DNA of 42,341 nucleotides from positions 1 to 42,341 of the forward strand of contig JAHFDG010000032.1 in assembly GCA_023249105.1 (NCBI GenBank). Reading direction: 5' to 3'. Numbering within the stretch: the stretch's first letter is position 1; every line of letters begins with the position of its first letter. The translations under genes were made by a program, and so were the position numbers. This document shows, piece by piece, positions 1 through 42,341 of this stretch. The notes below the pieces were generated by a model. That model did not search any database. It was not told the DNA's origin and was given only the letters and a program-made list of their open reading frames with translations. The DNA comes from Candidatus Methanoperedens sp. Its GTDB lineage: Archaea; Halobacteriota; Methanosarcinia; Methanosarcinales; Methanoperedenaceae.

Positions 1-94
1 TAGAAAGCAAACCGGACACCTTGTTATGTGGTTGTTACTGCTTCCCCTCAAGCTAATAATTCTTATAACCTTTTTAATTGTAATAATACCTTTC
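1..94. repeat. Terminal direct repeat, left copy
   Basis: Bases 1-94 are identical to 42248-42341. A gene reads through the join, so this is most simply the overlap left when a circular or circularly permuted genome is assembled, giving a unit length of 42,247 bp. A true 94-bp physical terminal repeat is possible but not needed. Confidence 0.95.
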
Positions 95-202
95 TATGCT
101 CTTGTAGATTGGTGGACTTCGCCAAGAGATAGAACTTATGATTCCCTCTTGCTGGAACATTACAAAAAAGCATTTACTATTTTAAAAATGGATGGGGAGT
201 AA
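1..202 (+). CDS. Small membrane protein, 3' part (gene spans the genome join)
   Basis: The frame is open from base 2 to the TAA at 200-202 and continues the gene that starts at 42231. Joined, the product is 72 residues: a short charged N-terminus, one long hydrophobic helix (about residues 14-38, rich in L and I), then a soluble tail of about 34 residues containing DWW and two tyrosines. Topology resembles small phage inner-membrane proteins. No family was recognised. It lies ten bases upstream of the HNH-like gene, in the same early operon. Confidence 0.7.
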   Translation, partial: RKQTGHLVMWLLLLPLKLIILITFLIVIIPFYALVDWWTSPRDRTYDSLLLEHYKKAFTILKMDGE

Positions 203-211
203 AAGGAAAAC

Positions 212-457
212 ATGACTAAACATGAACTCTTAAAGCGTCTGCCACATCACTGTGAAGTTAAATTAAAAGGATGTTTAGGGCAATCTTTTCTAACACCAGC
301 GCACAGAAAAAACAGGGTTGAATATAAAAGAACCCCTGAACTGTTATGGGATTACTCTCAGGTTATAACGGCATGTGTAAAATGCCATGAATGGATAGAT
401 GCTCATAAGGATAAAAAAGAAAAAATATTTAAAAGATTAAGGAGGTATTATAAATGA
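212..457 (+). CDS. HNH-like zinc-binding phage protein
   Basis: 81 residues. Cysteines and histidines are spaced as in a zinc-bound HNH/McrA-like fold: Cys14 and Cys21 near the N-terminus, an AHR motif at about 30-32, then CVKCHEW with Cys-x2-Cys-His around 55-59 and DAHK. The AHR and the final H resemble HNH catalytic positions, but the middle Asn is not clear, so it may bind DNA without cutting. Basic C-terminus. A purine-rich AAAAGG precedes the start, and the stop overlaps the next ATG by four bases (ATGA), so the two are translationally coupled. Confidence 0.7.
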   Translation: MTKHELLKRLPHHCEVKLKGCLGQSFLTPAHRKNRVEYKRTPELLWDYSQVITACVKCHEWIDAHKDKKEKIFKRLRRYYK

Positions 458-840
458 TTATAGAAGATGGCAATATAACATTAAGCACTGGGAAAGAATT
501 GTCTGCCAATTTAGGAATAATTGGTTTAGCTCCGAAAGGCAAAGACGGATGGGAAATATCCGAGGGTTATGACGCGGGGATGTGGTCAGAATGGTATGAA
601 GCAAAAACATCTAACGGAAAGGATTTAACTAAACATGAATTAATAGAAATAGCTGATTATATGATTGCGCTATGGGGAGAATTTAAAATGGACATGTCAA
701 TGTCAACACGGGAGGGGAAAAGCATAAGAACAGCATTGGAAGCTGCCTGTGAGCGTGTTCAGACAGAATTATTCCAAATAGATAGGCATAGATTCAGCAC
801 ACATTTTTCAGAAGTAAAAGATGCGATTATGGGGGGATAA
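454..840 (+). CDS. Phage protein of unknown function
   Basis: 128 residues, not recognised. Acidic, soluble, with a Gly/Trp-rich first half (GWEISEGYDAG..WSEWYEA) and a helical second half. It follows the HNH-like gene with an ATGA overlap and a good AAGGAGG ribosome site. The run MDMSMSTREGK at about residue 79 is echoed as DNA just after the gene by the eight-codon frame at 844-870. An internal start there would give a nested product of about 50 residues (speculative). Confidence 0.75.
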   Translation: MIIEDGNITLSTGKELSANLGIIGLAPKGKDGWEISEGYDAGMWSEWYEAKTSNGKDLTKHELIEIADYMIALWGEFKMDMSMSTREGKSIRTALEAACERVQTELFQIDRHRFSTHFSEVKDAIMGG

Positions 841-843
841 CAA

Positions 844-870
844 ATGGACATGTCAACGCGAGAGGGATGA
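844..870 (+). other. Eight-codon mini-frame, partial duplicate of upstream coding sequence
   Basis: ATG..TGA encodes MDMSTREG. It repeats, with small changes, the stretch at about 688-717 inside the preceding gene (ATGGACATGTCAA...CG.GAGGG). The copy supplies the GAGAGGG ribosome site for the gene starting at 874. It may be a leader peptide or simply a short duplication that created a ribosome site. Confidence 0.4.
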
Positions 871-873
871 TAG

Positions 874-1206
874 ATGAATAGTTTAGTCTGGCTATGCATA
901 ATAGTTATGGTGTTGCTGATATTCGATAGCAATATAAACGATAGCTTTACATTGCCTAAACTAATAAGTCTTAACATAGGGATAATGGCTTTACTTGCAT
1001 TTGAAGCGTTTAAGACCAAAAGGATATTGCCTCGGAATGTGCTTATCCCGTTAGGGTTGTACCTTTTCTGTCTGCTTTTGTCTGTGATAGCCTCTCGAAT
1101 GCCCTCAGTGGCGTTTTACGGCTTAAACAACCAATGGCAGGGTCTCTATAGCCAAATCATGTATGCTGTCTTATTTGCCCTTATAGTGGTGGACAATGAC
1201 AAATAG
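874..1206 (+). CDS. Polytopic membrane protein, N-terminal part of a split O-antigen polymerase/ligase
   Basis: 110 residues with about four hydrophobic helices (roughly 4-19, 31-46, 58-75, 89-105). The segment FYGLNNQWQGLYSQ before the last helix matches the position where O-antigen ligase/Wzy proteins have an aromatic GL loop before the next helix. The protein stops just where such proteins continue into the Wzy_C region, which here is encoded separately at 1488-2315. The end overlaps the TPR gene by 11 bases. Family assignment is from motif memory; as a stand-alone gene it could only be called a membrane protein. Confidence 0.7.
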   Translation: MNSLVWLCIIVMVLLIFDSNINDSFTLPKLISLNIGIMALLAFEAFKTKRILPRNVLIPLGLYLFCLLLSVIASRMPSVAFYGLNNQWQGLYSQIMYAVLFALIVVDNDK

Positions 1207-1504
1207 GCTAATAATCATATTTTTGGTTGTCTTGCTGGGTATAGGATGCCTTCATTATCTCAACATATACAAAGCAGACCGCTACCTTAAAACAGCAATC
1301 GAGACCAAGAGCAAACACGCTGTAAGTCTAATGTTACAAGCTGCGCCCAATGACTATTATTTTTTCCATAGGGCAGGTATCATTATGACTCAGCGTAAAG
1401 ACTATGAGTTGGCTAAAATCCTGCTTCTAAAGGCTTACAGTCTAAACCCAAGTGAACCTTATATAGTCGGTAACCTTAAATTTATAAATGACAACCTCAA
1501 ATAA
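1196..1504 (+). CDS. Membrane-anchored TPR-like protein
   Basis: 102 residues: one N-terminal transmembrane helix (about 4-22), then two helix pairs of tetratricopeptide type (A-x2-L-x-P at about 50; YELAKILLLKAYSLNPSEP near 78-95). This helix-plus-TPR layout is normally the C-terminal end of Wzy_C-type O-antigen polymerases/ligases. Here it is a separate gene lying between the N-terminal part (874-1206) and the Wzy_C part (1488-2315). It overlaps both neighbours, by 11 and 17 bases, which suggests co-translation and possible assembly into one complex. Confidence 0.7.
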   Translation: MTNRLIIIFLVVLLGIGCLHYLNIYKADRYLKTAIETKSKHAVSLMLQAAPNDYYFFHRAGIIMTQRKDYELAKILLLKAYSLNPSEPYIVGNLKFINDNLK

Positions 1505-2315
1505 CATATTAAAAACAATAGTTTTGACAGTTATGTTTATAGCTGTCTTCTGTATTGTTCAGCGAATGGGTTATGACCCTATAACCAATGTCCCCTATTC
1601 CGGCGCCTCTACGTTAGGACACCCGGCGCTGGTCGGGAAAGCCTGTTTAACAGCGATACCTCTTGCCCTATATCTTGCTATGTCTGCCTCAAATCTAAGC
1701 CTTAGAATCGCTTACAGCTTATCAGGGGTTATCTTAATGGCTGGTCTGATAGCTTCTAAAAGCAGGGCAGCAGAGCTTGGCGCGGTAGCAGCTATTTTTA
1801 CTTTGCTCTGGTTCATACCCCAAAGACTTATAAAGGCAGCATTAATCATAACGCTGATACTTGGGATTTTAGCGGTATCCATGTACGGCAAATGGGCGAT
1901 AGAAAAAGACGATAACGCCTTTGGCTTGCAGACAAGGCTGCATTTTTGGGAAGCTGGCCTGCAAATAATAAAAGATAATGTTTTCTTTGGCATCGGGTTG
2001 GATGTGTTAAGACAAGTCTATCCGTATTATCAGACCAGAGCCCATCTTGACTTACAGCCCAACACAGCCGTAAGTAAAATCCATAGCCAATATCTTAACA
2101 TCGCTATATCATCAGGGATTTTAAGTTTGCTTTTCTACCTATGGTTTCTGTATGAAGTATTAAAAAACGGACAAGGGGATATGCTGGGAATATGTCTGAC
2201 AGCTTCGATAATCGGGTGTTTAGTGCAGGATTTATTCGACTGGCAAGACATAGCGAACAGCATGTTGTTTTATATAATCTTAGGACTGAAAGTAAGGAGA
2301 CAATATGATACGTAG
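1488..2315 (+). CDS. Wzy_C-type O-antigen polymerase/ligase, C-terminal part
   Basis: 275 residues with about seven hydrophobic helices. Diagnostic motifs: the G-x2-P at the start of the domain (YDP..., GASTLGHPALVGK at about 39-51), SKSRAAELG (Arg93) after a helix, TRLHFWEAGLQIIKDNVFFGIGLDV (Arg150; W-to-G block at 150-172), and KIHSQYLNIAISSGI (198-211) before the final helices. These are landmarks of the family that polymerises O-antigen units or joins them to lipid A core in the inner membrane. With the 874 and 1196 genes it would make a complete enzyme of about 490 residues. In a phage it could alter the host surface and so block superinfection (inference). Confidence 0.8.
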   Translation: MTTSNNILKTIVLTVMFIAVFCIVQRMGYDPITNVPYSGASTLGHPALVGKACLTAIPLALYLAMSASNLSLRIAYSLSGVILMAGLIASKSRAAELGAVAAIFTLLWFIPQRLIKAALIITLILGILAVSMYGKWAIEKDDNAFGLQTRLHFWEAGLQIIKDNVFFGIGLDVLRQVYPYYQTRAHLDLQPNTAVSKIHSQYLNIAISSGILSLLFYLWFLYEVLKNGQGDMLGICLTASIIGCLVQDLFDWQDIANSMLFYIILGLKVRRQYDT

Positions 2316-2412
2316 ATGCCTTGTCATATATCTAATAGGCGGAACTATTCTTATCATAATAGCAATAGCAATATTCACATTGCTTACTGTAATGTCTTTT
2401 GTGTCTTACTGA
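2305..2412 (+). CDS. Small single-helix membrane protein (35 aa)
   Basis: ATG to TGA, 35 residues: two arginines at the N-terminus followed by an almost continuous hydrophobic helix (about 6-33). A strong AAGGAG lies eight bases before the start, which sits inside the end of the preceding gene (11-base overlap). It is the last gene of the rightward unit before the convergent leftward unit. Function unknown; a toxin-like or holin-like role cannot be judged from size alone. Confidence 0.55.
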   Translation: MIRRCLVIYLIGGTILIIIAIAIFTLLTVMSFVSY

Positions 2413-2440
2413 TATAAAATAAGTTCTGCTATGCCAGTAT

Positions 2441-3817
2441 TTATAACACCCTATATGTAAACGTATAACTCCAAACTTTACTGGTTACATCAGTTGAAAC
2501 CCACTGAATTACCGCTGTGTTATTTGCTATACTTCCGTTGATTTCCGCTCCCATACCCGCTATACTTCCGCAAAATGTCGTGCCAGCTAAATCTTCAACC
2601 GCCCCGATGTTTGAGGCGATAGGCAGTGTTATTTCAAAACTTGTGGCGGTGGCGGTTAGAGTTGGGTCTGCTGTAAATCTGCCCGATACTGTAACCACGC
2701 TTCCCACTCTTTGATATTGGGCTTGAGTCATTGTAGCAGTGGAATCAAGATTAACCATTTCTGTGCTATTGGGAGTATAAACTCCCGAAGCAAGAGTTTG
2801 CGTTTGGTCATGATTAGCAACAGCATAATAACTTCCATGTTGTCCATCAAGTAAATCAGCATTGAGATTAGTGTTTAATGTAGTAGAGGTTGCGGCGTAA
2901 GGCTGAGTTCCTGTTGCTACTGAGGATACAAAGTTAGGAGCAGTTACAATTCCAGTAAAAATTGGACTTTCAAGAAAAGCAAATGTCTTTCTTGCCGCTC
3001 CTGTTGTAATCGTTCCGTAATAGGCATCTGTTAAAAATTCTATCGCACCAGCTTCGGCAGTAGTTAGGAGTGTTCCACTATTAAATTTTAGTGGTGCTGT
3101 GCTCGCAGTGGCTGTACCTGCTTTTAGGTGAAGAAACGCAGTAGGCGAGGTTACACCAACACCCACTCTGCCAGTAGTGTCAAGCCGTACCATTTCTGTT
3201 ACTCCACCAGCGTAAAGCCTTAGTACACCAGAAGTATGAGATGCCCCGACACTTAATCCACCAACCCCGTTGTTAGCTACTACTGAACCTGATGCAACCT
3301 CTAACCCTGAACTGGTATATGTTGAAGATAGAGTATGTAAAAATAAAGAAGCACTATCTGAAACAACAAGGAATTGTGCATAAGTAGCAGTTCCCGCTAC
3401 TGTGTTTATAACACGACCTATGATAGCACCTGTCGTTGTTTTTTTAAGGTCAAAAGGATGTGTAGGGGCTGTTGTTCCAATACCCAACCTATTATTTACT
3501 TCATCATAAGCTGATGTACCAAAAAGAAGAAGACCTTTAGTAGCGTGAGAGGTAGATTGAAGCGTTAAATTGCCACCAGAAGTAGAATTGCCTGACAATG
3601 TATAACCACCCATGCCAAGATTTGCTGTCGCAGTAGCTCCGTGAGCGTTTAAGTTTGTGAGTCCTAAATGCGTATCTATTTGAACATGAGTATTTGTACC
3701 AATATCAACTATCCCTATCTTCTTATAGCCAGCAGTTCTATTGAAATCTGCGGTTGCTGTAGCAACAAATAAGAATAAAAATAATATGCAGAGTAATTTC
3801 TTCGTTAGTGTTTTCAT
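2441..3817 (-). CDS. Secreted tail-fibre/adhesin-like protein
   Basis: 458 residues. It begins with a classic Sec signal peptide (basic TKK, a hydrophobic core of L, F and I, then ATATA before the predicted cut near residue 23). The rest is low-charge, Thr/Ala/Ser/Gly-rich and repetitive, with phrases typical of fibre shafts: NRLGIGTTAPTHPFDL, TGRVGVGVTSPTAFLHL, and AGAIEF...GAARKTFAF. A compact C-terminal domain follows from about 355. It is the last gene of the leftward virion unit, two bases after a second signal-peptide protein. Fibre-like function is supported by composition. A signal peptide is unusual for a virion protein that is normally assembled in the cytoplasm. Confidence 0.65.
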   Translation of the reverse strand: MKTLTKKLLCILFLFLFVATATADFNRTAGYKKIGIVDIGTNTHVQIDTHLGLTNLNAHGATATANLGMGGYTLSGNSTSGGNLTLQSTSHATKGLLLFGTSAYDEVNNRLGIGTTAPTHPFDLKKTTTGAIIGRVINTVAGTATYAQFLVVSDSASLFLHTLSSTYTSSGLEVASGSVVANNGVGGLSVGASHTSGVLRLYAGGVTEMVRLDTTGRVGVGVTSPTAFLHLKAGTATASTAPLKFNSGTLLTTAEAGAIEFLTDAYYGTITTGAARKTFAFLESPIFTGIVTAPNFVSSVATGTQPYAATSTTLNTNLNADLLDGQHGSYYAVANHDQTQTLASGVYTPNSTEMVNLDSTATMTQAQYQRVGSVVTVSGRFTADPTLTATATSFEITLPIASNIGAVEDLAGTTFCGSIAGMGAEINGSIANNTAVIQWVSTDVTSKVWSYTFTYRVL

Positions 3818-3818
3818 T

Positions 3819-4151
3819 TTATCCCCCTATGCAGTACAAAGTTGTTGTTGCAGTTGCAGTAGGTGTCCAGTCAACCTTATAAGTAGAAGAGACATGGTTA
3901 AACTCATATTTCTCTGCTACTGCTGCCAACGTTATTGTTGTTACTGCAACTCCGTCTTCATAGATTGTAAACGCATCCCCTATATTGCCTGTGAAGACCA
4001 GAGCTTTTTCCCCTGTTCTTGAAAGACACCTGAGCATACTATCATCAGTAACCAATGTGTTATCAGCCAATGACAACTTGTCTGCTGCAATACAGATACC
4101 CATCCCCGATACGACCAACAGCAATAACATGATTGTGAAATACTTTTTCAT
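3819..4151 (-). CDS. Small secreted protein of unknown function
   Basis: 110 residues with an N-terminal signal peptide (KKYFTIMLLLLVVSGMGICIAA, cut predicted near 22). The mature part is beta-rich with Thr runs (TPTATATTTLYCIGG at the C-terminus). Cysteines at about 42 and 107 could form a disulfide after export. It overlaps the giant core-protein gene by four bases and precedes the fibre-like gene, so it is co-transcribed with virion genes. No family recognised. Confidence 0.6.
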   Translation of the reverse strand: MKKYFTIMLLLLVVSGMGICIAADKLSLADNTLVTDDSMLRCLSRTGEKALVFTGNIGDAFTIYEDGVAVTTITLAAVAEKYEFNHVSSTYKVDWTPTATATTTLYCIGG

Positions 4152-7100
4152 TTTGCTTCCTCCTTTACTGTTATTCCTTTATTTTTGTCCGAGAACATAG
4201 CCTCGGAGAAATCAAAAGCCTGTGCTGCTCCCGGAACTCCCTTGAGTATTGCCAACGTTTCCAATGATAATGCACCGCCTTGTACTATATTGCCTTTAGC
4301 AATTTGGCTTGCACCTCTTAAACCCTGCCCTAAAACTCTGCCTACAGGAGCTTCTACTGCCCTTCCATACTTACCTAATATCGCTGCTTCAAAAGCTGTC
4401 CCTACCACTGGAACAGTGCTTGGCAATGCAGCCAACGCATTTTTAGTGATAGATACGTCTCTTAATTTTTTCCTTGTTATTGTTTCATATACCTGCTTTT
4501 GCAGTTCCCTTGTTGCCAACTGGCTTGCTATTACAATACCTAATGCAATGAGTGCCTTCATCCTTTGAGATGCTTTACCCCTTGTTAAATTTTTAGCAAT
4601 AATATCTTCGCTAACTATACCCCACTGATTTATCATAAAACCCTGGAAAGTCAGCAATGTTTTAGCCTTCTCGCCTGTAGCAAATACATGAGGTCTTAGA
4701 ACCACATTCGTAGAACTGCTTACCATTTCCATTAATAGTTCAGCTTCGAACTTGGCATTTGGTACACCTTCTTCTATTAATATTTTTTCAAATGCCTCCT
4801 GCACCCCTGCTGCCGTTCTCAGATCGCCTGACTTCAGCCACTTCATGCCGTCAAAATCTTTTAGCTTACCCCATAGATTTCTATGTTCAAGATGTATCTT
4901 TGCCTTTATTTCTTCTATAGATAATTCCCCTGCACCTTCTCTTTGTATCAATGCTGTAGAATCCGCTATAATATCCCTTGCATAATTAGGCTTGATAAAT
5001 GCTTTGGTAACTTCATTAATAAGCCTTAACTGTGTTCTTAACGGCATATTAGCCATTGCATAAGATGATGCCTCTAATACTGCTAACGGCTGTAATAATG
5101 TAGATGATACCTTGAAGGACAAAACTGCTTTTGTTAAGTTAATTCTTGTGCTGCGCAACCATTGGTCTGTCTGTGTCAATAGCGTATCAATCGTCTTGCT
5201 TGTTCCTCTCCTTGCCACAATATCCAAATGTTGCTGCCAATACTTTGAATTGAAAGTCCCTGCATAATCCTGATATTCCTTAGACAATAATAATGATGCC
5301 TGTCTGTCTAATACAGGTTGCATATCTATATACCAGTCCTGGTCTGGTATTGCCTCTAAAATAACATTAATCAGGTCATCCCTCGGCTCTAACTTAACAC
5401 CCTCAGACCTCGATTTAGTCATATAATCATCTGCTGTTTTGGTATAATACTTGCCACGCCCGAATGCATCATCAGTTACAACAGATATGACGTGCTTATA
5501 TTTCAATGGGAAGAAATACTCATCCCTCATAGGGAATGGCTTGTTAGTTCTGTATTCGTGTGTTACAGCCAACTCAGATACACGCTTTTGCATGGTGTCT
5601 GAGAACAGTTGAAGTATTGCCTGTTCTATCTTTGACAATTCTGGAAGCTGGTCAAATTTAAATCTTTTCATTAAAGTATCTCTTTGAGAATATGCACCCA
5701 TTTTGTCAAGCGCAACAACATTAATTCTATTGAGCGTGTCTTGAAGTTCTACCGCATCCCATTCTTCTTTTATGTTTTTAAGTTTTTCAACAAACTCTAT
5801 AGTCCTTGCAGTAGTAGTTTTTTGGGAATCATAGGATGTTTTTAGCTGTTCCTTAATAAGTTCCTGATGCGAACCATTAACCTTATAGCCGTCTGCCTTG
5901 GCAGCCACCCTGTATGGTGACAGGAAATTGTATTGCAGTTCTTTTGTTGCATTGCTAGTTTTCTGCCACAATCCTACATCTTCATTCAGTAGTGTAGGGT
6001 CAAATTTCTTCGGGTCTATGCTTACTGTATCAGCTTTCAGCTTTTCCATTTCCTGCTGTTTTTGCTTTTCAGTCTGAGATAGCTTTAACTTGCGTTTTAA
6101 TTTACCGAGTGCCGTAAGAGTTTCTATCGTTTCCCTGAGTTCCGCCACATCTTCCGGTAACATATTTTTAAGGTTGTCTTTATGCAGCCTTGATACTATA
6201 CCCTGTATTTTCTTGGAAGTTTCAGCCGATAACATCCCCTCACTTGCGTTTTCGCTGTGCATCCATTCCATAGTCTGATATATTTGTTCAAGTTTTTTAT
6301 CAGTCAATGTTTTAAAGTCAAGGTCATCAGTAATAACTTTTATCCTCTTTTGATATTCAACATCAATGGAGGTTTTGGGCTTTGACAGCTTTGCAATAAC
6401 ATCAATATCCTCTTTTTTCTGTAATTCAAGTTCTGTTTGGGCTTGTTTTGCCTCGAACTTCTCAGCCATCTTATCTATTCTCTCTAAAATAGCATCTACT
6501 TTAGCATCTGTAACCTCTCCGGCTAACGCACCTAAGAACTGTCCTCTGAGTTCAGGAGGTAATTGGTCTTTAATTTCATTAATAATGTATTTAGCTACTA
6601 CCTTTGTATCTTCTTTGCGTTCCTTAACCTGTTCTTTTATTTCAGTAATCTTGGCAGTTTGTTTCTCTCTTGCCTTGTTAAGCAAGTCATTCATTATGGC
6701 TTTCTGCTTTGCAACCCCTTCCTTATTCCCTGCCTTAAACGCTATCCTTGCGTTTTGTTCTGCCTTTTTAAATGCTGCATTTAAGGCTTCATCTTCCCTG
6801 ATGCTCTTTATGGTTTCAGCTAAACCCGTCTCTTGACGTATTTGCTTTTTAACGTCTCTGGTCGGGATAACAGATTCAAGCGTGGAAGCCTGACTTTCGA
6901 GTTCTGTTTTTATAGCAGCCAGTTCTGGAGTTTCTCCGAGTTTTTCTTTAACATAATCCAAAGCTCTTAACTGGTCTTTTGCATTATGAATATCTAATTT
7001 CTTATCCATGCTTCTTTCAATATCAGACCATAAAATCCCTTCATCTTTCATTATTAATTCGAGGTCAGCAATAGCTTTTTTATATTTCTCGATATTGAAA

Positions 7101-10069
7101 TCTTTCCCTTTATTTTTTCCCGCTGCGCCTTCCATACCAAGACTTTCATTGAAAGCCTTTATCTTCACCCACACCTTACGAATAGAATCCTTTATGAAAT
7201 CCCAAATTGAACTTAAAGTTTCCTTCATTTTATTACTGAAAGACTCAAATGTTTTATGGCCATCTTCCCAGAACTCTTTCCCAAGCTGTTCGAGCTTTGC
7301 AAGGTCAACTTGCCCTGCCTGATTGCCCGCTGGTGCTAACGCTTCATCTATTTTGCCTTTTAGTTTGGCTATATTCTCTCTTATAGTTTTCCTGTCAGCT
7401 TTATCAGCATCTGCTATTTGAGCCATGATTTCGTTTCTAATAGCATCCTGCATCTGCATGGGGGTTATTGTCCCCTGCTTCATTCCGCTTTGGATATGCT
7501 CGATTGCTGTTTCATCTCCTGCTGCAAGCAACCTGCCTGCTTCTTCCCTTGTAATAGCGTTTATCTTGGCGTCTTTAGCAATTGCAGGAGCATAATCTTC
7601 TTTCAAGGTTACAAATGTGTTATGAGTTTTATAATCAAGCTCATTAAATCTATGCCCCAAAATATCTTTAAATTTTATACCATCATACCCCAAGTCTGAG
7701 ATAGCTCCCCTTATTGCTTTATTATCAAATACACGGAAAAGTGCCAATCCTTCATCTTTCATGGTGTCTAAAAGATTCTTAGATAAATGTTTTTCAATTA
7801 TTGGCTGGATGTCTTTTGGCAACTCTGATAACTTAACAATCTCGTTTTTATCCGATATGTCAAGAAGATTTTTAAAAGTAATAGGCTCAGTCTCGGCGAC
7901 ATTAGACATCTTCCCTTTTCTATACGCTAAAGCATCTGACTCTGTTTCAGCCCAAAAAGAAGATTCATTAGCAGTAGCTTTATCTGAAACTGCTTGATAG
8001 AGTTTAACTGTAGTTGCTTTAGTCTTACCCTGTAGCGTGGTTTCTATTGGCTTAGCAGTTTTTATGGTTGATTTCGCTATGGCAGGTTTAAGATGCCTAT
8101 TGTAATCTCCTGTTGCGATTTTCTGGACTATGGCACGCTCTAAATCAGTTGTGGCTGCGTTATTATGCTGGATGCCATAGGCAGCCTTATTTATCTCTTC
8201 TGGTGTCACTCCGAGGCTCTCAGCTAACACCTTGACCTGCTCAGGATGCGTATCAAAGGTAGATAGAATATTCATGGCTTTTTGCTTGAGCGTTAGCGGT
8301 TCTGCCACCTTGCCCTTAATCGCCACTGTGGGTATCTCCACGTCTGTCTTGACCCATTTCGCCCCTGTGCCATAAGGGGATGTGCCTTGAACCTCTCCGC
8401 CCTGTTCGCTAACTGCTGTTGCATCAAGCTCGTAAATCACATATTTAGCGCCTGCCTGTGACTGCTCCATACGCTGTTTCATAATCTGTGCGTCTTGCAG
8501 TGCGTTTTCTCCTGCTATGCTCCAATGGTCAGGAACTTCCTCCATCGGAATATCTGCCGGCACAACCCGATACTGCTTCCCTTTAGGCAATGCTTCTTTA
8601 GGTGTTGGCAACATCTGTTGCTCAAGTGCTGCCTGTGGATTCTCGGCTTCAGTAGCTTTCGACTCTAAGTCAGACAATGCAGTTTCTAAATCCATATCGT
8701 GTTCTATGCTTTGATTAAGAATATGTTCTATATCTGCATCGGTCTTTGTCGTTGGTTCCTTCACAAAAGGCTCTTCTGCTTTTGGTGTCGGTTGTGCTTC
8801 TTTTTCGTGTGCCTTCGCCTCGTCAACAATATCTACCACAGACTTAACGTATTTCTGCCCTGATTCTGTTCTAAGTATGGCTTCCATTGCTTTACCGCGG
8901 GCGGTTTCAACATCTGCTCCCTTTGCCATAAAGCCATCGGTTACACCTTCATAAACCGCCTTGACATCTGGCGGCATCACAATCGTATCGTTTTTGTTTA
9001 ATCCTCTCTCTTTTATAGCTCTTTCTTTGAACTCAGGAAAAAGTCTTGAAATCTCAGTCTTATATCCATTATTGAACAATGCTTCAGGCTCATAGCCTGC
9101 CTTTAATAGCGTCTCTGCTGGCATTCCCATTTCTTTCAGTGTTGATATGTCATAAACCTGTCCTAAGCCTTCTGCTGTCTGGATTACAATCCCTCTCTCT
9201 TTAATTGTAAGCTCTCTGTATAAATCTGAATTTTTTACTGCATTCAAACCACTCTTCCCGCCCTTCCATAGCAATGGAGCAAGCAAAAAAGCAGTATCAA
9301 AGAGAAAAGCGTTCCTGTCCTTACCCTCTGGCGTATCGCTCAGATTAATCACATTCTCTCTTGTGTCCATTATCGGCTTCATCACAAGCCCTGTTAATTG
9401 CTGTCCTGAAATCGTCTGGGGTTGATATTGGAAATCTCTAACAATGGATTGTGCTGACTCATTTATTTTTACCCAATTAAAGAAAGGTTCTTCTGGTAAA
9501 TGACCTTCTTTTATTGCGTTGTAAGTCTCACCTAAATACAAAAAGGCTTTTTCTGGCTTATCTAATATCTGTGTAAAGGCGGTTCCTGCGCCTGCCAATA
9601 TACTTGCTGGCATAACTACTGCTCCAGTTACAAAAGCATTATATGTTTCACCAATCCCGGCTAAAGGTGCTAACAAATACTGCTCTACTGCAATGCCGAA
9701 TGGTGTGGTCGAAGGCTGTATTCCTTCGCTTGTAGTGCCTTCTGGTTTCTTGAGAGTTGATATACCTTTTAATTTCTGTATATCAATCCCTCTTATCTTT
9801 TTTTCTTCTTCTATGTGTTCATGAAATTTGTAAGCTTCGCCGGGCGGGATGTCAAGATACACGCTATTGCTGACGGCTTTCTGTATTTTATCCCAAGAGA
9901 AATCTGCCATCCCCTTAATCGAATCCAACATCGAGGAATCTGTTACAGAAGATGTTCCTGAGTTCATTGCTGCAAGTTCCTCTTCGTCCGACTTGTATTT
10001 TACATTGCTGGAAGTAATGCCTGCATTTAAGGCTGCAATCTCTTCTTCGTCTGACTTATAAATCGGCAT
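4148..10069 (-). CDS. Giant internal virion / polyvalent-type protein with ADP-ribosyltransferase-like segment
   Basis: 1973 residues, the largest gene. It is third in the run after the tail-tube genes, where T7-like phages encode the core protein injected with the DNA (gp16 position). Residues 4-17 and 25-38 are a direct duplication (YKSDEEE..AA.N.G). Hydrophobic segments lie at about 125-170 and 1837-1858. Residues about 687-820 (LYQAVSD...SFWAETESDALAYR...YDGIKFKD...NTFVTL) resemble the ADP-ribosyltransferase-like domains of phage polyvalent proteins. Long charged coiled coils fill about 850-1380, and a conserved-looking helical C-terminal domain runs from 1380. No lytic transglycosylase motif was seen. 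It starts next to the stop of the 560-residue gene. Placement is firm; enzyme activity is uncertain because the catalytic Glu was not identified. Confidence 0.7.
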   Translation of the reverse strand: MPIYKSDEEEIAALNAGITSSNVKYKSDEEELAAMNSGTSSVTDSSMLDSIKGMADFSWDKIQKAVSNSVYLDIPPGEAYKFHEHIEEEKKIRGIDIQKLKGISTLKKPEGTTSEGIQPSTTPFGIAVEQYLLAPLAGIGETYNAFVTGAVVMPASILAGAGTAFTQILDKPEKAFLYLGETYNAIKEGHLPEEPFFNWVKINESAQSIVRDFQYQPQTISGQQLTGLVMKPIMDTRENVINLSDTPEGKDRNAFLFDTAFLLAPLLWKGGKSGLNAVKNSDLYRELTIKERGIVIQTAEGLGQVYDISTLKEMGMPAETLLKAGYEPEALFNNGYKTEISRLFPEFKERAIKERGLNKNDTIVMPPDVKAVYEGVTDGFMAKGADVETARGKAMEAILRTESGQKYVKSVVDIVDEAKAHEKEAQPTPKAEEPFVKEPTTKTDADIEHILNQSIEHDMDLETALSDLESKATEAENPQAALEQQMLPTPKEALPKGKQYRVVPADIPMEEVPDHWSIAGENALQDAQIMKQRMEQSQAGAKYVIYELDATAVSEQGGEVQGTSPYGTGAKWVKTDVEIPTVAIKGKVAEPLTLKQKAMNILSTFDTHPEQVKVLAESLGVTPEEINKAAYGIQHNNAATTDLERAIVQKIATGDYNRHLKPAIAKSTIKTAKPIETTLQGKTKATTVKLYQAVSDKATANESSFWAETESDALAYRKGKMSNVAETEPITFKNLLDISDKNEIVKLSELPKDIQPIIEKHLSKNLLDTMKDEGLALFRVFDNKAIRGAISDLGYDGIKFKDILGHRFNELDYKTHNTFVTLKEDYAPAIAKDAKINAITREEAGRLLAAGDETAIEHIQSGMKQGTITPMQMQDAIRNEIMAQIADADKADRKTIRENIAKLKGKIDEALAPAGNQAGQVDLAKLEQLGKEFWEDGHKTFESFSNKMKETLSSIWDFIKDSIRKVWVKIKAFNESLGMEGAAGKNKGKDFNIEKYKKAIADLELIMKDEGILWSDIERSMDKKLDIHNAKDQLRALDYVKEKLGETPELAAIKTELESQASTLESVIPTRDVKKQIRQETGLAETIKSIREDEALNAAFKKAEQNARIAFKAGNKEGVAKQKAIMNDLLNKAREKQTAKITEIKEQVKERKEDTKVVAKYIINEIKDQLPPELRGQFLGALAGEVTDAKVDAILERIDKMAEKFEAKQAQTELELQKKEDIDVIAKLSKPKTSIDVEYQKRIKVITDDLDFKTLTDKKLEQIYQTMEWMHSENASEGMLSAETSKKIQGIVSRLHKDNLKNMLPEDVAELRETIETLTALGKLKRKLKLSQTEKQKQQEMEKLKADTVSIDPKKFDPTLLNEDVGLWQKTSNATKELQYNFLSPYRVAAKADGYKVNGSHQELIKEQLKTSYDSQKTTTARTIEFVEKLKNIKEEWDAVELQDTLNRINVVALDKMGAYSQRDTLMKRFKFDQLPELSKIEQAILQLFSDTMQKRVSELAVTHEYRTNKPFPMRDEYFFPLKYKHVISVVTDDAFGRGKYYTKTADDYMTKSRSEGVKLEPRDDLINVILEAIPDQDWYIDMQPVLDRQASLLLSKEYQDYAGTFNSKYWQQHLDIVARRGTSKTIDTLLTQTDQWLRSTRINLTKAVLSFKVSSTLLQPLAVLEASSYAMANMPLRTQLRLINEVTKAFIKPNYARDIIADSTALIQREGAGELSIEEIKAKIHLEHRNLWGKLKDFDGMKWLKSGDLRTAAGVQEAFEKILIEEGVPNAKFEAELLMEMVSSSTNVVLRPHVFATGEKAKTLLTFQGFMINQWGIVSEDIIAKNLTRGKASQRMKALIALGIVIASQLATRELQKQVYETITRKKLRDVSITKNALAALPSTVPVVGTAFEAAILGKYGRAVEAPVGRVLGQGLRGASQIAKGNIVQGGALSLETLAILKGVPGAAQAFDFSEAMFSDKNKGITVKEEAK

Positions 10070-11751
10070 TATTCAGACACCCACTTGCCGTCTTTTTCAA
10101 CTGCATATTTACCACTCTGTAACTTTACTCTTTTAGGTGTTGTGGGACGATAATCACGGAACAAAGTCGAAGAAGTCAACGGAGATAAAACGTAATCGAA
10201 TATCTTGGATATGTAATCTTTTTTATCTCCTGCTATCTGTTTCTCTACAAAAGCAAAGGGGTCTTGCTTGTTTCTAACAGCTTCTTTAATCCCCTTTATT
10301 ATCCTAAGTCTTTTATTACCCTTTGCGATTTCGTTTTTTAAATCACCCCCTGCAACTGGCTTGTAAAACTCATCTACGATTTTAGTTGCAGCTACGACCT
10401 CTGGTTTTTCTGCTTTAGAGGCATAGGTTTCTTTCATTTTAATAAGCTCAATCTTATCTTTGGGACGCAACCTTGTGTCTTTCAAAATATCGGCTTCTGC
10501 AACATTATCAGGGTCTTTCATTAGTGCATATTGAAAAGTTGCCATTACCCCTTCATCTGACTTGCCATATCCGTCTTCTGTTGACTTTTTAAAGTGGTTG
10601 ATAAGCTGTAACTTATCAGTTGGCTCAAGGGTCGTTTTGTTTATATATTTTATTATTTTAGCACTTGGAACTTTATTTAATTCCATCTGAGCAACATCAT
10701 TAAAAGACGTTTTTCTTTCCTCGTGCTTTTCTCTTTCTACTTTAGCTATCTGGTCATGTCTCTCGGCATTAAGCATATTAATTGTAGTCTTTTTCTCTGC
10801 ATCAGACAGCTTAGAGGAGTTAATCTCTTTCTCTACCTTATCAATCGTTGGCTTGCTGAAATCGTTTGTAATCTCAGGCAAATATTTCTCGTATGTTGTG
10901 TTTATATTTATCTCTGACTGCTTCCTTTTCGCTTGGTTTCTGAGGCTGTCAAGCATGTCTACCCCGCCCTTGCCAGCAAGGATTTGGTTATCGTATTTGC
11001 CGTTTAAAAAATCACTTACAACTTGAGGGTCTTCCTTATCAAATTTGTCTTCCAGAAACAACTTGGTATTAGACTGCCATTCCTGTTTTATATGTTCTCT
11101 TGTTTTTCCCTCTCCGATTGTCTGCTGAATATCCATATAATCATAAGCAGTTCCTTGATTAAGGTCTTCAATCGTCATAAGCCCTGCCAGCATTTTTTGT
11201 CTGTTCAAGACAGTAGCTTCTTGTGCTGACTGAACAGCTACTACTTCTTGCGCCTGCTTTACATAAGGGACTGCATCAGCAATATAGTTATCCTTTATCT
11301 TGGCAAGTTTTAAGTTAAACAATGCTTTTTCATTTTCTGTTACGCCGAGTTTTTTTAATTGCTTTTGTGCGTAGCTTGAGTTATCGTCAATATTGCTTAA
11401 GTCCAGAGGGTCGTTCTCTTTGTGCGTTTTATCCCATTCCCTTAATTTGTTGTTAGCCTCTAATGCTTCCTGCCCCTGAGTAGTTTTTATTGTATTGTAA
11501 TGAGCAAGCCCCTCAGAATCTACCTTGTGGAGTATCTCATTCATGGCAATGGTCTTAATCTGGTCGTTATTCTGTTTTATCTTTTCTTCTACTGCTTCAA
11601 GAGCGTTGCCAAAACCACCGAAAGACTTGGCTAATTTTTCCTGCGCCCTGCCGACCAGACCAGCATCTGTTGTGTCAGTTACTCCAACACTGGTATCCAT
11701 ACCTGCTACTGATACATTGTTCTGAGACGTATATGTAGGTATTTTTGGCAT
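10069..11751 (-). CDS. Internal virion core-like coiled-coil protein
   Basis: 560 residues, highly charged, Lys/Glu/Gln-rich and almost all predicted helix, with no cysteine cluster or membrane segment. The N-terminus is Thr/Val-rich (PTYTSQNNVSVAG), as in many virion core proteins. It lies between the gp14-like gene and the giant protein, with one-base spacing on both sides, which matches the gp15 position of T7-like phages. The role as an ejected core protein is inferred from order and composition, not from a recognised domain. Confidence 0.6.
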   Translation of the reverse strand: MPKIPTYTSQNNVSVAGMDTSVGVTDTTDAGLVGRAQEKLAKSFGGFGNALEAVEEKIKQNNDQIKTIAMNEILHKVDSEGLAHYNTIKTTQGQEALEANNKLREWDKTHKENDPLDLSNIDDNSSYAQKQLKKLGVTENEKALFNLKLAKIKDNYIADAVPYVKQAQEVVAVQSAQEATVLNRQKMLAGLMTIEDLNQGTAYDYMDIQQTIGEGKTREHIKQEWQSNTKLFLEDKFDKEDPQVVSDFLNGKYDNQILAGKGGVDMLDSLRNQAKRKQSEININTTYEKYLPEITNDFSKPTIDKVEKEINSSKLSDAEKKTTINMLNAERHDQIAKVEREKHEERKTSFNDVAQMELNKVPSAKIIKYINKTTLEPTDKLQLINHFKKSTEDGYGKSDEGVMATFQYALMKDPDNVAEADILKDTRLRPKDKIELIKMKETYASKAEKPEVVAATKIVDEFYKPVAGGDLKNEIAKGNKRLRIIKGIKEAVRNKQDPFAFVEKQIAGDKKDYISKIFDYVLSPLTSSTLFRDYRPTTPKRVKLQSGKYAVEKDGKWVSE

Positions 11752-12272
11752 TATGGGTTTGCCTTTTTGTAATCGCCATAAGCCGCTAATGTGCTCGATG
11801 CGCCGCTTATAAGACTACCCCCTGATGCATACCTGCCTGCTACCAAAGCCCCTGTACCCTGCATCCTGTATAACTTCTCTTTTTGCTTCTCTTCTCCTGC
11901 TTTTGCAAGGACGTTGCCATACTCAACATCCCCTGCATATTTAATCGCCATTTCGTCAAGGTCAAGTTCTACCTGAGTAGAAGCCTGCTGAATAAGTGGC
12001 GTGCCTTCCATCTCGACACCTGACTTAAGATATGCTACCCTCTGTGCGTCTTTCAGAGCTTCGCCTTTGGCTTTAAACTGCTTAGCCTTAAGCTCTGTAG
12101 CCATCTTGCTCATGTTGCCCTGATTCTCTGCTAACGCCGCGTTTTGCTGTGCAATTAGCGCGTTATAAGAAGACTGCCTTGACTGTGCCTTTGCTTGCTG
12201 ATTAGAACTGTAAGCTGAATATGCTCCGCTTGCGGCTGCAACAACAATTGCTGCTACATTGAGCCAAGACAT
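11751..12272 (-). CDS. T7 gp14-like internal virion protein
   Basis: 173 residues. It has the usual gp14-type plan: an N-terminal hydrophobic Ala/Gly helix (VAAIVVAAASGAYSAYSS), then a long Gln/Ala/Lys-rich helix (QQAKAQSRQSSYNALIAQQNA), and a Gly/Ala/Ser-rich C-terminus that could insert in a membrane. In T7-like phages this protein is ejected and forms the outer-membrane part of the DNA channel. Its start lies inside the end of the cupin gene (19-base overlap). Confidence 0.7.
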   Translation of the reverse strand: MSWLNVAAIVVAAASGAYSAYSSNQQAKAQSRQSSYNALIAQQNAALAENQGNMSKMATELKAKQFKAKGEALKDAQRVAYLKSGVEMEGTPLIQQASTQVELDLDEMAIKYAGDVEYGNVLAKAGEEKQKEKLYRMQGTGALVAGRYASGGSLISGASSTLAAYGDYKKANP

Positions 12273-12742
12273 AGTTTTTCTCCTTCTAAAAACCCTTGAA
12301 CATATTCAGGTAGGCAGTCTACCTCATCAAAAGTTTTTGCTATTATTTCTTCTTCTATTTTTCCTAAGTCAGTTTCTTTTGTAACATGAACAGTTGTCCA
12401 TACAGTATCTTCATGGATATAAACAATCCTCTTTGTCCCTGCCGGGGTTATACCCGAATACGGAGCTTTTAACCTGACAACCCCTTCTTCGGTCAAAACA
12501 GAGACCTCTCCTTTTAAGATAAAATATGGGTGACAAACCTTATGTATCTTAGTTATAACCAACATTCCCTTCGGCACAGTAATTTCTCTGACATAAGCCC
12601 CATCTACAAAAGTATGTTTTAAAGGGAAACAATCACCAAACATAGCCCCCGGAAGTTTTTTCATCCTTTCTTCGACTTCCATAATCCTATCCCTGATTGC
12701 CGGATTATGTGCCTGTTTTGCTTTCGATAGGTCTTTTACCAT
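12254..12742 (-). CDS. Cupin-fold phage protein
   Basis: 162 residues. The central part reads as a double-stranded beta-helix: a His pair (IHKVCHPYFILKGEVSVL, about 82-99) resembling cupin motif 1 with KGE, then PAGTKRIVYIHEDTVWTTVHV resembling motif 2 with its histidines. Cupin proteins in this position occur in podovirus tail modules. Ligand and role are unknown, and metal binding is only suggested by the histidines. It starts directly at the end of the gp12-like gene. Confidence 0.65.
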   Translation of the reverse strand: MVKDLSKAKQAHNPAIRDRIMEVEERMKKLPGAMFGDCFPLKHTFVDGAYVREITVPKGMLVITKIHKVCHPYFILKGEVSVLTEEGVVRLKAPYSGITPAGTKRIVYIHEDTVWTTVHVTKETDLGKIEEEIIAKTFDEVDCLPEYVQGFLEGEKLCLGSM

Positions 12743-15129
12743 TAGCTCACACTCATTTCTGGTATAATTGCCACTACTGTTATTGGCAATGGCTTATCGT
12801 TTACAATCGTTATGTATCCTTCTCTGTCCCACCCGGGCACGAAATCTCTTGCATCATCACCTGAGTATAAACTTGACAGTGTAATTCTTTCAAGCGTGCC
12901 TGTAGGCGAGGTGCCGAACTGATACTGCTTGGTTTTGTAAAATCTAAAGACTGCTCTGTTAGTCCTTTTCTTTCTGCCTTGTGCTGTACCTGACGCATCA
13001 CCCGCTTCTGGTCTCATGGTTTGAAGGATTGACGTGATGGGTAGTCCAGCGCACGCTCTGGTTGCTGCCGTTGTTACTGTTGCAAGTTTTAAAGTTATAG
13101 AACCACTTGCAACTACAGCATTATCAAAAACCACACCATTTGCAAGCACAGAAACAGTTTCCCCTTCAAGATGTGATAGTCCCGACAATGTTGTAGTAGA
13201 AACACCACTATAACTCAGTCCGCTATCTACAAAGAAGCACTCGTCGGAGTCAAGAGTTGTATCGTCAAACGGATACTCAAGCATCTCAACATATCTCTTG
13301 GTTACGCCTCCAATCGTTCTGTTCACAACTACCCATGTCTCGTTATTTCCGTTCTGCCCATAGATAGAAGCAACTGCTTCAAAATCCCCATCTGTAACGT
13401 GCTTACTCCATGCAGTTATTCCCTCAAGCCTGTGATATGTAAAAGCAAGCAAAACTCCGTCTGCTTTTACACACCACACTATAGAATAAGGTTCTTGCTG
13501 ATAAGACATGTAATTTATATCGTTATTAAATAAATGCCTTGCCAACACAGTCATATCGGGTGAAGCATAACTATCTTCCAGAGAATTATAGGTGAACTCC
13601 CTAATTTTTCTTTTTGACCTTTGCAGATATAGAATAATATCAGCTATAGGCAATGCTTCTTTATAATCAGAGCCGTAAGACGACTGCTTTGCAACTCTGA
13701 CATTAGAAGGGGTTATGGCTTCGTCAAGACTACTTGCTGAGATTTTATATTCGCCCCCTGCTGTGCCTGCCACTAATATCTTGCCTGCTGCCAACCACTG
13801 TAGTTTGTTAGCCTGTTGCGAACCTATGGTATAAGCTAAGCCATCACCTGCGCTTGTTCCTACTGTCATATTGCTAAAATCACCTGACTTAGAAGCCCAT
13901 AGCGTTTGAAGGTAGCCAAACCATAACCTCTGCTCAAAGAACGTAACACAGCTTGGATACGTTCCTGCACCCCAAGCAGCAGGAGCAGCAGTAAAACTAA
14001 TATTTGCCAGAGTCCATGCAGCGTGTCCTGTGCGTGACAGCGTTGCAGGCGCATGATTAGGATGAACTATATATAAAACATCATTGGATTGAGTAAACTG
14101 AAGTTCAGGTAGCTCTGTTTCTGTATATGTTGTTTCTATCTCATAGGCAGTCAACCCTACTATAAATTCTGCTGTTGGCGGCACAAAATTAGCTGTATAT
14201 CTTGCTGCTCCTTTTGAAACTCTAAGCTCATCGAGATACCCGTTAAAATACGGCGCTGTTGTAAATGCACCAAGTCTACCTATTCCAAGCACAGAGGTAG
14301 AGTTGTATTGTGTATGTGCTGATACAGCCGTTGCCTCTGAAACACCATCTATATATAAAGCAAAATTATTTCCACTTCTAACAAATGCTACATGATGGTA
14401 ATTACCATCATTGATTGATGATACGCTTAAAAGAGATACAACATCCGATGACCCATCTGCTGATTGAAAAGCGGTTATGCGCCCTGCTGCATTTTCCCCT
14501 AATCCCCAACCTACATTCCCTGCTGCGGGCCCAGCTACTCCCATAATGTAATTTATATCTCCACCGCTTGGAGCAGCGGTTGTCTTGATAAAAAACTCTA
14601 CACAAAAAGAGCCATTACTAAAATCCCAATCAGCATGGTCAGGGGTAGAGATGTACGTGCCAGCTACCCCATCAAAATTTCCACAAGCTGTTCCGAATTT
14701 AGGCAAAGTTGTTGTTAGCTTTGCATTGCCAAAAGCAGTTACAGTTTTAGGCGCAGCAGATAAATCGGTGAAAGTTGTACTTGCATCTGTGCCGTTCATG
14801 GATAGCAGTAATTTTGTATTTGCGTCTACAGCGCTTATTACGCCTTGATTCATGTAGAATCGGCAATATAAATGCCCGAACTCTATGATATATGCTTGTG
14901 TGGTTGAGAAATCAAAAGGCACTAAACGGCATTTTTTTGTTGAAGAGTTTTTTGTCTCAGCAATAAATCTAAACCCTGGCCTGTTTATAGCTGCTCCGTG
15001 AACTGTAGGTAAGAAATTCTCAAGGCGCTTGCAGCCTGTAGCGTATTTTTCAAACGCAATCTGCCCGTCAAGGAGTGGAGTTAATTCCCCTGAGTTAAAG
15101 CCCTTCCATATACCGTGTCCTTTAGCCAT
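12742..15129 (-). CDS. T7 gp12-like tail tubular protein B (nozzle) with inserted LamG-like domain
   Basis: 795 residues. The N-terminus (FNSGELTPLL...YATGCKRLENFLPTVHGAAINRPGF) and the stretch YTETELPELQFTQSNDVLYIVHPNHAP are typical of the nozzle proteins of T7-like phages. Between them, residues about 101-325 (14154-14827) form a concanavalin/LamG-type domain: YISTPDHADWDF, FCVEFFIKT, YHHVAFVRSGNNFALYIDG, YFNGYLDELRVSKGAARYT. Such domains usually bind sugars, so this may be an extra receptor or capsule contact on the tail tip (inference). It abuts gp11-like and cupin genes with no gap. Confidence 0.85.
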   Translation of the reverse strand: MAKGHGIWKGFNSGELTPLLDGQIAFEKYATGCKRLENFLPTVHGAAINRPGFRFIAETKNSSTKKCRLVPFDFSTTQAYIIEFGHLYCRFYMNQGVISAVDANTKLLLSMNGTDASTTFTDLSAAPKTVTAFGNAKLTTTLPKFGTACGNFDGVAGTYISTPDHADWDFSNGSFCVEFFIKTTAAPSGGDINYIMGVAGPAAGNVGWGLGENAAGRITAFQSADGSSDVVSLLSVSSINDGNYHHVAFVRSGNNFALYIDGVSEATAVSAHTQYNSTSVLGIGRLGAFTTAPYFNGYLDELRVSKGAARYTANFVPPTAEFIVGLTAYEIETTYTETELPELQFTQSNDVLYIVHPNHAPATLSRTGHAAWTLANISFTAAPAAWGAGTYPSCVTFFEQRLWFGYLQTLWASKSGDFSNMTVGTSAGDGLAYTIGSQQANKLQWLAAGKILVAGTAGGEYKISASSLDEAITPSNVRVAKQSSYGSDYKEALPIADIILYLQRSKRKIREFTYNSLEDSYASPDMTVLARHLFNNDINYMSYQQEPYSIVWCVKADGVLLAFTYHRLEGITAWSKHVTDGDFEAVASIYGQNGNNETWVVVNRTIGGVTKRYVEMLEYPFDDTTLDSDECFFVDSGLSYSGVSTTTLSGLSHLEGETVSVLANGVVFDNAVVASGSITLKLATVTTAATRACAGLPITSILQTMRPEAGDASGTAQGRKKRTNRAVFRFYKTKQYQFGTSPTGTLERITLSSLYSGDDARDFVPGWDREGYITIVNDKPLPITVVAIIPEMSVS

Positions 15130-15947
15130 TATCTAACCTGCCAGCTTGTGTCCTCTCTTGATTCGTTTCTGCTACCCTCTGCTGCTGACATATTATCCAG
15201 CATCTTCCGCTTTACTCTATCAAGCAGAGAAGCCTGTAAGCCCTTATCCTGAGTTATCGGCATACACACTCTTGCAGCAATCATTAAAACCAATATCTGA
15301 GTGAAAAGTATGGAGAACTTAGTAGGGTCTGTTATCTGCTGTGTATAGGAGATATAAATTTCATCATTCGTATCTATTTCGTTGGTTACGATATAATCGT
15401 TCTCAATGTCAAAGACATTATCCCGCATACTGTTAATTTTGTAGCCATTAAGCTCAAAGATGGTAATACTGTCTGACGGCTTGGCATACTTGTAATTCCA
15501 TTCGCTTGATGGCACAGCATACAGCTTTAAATCCGTGTCGTTAGTGAGAACCTCTGCCTTGACTGTCTCATAGGTCTCAAGCGTTAGCGTGCCTGCTGCC
15601 ACAGTGTTTAAGGCATAGGTAGTTTCATTACTCCCTGACCCTACAATCTTCACCATCTCTTTGCCTACAAAGCCGCCTGTTACCAGCCCGCTTCCACTGT
15701 CTGTTATCGTATCGGCGCCTGAGTTCACAACAAAGGTTATGGTCTTAGCCGAACAGTTTAAAATTCCTGCTGCCTTCAAGCGTGTGCGTTTCATAGCAAA
15801 AGCCCACGGATGTAGCCCTAAAAGCTCATCCCTTGCATTGTCAAGGATAGTTTCAAGCCCGATTGAGCTTTTATCTGACAACGCAGTTACCTGCGATTCC
15901 CCTAACTCAGCAAGCGCCATGTTGGCTATTTCGACTTCGGTTGCCAT
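15129..15947 (-). CDS. T7 gp11-like tail tubular protein A (adaptor) with inserted beta module
   Basis: 272 residues. The N-terminus (EIANMALAELGESQVTALSD..S.....ARDELLGLHPWAFA.KR) is the signature of gp11-type adaptors that join portal and nozzle. Residues about 64-144 are an added beta-rich module (TITFVVNSGADTITDSGSGLVTGGFVGKEMVKIVGS...YALNTVAAGTLTLE) that recurs in many phage structural proteins and is absent from a minimal gp11. The family sequence resumes at YAKPSDSITIFELNGY. It starts one base from the neighbouring gene and ends at the gp12-like start. Confidence 0.8.
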   Translation of the reverse strand: MATEVEIANMALAELGESQVTALSDKSSIGLETILDNARDELLGLHPWAFAMKRTRLKAAGILNCSAKTITFVVNSGADTITDSGSGLVTGGFVGKEMVKIVGSGSNETTYALNTVAAGTLTLETYETVKAEVLTNDTDLKLYAVPSSEWNYKYAKPSDSITIFELNGYKINSMRDNVFDIENDYIVTNEIDTNDEIYISYTQQITDPTKFSILFTQILVLMIAARVCMPITQDKGLQASLLDRVKRKMLDNMSAAEGSRNESREDTSWQVR

Positions 15948-16247
15948 TTATGCTTCCTTTTTCGACTTAAAATTAGCGTCCTTTTTGGCTACTGCAAGCG
16001 CACTTTCCAGCTTTGCCTTCCCCCACCTTTTATCGTAGGCGATGTCGTTAATATCAAGCTCTGCCTGCAATTCAGCTATGTTCTTCTCCTTCTCTTCCTC
16101 GCTTTCTTTTACTTCCTTTTCGTGGACTTCCTCTGCCTGAAAATGAGGCGGGATTTTCTCATCATCCCTAAAAACTCTCAAATCTCCTTCGTTGTAGAGA
16201 TTACCACCTGAAAAACACTTTGTTACACATACAGTTTTAATTGCCAT
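15948..16247 (-). CDS. Small virion-region protein with HeH/LEM-like C-terminus
   Basis: 99 residues. The N-terminal half is short and beta-like (KTVCVTKCFSGGNLYNEGD). The middle is a Glu/Lys-rich linker. The C-terminus AELQAELDINDIAYDKRWGKAKLESAL fits the helix-extended-loop-helix (HeH/LEM-like) motif found at the ends of phage head-tail and terminator proteins. It directly precedes the adaptor gene, where a small joining or decoration protein would be expected. Function is otherwise unknown. Confidence 0.6.
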   Translation of the reverse strand: MAIKTVCVTKCFSGGNLYNEGDLRVFRDDEKIPPHFQAEEVHEKEVKESEEEKEKNIAELQAELDINDIAYDKRWGKAKLESALAVAKKDANFKSKKEA

Positions 16248-16258
16248 AAGACCTCCTT

Positions 16259-16618
16259 TTATCCCATTTCTTCTGGTTTATTTTTCTCTGACCAAAAAGC
16301 CGCACCGCCAAACTGTTTTACGGCAAGGTAATAAGCCCATGCCCTACGTTTTCTAATGCTCTTAAACCATGCTGAGCTTTCAGCTTCTATTATCCTAAGC
16401 ATGTTATTAAGAAAAGCCCTGTCTGCACTATCTTTATCAGCTATGACCTTGCCTTTGGCATACATCCAGTCATGTATGTTACAGGCCTCTGTTATGTTCA
16501 AGCCATAAAGCGTATCAGGAACGAGCCAGCCGCCAAGACCCTTAGTGCCACAGCCATTACAGCGTTTAGTTCGTTCCTCTGCTGATGCCTTCCAATACGA
16601 TTCTGGAGCGTAAAGCAT
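16259..16618 (-). CDS. Phospholipase A2-like phage protein
   Basis: 119 residues. It contains the core of a phospholipase A2-like site: a Gly-rich loop after CNGCGTKGLGG (about 21-31), then ACNIHDWMYAKG (His49-Asp50, as in the HD-x2-C/Y motif) and DSADRAFLNNM with an Asp in the helix that follows. Known relatives bind calcium through the Gly loop and cut phospholipids at the sn-2 position; activity here is inferred. It lies within the lysis cluster, four bases after the holin-like gene, suggesting membrane disruption at lysis or a particle-borne entry role. The Cys pairs may bind metal or form disulfides. Confidence 0.55.
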   Translation of the reverse strand: MLYAPESYWKASAEERTKRCNGCGTKGLGGWLVPDTLYGLNITEACNIHDWMYAKGKVIADKDSADRAFLNNMLRIIEAESSAWFKSIRKRRAWAYYLAVKQFGGAAFWSEKNKPEEMG

Positions 16619-16621
16619 TGT

Positions 16622-16819
16622 TTAAGAAGGCAAAGGGCTTGCTTTGAGGTAATTAGCAACCGCCACGATAGCAGATACACTTGCTACCGAGATTAATTTA
16701 GACAAGCCCTCATTAAGGTTAAATGTCTCTGGGGCAACAATCATTGTGCTGACTGCTGTTGCTGCTCCGCCTATACCTGCTGAAAGCAAACCCTTTAACC
16801 AAGTCATGTAATTGTTCAT
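16622..16819 (-). CDS. Holin-like two-helix membrane protein
   Basis: 65 residues with two hydrophobic segments (about 9-30, Gly/Ala-rich; 38-58, Val/Ala-rich) joined by a short acidic turn (ETFNLNEGL). That size and topology fit a class II holin. It lies two bases downstream of the lysozyme gene, the usual partner, and four bases before the phospholipase-like gene. Confidence 0.65.
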   Translation of the reverse strand: MNNYMTWLKGLLSAGIGGAATAVSTMIVAPETFNLNEGLSKLISVASVSAIVAVANYLKASPLPS

Positions 16820-16821
16820 TG

Positions 16822-17262
16822 TTATGTCCTCCCTGTAAAAGTTTCGTGCAAATCAAATGCACGGTTTAACCAACCCTCTAAAACCTGTCCCTTTATATCA
16901 ACATAAAACTTAATTGTGTGTATCATGTAATCGCAAAAACTATTGCTTTCATTCAACCTGTTAATCGCTGTCCTGCAACCAGATGTTATCGCAAGATTAA
17001 AAACCGCAATGTCAATAGGATAAGGCAAATCATTGCACTTACAGCCATTCCAATATTCAGAAAGATATATGGTCTTTGCTTCATCAAGTGTAAGACTTTC
17101 GATAGCCAGATTAGGATGCGTTCTCTTAGAGATTCCATATTTCGTCAGCCCTCCGGGGTCTTTAGGATTATTCGTCAAGCCTCCGTTGTTGTAGTCAGGG
17201 GCTTTCCCCCCTGTTTCCCACCTCATAATAAAATCAAAAGCCTTATCAAACGATTCTGTCAT
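16822..17262 (-). CDS. GH108-type endolysin (N-acetylmuramidase)
   Basis: 146 residues from the ATG at 17262, which has an AGGAAAG ribosome site at good distance; a longer frame to 17313 exists but overlaps the small gene upstream further. The N-terminal domain has the GH108 catalytic Glu16 in IMRWETGG, followed by NNPKDPGGLTKYGIS and LTLDEAKTIYLSEYW. The C-terminal half (FNLAITSGCRTAINRLN...GQVLEGWLNRA) matches the peptidoglycan-binding domain paired with GH108. It cuts the glycan backbone of peptidoglycan at lysis. No signal peptide, so release depends on the neighbouring holin. Confidence 0.85.
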   Translation of the reverse strand: MTESFDKAFDFIMRWETGGKAPDYNNGGLTNNPKDPGGLTKYGISKRTHPNLAIESLTLDEAKTIYLSEYWNGCKCNDLPYPIDIAVFNLAITSGCRTAINRLNESNSFCDYMIHTIKFYVDIKGQVLEGWLNRAFDLHETFTGRT

Positions 17263-17407
17263 TTTTTCTTTCCTCTGCATAAATCTCCAAACAAGTAGTG
17301 CATAAAGGGTCATTATGCTGCGGATAGCAATGAAATCCTAACAATACAACGCATTTCTTGCCCTTATGCTTTTTAATGAACTCTTCTCTAATATCTTCTT
17401 TTGTCAT
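17246..17407 (-). CDS. Small zinc-ribbon-like protein (53 aa)
   Basis: ATG overlaps the TGA of the upstream membrane-protein gene (ATGA), and the end overlaps the lysozyme start by 17 bases, so it fits tightly in the operon. 53 residues, basic N-terminus, then a Cys/His set (Cys19, His26, Cys27, Cys36-x2-Cys39) that could hold zinc. No family recognised. Confidence 0.55.
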   Translation of the reverse strand: MTKEDIREEFIKKHKGKKCVVLLGFHCYPQHNDPLCTTCLEIYAEERKNDRIV

Positions 17408-17682
17408 GGCTTGATGAAGACATTCTCCATGCGAGTAATTCTATCCTCGATTTTATTATGGGCATCGGCATTAGCAGTCTCAACTCTTATCAGACTTGTG
17501 TTTAAATGTTTCATCTCAGCCTTAATATCCCCTAAGCCCATGTAAAACATCCCTGCAAGCACGGTTAACAATAAAAGCCATTCTGCTATCCGCGCTGTGT
17601 TCATCTGTGGTTTGCCGCTTGTTGACATCAGTACAAATGGAACAACATTCTGAGAAATCAGTTTGAATAACTCGTCTTTCAC
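17404..17682 (-). CDS. Single-pass membrane protein with coiled-coil tail, lysis-region
   Basis: 92 residues: a short N-terminus, one transmembrane helix (about 31-52, EWLLLLTVLAGMFYMGLG), then a helical heptad-like tail (IKAEMKHLNTSLIRVETANADAHNKIEDRITRMENV). The layout resembles inner-membrane spanins and some holins. It sits at the head of the lysis cluster, right after an intrinsic terminator, with an AAGGAGG ribosome site. No partner outer-membrane spanin was identified. Confidence 0.6.
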   Translation of the reverse strand: MKDELFKLISQNVVPFVLMSTSGKPQMNTARIAEWLLLLTVLAGMFYMGLGDIKAEMKHLNTSLIRVETANADAHNKIEDRITRMENVFIKP

Positions 17683-17698
17683 TCTTCAAGTCCTCCTT

Positions 17699-17733
17699 AA
17701 AAAAATGGGGTATGCCCCTGTTAGACATACCCC
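17699..17733 (-). terminator. Intrinsic terminator between secreted-protein gene and lysis cluster
   Basis: On the minus strand GGGGTATG, an 11-base loop and CATACCCC (17733-17707) are followed at once by A and seven T. The same T run leads into the AAGGAGG of the next gene, so read-through can still be translated. Likely lowers lysis-gene expression relative to capsid genes. Confidence 0.7.
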
Positions 17734-17739
17734 TACAAG

Positions 17740-18180
17740 TTAGTGACAGAAAGCCAATATTGCCTTATTAGCGTTTGCTGTTGAGCAAGTAGCCAACGGC
17801 TGCATACTGGTTGATACATCATAGGCTGATGTGCAAGCAAGCCCTGCTAAAGCACAGACTTCATTACCTGTGTCATAAAGAGGAACTCCACCAGCACTCC
17901 ACATAGCGAAACCATAAGCCGAGGTATTGCCTGAAATCAAAGCCATACCAGAAGCGTTGGGAAACTCTATGGTTCTGTCGGCAGAAGGTTCTCTAAAAGA
18001 TACTGTTGTCTCGTAATCGTTGTTTACTGACCCCTCAATTATAAGAGAAGCTCCGTTAATGTATGTGCCAGACGGAAGTGTAACGTTTCCTGTAAAGACC
18101 ATAGCATCACGGATGTCAGTGCCATAAGTAACGCTTACAAGGGTTAGCAGTATCAACAAAGGAAATAAATACTTTTTCAT
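17740..18180 (-). CDS. Secreted fibre-like small protein
   Basis: 146 residues. Signal peptide at the N-terminus (KKYLFPLLILLTLVSVTYG, cut predicted near 20). The mature part resembles fibre-shaft text: GNVTLPSGTYINGASLIIEGSV, TTVSFREPSADRTIEFPNASGMALISG, and a Cys-containing C-terminus. These phrases resemble the 458-residue fibre-like protein at the end of the same unit. It lies between the cement-protein gene and the lysis cluster and is followed by an intrinsic terminator. Function unknown. Confidence 0.6.
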   Translation of the reverse strand: MKKYLFPLLILLTLVSVTYGTDIRDAMVFTGNVTLPSGTYINGASLIIEGSVNNDYETTVSFREPSADRTIEFPNASGMALISGNTSAYGFAMWSAGGVPLYDTGNEVCALAGLACTSAYDVSTSMQPLATCSTANANKAILAFCH

Positions 18181-18206
18181 TTCTTTTCTTTCTCCTTTCT
18201 TTTAGA

Positions 18207-18224
18207 GGGGTAGTTGCCTACCCC
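18207..18224 (-). promoter_or_regulatory. RNA hairpin with GCAA loop after the cement-protein gene
   Basis: On the minus strand GGGGTAG, loop GCAA, CTACCCC: seven perfect pairs closed by a GNRA-type tetraloop, in the 54-base gap before the secreted-protein gene. No T run follows, so it is better read as an RNA-stability or processing element than a terminator. Confidence 0.5.
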
Positions 18225-18234
18225 CCTTGTTTAC

Positions 18235-18735
18235 TTACGCCCTGTAAGGTGCTACATTAACCGATGTCGGCTTGGTTGTGATGTATGCATTGACCGTTCC
18301 AGCCGAAGCTGAATGGTCGCCTGTGGTCGTGTAGACCAGTTTCAGGTATCTCCTGATGCTGGCAGGAAGCGCCACATTCAGCATCCTGTAGCCTGCTGTA
18401 AGGGTTGCTATCGGAACAGCATCATTAAGGCCGATACCTGTGGCCTTATAAGTTCCGCCTTCTGTAGCGCAATCGTGAAGTTCTACCTGAATACCTGTGC
18501 CAGCAGTCGGAGCAGTCTCTATCTCTACAATGAGATTAATAGCCCCCATAGCCTGACCGAAGGCGTTCAGAGCAGTTCCCTTGAAATCTGTCAACGCTCC
18601 GAGGTCAACAACGTTGGTTGAGTCTGCTGTGGTTGCGTTGGCTGTGATTGCCTGTGCATCCGAGAACTCAAGTTCTTTGTCCATTATGTTACCCCTCTCA
18701 CCGAGGGATTTTAAAAACTGAAATATTCTTCTCAT
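18235..18735 (-). CDS. Bbp16-like capsid cement protein
   Basis: 166 residues from the ATG at 18735, which has an excellent AAGGAG; an in-frame ATG at 18684 (149 residues, MDKELEFSD) has a GAGAGGGG site and better matches the family start. The family plan is clear: ELEFSDAQAIT..AT.STNVVDLGA, VEIETAPTAGTGIQVELHD, LP.SIRRYLKLVYT. In BPP-1-like phages this small jelly-roll-like protein decorates and stabilises the capsid. It lies directly after the major capsid gene, as expected. The extra 17 residues are basic and may be untranslated leader. Confidence 0.75.
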   Translation of the reverse strand: MRRIFQFLKSLGERGNIMDKELEFSDAQAITANATTADSTNVVDLGALTDFKGTALNAFGQAMGAINLIVEIETAPTAGTGIQVELHDCATEGGTYKATGIGLNDAVPIATLTAGYRMLNVALPASIRRYLKLVYTTTGDHSASAGTVNAYITTKPTSVNVAPYRA

Positions 18736-18749
18736 ATCTATCTCCTTTC

Positions 18750-19742
18750 TTAGCTTATTGCGTCTTCTGTGTTCAGAAGGATTTCTCTTGCTATTTTTCT
18801 TACAGGTATGCCCTGGAAGTAAATAGGCACTTCCCCTGACAGACCGTTCCCCTGACCGGATGAGTAATTGACATTGTTCTTGTCTTTCAGCTTTATCTGC
18901 ATCTGTGAAAGAACAGTGTCATTACAGTAGATTCTCGTGCCTTCGTTGGTCTTCATCCTGTTAAGGATTTTGATAAGGTTGTCCTCATCAAACAGGTTCG
19001 AGGCGCCTGATGTCTCGATGTTGGCAAGCCTTCCCATACACCGAGGGTCTTTTACGACCAAACCGCACTTCACCTGAAAGTGGTCTCTGTAACCCTGATA
19101 CTGAGCAGCAGAAGCAACGGCGGTTGTGGAAGAAGAGATAGTTACTTCGCCGAGGTCTTTGTGCTTGATGCCAAGCTGTGCATCTCCGTTTTTGGGGTAG
19201 ATAAGGTGAACAGAACTTCTGCCCCATGTAACGATGTAGATGCTGGTTACATCTGAACCTGTACCAGACTGTCCGATTATATACTGACTGTCTATGGTAG
19301 CAAGTCTTGGCGCAAGACCGTGCATCTTCTCAGGAGTCGTCAGGGCGTTGCCATAAAGCATAGCTGAGCCAAGAGTCTGTCCGAGTCCTTCTATGAAGGC
19401 TCTGGCTTCGTCCATTCTTGCCTGTTTTGCATCGGGCTGGTTGTCTATGTACTCCTTATCTGTTTCGCAGTAGGTCTCCAACATTCCGATTACGTCCATG
19501 ATTTCGGTTGTTCTTGATACCTCTGTTGCAACGCCACCGTTCATCTTACGCCATGAACCAGTTGGAAGCGATGCCCTTCTGAGGGACTTGTTTGTCCATA
19601 TATCATTGGAAGCAAGCCACGGAGCATCAAGCAGCATAGGATTCTCGTAGTTGAGAATCTCCGCTATGACTGCCTGAGTCCCATCAGGGTTGATTCTTTT
19701 AGCCTGTTCTATCAGGCTATATTTCGATACTAAAGTTGCCAT
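18750..19742 (-). CDS. Major capsid protein (BPP-1-like)
   Basis: 330 residues. It begins with LVSKYSLIEQAKRINPDGTQAVIAEILNYENPML and continues WRKMNGGVA..VS.TTEIMDVIGMLE, which is the form seen in major capsid proteins of BPP-1-like podoviruses (HK97-type fold). Further support: a strong AAAGGAG ribosome site, position after the scaffold gene and before the cement gene, and typical length. Forms the icosahedral shell. Confidence 0.85.
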   Translation of the reverse strand: MATLVSKYSLIEQAKRINPDGTQAVIAEILNYENPMLLDAPWLASNDIWTNKSLRRASLPTGSWRKMNGGVATEVSRTTEIMDVIGMLETYCETDKEYIDNQPDAKQARMDEARAFIEGLGQTLGSAMLYGNALTTPEKMHGLAPRLATIDSQYIIGQSGTGSDVTSIYIVTWGRSSVHLIYPKNGDAQLGIKHKDLGEVTISSSTTAVASAAQYQGYRDHFQVKCGLVVKDPRCMGRLANIETSGASNLFDEDNLIKILNRMKTNEGTRIYCNDTVLSQMQIKLKDKNNVNYSSGQGNGLSGEVPIYFQGIPVRKIAREILLNTEDAIS

Positions 19743-19769
19743 TTTTGTTTTCTCCTTTCGGGTTTATTA

Positions 19770-20606
19770 CTACTTCATGGAGCTAAACTCCAATTTCGGT
19801 TCACCATCTGTTGTTACTGAAGCTGATGGACTACCGCCCGAAAGACTGTCAATGTTTATAACGTCAAAGAGCTTATTGAAATACCAGACCATTGCAGGGT
19901 TATCTCCAAACCCGCTTTCGGTAAAAGCTTTCTCTATACCTTCTGCCCCTCCGAACGCTGACGGCGGGTTTAGCTTCTTAATGGTATCGAAGAAAGTTCT
20001 TACTGTTTTGGTCTTGTTTTCCTCATAGGAGTTCTGCCAAATGTTCTTTAGTGACTGCTCGGAATTGGCTCTGTTCTCCATTATGATTTTCTCAATGCCG
20101 TTATATAGCCCTACCTCTCTGGCATTATACATCTCGAAAATCCCTGCTACCTGTGCAGGAGTCAGTCCAAGCGTGTGGGCTGTGTCTAAAAACGTCTTTT
20201 CGAGTTGTTCGTCATACTGCATGCCTTTAGGCAGGTCTTTCGGTCTTTCGACTTTATAGCCATCTACTGTGTCAGGAACGCCCATTGCCTTTTTAAAAGC
20301 AGCAATGTCTTCCTGTGTAGCGTCTTTGCCGGGAACTTTCACTCTTCCCTCGACTTCCCCCTTCATCTGCGCCAGAGTTTCCCCAAGTGTCTTATGCTCT
20401 TTCGAGACATTATAGTGGTCTTTAACAAGGTCAGAGAGTTTCTTGTCCTTGTAGCCACTAAGCCACTGGCTAATCTCCGGGTCGCTTCTCAGGCTTCCGT
20501 CAAGCTGCTCTGCGAAAGTAGGCAGGGTTGCTACGTTGCCCCCTTCATTACTACCTGTTCCTCCGTTACCCTCTAAATTGAGGCTGGCATTGGAATCTTC
20601 TCCCAT
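19770..20606 (-). CDS. Capsid scaffolding protein
   Basis: 278 residues, acidic and mostly helical. The N-terminus is Gly/Asn-rich and disordered. A conserved block WLSGYKDKKLSDLVKDHYNVSKEH..L (about 47-75) is typical of scaffold proteins, as is VPGKDATQEDIAAFKKAMGVPDTVDGYKV (about 90-118). It lies between the Bbp19-like gene and the capsid gene with a clear AAAAGGAGG site. It guides capsid assembly and is expected to leave before DNA packaging. Confidence 0.75.
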   Translation of the reverse strand: MGEDSNASLNLEGNGGTGSNEGGNVATLPTFAEQLDGSLRSDPEISQWLSGYKDKKLSDLVKDHYNVSKEHKTLGETLAQMKGEVEGRVKVPGKDATQEDIAAFKKAMGVPDTVDGYKVERPKDLPKGMQYDEQLEKTFLDTAHTLGLTPAQVAGIFEMYNAREVGLYNGIEKIIMENRANSEQSLKNIWQNSYEENKTKTVRTFFDTIKKLNPPSAFGGAEGIEKAFTESGFGDNPAMVWYFNKLFDVINIDSLSGGSPSASVTTDGEPKLEFSSMK

Positions 20607-20630
20607 AAATAAAATCCTCCTTTTAAGCTA

Positions 20631-20885
20631 CTATTCTTCTTCTGGTGTGCTTCTTGAAATCGGCTGACTCAATAAAGCATCACACATAGCTTTTGAAGCT
20701 GTAATTGGGTCTTCACTAAAAGCTCCTAAGATTTTTATAATCTCTACCATCATGTTTCGTCTATCGTTAAACTCTGCTCCCTCATCGAAAAAACCAGCCC
20801 TCAACATCAGGTCGTGAAACACCACCTTTCCGCTTGAGCCGCTAAATGCGTTTCTATAGTGTTGTCTGATTTCGAGTTCTGTCAT
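20631..20885 (-). CDS. Bbp19-like phage protein
   Basis: 84 residues. The core HYRNAFSGSSGKVVFHDLMLRAGFF...FNDRRNMMVEIIKIL fits the small Bbp19-type family found next to portal genes in podoviruses. It starts one base after the portal stop and precedes the scaffold gene. Its function is not known. Confidence 0.7.
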   Translation of the reverse strand: MTELEIRQHYRNAFSGSSGKVVFHDLMLRAGFFDEGAEFNDRRNMMVEIIKILGAFSEDPITASKAMCDALLSQPISRSTPEEE

Positions 20886-22592
20886 TTAAACTTCCGCCAT
20901 TTCAGGGGGTAGTGCCTGCTGCCCACCCATACCTGTTTGAGCCATCATCTCCTGCAAAGAAGTTCCGGAATGTTTGGCTGCCTGTGCAAGTTTCTTTATA
21001 ACGTCTGCAATTCTTTCCAAGTCTACCTTCTGGTTTTCCTGTAACTGTCCCTCTGTTCTTGCTTTTCTAATCTGAGCTATTTTCTCAAGTGTTCTGATAG
21101 CATCACGAGGATAGCCGTTAGACAGCAATATTTTCTCAACGGACTTATCCGAATCTATAACGTCTGCGGCATCAGGAAACACCTGTAAGAGAGGCAGAAC
21201 AAGCTCAAGGCTTCTGGTTATGCTTTGGGTTTCAAGTAAGCGTCTCTGAGCCTGTGCAAGCGTTCCAGTGTAGATAGTGTCTATTCTTTCGCCCCCTGCA
21301 TGATAAGTAAGAATTTCAGGCGGTTCGGGGATTCTGCCGGCCTTAATCTCAAGGTAAGAAACATAATCAATGATATTATCTATTGTAGTTGTCAGGTCGC
21401 CTATCGCTGCGCCCAATACCGATGCCTTTTCGCCCATCTTCTCTGTTACTTCTGTCGCAGTCATGGTTCTTTCGGACTGTGCAAGCATTAGAAAGAAATT
21501 CACGTGGTAGTGTTCCCTTATCAGTTCTCTTTTCTTTTCTTCCCTGTCTAAAGCTATTGGGAAGGTAATCCCTGAGTTAAAAACAGGATAAATGCGTCTA
21601 TTAGGGTCATTGCCATAGTAGTTTCTGCCATGAGGGACAAGTCTTTCTCTACCTTTCATCTCTGCTGGTATGTTGTATGGAGGCTCTACCGCCATCTGTG
21701 CTGCTCCAAGCACGGACTTAGAGATTACATTCAAAGACTTGATTTCAGGTAGTGCATAGGAAGCAGGAGAACTTCCGTAAATATCATTACCGTTCAAAGC
21801 ATATCTCCATACGAAATAAGGGAAAAGCTCAAAACCTGATTCCCTGATTAACTTATCCCCGTTTTTCTCTACCCAAAGCGATTCGTACGGCATGTTCAGG
21901 CGGTCTATTTTTCTATCATCATAAGTCTCACGGGGGGTGACAAGATGAAGAAAATCAAACTCGGCAAATGGGTTTCTTTCAATAGCATCTTTTATACGCT
22001 GTGATACGTTCTCTATGCCGAACTTTGCGACTGCCTGACGCGCTTCGTATTTAGTCTGTCTGACAAAAGTATCTATTTCCCTGTACTGGTTTTCAGCTAT
22101 AAAACCTTCTCGCGGGTGCAGGGTATGAAAACACAGTTTTTGCCGTCCGATGTCTTCTTCTACGAACATTGAGGCTGTGCCTATCGAACCGCCGTCTCTT
22201 AAGAACATCCTCATTTCCGAGTAAAAATTGGAGTTTTGAAAGGCAGCATACAGCCCGTCTGTAAAGTCTTGCATCCACAAGCTGACCTCTGGAATATTCT
22301 CTAAGAATTTCAGCTTTTGCGGAAGTTTCAGGACAAACCACTTCAAAGCAGGTGACATCATGTTGCCGTGTATGCCGTCTGCAAAAAGATTCAAGGCAAC
22401 TACGGCTGTGCCGTCATAGGTCTTAGCTCCTTTTTTCTTGCCCTTCTCTTCATCTTCTGCCATGTCTTCCCGAAGAGGCAAGACATAATCCGCTATCTCC
22501 TGTCTGAGAGAGTCCCAACTGGAACGCTTTTTCTTCATCAGGTCGTAAATCTTCTTAATTCTTTTTATCTTTTTATCTTCTTCAATCGTCAT
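20886..22592 (-). CDS. Portal (head-to-tail connecting) protein
   Basis: 568 residues, the usual size for podovirus portals. Family landmarks: SSWDSLRQEIADYVLPLR near the N-terminus, GNMMSPALKWFVL, RDGGSIGTASMFVEED, LHPREGFIAE, NGNDIYGSSPASYALPEIKSLN, ERTMTATEVTEKMGEK and a Gln-rich C-terminus. It forms the dodecameric ring at one capsid vertex through which terminase drives DNA and to which the gp11-like adaptor attaches. Its start lies within the end of the small Cys-rich gene. Confidence 0.9.
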   Translation of the reverse strand: MTIEEDKKIKRIKKIYDLMKKKRSSWDSLRQEIADYVLPLREDMAEDEEKGKKKGAKTYDGTAVVALNLFADGIHGNMMSPALKWFVLKLPQKLKFLENIPEVSLWMQDFTDGLYAAFQNSNFYSEMRMFLRDGGSIGTASMFVEEDIGRQKLCFHTLHPREGFIAENQYREIDTFVRQTKYEARQAVAKFGIENVSQRIKDAIERNPFAEFDFLHLVTPRETYDDRKIDRLNMPYESLWVEKNGDKLIRESGFELFPYFVWRYALNGNDIYGSSPASYALPEIKSLNVISKSVLGAAQMAVEPPYNIPAEMKGRERLVPHGRNYYGNDPNRRIYPVFNSGITFPIALDREEKKRELIREHYHVNFFLMLAQSERTMTATEVTEKMGEKASVLGAAIGDLTTTIDNIIDYVSYLEIKAGRIPEPPEILTYHAGGERIDTIYTGTLAQAQRRLLETQSITRSLELVLPLLQVFPDAADVIDSDKSVEKILLSNGYPRDAIRTLEKIAQIRKARTEGQLQENQKVDLERIADVIKKLAQAAKHSGTSLQEMMAQTGMGGQQALPPEMAEV

Positions 22593-22791
22593 TTTCTTTT
22601 ACCGGACTTATACAGTCTGTTGTTCTATCGAGTTTCCCTATCTCTAATCTCTTACAGAACCCTTCCCCGGGCGCCGTAACTTTCCATGCCATACACCCTT
22701 CGTTTACACCAGCTATGCCGTCATTAACCAGACACCCCTTAATGTCATATATAAAGGGGCACTGCCTTTTTTTGGCAGTAGCTTTCTTCAT
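22582..22791 (-). CDS. Small Cys-containing protein upstream of portal
   Basis: 69 residues with four cysteines (about 11, 20, 33, 46) plus one near the C-terminus, and a basic N-terminus. It is coupled at both ends: ATGA overlap with the upstream gene and an 11-base overlap with the portal start. Tight packing supports it as real. No family recognised. Confidence 0.55.
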   Translation of the reverse strand: MKKATAKKRQCPFIYDIKGCLVNDGIAGVNEGCMAWKVTAPGEGFCKRLEIGKLDRTTDCISPVKENDD

Positions 22792-23135
22792 GCGTATAGG
22801 CTCTTCTTGGATACAACGGGTTCTCCGATACTTGCTTGGTCTGTCAGTATCGTTGACCTTGTACCTTTTCTTTTCTTCTCAAGTTCTTTTTCTGCTGCAA
22901 GAGCAGCATTGGCTACTTTCTCGCTGTCCAGAGCTTTCATCTCTTCCAGCCGTTTTCTCTCTTCTTCCTGCTGTGCAAGCTGTAGCTGATACGATTTCTC
23001 TGCCGTCCCCTGTGCTTCTCGCTGCGACCTATACTGACCGCCCTTACACTGAGCAACCTTACCTGCATGTTCATAACTTTCCTCTTCGAGAATGTGTCCT
23101 TCTAAATCCATGACTACCTTCGTGTATATTTTCAT
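22788..23135 (-). CDS. Coiled-coil phage protein of portal region
   Basis: 115 residues. The beginning (KIYTKVVMDLEGHILEEESYEHAGKVAQCKGG) and the end (KRKGTRSTILTDQASIGEPVVSKKSLYA) match a small protein often found near podovirus portal genes. The middle is a Gln/Glu/Arg-rich helix. A GGAGG site precedes the start, and the ends overlap both neighbours by four bases. Function unknown; a virion part is likely from position. Confidence 0.65.
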   Translation of the reverse strand: MKIYTKVVMDLEGHILEEESYEHAGKVAQCKGGQYRSQREAQGTAEKSYQLQLAQQEEERKRLEEMKALDSEKVANAALAAEKELEKKRKGTRSTILTDQASIGEPVVSKKSLYA

Positions 23136-23608
23136 GTCTTACCTCCCATTTTAGTTGCAAGCAGACAATCTACTTTTAAACCATCTATGGTCTCGAAATC
23201 TTTTAAGACCTCTGAAATTTTAAAACCGAGTTTCTTAATTAACGCAAGACAAGCTCGATTATTTCTCCGCACGATTGCATAGAGCATCCCAATGTCTTTT
23301 TGTTTAAAGAAATATTCGAGACTGTTTTCTGTGACACTTAGGGATAGAGACGGGGACATGGACTTCTTTTTAAGGAAAATATTAATTCTACCGACTGAGT
23401 TTACAAGCATATCTATGTAACCGCAGCCGATTATTTGTTTGTCTTTTCTGCCTGTAAGAGATAACCTTACGTTACGGGTAAACCATCTTTTGAACTCTTT
23501 TTCTGTTTTTATGTCGGCAGTATCATCAAAATAAGAAGGGTATTGACTGACTATGTTCCATAAAGCGGTCAAGTCTTCGGCAGTAGTCTCGGTAACCCTT
23601 ATGTCCAT
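23132..23608 (-). CDS. GNAT-like N-acetyltransferase-fold protein
   Basis: 158 residues. The fold is suggested by IIGCGYIDML (strand 4 region), by YAIVRRNNRACLALIKKLGFKISEVL (about 112-137: residues x-N-x-RA, then helix and LGF), and by the closing strand. Similar proteins sit near the portal gene in several podoviruses; their substrate is unknown. It is the first gene after the putative promoter and operator at 23623-23678, so it heads the capsid transcript, with an AAAGGGG site. Confidence 0.65.
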   Translation of the reverse strand: MDIRVTETTAEDLTALWNIVSQYPSYFDDTADIKTEKEFKRWFTRNVRLSLTGRKDKQIIGCGYIDMLVNSVGRINIFLKKKSMSPSLSLSVTENSLEYFFKQKDIGMLYAIVRRNNRACLALIKKLGFKISEVLKDFETIDGLKVDCLLATKMGGKT

Positions 23609-23622
23609 CTAACCCCTTTAAA

Positions 23623-23657
23623 TGTAACTTTTTTTAACACTTTAAAAATAAGTTACA
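23623..23657. promoter_or_regulatory. Inverted repeat overlapping the -10 (operator candidate)
   Basis: TGTAACTT (23623-23630) and AAGTTACA (23650-23657) are perfect inverted copies 19 bases apart. The right arm contains the -10 hexamer of the minus-strand promoter. Such placement suits a repressor or activator site. The cognate regulator is not identified. Confidence 0.5.
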
Positions 23658-23678
23658 CTAAATGGATAAAAATGTCAA
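23650..23678 (-). promoter_or_regulatory. Sigma70-type promoter for the capsid operon
   Basis: Minus strand: perfect TTGACA (23678-23673), 17-base spacer, TAACTT (23655-23650). Predicted start is near 23643, about 35 bases before the GNAT-like gene. It sits in the 268-bp gene-free gap after the large terminase gene. Confidence 0.6.
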
Positions 23679-23716
23679 TAGCAAAAATGAGATAAACTGC
23701 GATAATCGGTCTTTAA

Positions 23717-23762
23717 CCGCCTAAAACCGCCCAAAACGGCTGAATTTGGCTGAAAACGGCGG
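23717..23762. promoter_or_regulatory. Nested CCGCC/GGCGG inverted repeats downstream of terL
   Basis: Four G+C blocks (CCGCC, CCGCCC, CGGC, CGGCGG) separated by A-rich tetrads can pair in several ways, the outer CCGCC with GGCGG. It is on the terL-distal side of the gap and upstream of the promoter at 23650-23678. It could end or slow the terminase transcript. Four TTCAAAYA repeats lie between it and terL (about 23780-23883). Confidence 0.4.
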
Positions 23763-23876
23763 AATTGGGGGTTTTACTTCAAACAGTCTAATTCAAACAG
23801 TTTTCGCTTCTTATCTTCAAATAGCTCGCATTATCTTTTGTTTTCTTTGATTTGCTCTGTTTTTCGCAGATAAGCT

Positions 23877-25538
23877 TCAAATAAGGTAGTCAAAAGGGTC
23901 AAAACTGTCTGTCTCACGCTGAGAGACTTTCTCTAACTGCAAATTAATATCGGGCGAAAGCTCAAAGTGATTACAGGCAAGCAGAAAGTAATTAACGGCG
24001 TGGTAGTAGTGTTCAGCCCCGATTTTCTTATAGACATAGCGTCTTGAACCTGTAACCTTATCTTCTTCGAGGATTTTCGCTGTTTTGGTGAGTTCGTCGG
24101 CAAAAGTATCGGTTTCAGCGTTACGTCTTGGTATCTCAAGCAGTCCAGGGGTCTTAACTACGCTAAAGACCTTATCCATCGTCTCAGTACGTCTGACGGT
24201 CAGGATACCCTGTCTTTCGTCTATTTTTTGTGCTGATTTCATTTTCTCCTGATAATCCACTAAATAGACGTTATAGGGTTCGGCTGCTCTGAACTCCTTT
24301 GCTTTCATTGTCTGTGGTTCATAGTCAATACACATATTCTTACATTTAAACCGTCTTGCGATGTCTGCAACATCATTCCATTCGCTAACCCGTGCCATGT
24401 AGATTATCTTATACTTCTCATCACCCGATGGATAACCGACCACCACATGCAGGGAATCGGTTTTAACGTCCACTCCGATAGCAGTCGAGATGTAGGAGTT
24501 GCGTTGAGCGGGCTCCCTGCCACAGCAGGCATACACGTCTGACTTCGATAATTGGTCTTCAGCCTGTAAATAAGCCATACCGAGTTCGGAGTTATACAGG
24601 TTTTTTAACACTATCGGGTCGTTAGACATGACTTTCTTAAGAATCGGCTTGGGGTCACGTGTAACGCAGGATAACGAACTTATCCACAGTCCTACCATGT
24701 CCTTACTCTTCCTGGGATACAAAGCCTCCCAGCGACTTCCTGCGGAGTTAGGGAATATCTCGCTCTTACAATGACTGCACACCCTTATAACTTTTCCATC
24801 AGACAGTTCCACCAGACAGTCCGGAAACGTCAGTTCAAGACACGTATACTTTCCGCACTTAAGACACTTGCTCATCCATACTCGCTGGTCTGAGTCCTGA
24901 TAAAGCGCATCTATTCCCCAGTTGGGAATAGTCGGAGTAGATAAGTCCACAATCTCTCTAACCTTACTATCTAACATCCTGTACTCAGCTAACTCTGCCA
25001 TGTCTTCATCCATCTCATCGCGTTCGTCCCTAACGAGTTTATCTACTGTAATAGACTTTAATCGAGAAGAACTGCCCGCCTGTCCATCTATCTTCCTTGT
25101 CTCTCTTGCCCCCCTAAAATACAGAAACCCCTGCCCTATCTTCCTTGCGCCCTCTTTATTAACACTACCCATGAACGCCCCAATCTGTGAAGGATTATTC
25201 TCTATTAAAGGCATGAATTTCGTAGAACTTAAATCACTCATATCCGTCTCAGTTGGAAATAAATGCAGAACTCCATTAGGATACCGCCCAAACCTTAACC
25301 CATGTATATTATCCAGCATCTCATGTACTGTAAAACCCGTCTGAGCCGCTTTCTTTACTACCCTATGCTGTGGGCGCTCAAATCTTAAGTCCTCAAACCC
25401 CACCATTAAATCTATCAAATACGGTCTTGTCTTTATATCAAATTCCTGATTAGGCGGATACCGTACCTTATCGTAATAAAGCCAGTGAAACATAGAAGCC
25501 TGCCGCATCTTCTGAGCCTCTATCTCTATCTTACTCAT
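23877..25538 (-). CDS. terL: Large terminase subunit (lambda GpA-like packaging ATPase/nuclease)
   Basis: 553 residues. The N-terminal ATPase has a Walker A variant KAAQTGFT (63-70) and Walker B VDKLVRDERDEMD (165-177). A zinc-binding insert follows (Cys225, Cys228, Cys254, Cys257). The C-terminal nuclease shows GVDVKTDSL with Asp357, MCIDYEPQ with Asp405, and EHYYHAVNYFLLA with His510/His513. It cuts concatemers and pumps DNA into the prohead through the portal. Only a short-spaced AGGGAG precedes the ATG. It is separated from the small subunit by about 610 bp without a gene, which is unusual. Confidence 0.9.
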   Translation of the reverse strand: MSKIEIEAQKMRQASMFHWLYYDKVRYPPNQEFDIKTRPYLIDLMVGFEDLRFERPQHRVVKKAAQTGFTVHEMLDNIHGLRFGRYPNGVLHLFPTETDMSDLSSTKFMPLIENNPSQIGAFMGSVNKEGARKIGQGFLYFRGARETRKIDGQAGSSSRLKSITVDKLVRDERDEMDEDMAELAEYRMLDSKVREIVDLSTPTIPNWGIDALYQDSDQRVWMSKCLKCGKYTCLELTFPDCLVELSDGKVIRVCSHCKSEIFPNSAGSRWEALYPRKSKDMVGLWISSLSCVTRDPKPILKKVMSNDPIVLKNLYNSELGMAYLQAEDQLSKSDVYACCGREPAQRNSYISTAIGVDVKTDSLHVVVGYPSGDEKYKIIYMARVSEWNDVADIARRFKCKNMCIDYEPQTMKAKEFRAAEPYNVYLVDYQEKMKSAQKIDERQGILTVRRTETMDKVFSVVKTPGLLEIPRRNAETDTFADELTKTAKILEEDKVTGSRRYVYKKIGAEHYYHAVNYFLLACNHFELSPDINLQLEKVSQRETDSFDPFDYLI

Positions 25539-25685
25539 ACTCCCTATTATCTACATTTCCTGTACCTTTTGCAAGCCCCTTTTATAAAAAATATTATTTT
25601 TTTACATGCCCCCCTATTTATACCCACCCCAGATGTTCCTTTTCTACACACTACCCCAGAGAAATCTTTTGAAGGATGAATAGCA

Positions 25686-25758
25686 GAGTTAGGGTTGAAA
25701 CTTGAAAGAGGTGAGTTAGGGTACATAGAAAGCTGAAAAGGATGAGATAGGGTACTGT
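25686..25758. repeat. Three short direct repeats GAG(T/A)TAGGGT
   Basis: Copies at 25686-25695, 25713-25722 and 25744-25753. The second and third share a longer context: GGTGAGTTAGGGTAC against GGATGAGATAGGGTAC. Spacing is 27 and 31 bases, about three helical turns, as expected for sites bound by an oligomer such as the small terminase. Confidence 0.5.
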
Positions 25759-25940
25759 AGGTATTTGGCGAAGCACCCGCCTCTCTCCCTGACCCCCCAC
25801 CCCGACTGGGAAAAGAATGCTTATCTGACAAGAGGTTGAAGCATGAGCAGACAGCAGACCAGAGCAGCACAGAAGCACAGGGGATAGGCACAGAAGAGCA
25901 GGGATATAGGCTACAGAAGGACATAGAGTAATGGCACAAT

Positions 25941-25957
25941 TGCCTAATAATTAGGCA
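25941..25957. promoter_or_regulatory. 17-bp palindrome
   Basis: TGCCTAAT A ATTAGGCA: eight perfect paired bases around one central A. Flanked by ATTGCC on both sides. A dimeric DNA-binding protein site is likely; no promoter was seen beside it. Confidence 0.5.
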
Positions 25958-26030
25958 GATTGCCCTGTATTGTTATTAATCAATGGGTTAGCTTGTACTG
26001 CACGCGTGGGCAAATGGCACTTACTAACAA

Positions 26031-26046
26031 TTTAGAGGGCTCTAAA
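26031..26046. promoter_or_regulatory. 16-bp palindrome
   Basis: TTTAGAG GG CTCTAAA: seven perfect paired bases around GG. It lies four bases left of the longer inverted repeat at 26050-26155. Confidence 0.45.
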
Positions 26047-26049
26047 ATG

Positions 26050-26155
26050 CCTCAGGATTGACTTAGAGACTCCGGAAGACATACGCTTGACACGCTGAAA
26101 CGCTTGAAACGGCGCTATTACCAGGCAATACGGCTTGATTAAATCAATCCTAAGG
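26050..26155. repeat. Inverted repeat enclosing CGCTTGA-type direct repeats
   Basis: CCTCAGGATTGACTT (26050-26064) is the inverse of 26141-26155 at 13 of 15 positions. Between them ACGCTTGA occurs at about 26083 and 26100, with the variants ACGCTGA (about 26093) and CGGCTTGA (26131). A small palindrome TTGATT A AATCAA lies at 26133-26145. The right arm overlaps the terS stop codon. Possible terminase-binding site. Confidence 0.45.
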
Positions 26156-26677
26156 CTCTATCTCTCCATCGGCAGGCATATCAGTAGGGGTTAAAATGAC
26201 CTCTCCAATGACCTCTAAAGCTGCTCTCCTGGCATCCTCTGCACTCTGCTTGCGCAGTGCCGACAACTCCTCGGAACTGATTGATATTACAGCGTTAATG
26301 GCACTTGGCAGACCCTTTAAAACCTGTGATTTATCGAGTGCAACTCCAGCGGCAATCATCCTATCACGCAGCCCTGCTTTTTTGATGTCCCTCTCAGAAA
26401 CAGACCTGACTATCCTTAAACTTAAATGCTTAAGCTCTTGACTCAGTAACTGACCACTACAATCAAGTAGAGGCGCCAGCTCATCATAATGCCTGTAGAT
26501 GTACTGCGATACAGCTTGTGGAGACACATTGTATACTCTACCACACCTCGATAAATTAAAACCCTTTAACAATAGGATTGATAGAGATTTTATAGATAAT
26601 TTATATCGTGGGTTTGCGATAAAAATATCGAGAGCAGGTGGTTCAATTCCTTCAATCTCTTTTTTTGTTTGTTCCAT
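26150..26677 (-). CDS. terS: Small terminase subunit (DNA recognition)
   Basis: 175 residues. Residues about 30-60 (LLLKGFNLSRCGRVYNVSPQAVSQYIYRHYDEL) form a helix-turn-helix typical of small terminases and related DNA-binding proteins. A long helix follows (about 65-140), and the C-terminus is acidic, as in small subunits that contact the large subunit. It is the first gene of the leftward unit and precedes terL on the same strand. There is no Shine-Dalgarno before the ATG, and the predicted promoter would start RNA only about three bases upstream, so a leaderless message is possible. Confidence 0.7.
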   Translation of the reverse strand: MEQTKKEIEGIEPPALDIFIANPRYKLSIKSLSILLLKGFNLSRCGRVYNVSPQAVSQYIYRHYDELAPLLDCSGQLLSQELKHLSLRIVRSVSERDIKKAGLRDRMIAAGVALDKSQVLKGLPSAINAVISISSEELSALRKQSAEDARRAALEVIGEVILTPTDMPADGEIEP

Positions 26678-26686
26678 ATAGTAGAA

Positions 26687-26715
26687 TATTTACATAAAAT
26701 AGGTTATTTTGTCAA
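26687..26715 (-). promoter_or_regulatory. Sigma70-type promoter for terS
   Basis: Minus strand: TTGACA (26715-26710), 17-base spacer, TAAATA (26692-26687). Predicted transcript start is near 26680, three bases from the terS ATG. Confidence 0.5.
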
Positions 26716-26884
26716 TATGTTATATATCCTTGTTCTTTTTTTATCTTTTTGCGGGGTTTGTTATTTATATTAAAATCCATACCATACCTATTAACATAAT
26801 TTGTCAATTTTGGACATTTTATGTCATAGAGAATATTGTTTAAAATCACTATGTTGCCGTGTTTTGTCGTTTTGTTGCTGTAAT

Positions 26885-26913
26885 TTGTCAGTGCTGGCAT
26901 GATTATATTATAG
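26885..26913 (+). promoter_or_regulatory. Candidate early rightward promoter
   Basis: Plus strand: TTGTCA (26885-26890), 17-base spacer, TTATAG (26908-26913) inside an A/T run with other possible -10 hexamers (TATTAT at 26906). It would give a leader of about 80 bases before the first small gene at 27000. Confidence 0.4.
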
Positions 26914-26999
26914 CATATCATTGATTTATAAGGGTTTTTTAGCTGGAATGAGAATTGCATTGTAAAGGATAAGATTTAAAAAAATAAAAGGGAGGGAAA

Positions 27000-27083
27000 A
27001 TGGAAACTGTAGCAATAGTAGTAACAGTAGCAGTAATGGCAGTGTGGATAGCAGCAGGGATAATAGTATCAGTAATAGATTAA
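27000..27083 (+). CDS. Tiny single-helix membrane protein (27 aa)
   Basis: 27 residues, nearly all hydrophobic (V, A, I) with one Trp and a terminal Asp. A strong GGGAGGG precedes the ATG. It is the first gene of the rightward unit. Short Val/Ala-rich peptides of this kind are hard to assign; the ribosome site and position support expression. Confidence 0.5.
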   Translation: METVAIVVTVAVMAVWIAAGIIVSVID

Positions 27084-27084
27084 C

Positions 27085-27116
27085 CGCATAAGACCTGACA
27101 CGCGCAAGCGTGCAGG
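27085..27116 (+). ncRNA. Type B RNA element, copy 1 (bulged hairpin with GCAA loop)
   Basis: CGCATAAG leader, then stem CCTG/CAGG, a bulged A, inner stem CACGC/GCGTG and loop GCAA (27104-27107). A GGGAGGG ribosome site follows within eight bases. Same design at 27337-27368 and 28034-28059; the third copy has a different inner stem and loop but keeps the bulge and GNRA loop. Confidence 0.6.
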
Positions 27117-27136
27117 CGGCAGGGAGGGAAAAGAAA

Positions 27137-27286
27137 ATGAAAAAGAGAAGCAAACTTGCCGAAATGCTGAAAGAAATCTGCAAACAGGTAGACGAGGAGC
27201 AGACAGAGCAGACAGAGGCGGAGGAAAAAAGGGAGGATGAAGCAATCTATGGCATATCCCGGCCCAAAAAAATAAAACACGTTTAA
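27137..27286 (+). CDS. Small charged protein (49 aa)
   Basis: 49 residues: basic N-terminus (MKKRSK), acidic Gln/Glu-rich middle (QVDEEQTEQTEAEEK), basic end (RPKKIKH). Helical, soluble and not recognised. GGGAGGG site before the ATG, directly after the type B hairpin. The stop codon lies inside the base of the type A hairpin that follows. Confidence 0.6.
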   Translation: MKKRSKLAEMLKEICKQVDEEQTEQTEAEEKREDEAIYGISRPKKIKHV

Positions 27287-27329
27287 GTCTTTCCTCTGCC
27301 CTTATTGAGGGTAGGGATAAGGACTTAAA
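27282..27329 (+). ncRNA. Type A RNA hairpin, copy 1
   Basis: A 48-base hairpin beginning at the stop codon: outer arms TTTAAGTC/GACTTAAA, continued by TTT/AAG pairing, a two-base bulge (AT) on the 3' side, CC/GG, a bulged T on the 5' side, then CTGCCCT/AGGGTAG and a five-base loop. No T run follows. Layout matches copy 2 at 27678-27724, where the inner stem is CTATCCC/GGGATAG, so the bases change and the pairs persist. Possible RNase III-type processing site. Confidence 0.6.
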
Positions 27330-27336
27330 GCGCATA

Positions 27337-27368
27337 CGCATAAGACCTGACACGCGCAAGCGTGCAGG
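27337..27368 (+). ncRNA. Type B RNA element, copy 2
   Basis: Nearly identical to copy 1: CGCATAAG, CCTG/CAGG stem, bulged A, CACGC/GCGTG, GCAA loop (27356-27359). It follows type A copy 1 after eight bases and precedes the GGGAGGG of the next gene. Confidence 0.6.
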
Positions 27369-27388
27369 CAGCAGGGAGGGATTAAGAG

Positions 27389-27676
27389 ATGACAACAGCA
27401 AATAAATGGACAAGGATATATGAGTCGCAGCCGTATCAAGCGGAGATATATGATAACTGCACGACAAGGGTATATCAACATGATGATAACCCGGCCAAAA
27501 TTAAACTCGAGGTTGACGGTACAAAATGGGTAGGTAACAGTGGAGGCTTCTACGTCCACAAATATTTTGTGGAGGGCGAGCAGGCTAATAAGCTCATCGC
27601 TAAAATCGCAGAACTTGACAATGACGAGGCATCTGAGACCGATGTGGATAATGTTATAGAGAGCATTGCTGAATAA
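27389..27676 (+). CDS. Phage protein of unknown function (95 aa)
   Basis: 95 residues, soluble, beta-rich first half (WTRIYESQPYQAEIYDNCTTRVYQHDD, LEVDGTKWVGNSGGFYV) and acidic helical C-terminus. GGGAGGG site before the start. It is framed by RNA elements on both sides: type A plus B upstream, type A copy 2 just after the stop. No family recognised. Confidence 0.65.
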   Translation: MTTANKWTRIYESQPYQAEIYDNCTTRVYQHDDNPAKIKLEVDGTKWVGNSGGFYVHKYFVEGEQANKLIAKIAELDNDEASETDVDNVIESIAE

Positions 27677-27677
27677 T

Positions 27678-27724
27678 TTAAGTCTTTCCTCTATCCCTTG
27701 CGGGGGATAGGGATAAGGATTTAA
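27678..27724 (+). ncRNA. Type A RNA hairpin, copy 2
   Basis: Starts one base after the stop of the preceding gene. Outer arms TTAAGTC/GATTTAA with a G-T pair, the same two-base 3' bulge and one-base 5' bulge as copy 1, inner stem CTATCCC/GGGATAG, six-base loop. Compared with copy 1, pair exchanges in the inner stem (for example C-G to T-A and G-T to A-T) keep the fold. Confidence 0.6.
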
Positions 27725-27727
27725 CAA

Positions 27728-27742
27728 CCCGGCCTTGCCGGG
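27728..27742 (+). promoter_or_regulatory. CCCGGC/GCCGGG hairpin
   Basis: Six perfect G+C pairs closing a CTT loop, in the place occupied by a type B element in other intervals. The GGAGGG ribosome site for the next gene starts about 13 bases further on. Confidence 0.5.
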
Positions 27743-27767
27743 ACAATGAAAAATGGAGGGTAAAAAA

Positions 27768-27920
27768 ATGACACAAAAAGGTGCATTAAAAAGAATCGAA
27801 AGGGCAATTACAGCCATGGTAGAGCTACAAGATGCAGGATACGGCACGGACAATATCATGAGGATTTTAGAAAAATTAAACCATGAAGAACAAGAAATAA
27901 CTTTGGAGGGAAAGCAATGA
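27768..27920 (+). CDS. Small helical protein (50 aa)
   Basis: 50 residues, two predicted helices (RIERAITAMVELQDAG, NIMRILEKLNHEEQEI). GGAGGG site at good distance. Its stop overlaps the next start (ATGA). Not recognised. Confidence 0.55.
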   Translation: MTQKGALKRIERAITAMVELQDAGYGTDNIMRILEKLNHEEQEITLEGKQ

Positions 27921-28021
27921 GAGACACAAAATTTGAAAACGGAAAGCAACAGGCAAAAAGACTTGAAAAAGAGAGCAAGCAACACAAATCTCAAAACAAA
28001 AAGAGAAAAGCTACTGAATAG
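27917..28021 (+). CDS. Tiny basic protein (34 aa)
   Basis: 34 residues with 12 Lys/Arg and five Gln; no hydrophobic core, so probably a nucleic-acid-binding or disordered peptide. TTGGAGGG precedes the start, which overlaps the upstream stop by four bases. Confidence 0.5.
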   Translation: MRDTKFENGKQQAKRLEKESKQHKSQNKKRKATE

Positions 28022-28033
28022 GATAAGATTAAG

Positions 28034-28059
28034 CGCATAAGTCCTGACTGTAAAGCAGG
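28034..28059 (+). ncRNA. Type B RNA element, copy 3 (diverged)
   Basis: CGCATAAG, stem CCTG/CAGG, bulged A, shortened inner stem CT/AG and loop GTAA (28050-28053). The stem is shorter and the loop sequence different, yet the bulge and GNRA form are kept. Just upstream GGATAAGATTAA resembles the 3' arm of a type A hairpin without its partner. Confidence 0.55.
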
Positions 28060-28078
28060 CGGCGCGGAGGAGAGGAAA

Positions 28079-28258
28079 ATGGAAATAAAAGTTGAGTTAG
28101 TAACAAAGAAAGATTCGCACGGGACGGTGTACCTCTCCCAGGGTGCAGCGGCCCGGTTGGCCGTCGCCCTGGGAATACCCGTCTTTTGTAATGATGGGTA
28201 TTTCCTCGGGATAATTTATCCCGACGGGCACGTATGGAAGGAGGAGGAAAAAGTATAG
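28079..28258 (+). CDS. Small phage protein (59 aa), partner of the next gene
   Basis: 59 residues, beta-like N-terminus, middle SQGAAARLAVALGIPVFC, end YFLGIIYPDGHVW. GGAGAGG site after type B copy 3. Its 3' end carries the GGAGGAGG that serves the overlapping next gene. Local G+C is clearly higher than in neighbours (about 28130-28430). Confidence 0.55.
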   Translation: MEIKVELVTKKDSHGTVYLSQGAAARLAVALGIPVFCNDGYFLGIIYPDGHVWKEEEKV

Positions 28259-28431
28259 CTGTAGAGGGTTTGCCTGAGCCTATCGACGGGGGGACACTAT
28301 ACATCGTGTCCGTGGTAGTTCTGACGGCACTCAAGGGCAGCCGCGTGGATGTTGTATGCCCTGACACGGGCAAAACCGCAGTTCGGGACGCAGAAGGCAA
28401 AATACAGGCCGTCAGGCAGTGGATAGTCTAA
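28234..28431 (+). CDS. Small conserved phage protein (GLPEP..TLYIVS type)
   Basis: 65 residues. The core VEGLPEPIDGGTLYIVSVVVLTAL...VVCPDTGKTAVRDAEGKI is a recurring phage pattern, usually the C-terminal half of a longer protein, here free-standing. The ATG at 28234 is upstream of the strong GGAGGAGG, so initiation at a non-ATG codon near 28252 is possible. It overlaps the preceding gene by 25 bases. Function unknown. Confidence 0.6.
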   Translation: MEGGGKSIAVEGLPEPIDGGTLYIVSVVVLTALKGSRVDVVCPDTGKTAVRDAEGKIQAVRQWIV

Positions 28432-28479
28432 CAACCCGCAGGCGGCCCTTTAGCGCGCCGGGGATAGAGAGGGTAAAGT

Positions 28480-28734
28480 ATGAAAGCAATTAGAACAAAG
28501 TACCTGCGGGGCACCAACACAAGGCCCGCAAAGATTAAGGCCGATGATTACGAAGGTAACAGTGTAATCGTATCTTGTGGACACTATACAAGCGTGGCTG
28601 ATAGCCATAAAGCAGCAGTGATTGCCCTGCTTAAAAAAATGAACTGGACAGGGAAAATGGTCGGAGGGGCAACGGACACGGGGTTTGTATACATTTTTAT
28701 TGATAAAAAATTAAAACTGGAAAGAAAGGGGTAA
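28480..28734 (+). CDS. Small conserved-looking phage protein (84 aa)
   Basis: 84 residues. Starts KAIRTKYLRGTNTRPAKIKA and ends VGGATDTGFVYIFID; reminiscent of small phage proteins found near recombination genes. Mixed alpha/beta, basic. GAGAGGG site. Preceded by a G+C-rich stretch (28432-28460) that can fold as a weak hairpin (CCC..GGCG..CGCC.GGG). Confidence 0.65.
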   Translation: MKAIRTKYLRGTNTRPAKIKADDYEGNSVIVSCGHYTSVADSHKAAVIALLKKMNWTGKMVGGATDTGFVYIFIDKKLKLERKG

Positions 28735-28738
28735 AGAA

Positions 28739-28894
28739 ATGAAATGTTATAGCTGTGAGACTAAGAAGGCAACAACAACACATGATATTAGCCATGTGCC
28801 CTTGTGCAGTACTTGCTACAATCAAGAGAAGACAGAAGCAATCGGAGACATGCAAGAAGCCCAAGAAGAAGGGAAAGAGGTAGAAAGCGCATGA
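28739..28894 (+). CDS. Small zinc-ribbon-like protein (51 aa)
   Basis: Cys3-x2-Cys6 and Cys23-x2-Cys26 form a likely zinc ribbon, followed by an acidic Gln/Glu-rich helix. AAAGGGG site. The TGA overlaps the next ATG. Confidence 0.55.
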   Translation: MKCYSCETKKATTTHDISHVPLCSTCYNQEKTEAIGDMQEAQEEGKEVESA

Positions 28895-28977
28895 TTATAG
28901 ACGCTCTTATATTATCGGCATCAGTGGTTGGCAGCGGCTATGCAGCATATCTAATTTGCTTGTATATGCTTGATTAA
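28891..28977 (+). CDS. Tiny membrane peptide (28 aa)
   Basis: 28 residues, one hydrophobic helix with GSGYAAY in the middle. No strong ribosome site of its own; expression would rely on ATGA coupling with the zinc-ribbon gene. Confidence 0.4.
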   Translation: MIIDALILSASVVGSGYAAYLICLYMLD

Positions 28978-29002
28978 TAACAATTTTAACGGAGGGCACA
29001 AG

Positions 29003-29140
29003 ATGATTAAAGACCTAATAAGAGAAACAGTATTGATGCAAGCGGGGTTTTTCCCCGAGGTTGAGCCTGAAATCTATACCGGCACGGAGGCCTGCTCTGG
29101 TATCTGCCAGGACTGCCATAAATGCGATATGGAGGAATAA
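29003..29140 (+). CDS. Small Cys-cluster protein (45 aa)
   Basis: 45 residues; the C-terminus has Cys-x3-Cys-x2-Cys-x2-Cys (ACSGICQDCHKCD), a dense metal-site candidate. GGAGGG site before the ATG. Not recognised. Confidence 0.5.
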   Translation: MIKDLIRETVLMQAGFFPEVEPEIYTGTEACSGICQDCHKCDMEE

Positions 29141-29143
29141 AAA

Positions 29144-29278
29144 ATGAAATACGGCAAAAAAAAGATAAGGATTGATAAAAGATACTCTGCACTTTTAACG
29201 TATCAGTGGTATAAAAAAGTTTATGGCATGAAAAAGGCTTATAGGCTTATATTGCTTGATAAATCTTTGTGTTGGTAA
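29144..29278 (+). CDS. Small basic protein (44 aa)
   Basis: 44 residues, very rich in Lys, Arg and Tyr, with a hydrophobic C-terminal helix. The GGAGG within the end of the preceding gene can serve as ribosome site. Weakly supported beyond packing. Confidence 0.4.
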   Translation: MKYGKKKIRIDKRYSALLTYQWYKKVYGMKKAYRLILLDKSLCW

Positions 29279-29291
29279 ACGGAGGGATGAA

Positions 29292-29483
29292 ATGACAATA
29301 TCACAGATAGCGGCAAAGGTTGAACACTGGGAGATAGCCTTGCAGCGCGCGCAGGATAGCCAAATTAAGCTAAATCGCCGGTTAGACGTGCTCACCATTA
29401 AGATTGACCGGCTGAAGGCTAAAATAGCCAAGAATAAGCCGTACAAGACCTATTATGAAAGGGAGGGGAAAAGCAATGCTTAA
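29292..29483 (+). CDS. Small coiled-coil protein (63 aa)
   Basis: Start chosen at 29292 because GGAGGG lies just before it; a longer frame begins at 29256. 63 residues with clear heptads (AAKVEHWEIALQRAQDSQIKL, VLTIKIDRLKAKIAK) and a basic tail. Its end overlaps the next gene by eight bases. Confidence 0.55.
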   Translation: MTISQIAAKVEHWEIALQRAQDSQIKLNRRLDVLTIKIDRLKAKIAKNKPYKTYYEREGKSNA

Positions 29484-30153
29484 ATACAAAATCACAGATG
29501 CAGACGGTTACACACGCAAGGGGCAAGTAGGAGCAAAAGATTGGGGGAATAACCTCGGTAAAACAATGGAAATTACAAAAACAGGGAATACCCTATGCAG
29601 TGATGAGGTATTCCACTTTTACGACCATCCCGCTTTAGCTGTAATTTTAAATCCAATACATGGAAATTATGATACCCAAACCATGCGGCTATGGGAGGTC
29701 GAGGCAGCGGAGATTGTAGCGCATGACGGTTGTAAGGGCGGCTGTAAAAAAATGACTTTTCTAAAGGAAATACCAATCCCCAAAATCACGATACAACAAA
29801 AAGTTGAATTTGCTATTAGGGTTTCTTTGTTGGTATATCATGAAAAATCTTATACGAGATGGGCTACGGATTGGCTATCGGGAAAAGACCGCAGTGCAGA
29901 CAGTGCCAGTGCCGCATACAGTGCCGCCGCCAGTGTAAACAGTGCCAGTGCCGCATACAGTGCCGCCGCCAGTGTAGACAGTACCAGAGCCGCATACAGT
30001 GCCGCCACCAGTGTAGACAGTACCAGAGCCGCATACAGAGCAGCCAGAGCCGCATACAGTGCAGACAGAGCCGCAGACAGTGCAGACAGAGTCAAAATCT
30101 CTCGTAAATTTATACAGATTATTGAAAAAATACAAAGAAAGGGGAAGAAATGA
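29476..30153 (+). CDS. Phage protein with Ala/Ser 13-residue repeats
   Basis: 225 residues from the ATG at 29476 with GGGAGGGG. The N-terminal domain (about 1-105) has GNTLCSDEVFHFYDHPALAVILNP...WEVEA and a Cys pair near residue 94, then a helix KVEFAIRVSLLVYHEKSYTRWATDWLSGKDRS. This domain-plus-repeat form is seen in many phages, function unknown. Residues about 143-200 are imperfect 13-residue repeats of the type SASAAYSAAASVD, expected to be helical. A short basic tail follows. Repeat number may vary between relatives. Confidence 0.7.
   Translation: MLKYKITDADGYTRKGQVGAKDWGNNLGKTMEITKTGNTLCSDEVFHFYDHPALAVILNPIHGNYDTQTMRLWEVEAAEIVAHDGCKGGCKKMTFLKEIPIPKITIQQKVEFAIRVSLLVYHEKSYTRWATDWLSGKDRSADSASAAYSAAASVNSASAAYSAAASVDSTRAAYSAATSVDSTRAAYRAARAAYSADRAADSADRVKISRKFIQIIEKIQRKGKK
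29902..30057 (+). repeat. 39-bp tandem repeats within coding sequence
   Basis: Units begin at 29902, 29941, 29980 and 30019. The first two differ at few positions; the third and fourth carry ACCAGA in place of GCCAGT. Shorter CAGACAGAGCCG pieces continue to about 30090. All changes keep the frame. Confidence 0.75.
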
Positions 30154-30281
30154 GAATAAAAGAATATCTATCATGGCACGGATTATGGAAACCTATATTA
30201 TCAATATGGGTATTATACATGAGGAAATACGGGATTGCTTTAGCAATCGCAATTACGCTTTTACTATCGGAAATGAGGTAA
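30150..30281 (+). CDS. Small membrane protein (43 aa)
   Basis: 43 residues with an amphipathic start (MRIKEYLSWHGLWK) and two short hydrophobic stretches (about 15-24 and 28-40). AAAGGGGAAG site. ATGA overlap with the repeat-protein stop. Function unknown. Confidence 0.5.
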   Translation: MRIKEYLSWHGLWKPILSIWVLYMRKYGIALAIAITLLLSEMR

Positions 30282-30285
30282 AGAC

Positions 30286-30489
30286 ATGACAGCTAAAAAC
30301 CACAATAAAGACCCTTTAGCAGAGTTAGACGTGGAAATCTGGCGCAATGGGGTGAAGCATTGCGTGGTAGATTTTCACAACGCGGGGATAACATTGATAA
30401 CACTTAAATTTGGGTTTCCCACAGAGAAATGGGAAATAAAGAAAATGGAGGTGAAAAAAAATGAAAGTTGTAAAATGGCAAGGGGTTAA
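30286..30489 (+). CDS. Small phage protein (67 aa)
   Basis: 67 residues, alpha/beta, basic C-terminus; contains a beta pair (VEIWRNGVKHCVVDFHNAGITLI). GAGG before the start. Not recognised. Confidence 0.55.
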   Translation: MTAKNHNKDPLAELDVEIWRNGVKHCVVDFHNAGITLITLKFGFPTEKWEIKKMEVKKNESCKMARG

Positions 30490-30655
30490 AAACTCAGATA
30501 CAGGTAAAACAGATGGAGGGTGGCTATGGATTAGATACCAAGACCAAATTGTAGGGCATCAAATCAAGAACGCCAGAACAAAAAAAGAAGCGATAGAAAT
30601 ATATATAAAAAACAAAGCATATTATCAGGGTGATTATGTGGAGGTTAAAAAATGA
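30461..30655 (+). CDS. Small phage protein (64 aa)
   Basis: 64 residues: beta-rich start (VVKWQGVKNSDTGKTDGGWLWIRYQDQIVGH), helix TKKEAIEIYIKN, then a final strand. GGAGG site inside the preceding gene. Four-base overlap with the next. Function unknown. Confidence 0.55.
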   Translation: MKVVKWQGVKNSDTGKTDGGWLWIRYQDQIVGHQIKNARTKKEAIEIYIKNKAYYQGDYVEVKK

Positions 30656-30924
30656 CAACACTATCTCTGCCCTGTAATGAGAGTGTCCGCCCGATGCTGG
30701 AAGATGAGGCAAGGGAAAGGGGCGGACAGGTGCGCATGTGCGCTTGTGGCTGGCTGTTTGTGAGTCTGAAAGACCGCCTACAGTGCAATCACTGCTCTCC
30801 GGACTGTAAGACCTCTGGAGCGGAACTGGCAAAGACACAGAAGATTTACTGGAAAAAACGCTGGAAAGAAAGGAGGGGTGAAGAAAATCTCTGGCTCATT
30901 TCTTGCAAACAAGAAAAAAAATAA
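30652..30924 (+). CDS. Small zinc-binding-like protein (90 aa)
   Basis: 90 residues. Cys7 and then Cys-x-Cys at about 30-32, Cys-x2-Cys at 45-48 (QCNHC) and Cys52 suggest a zinc site; the rest is strongly basic. GGAGG site in the preceding gene. No family recognised. Confidence 0.5.
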   Translation: MTTLSLPCNESVRPMLEDEARERGGQVRMCACGWLFVSLKDRLQCNHCSPDCKTSGAELAKTQKIYWKKRWKERRGEENLWLISCKQEKK

Positions 30925-30963
30925 ATGAAAAATCACTTGACAAATTTAAAAGGAAGGAGTAAG

Positions 30964-31113
30964 ATGAGCTTAGATATGGGACAAGCAATCACAAAAAACA
31001 CATTCAAAGTTGGGCATGGCAGTGGGTACACTCCTTCCGAGGGCTGTTCCATATCTACATTGCCGTGTCCATTCAATTTTATAAAAAATAAAAAAGGAGA
31101 TTATTATGTGTGA
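30964..31113 (+). CDS. Small protein (49 aa)
   Basis: Start at 30964 because AAGGAAGGAG precedes it; a longer frame from 30925 lacks a site. 49 residues, Gly/Ser-rich. A TTGACA sits at 30938, with TAAGAT 17 bases on; if used, transcription would begin inside this gene. End overlaps the next start. Confidence 0.45.
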   Translation: MSLDMGQAITKNTFKVGHGSGYTPSEGCSISTLPCPFNFIKNKKGDYYV

Positions 31114-31741
31114 ATTTTTATCGTGGATTGAATATAAAGAAGAGATTATATATATCACAGCAGCAGACCTCGAAACAAGTAAAGGTAAAAAATTGCTGAA
31201 AGATGTTGGTTGGGAGGATATAAAAGGGCATGGTGCTATCCGTAAGTTTTTTACCATCCCTGATGGTAAGGGCACAAACAAGGAATGTACGGATTTTTCT
31301 ACCCCTACAAACTTTCCAAAGGAAATTGTGAGAGATATTAAGAAAGGGCTCTTTATTGGTTTTGGCACACCAAGTGGGATATTGATAGACCCTATAGACA
31401 AAGCTTACAGGACACAGAAAAACACTCTCTACAAAGCTTACAGGGCACAGAAAGACACTCTCTACAAAGCTTACGAGGCACAGATAGACCCTATAGACAA
31501 AGCTTACAGGACACAGAAAAACACTCTCTACAAAGCTTACAGGGCACAGAAAGACACTCTCTACAAAGCTTACGAGGCACAGAAAGACACTCTCTACAAA
31601 GCTTACGAGGCACAGATAGACCCTATAGACAAAGCTTACAGGACACAGAAAAACACTATAGACAAAGCTTACAGGGCACTGATAGACACATACTGGAATT
31701 TAGTCAAAATCAAAAAAAATAGAGTTAAAGCATGGCAATAA
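31106..31741 (+). CDS. Phage protein with 11-residue helical repeats
   Basis: 211 residues. The first about 92 are a folded domain of unknown type (FLSWIEYKEEIIYITAADL, FTIPDGKGTNKECTDFSTP, FIGFGTPSG). Residues 94-192 are nine units of 11, consensus (K/I)DT(L/I)YKAY(R/E)AQ, ordered partly as repeats of three. An 11-residue period suits a right-handed coiled coil or long helix. A basic tail follows. AAAAGGAG site. Similar 'KAY' repeats occur in other phage proteins with no known function. Confidence 0.7.
   Translation: MCEFLSWIEYKEEIIYITAADLETSKGKKLLKDVGWEDIKGHGAIRKFFTIPDGKGTNKECTDFSTPTNFPKEIVRDIKKGLFIGFGTPSGILIDPIDKAYRTQKNTLYKAYRAQKDTLYKAYEAQIDPIDKAYRTQKNTLYKAYRAQKDTLYKAYEAQKDTLYKAYEAQIDPIDKAYRTQKNTIDKAYRALIDTYWNLVKIKKNRVKAWQ
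31385..31681 (+). repeat. 33-bp tandem repeats in a 99-bp higher-order pattern
   Basis: Nine 33-bp units, each with AAAGCTTAC. Order of unit types is a b c a b c c a b', so a 99-bp block was copied and one c unit added. Near-identity of the copies points to recent expansion or exchange. Confidence 0.8.
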
Positions 31742-31899
31742 AAATCTGTGCTTCCCTATTTGTAACTAAACACGCAAGCTATCCTGGAGCCGGTGTAGTC
31801 AAGGAGTTTGGACAGAAATTTAAATCTGCTTGTGAAGCAGCAAAGGGACGCAGGTTTGCAGGTTGCTTAGAGTGCACTGAAAGGAGAGAAAATGTTTAA
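31732..31899 (+). CDS. Small protein (55 aa)
   Basis: 55 residues, three Cys in the second half (SACEAAKGRRFAGCLECTE). The start overlaps the repeat-protein end; only a weak purine run precedes it. Coupled to the next gene by an eight-base overlap. Confidence 0.45.
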   Translation: MAIKICASLFVTKHASYPGAGVVKEFGQKFKSACEAAKGRRFAGCLECTERRENV

Positions 31900-32056
31900 A
31901 GTAAATGATGTGGTTGCGGTGAAGTACCGAGGGGTCAAAACAAACGTTATCCGGCACAAATGTTATCTCCGAGGGCGGGGTTTGAACTTTTTTCCCCTGC
32001 CCTCGCTCCCTCCGAAGGGAGGTTGTTTTGAAAAAACTAAGCAAAGCTCAAATTAA
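31892..32056 (+). CDS. Small protein, possibly truncated by a hairpin insertion (54 aa)
   Basis: AAAGGAG site. The start FKVNDVVAVKYRG resembles the opening of small beta-barrel phage proteins, but after about residue 20 the frame runs through two G+C-rich hairpins and turns Pro/Gly-rich. The 3' half may be non-functional, and the stop lies within the next gene. Confidence 0.4.
   Translation: MFKVNDVVAVKYRGVKTNVIRHKCYLRGRGLNFFPLPSLPPKGGCFEKTKQSSN
31970..32005 (+). promoter_or_regulatory. G+C-rich hairpin 1
   Basis: CGAGGGCGGGG pairs with CCCCTGCCCTCG (11 pairs, one bulged T) around a 13-base T-rich loop. Directly followed by hairpin 2. Confidence 0.55.
32006..32021 (+). promoter_or_regulatory. 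Hairpin 2 sequestering a Shine-Dalgarno
   Basis: CTCCCT, loop CCGA, AGGGAG. The 3' arm contains most of the GGGAGG ribosome site for the TTG start at 32028, so translation of that gene would require opening the stem. Confidence 0.55.
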
Positions 32057-32297
32057 ATTACTTGAAGACCTCACCAAATATGATTCGTTTCTACATTACA
32101 TGGGGAGGTTTAATCCTTATCCATATTATTTCATGGATAAAACGCTGAAAACCTACTGGACTGAAACAGTTGAGCCTCTTATTAAAAGTGGATATTTAAT
32201 CGCAAACTATCCATTTGCAAACTGCAAACAAGTCTACTTGACTGAAAAGGGTAAAGTTTTAGCAATGGGAGGTACAGATGAAAAGCAAATGGTTTAA
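32028..32297 (+). CDS. Winged-helix-like small protein, TTG start
   Basis: 89 residues. Helical start KLSKAQIKLLEDL, then EPLIKSGYLIANYPFANCKQVYLTEKGKVLA, which reads like the recognition helix and wing of a winged-helix domain. Start is TTG with GGGAGG in a hairpin stem, so expression is probably low or regulated. It could be a DNA-binding regulator (inference). Confidence 0.6.
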   Translation: MKKLSKAQIKLLEDLTKYDSFLHYMGRFNPYPYYFMDKTLKTYWTETVEPLIKSGYLIANYPFANCKQVYLTEKGKVLAMGGTDEKQMV

Positions 32298-32613
32298 ATT
32301 TGATGAGAAGGATAAGGCTCGTTTTGATAGCGAACGTAGAGCAATAACCCTGAAAGAAGCATGGGAAAAAACTTTTGAGAAATGGGAATTGATACTTGGT
32401 GGGTTTTGGACAAATGATGATATGGCGACATGTGGACTTTGCAATTATTTTTTTGAAAACCGTTGTCGAGAATGTCCAGTTGCAGAGATGGCGGGAGATA
32501 TAGATTGTCTTAAAACTCCGTATTACACATCAGGGAAAGACAGGAATGATGAAGAATATTTATGGCTGTTGCTTGTGAGGGAGGCTACAAAAACAAATGT
32601 TAATCCTAAGTGA
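32278..32613 (+). CDS. Phage protein with Cys cluster (111 aa)
   Basis: 111 residues. Residues about 52-67 hold Cys-x2-Cys...Cys-x2-Cys (CGLCNYFFENRCRECPVAE) with a further Cys near 77, a probable metal site. The N-terminal third is a charged helix. TGGGAGG site; starts inside the preceding gene. Similar CxLC..C..CP segments are seen in small phage proteins of unknown role. Confidence 0.6.
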   Translation: MKSKWFKFDEKDKARFDSERRAITLKEAWEKTFEKWELILGGFWTNDDMATCGLCNYFFENRCRECPVAEMAGDIDCLKTPYYTSGKDRNDEEYLWLLLVREATKTNVNPK

Positions 32614-32881
32614 TAGAGATAAAAAGTATATCCGCTTCTTCTCCTCCCTATTTATCATGCTGGTTTTTATGTCTATCGGGTTTACTGTTCATACGCTATT
32701 CTTTGACCCAAACCCAAACCCGCCAGTTATAGCGCACAACAAACAGGATATAACAGTGAAGGAGTTATATCTTGAGATTCAAAAGGGGAATGAATTTTCC
32801 CTTAATATAGATGAAGATAACCAGTTAAGTTTTAAATATAGCAAAGATAATAAATGGGAAATTTGGAGGAGGAAAAGATGA
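32597..32881 (+). CDS. Single-pass membrane protein (94 aa)
   Basis: 94 residues: short basic N-terminus, transmembrane helix about 15-36, then a Pro-rich turn (DPNPNPP) and a soluble C-terminal domain predicted outside or in the cytoplasm. GGGAGG site. Function unknown. Confidence 0.55.
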   Translation: MLILSDRDKKYIRFFSSLFIMLVFMSIGFTVHTLFFDPNPNPPVIAHNKQDITVKELYLEIQKGNEFSLNIDEDNQLSFKYSKDNKWEIWRRKR

Positions 32882-33057
32882 AACAAGAAAAATTTTGCGT
32901 ATTTTTTACGAATGGAAGATACCCTACAACAGCGGTGAATGTGGATGCCTTTAATTTGCAGGAGGCTCTAATTTTAGCTCAGGCGAAACGTATTAAAGAT
33001 GGACTTGATTATACGGTGCATGAAATTGTCCGTTATGGAGGAGAAAAAAAGGAATGA
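32878..33057 (+). CDS. Small protein (59 aa)
   Basis: ATG at 32878 chosen because GGAGGAGG precedes it. 59 residues, beta-alpha-beta (FCVFFTNGRYPT, QEALILAQAKRIKDG, YTVHEIV). Overlaps neighbours by four bases each side. Confidence 0.55.
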   Translation: MKQEKFCVFFTNGRYPTTAVNVDAFNLQEALILAQAKRIKDGLDYTVHEIVRYGGEKKE

Positions 33058-33236
33058 CAACAGATGCTAAATTTTTTGTAAACTTAAAGCTTCTTAAGGG
33101 CATGAAGATGATAGGAACGTGCAAAAAATGCAAGTTCAAACCAGAACTTCAAACTTATTGCTTGCACCCAAAAATATTGGGTACAACACCATATAATATC
33201 AATGGGCAAGGCTGTGGATATTGGAAGGCAAGATGA
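33054..33236 (+). CDS. Small zinc-ribbon-like protein (60 aa)
   Basis: 60 residues with Cys-x2-Cys (CKKC), a third Cys-His (YCLH) and a fourth in GQGCGYW, the pattern of a small zinc domain. GGAGG upstream. Unknown function. Confidence 0.5.
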   Translation: MTTDAKFFVNLKLLKGMKMIGTCKKCKFKPELQTYCLHPKILGTTPYNINGQGCGYWKAR

Positions 33237-33481
33237 ACATCACTGATACTTTTGCATGTATAAAGCTCTCTGGCAATTCCGAGTTACCAGCTACACTGGC
33301 AAAACTTACCTGCATCAAGAGGCAGTTGGAAAATAAAACAAAGTATGGCTCGCTGATGTTAGCTTCTAAATATATTGAGTGCATCAAATGTGAGCAGGGA
33401 ATTGAAATTTTTGAAACTTTCAAATCTCACCCTGATTTTCCAAAACTCAAAATATATATCAGAGAGAAAGATAAGACATGA
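33233..33481 (+). CDS. Small protein (82 aa)
   Basis: Start at 33233 is preceded by GGAAGG, better than an upstream in-frame ATG at 33221. 82 residues, helical; Cys-x2-Cys near position 53 (ECIKCEQ). Ends with ATGA onto the next gene. Confidence 0.5.
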   Translation: MNITDTFACIKLSGNSELPATLAKLTCIKRQLENKTKYGSLMLASKYIECIKCEQGIEIFETFKSHPDFPKLKIYIREKDKT

Positions 33482-33651
33482 AACATAATCTTGAAGACTT
33501 GAGAGAGGAGGCATACAGAGTGCAGGAGGAAGAAAGCGCACGGTGTCCAGAATGCGGCAGTTATGACATCACGCTTGAGAGACTACCTCCAAGCGAAAGT
33601 CTTATGGGGTATCAGTATAAATGCTGTGATTGCGGAACAACTTTTTTATAG
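33478..33651 (+). CDS. Zinc-ribbon protein (57 aa)
   Basis: 57 residues: acidic helix, then CPECGS and CCDCGTTF, a classic two-knuckle zinc ribbon as in small phage transcription- or DNA-associated proteins. Coupled to the upstream gene by ATGA. Confidence 0.6.
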   Translation: MKHNLEDLREEAYRVQEEESARCPECGSYDITLERLPPSESLMGYQYKCCDCGTTFL

Positions 33652-33663
33652 AAAGGAGAGAGA

Positions 33664-33900
33664 ATGATTATAAGAGATTTTTATCCAAAAACATTTCAAG
33701 ACATCCCAGAGCCGAATAACCCAGCTTTTGGGTCTGAGGAATGTGTAATGATTGTTAAAGATTTTAAAACGACTCATTTTGTTATATTGCACATTTTGCC
33801 CGACCCAGAAGAAAGCGTGAACCATATTGCTATTTTCTGGAAGCATAAACATGCAATAGAGTATGCAAACTTTTTTATAAAGGAGGAAAAAGAAAAATGA
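33664..33900 (+). CDS. Phage protein of unknown function (78 aa)
   Basis: 78 residues, mixed alpha/beta, ending in a helix KHAIEYANFFIKEEKEK. AAAGGAGAG site. Overlaps the next gene by four bases. Not recognised. Confidence 0.55.
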   Translation: MIIRDFYPKTFQDIPEPNNPAFGSEECVMIVKDFKTTHFVILHILPDPEESVNHIAIFWKHKHAIEYANFFIKEEKEK

Positions 33901-34136
33901 TTAAACACATCGCAGAGCTAACAGAAGAAAGCTCAGGGGAGTTTTTACTAAAACTTAGGCTGAACTGTAACGGAAGCATATCAACCTTAGTACACTTGTT
34001 TTTTACTGGCAAACCCCAAATAGCGGCGGAAAAATCAATTCTTGCGCCAGTGCTAATCGGCAATAATAATTTTTTGTTTTGGGTAGATGAATATAGAGAT
34101 TTAACAATCAAAAAGGAGGAAGAAAATGACAGTTGA
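33897..34136 (+). CDS. Phage protein of unknown function (79 aa)
   Basis: 79 residues, beta-rich (FLLKLRLNCNGSISTLVHLFF, SILAPVLIGNNNFLFWVDEY). GGAGG site inside the preceding gene; the end carries the site for the next. Confidence 0.55.
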   Translation: MIKHIAELTEESSGEFLLKLRLNCNGSISTLVHLFFTGKPQIAAEKSILAPVLIGNNNFLFWVDEYRDLTIKKEEENDS

Positions 34137-34293
34137 GGAACAAATAGACAAAACTATACAAAACGCTAATTTTGATTTCCTTGAAATCGAGGGATTTAAA
34201 AAACAGCCGATGTTAGCGGTTAAAGTAGGGATAGCAATGGGGTATAGGATGGCATTAGAAGAAACCGTACATTTTTTTAAAAAGGAGGAATAA
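34126..34293 (+). CDS. Small protein (55 aa) upstream of the annealing protein
   Basis: 55 residues, acidic N-terminus and a helix with GIAMGYRMALEE. AAGGAGGAAG site. Its last codons (AAGGAGGAA) form the ribosome site of the ERF gene one base downstream, so both are expressed together. Confidence 0.55.
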   Translation: MTVEEQIDKTIQNANFDFLEIEGFKKQPMLAVKVGIAMGYRMALEETVHFFKKEE

Positions 34294-34294
34294 G

Positions 34295-35197
34295 ATGAGC
34301 GACGAATTAGCAGTTTTGCAACAGGAAACACCAAATCATTTAATCGCATTAGCACTGGATAGGCAGGCAGACCCTGCTGTTCTATCCGAACTAATGGACT
34401 TGCAGGAAAGATGGGAAGCAGGTAATGCGCGAAAGGCCTTTGTGTCTGCAATGACATTGTTCAAACAGGAGGCCCCATCTGTATTGAAGAAAAACGATAA
34501 AGTTGATTTCACCTCGCCAAGGGGCAGGACAGCTTACAGTTATGCAAACCTCGGAAGCATAGTTCAGGAGATTACATCTGTTCTGGGGAAATATGAGTTA
34601 TCCGCAACATGGGAGACCAAGCAGGATGATAAGGGCAATATCACCGTTACCTGCAATATCACACATGCAGCGGGGCACAGGGAGAGTGTAACACTTACAG
34701 GGCCTGCCGATGAATCAGGGAATAAAAATAAAATACAGGCGATAGGCTCTACTGTTACATACCTGCAACGCTATACACTGTTGGCCGCCCTCGGATTAGC
34801 GACAACAGAAGATGATGACGGTAGGGGCGAGGGGAAAAGCACAGAAAGGCCCCCGATAGCCGAACCGCAGACAAAAAAATCGCCAGCACAGACTGAAAAA
34901 TCTGAAAGCAATGCCCCAGCATCAGGTAACATTATCGAGGGACTGATACAATCAGTCAAGGAGAGTTCGGGCACAAAAAAGAGCGGGGAAAAATGGATAC
35001 GCTTTGCAATCCTCATTGCTGACCAAACACTCTCAACATTCAGCAAAACAGATGGAGAGAAAGCACAGATAGCATTCGAGAACCAAACTCTTGTAAGATT
35101 AACTTATACCTCAGACGGTAAATATCTGACTTGCACAGGGATTGAAGAAATTATAGGCTCAACAGAAGAAAATCGTGAACCTGGAGCAGAAGGATAA
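34295..35197 (+). CDS. ERF-family single-strand annealing protein
   Basis: 300 residues. The N-terminal half is typical of the ERF family: WEAGNARKAFVSAMTLFKQEAP, VDFTSPRGRTAYSYANLGSIVQEI, TCNITHAAGHRESVTLTGP, and IQAIGSTVTYLQRYTLLAALGLATTEDDDG. ERF proteins form rings, bind single-stranded DNA and anneal complementary strands in phage recombination and genome repair. A Lys/Glu/Pro linker (about 180-210) leads to a C-terminal beta domain (about 210-290) that may be OB-like. The next gene, a nuclease, is the usual partner. AAGGAGG site. Confidence 0.85.
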   Translation: MSDELAVLQQETPNHLIALALDRQADPAVLSELMDLQERWEAGNARKAFVSAMTLFKQEAPSVLKKNDKVDFTSPRGRTAYSYANLGSIVQEITSVLGKYELSATWETKQDDKGNITVTCNITHAAGHRESVTLTGPADESGNKNKIQAIGSTVTYLQRYTLLAALGLATTEDDDGRGEGKSTERPPIAEPQTKKSPAQTEKSESNAPASGNIIEGLIQSVKESSGTKKSGEKWIRFAILIADQTLSTFSKTDGEKAQIAFENQTLVRLTYTSDGKYLTCTGIEEIIGSTEENREPGAEG

Positions 35198-35796
35198 TGC
35201 CTAAAACCACACTTGATAATGATACCCATATTTACAGGGTAGATAATAGAGAGACTATCTCTGTAACTCAGGTAACAGAAGCATTATATCAGTGTGATAA
35301 ATGGTATGCAGAAAGAGGCCAATTTATACATACAATGTGTGAACTTTACAAGCAGGGCATTCTTGATGAGGATACTCTTGACCCACAACTTCTACCATAT
35401 CTGAATGCCCTTAAACTGTTTGAATGTGATGCTCCGTATATTAAGGGGATAGGCGATTATAAGTCAGGAACTAAGGCAAAATGGCATTTATTGCAATGTG
35501 CAGCCTATCGGGAATTATGGCTTAATGGCTTAGATGAAAATGGAGAGCCATTAAAAAATATTAAACATGGTTATGAAGTAATAGGATTTCATCCAATTTA
35601 TAATTATTGTGGGACAATTGACCTTATAGATATTGAGAATGAAACAGGGTGGAATCTTCATGCTTTTATTCTGTATTTAAAAGAAAATGGAAAATATAAG
35701 GTTGACCTCATTTATCCAGCCGATATAGCAAGACATACACGAGCGTTTTTAACGCTTGTATCAGCTAAACATATTAGAAAGGAATACAAAATATGA
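35197..35796 (+). CDS. PD-(D/E)XK-family nuclease with reordered motifs
   Basis: 199 residues. Parts of the phage RecB-like nuclease family are all present: AERGQFIHTMCELYKQGILDEDTLDPQ (about 38-64; RG..H helix), DYKSG..AKWHLLQCAAYREL (Asp87, Lys89, Gln100, Tyr104), PIYNYCGTID (Gly139, Asp142) and YLKENGKYKVDL (160-171). In the usual order the GT-x-D hairpin comes before D-x-K and Q-x2-AY; here it comes after. The acidic residues and lysine are present, so activity is possible. As a 5'-3' end-resecting partner it would feed single strands to the ERF protein. It overlaps both neighbours by one to four bases. Confidence 0.7.
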   Translation: MPKTTLDNDTHIYRVDNRETISVTQVTEALYQCDKWYAERGQFIHTMCELYKQGILDEDTLDPQLLPYLNALKLFECDAPYIKGIGDYKSGTKAKWHLLQCAAYRELWLNGLDENGEPLKNIKHGYEVIGFHPIYNYCGTIDLIDIENETGWNLHAFILYLKENGKYKVDLIYPADIARHTRAFLTLVSAKHIRKEYKI

Positions 35797-36494
35797 ATGA
35801 AGTAATGATACCAGAAAATAAAGAAATCGAACAAGGCATATCAGACCTATCAGTAAGAGCTTTGCAAGTTAAGGTCATTGACAATGAGACTTATGTTATT
35901 GCAGGAGATTTGCTTTCTCTGCATAAGAAAATGGAGAAGGACATTAAAGCATGGTTTGAAGGGGACGGCAAGTCAGGCATTAAACCAACGGCGTATGCGC
36001 ATTGGAAGGCTATTTGCGCTAAAGAAAATGCAGAAATCGCTAAGTTGACCCTCGGAACTCAACACTTGGACAAACAAATGACAACCTATAATTTAAAAAA
36101 GGAAGCTGAACGACAAGCAGAAGAATTAAGATTAAGAAAATTAGCGGAGCAAGAAGAAGAAAATCGCCGCCTTGCCGCAGCGATTGAAGCTGAAAAAGAG
36201 GGCAATAAGGAAGAAGCAGAGGCAATACTGGAAGAACCAGTCTTTGTTCCGCCTCCTATAATCGAGAAAACTGTGCCAAAGATAGCAGGGCAGACTATGA
36301 CTACAGTTTACAGGGCTCGTGTAACTGATTTAAAGGCACTTTGCAGGGCAGTAACGGAGGGCAAAGCACCCTTGACCTGTATTCAGGCTAATGAATCGTT
36401 CCTGAACAATCTGGCAAAGAATAGTAAGGGAACAGAGAAGATTGCAGGAATAGAGTTTTATCCCGAAAGTTCCATGAGGGGGGTAAGACAATAA
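35793..36494 (+). CDS. Recombination-associated coiled-coil protein
   Basis: 233 residues. N-terminal region with AHWKAICAKENAEI (about 70-83), a long Glu/Arg-rich helix (about 95-145), then a Pro stretch and a C-terminal domain (TTVYRARVTDLKALCRAV...CIQANESFLNNLAKNSKGTEKIAGIEFY). This plan is common for phage proteins next to ERF or RecT genes; function not established, perhaps a structural or inhibitory partner. ATGA overlap upstream, one base downstream. Confidence 0.6.
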   Translation: MNEVMIPENKEIEQGISDLSVRALQVKVIDNETYVIAGDLLSLHKKMEKDIKAWFEGDGKSGIKPTAYAHWKAICAKENAEIAKLTLGTQHLDKQMTTYNLKKEAERQAEELRLRKLAEQEEENRRLAAAIEAEKEGNKEEAEAILEEPVFVPPPIIEKTVPKIAGQTMTTVYRARVTDLKALCRAVTEGKAPLTCIQANESFLNNLAKNSKGTEKIAGIEFYPESSMRGVRQ

Positions 36495-36790
36495 TGCACA
36501 AAATCAAAGTAAGAAACTTAAAGCGTAATGAGGTAGGAAAGTTTGACCCCGAAATTAGTGATTGGCGGAATCCATATAAGGCGGTAATTAAGTTTGAGGA
36601 CACCAAAAAGCTGCCAGAACTTGCACACTATGACGGTATTGATGATGGCTGGATTATGACAAACGAAGAATACGAAGCCCTCACATCCGGTAAATTCATT
36701 GCTGTATCGGCAAAGTTCATGGAATACATTAGTCTGCTTGGAACAGTTGTTGAAGATATGAAGGCAGAGGCAAATAAAGAGCAGGAGTGA
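36494..36790 (+). CDS. Phage protein of unknown function (98 aa)
   Basis: 98 residues, basic start (HKIKVRNLKRNEVGKF), acidic end, with a likely beta core and helix (MEYISLLGTVVEDMKAEA). GGGGGG upstream. It shares a base with the preceding stop. Not recognised. Confidence 0.55.
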   Translation: MHKIKVRNLKRNEVGKFDPEISDWRNPYKAVIKFEDTKKLPELAHYDGIDDGWIMTNEEYEALTSGKFIAVSAKFMEYISLLGTVVEDMKAEANKEQE

Positions 36791-36792
36791 AG

Positions 36793-37008
36793 ATGAATGA
36801 AAGAATTTTTAGCGAAAGGAATTTGATTGAACAACTCTGCAAGGACTTAAATCAGGCTCATGATGAGATATGCAGACTTCAAGGGATAGACCCTACAACA
36901 CATGACTGGCCTGAATGGACGCCACAGGCGAATAGCATTCGCTGTGCAGAAAGAATGCTTTATAGAAAAATGGCAAAAACAAATCAATGGACGGAATATC
37001 CAGGTTGA
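36793..37008 (+). CDS. Small helical protein (71 aa)
   Basis: ATG at 36793 has GGAG five bases upstream; a GTG at 36787 is in frame. 71 residues, charged helix (LIEQLCKDLNQAHDEICRLQ) and a second (SIRCAERMLYRKMAKT). Function unknown. Confidence 0.5.
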   Translation: MNERIFSERNLIEQLCKDLNQAHDEICRLQGIDPTTHDWPEWTPQANSIRCAERMLYRKMAKTNQWTEYPG

Positions 37009-37009
37009 A

Positions 37010-37363
37010 ATGATTTCACGGGCTGCAAATGACTGGTTGAAGCATGGCGAAAGAGGTGCTTCAAGTGAAGCGATATTCGGCAAGATGACAGGAATAAGCG
37101 TTGGACAAAATCACGGATTCCGTAATAACCCGGCTGACCCTTCGGACTTTAGGCGGTGCGAAATGCTGCTGAGGGTTGTCCCTGAGTTTAGGGATAGGCT
37201 GCCTGAAATGTCTTCCGTTTCTCCTGTGTGGGCGAAACTGGTCGAACATTGGGCCGAAATTGTCGAGTTGATGAACAGTGAAGTCCCCGGAGTTTTTGAC
37301 AACACATGGGTAAGGGGCAAGGCATCAAAGACATACGAGTTGATGAATAGCCTTGGGTGCTAA
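37010..37363 (+). CDS. Conserved phage protein (117 aa)
   Basis: Start chosen at 37010, right after the upstream stop, because the family start (ISRAANDWLKHGERGASSEAIF) follows; the upstream extension is in another gene. 117 residues. Later landmarks: DPSDFRRCEMLLRVVPEFRDRLPEM, SPVWAKLVEHW, and KTYELMNSL. This pattern recurs in phages of varied hosts, function unknown. The ribosome site is weak (CAGG), so coupling to the upstream gene is likely. Confidence 0.65.
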   Translation: MISRAANDWLKHGERGASSEAIFGKMTGISVGQNHGFRNNPADPSDFRRCEMLLRVVPEFRDRLPEMSSVSPVWAKLVEHWAEIVELMNSEVPGVFDNTWVRGKASKTYELMNSLGC

Positions 37364-37396
37364 CGCCATTATCAGCCGCACGAGGAGGTGGCAAAA

Positions 37397-37627
37397 GTGA
37401 AAACAAACAAAGCTATTGAGTGTCGGCTGGATAAAATTGTTGGCACTTTTCTTTGTTATTTTTCTTTCCACGATACAACAGGCAAAAAAGAAGCTGATTG
37501 TCTGAACGAACACACAAAATGCAGGCGATGCGACAAGAAATTGATTCGCTCTTTTCATAAGGGGAAATGGACTGAGATAGATAAATTTACGGGCTGGCAA
37601 AGCGATGGAGATAGACATGACGTTTAG
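37397..37627 (+). CDS. Small zinc-site protein, GTG start (76 aa)
   Basis: GTG at 37397 sits eight bases after GAGGAGG; an earlier GTG (37388) would overlap that site. 76 residues. Cys-rich middle (ADCLNEHTKCRRCDKK) suggests zinc. The 3' end overlaps the next gene. Confidence 0.45.
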   Translation: MKTNKAIECRLDKIVGTFLCYFSFHDTTGKKEADCLNEHTKCRRCDKKLIRSFHKGKWTEIDKFTGWQSDGDRHDV

Positions 37628-37889
37628 TGCCAACGCCGTAATAAGGCGCTGGCGCGGAGTCACTCTCGAACGAAAGGTTAGAAAACACATGATTAGAAAA
37701 CTATTTTACCTTTGGCTTTACCGCCCGTTAATGCGCATAGCTCATCGCTACAACTGGCATTATGCACCGCCGATATACCCAGAAGGCGACACTCAGCTTT
37801 GGTGTAAGTGGTGCGGATTTCGCCAAACCATTAAACATGCTGGCGATAAAGATGTGGTTTCTAAGGTAGAAATGAGGCGCGAGCCATGA
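37617..37889 (+). CDS. Small basic protein with zinc-like CxxC (90 aa)
   Basis: ATG at 37617 has GGAG six bases upstream. 90 residues, strongly basic N-terminal half with helix MIRKLFYLWLYRPLMRIAHRYNWHY and one CKWCG pair. An internal ATG at 37689 could be the true start. The early part contains a hairpin (GCCAACGCC..GGCGCTGGC, about 37629-37653). Confidence 0.45.
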   Translation: MTFSANAVIRRWRGVTLERKVRKHMIRKLFYLWLYRPLMRIAHRYNWHYAPPIYPEGDTQLWCKWCGFRQTIKHAGDKDVVSKVEMRREP

Positions 37890-38014
37890 AAGCAAAAAAC
37901 AAAGCCACCATAATTATCATCAGCATCCTAAGTTTAATCATCCTTGCACATTTGGGATGGTTAAAAAAAGCATCTCTTGCATTAGCGTGGCTGGCTGTGT
38001 GGCTGGTAAATTAA
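37886..38014 (+). CDS. Small membrane protein (42 aa)
   Basis: 42 residues: basic MKAKNK, helix TIIIISILSLIILAHLGW, short KK turn, second hydrophobic stretch rich in L, A and W. Possible hairpin membrane peptide. ATGA overlap with the previous gene. Confidence 0.5.
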   Translation: MKAKNKATIIIISILSLIILAHLGWLKKASLALAWLAVWLVN

Positions 38015-38029
38015 GAGAGGAAAGGGGTT

Positions 38030-38188
38030 ATGACTCACATTTTTATTGGCAAACAAGGAAAGTATCAGATACCACATAGGACACAGGTTATACTGATTAA
38101 ATGCTATGCAAAACGTAAGTGTCTTATTGAATTATCTGATGGTACAAGGTATATTTCAATGGTAAATTTATTGAGGAGGCTAAAATGA
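38030..38188 (+). CDS. Small basic protein (52 aa)
   Basis: 52 residues, beta-like and basic. GAAAGGGG site. Its end contains the GAGGAGG ribosome site of the next gene, with a four-base overlap. Not recognised. Confidence 0.5.
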   Translation: MTHIFIGKQGKYQIPHRTQVILIKCYAKRKCLIELSDGTRYISMVNLLRRLK

Positions 38189-38319
38189 TAACTTCATGGA
38201 ATTTAATTTGCGAGAATTGCAAGAAATCCTTTTCCACTGCATATCCTGAATCTGATAAATGTCCATATTGTGAAACAGCCGCTATTATATCTATGAACAC
38301 AGCAACGATATGGAAATAA
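38185..38319 (+). CDS. Zinc-ribbon protein (44 aa)
   Basis: 44 residues: Cys9-x2-Cys12, then Cys-Pro-x-Cys (KCPYCE) near 26-29, a compact zinc ribbon. Strong GAGGAGG. Possibly a transcription- or nucleic-acid-associated peptide, as with the similar gene at 33478. Confidence 0.55.
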   Translation: MITSWNLICENCKKSFSTAYPESDKCPYCETAAIISMNTATIWK

Positions 38320-38492
38320 CTCTTAATCAAATTGTTATCTGGCACGGCAAGGAATACTCAGTTATGAGATTTCAAAAAGAAGGGATAAGGCTAAAAGGAA
38401 CAAAGAACAATCCATTAGGAGCTTATGAAGTCGTGGTTGATGAATGTGAGATAGAAGGCAATTTTAATAAAACAGAAGGGAGGTTATTTTGA
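38310..38492 (+). CDS. Small protein (60 aa)
   Basis: 60 residues, beta-rich with a basic middle. It starts in the end of the zinc-ribbon gene without a clear ribosome site; coupling is assumed. Unknown function. Confidence 0.45.
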   Translation: MEITLNQIVIWHGKEYSVMRFQKEGIRLKGTKNNPLGAYEVVVDECEIEGNFNKTEGRLF

Positions 38493-38749
38493 TGCGGGGA
38501 TGGCGGAAGAAGAAAAAAAGAGACGCTAATGGCTATTTTAGCTATTTTAGAACTCCAGAGATACACTCGCTGCTTGGGCATAGTGTGTATCATGCAGGTA
38601 GTTATGGGAAGGGAAGGAACAATTGCAAGTGTCTGAATATGAGTAGTCTAAATGGCGAAAGTTATGGACTGCCGAGCTTCCCATCGAATCCTGCTCCCCG
38701 CTTAAAAAAGGACTTGACAAACAAAAAAGGATATGGCAGAAAAAAATGA
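38492..38749 (+). CDS. Small basic low-complexity protein (85 aa)
   Basis: 85 residues from ATG at 38492; a TTG at 38489 is in frame. GGGAGG site. The N-terminus is a poly-basic RKKKKR, the middle rich in Gly, Ser, Tyr and Asn, the end basic. Composition is unusual, and the coding case is moderate. A TTGACA box lies near its end (38711). Confidence 0.4.
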   Translation: MRGWRKKKKRDANGYFSYFRTPEIHSLLGHSVYHAGSYGKGRNNCKCLNMSSLNGESYGLPSFPSNPAPRLKKDLTNKKGYGRKK

Positions 38750-38958
38750 TACAGAGTTATAAACATATAGAATGCGGAACAGTAACTTTAATTAGCGTTG
38801 GTGCTGACAAAACACGTGCTCGTTGGCATAAATTTTATGATGGACTATATTGCGGTGGATGTGATGGACATTTCTCAGTAAGAGAGTTCATTTTAGTTGA
38901 AACTGATAATGTTGACTTGACAAACATGAAAAAAAATGATAGAGTCAAACTATGCTGA
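38746..38958 (+). CDS. Small Cys-containing protein (70 aa)
   Basis: 70 residues, with YCGGCDGHF (Cys-x2-Cys) in the middle and a Cys at each end region. Coupled by ATGA overlap. Its 3' end holds the promoter-like sequence at 38917-38945. Confidence 0.45.
   Translation: MIQSYKHIECGTVTLISVGADKTRARWHKFYDGLYCGGCDGHFSVREFILVETDNVDLTNMKKNDRVKLC
38917..38945 (+). promoter_or_regulatory. Candidate promoter for the replication genes
   Basis: TTGACA (38917-38922), 17-base spacer, TAGAGT (38940-38945). Predicted start near 38952. The message would begin with the large hairpin at 38987-39057 and then the replication genes. CTTGACAAA also occurs near 30937 and 38710. Confidence 0.4.
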
Positions 38959-38986
38959 ACCTGAATAGGCTAACAATCAAGAATAA

Positions 38987-39057
38987 AAGAAGCAGCAGGA
39001 GAATTAACGTGTCCCCAAGACACGGGTGGTCAGGCACTTTTTCTCTTGCTGCTTCTT
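38987..39057 (+). ncRNA. Long structured hairpin upstream of the replication genes
   Basis: Arms 38987-39003 and 39041-39057 pair over 17 bases with one G-T pair (AAGAAGCAGCAGGAGAA against its inverse). The 37-base loop contains a second hairpin, CGTGTC/GACACG with loop CCCAA (39008-39024). GTGTTTTT follows, so it could act as a weak terminator or attenuator, a structured leader or an origin element. It occupies most of the only real gap (38959-39080) in this part of the unit. Confidence 0.6.
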
Positions 39058-39080
39058 GTGTTTTTGAGGAATAAAAGGGC

Positions 39081-39866
39081 ATGGCAAAATATAGGATGGT
39101 TAATGTTAAATTTTGGGATGATACATATATTGGCAATCTTGATACCACCTCAAAGTTATTATTTCTCTATTTCTTCACAAATCCTTTAACAACAATTTCT
39201 GGAATTTACGAAATTCAGCTAAAACGCATTGCGTTAGACACTGGTTTAGACAAAGAAACAGTTGAGAAGGTTTTAGTGAGATTTGAAAAAGATGGAAAAA
39301 TGACATTTAGGGATGGTTGGATTTACATTAAGAATTTTATCAAAAATCAAATGGTAAATGCCTCTGTTTTACAGGGCGTAGAACGTGAAATTCAATTAAT
39401 CCCGAATGACGTTATTAAATTGCTTCAAGTTGATTGGATACAGCTTGTGGACAGTGTGGGTACAGCCTGTGGGCAAGGTGGAGGGAAACTTAAACTTATA
39501 CTTAAACCTAAACTTAACTTAAACCTTAACTTAACTACTACTATTTGCAGTGAGCAGAAAATTGATTTTGATTTTAAGAAATGGAAGTTTCAAAACATTA
39601 CAGATGGATTTATTTTTTTAATGCAAGAAAAATTCCCTGCTGTCAACATTAAATCTGAGCTTGCTAAAATGGAGGCTTGGTTTATCTCTAATCCGAAAAA
39701 CAAAAAATCAAACTATGAAAGGTTTATAACTAATTGGCTGATAAAGGCGCAGGATAAATCAATGCCAAAAGGAGGCAATAATGGAACGGATAGGAAATAT
39801 TCTAAAACTACCGACAGTTCAGGTAGCTCAAAATATGACGGAATCGGAGCAGTTGCAGAAACATAG
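39081..39866 (+). CDS. Replisome-organiser (DnaD-like) replication initiator
   Basis: 261 residues. The N-terminal domain (about 1-105) begins KYRMVNVKFWDDTYIGNLDTTSKLLFLYFFTN and continues SGIYEIQLKRIALDTGLDKETVEKVLVRFEKDGKM..RDGWIYIKNF, the winged-helix form of phage replisome organisers. The middle is Leu/Lys/Asn-rich and encoded by repeated CTTAAA words. The C-terminal helical part (DGFIFLMQEKFPAVNIKSELAKMEAWFISNP..KKSNYERFITNWL) resembles DnaD-type ends that meet the helicase loader. Its end overlaps the DnaC-like gene by 86 bases. Likely binds the origin and recruits the host helicase. Confidence 0.75.
   Translation: MAKYRMVNVKFWDDTYIGNLDTTSKLLFLYFFTNPLTTISGIYEIQLKRIALDTGLDKETVEKVLVRFEKDGKMTFRDGWIYIKNFIKNQMVNASVLQGVEREIQLIPNDVIKLLQVDWIQLVDSVGTACGQGGGKLKLILKPKLNLNLNLTTTICSEQKIDFDFKKWKFQNITDGFIFLMQEKFPAVNIKSELAKMEAWFISNPKNKKSNYERFITNWLIKAQDKSMPKGGNNGTDRKYSKTTDSSGSSKYDGIGAVAET
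39486..39536 (+). repeat. CTTAAAC-type repeats inside the initiator gene (origin candidate)
   Basis: About seven close copies of ACTTAAAC/CCTTAAC words in 51 bases, all one strand A/C-rich, A+T-rich overall. In several phages the origin lies inside the initiator gene as iterons; this stretch has that position and form. The encoded peptide is a simple KLKL/NLNL run, so selection at DNA level is plausible. Confidence 0.45.
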
Positions 39867-40476
39867 AACGCTGACAAAAATAGAAATAGATAATATTTTA
39901 ATCGCTCCTGTAGGTGTGCCAATACGGTATCAGCAGGCAAAAAAAGAAGACATTGAAGCTAAAATATGGGCTTTAACTGATGAATTTAGACAGAAAAAAA
40001 GAGAGGGATTATTTATTTTCGGAGATGCAGGGACAGGAAAAACATACTTAGCCATAGCCTTGCTTCGGCAATGGTTTCTAACTCTGAAAATAATAGGTGA
40101 TGAACCTATTTTTTCAAGTATTAAGTTTATATCCGTACCGGAATTATTACTGGAAATTAAGAAAACTTTTAATTCTTACAACGAAATCACAGAAGAGCAG
40201 ATAATAACCAAATACACAGACCATACTAAGATATTAATTCTTGATGATTTAGGAGCAGAAAAATCAACCGAGTGGGTCATACAAACGCTGTATTTAATCA
40301 TAGACAGGAGATACAGAAACATGCAAAGAACGATTATCACAAGTAATTTATCTCTGAGTGAAATAGCAGATAAACTGCATGATAGAATTGCTTCTCGGAT
40401 AACTGGAATGTGTAAAATTATTGAACTTAAAGGACAAGACAAAAGACTACAAAAAAGGCTGGTGGAAAAACTATGA
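39781..40476 (+). CDS. DnaC-like helicase-loader ATPase
   Basis: 231 residues. AAA+ motifs: Walker A GDAGTGKT (81-88), Walker B ILILDDLG (151-158), sensor-like TIITSNLS (184-191) and the arginine region DRIASRI (201-207). It matches DnaC/IstB-type loaders, which place the replicative helicase on DNA. No helicase gene was seen here, so the host helicase is probably used. GGAGG site within the initiator gene; the two frames overlap by 86 bases, longer than usual. Confidence 0.85.
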   Translation: MERIGNILKLPTVQVAQNMTESEQLQKHRTLTKIEIDNILIAPVGVPIRYQQAKKEDIEAKIWALTDEFRQKKREGLFIFGDAGTGKTYLAIALLRQWFLTLKIIGDEPIFSSIKFISVPELLLEIKKTFNSYNEITEEQIITKYTDHTKILILDDLGAEKSTEWVIQTLYLIIDRRYRNMQRTIITSNLSLSEIADKLHDRIASRITGMCKIIELKGQDKRLQKRLVEKL

Positions 40477-40754
40477 GTGAAACTATAAAATTAGGAACAC
40501 AAATGCCCGCGCATCTTGATTTGGGTTCAGATTGCTGTGGTTTTTTCAATGACATCAAAGATACAGGTTTATATTGTAATGAGTGTGGGAAAGAAATATC
40601 AGAGGCAATAGGAGAACAATTCCGTGAAGTCCAAGATACATTGCGTGCTATGTGGGGAGGCACGAAACAAGGTGTATTTATGAATTTCAATGGATGTGAA
40701 ACAGATGCGATGGAAAAATGGTTTGCACTGAGTAAAAAGTATGGGATATTATGA
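40473..40754 (+). CDS. Phage protein with possible zinc site (93 aa)
   Basis: 93 residues. Two Cys pairs (DCCGFF, YCNECGK) at about 20-38 suggest zinc; the rest is helical with EQFREVQDTLRAMWGG. ATGA overlap on both sides in the replication operon. Function unknown. Confidence 0.55.
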   Translation: MSETIKLGTQMPAHLDLGSDCCGFFNDIKDTGLYCNECGKEISEAIGEQFREVQDTLRAMWGGTKQGVFMNFNGCETDAMEKWFALSKKYGIL

Positions 40755-40915
40755 GTGGAAAAATGAATAAATTAGAGCAGATAGAAAATATCATAATTCA
40801 ATATCATAACAATTTGAAGACCTATGATGTGAATAGGGCAAATGCTCAGGATGTTGCGATAATGGAAATTGAACGCATATTAGATATTAAGCCACTCGGC
40901 GATAAGGAGGATTGA
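40751..40915 (+). CDS. Small helical protein (54 aa)
   Basis: 54 residues, two helices (MNKLEQIENIIIQYHNNLKTY, QDVAIMEIERIL), acidic end. Overlaps upstream by four bases; its GGAGG serves the next gene. Not recognised. Confidence 0.5.
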   Translation: MSGKMNKLEQIENIIIQYHNNLKTYDVNRANAQDVAIMEIERILDIKPLGDKED

Positions 40916-40916
40916 C

Positions 40917-41075
40917 ATGGGACTTTTCTCAGCACTTGTGGACGTTGTTTCAATGCCGGTTCGGATTGCTGTTGATGCCGTTAAATTGCCTGTAAAAATC
41001 ATGAACGGTGAAGGCGACCTTTTGGAAAACACTTCAAAGGGTATATCGAAAATAGAAGAGGACTTGGAAGACTAA
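40917..41075 (+). CDS. Small amphipathic protein of a recurrent phage type (52 aa)
   Basis: 52 residues. Starts GLFSALVDVVSMPVRIAVDAVKLP and ends KIEEDLED. Short proteins of this shape recur in many phages near replication or recombination genes, always unassigned. The first half is an amphipathic helix that could lie on a membrane. AAGGAGG site. Confidence 0.55.
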   Translation: MGLFSALVDVVSMPVRIAVDAVKLPVKIMNGEGDLLENTSKGISKIEEDLED

Positions 41076-41105
41076 GAAACTCATAGAAGGAGGATTTGAA
41101 AAGCC

Positions 41106-41555
41106 ATGACAGAAATTTCTAAAATCGCAATTGACCCCTCCATCAACAACATCGGCTGGGCGGTGGAATGGCAAGGTAAGGTTTTTTCTGGTGCAATTGA
41201 GACAAAAGGGGTTGAAATTGAAGAAAAGCTCTGTAGCTTGCGAGGTTTGCTCAGGAGCGTTTTACTTTCCCCAGCCTACCCTTTACCCTCACTTGCGGTT
41301 GTAGAGCAACCTGCGCCCTATGCTTTCAAGCGTAGCACGTCAGAAACGTCAGGGAAAGGGTTAAATAACGCATCCCTGCAAAAACTTAATATTGCACTTG
41401 GAGCAATAATCTCCACACTATGTGAGGTAAACATAAGAGAAATAAAGCTAATTCCTGTTGCTTGGAAAGGGAAGATGAATAAAAAGATGGCGATGGCATT
41501 GACAGGAGCAAAAAACCATAACACGGCAGATGCGATTCTGCTGTTGAGGTATTGA
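41106..41555 (+). CDS. RuvC-like Holliday-junction resolvase
   Basis: 149 residues. RNase H-fold motifs: AIDPSINNIGWA (Asp10), AVVEQPAPYAF (Glu67), and HNTADAILLL (His138, Asp142) at the C-terminus, matching the acidic residues of RuvC. Cuts four-way junctions, which in phages also removes branches before packaging. It belongs with the ERF protein and nuclease in recombination. AGGAGG lies about eight bases before the start. Confidence 0.8.
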   Translation: MTEISKIAIDPSINNIGWAVEWQGKVFSGAIETKGVEIEEKLCSLRGLLRSVLLSPAYPLPSLAVVEQPAPYAFKRSTSETSGKGLNNASLQKLNIALGAIISTLCEVNIREIKLIPVAWKGKMNKKMAMALTGAKNHNTADAILLLRY

Positions 41556-41567
41556 AAGGGGTATTTT

Positions 41568-41798
41568 ATGAAAAAAAGAATAGTTTTAGATGTAGACAAA
41601 GAAAAGCTTATTTCACTAACAGAAATTAATCCGTATGGATTAATTTGGGCTGAGAAAAATGGGGAAATAGCAGGAATGATAGTGAAAGATGATAAGGGCT
41701 GGATATTGCGGAGGAATAGGCATAACCTGCGGAGGGCATACTATTGTTGCACCTGTAAAAATTTGGCACGAGTTGGGAGAAAAGTTTATTTGTGTTAA
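41568..41798 (+). CDS. Phage protein of unknown function (76 aa)
   Basis: 76 residues; IVLDVDKEKLISLTEINPYGLIWAEKNGEIAGMIVKDDKGWIL is beta-rich. The end has four Cys (YYCCTCKN and a terminal Cys), a possible zinc site or a drifted C-terminus. AAAGGGG site. No family recognised. Confidence 0.55.
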   Translation: MKKRIVLDVDKEKLISLTEINPYGLIWAEKNGEIAGMIVKDDKGWILRRNRHNLRRAYYCCTCKNLARVGRKVYLC

Positions 41799-41907
41799 TC
41801 CTAATTTAAAACATTGGAAACGAAAACTGGCAATGTGGTTGCTTGGTACAATATAACGAAAAAGCTAACACGCTGGCCGCTGGCTGGCAAGGAGGATTAG
41901 AGACCAC

Positions 41908-42141
41908 ATGAACAAAGAAAAGAAACAAGGGCTGAAAAACCCACAAGGTAAAGGCCAGTCGTCCGTTGAGCAAATTGTTATCTCTGATTGTCCTTTTTGT
42001 GGTTCAGGTGATACATTTTGCGAGACGCCGATAATGTCTACTCAATATGCTGTTATTTGTGATACGTGCGAGGCACAGGGGCCGATAAAAGTAACAGAGA
42101 AAGAGGCAATAAGCCGATGGAATTTTATTATTCCAAGATAA
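41908..42141 (+). CDS. Lar-like restriction-alleviation protein
   Basis: 77 residues. The core CPFCGS (about 28-33), YAVICDTCEAQGP (about 47-60) and AISRWN (67-72) is the signature of the Lar family, which modulates type I restriction and modification. The basic first 20 residues lie outside the usual family start. GGAGG 12 bases upstream. Placed among early genes, as expected for defence against restriction. Activity is inferred from the family. Confidence 0.7.
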   Translation: MNKEKKQGLKNPQGKGQSSVEQIVISDCPFCGSGDTFCETPIMSTQYAVICDTCEAQGPIKVTEKEAISRWNFIIPR

Positions 42142-42150
42142 CATAAGAAT

Positions 42151-42234
42151 ATGTTGAAAGAATTTTCTTCTTATTACAGGAAAAGGCAAAGTAAAATAAA
42201 CAAAATTTGCCTAAAAATGAGAAAGGGGATATGA
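42151..42234 (+). CDS. Possible tiny basic protein (27 aa)
   Basis: 27 residues, Lys/Arg-rich, ending in an ATGA overlap with the gene at 42231. No ribosome site precedes its ATG, and the support is only the overlap. Confidence 0.3.
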   Translation: MLKEFSSYYRKRQSKINKICLKMRKGI

Positions 42235-42341
42235 AGATAGAGAATATTAGAAAGCAAACCGGACACCTTGTTATGTGGTTGTTACTGCTTCCCCTCAAGC
42301 TAATAATTCTTATAACCTTTTTAATTGTAATAATACCTTTC
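42231..42341 (+). CDS. Small membrane protein, 5' part (continues at base 1)
   Basis: GAAAGGGG precedes the ATG. The first 37 codons, MKIENIRKQTGH then a hydrophobic helix, run off the window and continue in frame from base 95, since bases 42248-42341 equal 1-94. The complete product is 72 residues, ending at 202. Described with the entry at 1-202. Confidence 0.7.
   Translation, partial: MKIENIRKQTGHLVMWLLLLPLKLIILITFLIVIIPF
42248..42341. repeat. Terminal direct repeat, right copy
   Basis: Exact copy of bases 1-94, showing the molecule closes on itself. The repeat falls inside a gene, which argues for an assembly overlap of a circular map rather than a natural end. Confidence 0.95.

Follow-up and report, generated by a model that had tools for sequence, protein, structure and literature searches.

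A small three-helix RNA element in front of the ribosome sites of genes in unrelated phages

The phage contig analyzed here raises the question of why a small hairpin with a bulged base occurs three times, each time shortly upstream of a small gene, and whether it acts as an RNA signal. The whole stretch of DNA, 42,341 nucleotides in length, is called the window in the following. A sequence-only reading had proposed an RNA element upstream of early genes, with copies at 27085, 27337 and 28034. In its description, a GNRA loop closes an inner stem, which is set off by a bulged A from an outer CCTG/CAGG stem, and a purine-rich ribosome site comes next. The analysis supported this overall reading, revised several parts of the structure and extended it to many other phages.

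The three copies and the phage that carries them

The contig represents a tailed phage, as seen from its terminase and portal families. Because the first and the last 94 bases (1-94 and 42248-42341) are identical, it is probably a complete circular phage map of about 42,247 bp. It was binned (as contig C115 of the MAG) with a genome carrying an archaeal 16S rRNA. Among the PHROGs families, those matched by its DnaC-like and DnaD-like proteins bear the names of bacterial-type helicase loaders, and its portal has matches in bacterial phages. Because the replication and portal proteins look like those of bacterial phages despite the archaeal bin, it can be inferred that the host is likely to be bacterial and that the contig was misbinned; alternatively, it may be an archaeal virus with bacterial-like genes. 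A search for related loci based on the terminase yielded no relative in IMG/VR. Near matches to the element in the host MAG were within genes and were rejected as chance, and the same was true for a match in a relative (L115).

All three copies were found in the sequence with the proposed stem, bulge, inner stem and loop, each followed by a ribosome site and an ATG (Table 1). Copies 1 and 2 read CCTG-A-CACGC-GCAA-GCGTG-CAGG and have GC/GC as outermost pairs, and copy 3 reads CCTG-A-CT-GTAA-AG-CAGG. The minimum-energy fold of copy 3 yields all three helices described below. A covariance model that was built only from loci outside the window (model R3) independently retrieved exactly these three copies from the 42 kb, and the next match had an E value of 1.6. 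The shared 8-mer CGCATAAG alone is weak evidence, since it occurs three times in the window and also reached three occurrences in 7 of 100 shuffles.

Table 1. Features of the three window copies and of the ribozyme/element junctions in other loci (window positions unless another locus is named)
Feature	Position	Strand	Remarks
Copy 1, element	27085..27120	+	R3 match 27081-27127, E 8.8e-6
Copy 1, P1	27086-27087/27119-27120	+	2 bp
Copy 1, P2	27094-27097/27113-27116	+	
Copy 1, P3	27099-27103/27108-27112	+	
Copy 1, unpaired	A27088; UAAG 27089-27092; N 27093; bulged A 27098; loop 27104-27107; C27117	+	loop GCAA
SD and ATG after copy 1	27122..27139	+	GGGAGGG; ATG at 27137
ORF behind copy 1	27137..27286	+	49 aa; no Pfam or PHROGs match
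Copy 2, element	27337..27372	+	anatomy of copy 1 shifted by +252; R3 match 27333-27379, E 1e-5
Copy 2, UAAG	27341-27344	+	
Copy 2, P2	27346-27349/27365-27368	+	
Copy 2, P3	27351-27355/27360-27364	+	
Copy 2, closing C	C27369	+	
SD and ATG after copy 2	27374..27391	+	GGGAGGG; ATG at 27389
ORF behind copy 2	27389..27676	+	95 aa
Copy 3, element	28033..28065	+	R3 match 28030-28070, E 6.3e-10
Copy 3, P1	28033-28036/28062-28065	+	GCGC/GCGC, 4 bp
Copy 3, P2	28043-28046/28056-28059	+	
Copy 3, P3	28048-28049/28054-28055	+	
Copy 3, unpaired	A28037; UAAG 28038-28041; bulged A 28047; loop 28050-28053; C28060	+	loop GUAA
SD and ATG after copy 3	28066..28081	+	GGAGGAG; ATG at 28079
ORF behind copy 3	28079..28258	+	59 aa
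Twister-P5/element junction	L019 2599-2694		
Twister-sister/element junction	L038 91-212		
Pistol/element junction	L052 1213-1321		

A second repeated hairpin (AAGTCTTTCCTCT...AGGGATAAGGA.TTAA) is present in two intergenic gaps of the window, 27285-27328 and 27680-27724. The first of these directly precedes copy 2 and is unusually stable (z -4.1 together with copy 2, -2.7 alone).

Consensus fold and occurrence

The alignment of 52 copies revealed an element of 33-45 nt. It consists of an outer helix P1 (3-4 bp), the unpaired R-UAAG-N, a helix P2 of 4 bp, a bulged A, a helix P3 of 2-5 bp with a variable loop, C-N, and the second strand of P1. P1 joins the bases 5' of R-UAAG to the bases 3' of the closing C-N. 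It had escaped the sequence-only reading, and the "CGC" prefix that was taken for a conserved word turned out to be merely one P1 strand sequence. Nearly any sequence is allowed in P1: its cells are paired in 79-81% of the cases, with 5-6 pair types per pair, and P1 had not been part of any broad search pattern. The window copies meet this definition, including the SD and the start that follow.

The covariation score of P1 and P2 was 0.383 for the 52 copies, compared to 0.099 for shuffled alignments (none of 500 reached the observed score) and at most 0.091 when the strands were slid; a separate direct test agreed. In a second set of 40 copies that left out the window, the respective values were 0.445, 0.108 and at most 0.095. 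The signal is strong for P1 and moderate for P2. Because P1 and P2 covary, the formation of P1, P2 and P3 in the RNA was demonstrated by comparative evidence, and probing data are not available. The proposed selection on RNA shape thus withstood the test, named in advance as a possible refutation, that stem positions might change without compensation.

P2 had appeared invariant because the first patterns fixed it. When P2 was left free, the sequences CCUG, CGCG, CCAG, CCUA and CCCG were found. All matches with four P2 pairs had an SD and a start at +16 to +22, whereas only one of the matches without four pairs did. The CCTG/CAGG stem is therefore not fixed and changes with compensation in other copies. 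Likewise, the idea of a conserved GNRA loop was rejected, because the loops of 3-5 nt are variable and only 22 of 52 belong to this class. The bulge is an A in 39 of 52 copies and AA, AC, AG or AAC in the others. The conservation of UAAG was partly imposed, because every scan pattern contained it; one copy (in L048) has CAAG instead.

The model search also removed the other possible refutation, namely that no further copies would be found. In pattern scans of IMG/VR and of genomes, the number of copies rose to about 66. The approximately 57 contigs that carry them are for the most part phages without relation to one another, and genomes of Bacillota and Patescibacteria are also among the carriers. 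The motif of the sequence-only reading alone retrieved 11 stretches from IMG/VR, several of which clearly represented the element, located ahead of start codons in phages not related to each other, and relaxed patterns retrieved 42. The scan of 84,980 species genomes gave four matches, three of them real. With the covariance model, copies were found in 3 of 398 genomes of the phylum Bacillota and 3 of 287 of the phylum Patescibacteria, but in none of 398 genomes of Pseudomonadota. In the family of Shouchella only 2 of 41 genomes had the element, consistent with prophages or other mobile DNA. When 81 loci (671 kb) were searched with the model, the true copies separated from the remainder, and record-wide searches revealed two or more copies in at least 9 of 41 virus records. 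Short BLAST queries, which are a weak test, did not find the element in records of cultivated phages. BLAST matches of single variants in cultivated phages and plasmids lay within genes or tRNAs and were rejected as chance.

The element is very probably a new, undescribed structured RNA family. As anticipated, it corresponds to no named element: Rfam 15 gave no gathering match in the window, none at the elements with E values up to 10 over 26700-30000, and none with E values up to 5 at the copies in L016, L019 and L035-L038. A description was also not found in the literature searched, which did not cover one paper on 224 motifs. Two candidate identities were dropped. Mimicry of rRNA was not supported, as model R2 revealed no similarity to the rrnB operon of E. 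coli (lowest E 0.83), and the reading of copy 3, with its CUGUAAA loop, as tRNA-Tyr-like was abandoned since the loops of other copies differ.

Position before start codons and behind ribozymes

The link to the ribosome site of the following gene, proposed for the window, was found to hold generally. An SD-like site and a start 13-25 nt past the last conserved C followed 63 of 66 model matches, compared to 3.1% of random positions in the same loci; starts were counted if they opened an ORF of at least 40 aa or an open one. The remaining three include two with a short ORF starting from an ATG at about +20 and one with an ATG at +34. The start lies on average 18.9 nt (median 19) and the SD core on average 8.3 nt from the element. 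The longer the distance from element to SD, the shorter tends to be that from SD to start (correlation -0.35), as though it were the distance to the start that counts. The element lies on the coding strand, locked to the start codon in 63 of 66 model matches.

Many copies lie in tight operon gaps, within tens of bases of the stop of another ORF, and thus the element is not confined to the 5' ends of mRNAs. The possibility that the UAA of UAAG serves as stop codon of the upstream gene was rejected, as this holds in only a few copies. In L010 (9641-9690) the start after the element opens an ORF of 15 codons (MATYQALSEVNDIHD), possibly a leader peptide.

The scan of 48 downstream proteins revealed no common family, and most are unknown. 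The named products mostly belong to DNA metabolism (SSB, RecE/YqaJ, RecT, RusA), and a radical SAM protein (DUF5131) and others were also found. The element is thus independent of the gene content downstream, and the lack of a shared family argues against a pathway-specific switch.

Three copies lie directly behind self-cleaving ribozymes, each of a different class: Twister-P5 (L019), Twister-sister (L038) and Pistol (L052). In the latter two, the last ribozyme strand overlaps the 5' strand of P1, from which it is inferred that the folds of ribozyme and element would be mutually exclusive until cleavage. Twister-P5 also occurs in the same niche without the element, directly before phage ribosome sites (L069 6167-6222, L019 2937-2999). 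A reverse search that started from Pistol ribozymes found no further pistols. This abutment to three self-cleaving classes is a lead on what phage ribozymes are for. In five further loci (L036, L039, L050, L076 and L058) the approximately 95 nt upstream of the element are strongly structured (z -3.4 to -6.2). These regions have no gathering-level Rfam match and are candidates for unknown ribozymes or terminators.

Role of the element and rival explanations

The tight spacing, the locked strand and the lack of a gene preference point to translation initiation. Very probably, the element is a signal that acts as the translation of a phage gene begins; this is supported by its position, while the partner and the direction of the effect are inferred. 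Of the functions guessed originally (translation, stability or a protein site), all remain plausible and the position favours translation. The best explanation, which we hold with moderate confidence, is a cis-acting RNA family before the ribosome-binding site of selected phage or prophage genes that is recognized by the host and favours initiation. The conserved core may form one recognition surface, made up of R-UAAG, the G-C/C-G pairs on both sides of the bulged N, and the bulged A, which lies four base pairs higher up; a single binding surface is suggested by the constant length of P2, which separates this A from the UAAG loop. Either the ribosome itself or a conserved RNA-binding protein of the host would make contact with this surface as the 30S subunit binds alongside, and initiation on the tagged genes would thereby be favoured. 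Binding and expression data do not exist for these steps. More tentatively, the element could be a translation tag shared by phages that are not related to each other and infect Bacillota, Patescibacteria and other hosts, and it could be read directly by the ribosome of the host or by a conserved protein associated with initiation. That contact with the ribosome is universal is not proven, since the 398 Pseudomonadota genomes lack the element and the short queries did not detect it in records of cultivated phages.

A positive role via the ribosome or a conserved host protein is favoured, but enhancer and repressor cannot be told apart from sequence alone, and a repressor operator is the main rival. 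Binding of a small ligand, or of an RNA-binding protein encoded by phage or host, to the fold might block or gate the access of the ribosome, as in thrS or the coat-protein operators. The compact conserved internal loop and bulge, the constant P2, the adjacent ribosome site and the several copies in some phage records would fit such an operator. Nevertheless, we regard it as rather doubtful: SD and start lie outside the fold without a conserved alternative pairing (judged by eye), the genes share no pathway, and a phage-encoded partner would be required across very different phages. The domain 2 of E. coli thrS and the MS2/PP7 operators are similarly bulged-A hairpins at or beside a ribosome-binding site, likely to be read by a macromolecule. 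The element, in contrast, has in addition a covarying outer helix and a UAAG internal loop, its SD and AUG are outside, its loop sequence is not fixed, and it precedes many unrelated genes in many phages. In the MS2/PP7 coat operator, two base pairs separate the bulged A from a four-base loop of defined sequence above it, and the start codon is part of the hairpin or adjoins it. These criteria are not met by a P3 of 2-5 bp, variable loops of 3-5 nt and a start codon about 19 nt downstream. Sequestration of the SD as in riboswitches or thermometers is also not fulfilled, as the SD core lies about 8 nt past the last conserved C and 3' of P1, with alternative pairings inspected by eye only.

Two further explanations involve ribozymes. 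The element could protect, or become, the 5' end of processed or new phage mRNAs, together with self-cleaving ribozymes or RNases. The three abutting ribozymes, two of them overlapping P1, and a copy that begins directly at a strong promoter (L083) are in line with this. It is unlikely, however, as a known ribozyme is present in only 3 of about 57 contigs, many copies are operon-internal right behind another ORF, promoters that end at P1 show no enrichment (2 found against 1.2 expected), and the tight spacing to the start codon remains unexplained. Stabilizing stem-loops of the ompA-leader type are also 5' UTR hairpins, but they are 5'-terminal, whereas the element is often operon-internal and at a fixed distance of about 19 nt from the start codon. 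That the element itself is a minimal self-cleaving ribozyme is very improbable. It shares the niche with the Twister-P5 ribozymes of L019 and L069, and its conserved nucleotides cluster in the internal loop and the bulge, but cleavage would be redundant for the three copies already behind a ribozyme, the core is very small, and the bulge tolerates A, AA, AC, AG and G. Twister-P5 (RF02684), Twister-sister (RF02681), Pistol (RF02679) and the RAGATH motifs occupy the same genomic niche, but the element is much smaller and matches none of their Rfam models. It can hardly be upheld that the element acts as DNA, e.g., as a hairpin of single-stranded DNA recognized by a transposase, or that it is a chance repeat. 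The combination of a short word and a bulged hairpin is superficially reminiscent of REP and IS200/IS605 ends, but in 63 of 66 model matches the strand is locked to the start codon, no transposase family is among the 48 downstream genes scanned, and chance is excluded by the covariation across unrelated contigs.

The preferred reading, a signal that favours initiation, has a counterpart in translation enhancer leaders of phages such as that of T7 gene 10, which is also a phage 5' UTR feature close to the Shine-Dalgarno sequence without a tie to a metabolic pathway. The T7 enhancer is thought to work via an unpaired sequence, in contrast to the three-helix fold with conserved non-helical nucleotides described here. 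To our knowledge, hardly any structured RNA signals are known that occur at start codons irrespective of the gene and are common to unrelated phages; most cis-acting RNAs are tied to one pathway. If the element is indeed a translation tag, phages could give chosen early genes priority irrespective of their product. Should it recruit ribosomes, phages would possess in it a portable expression signal, and it would help to understand how translation is taken over by phages of poorly studied hosts, including Patescibacteria. The element is small and defined, with obvious compensatory mutants, and is thus directly testable.

Two ORFs of the window contain in-frame tandem repeats, one of 33 nt (31344-31739 in the ORF 31106-31741) and one of 39 nt (29892-30092 in the ORF 29455-30153). 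Similar repeat-rich proteins are encoded behind the element in L047 and L070.
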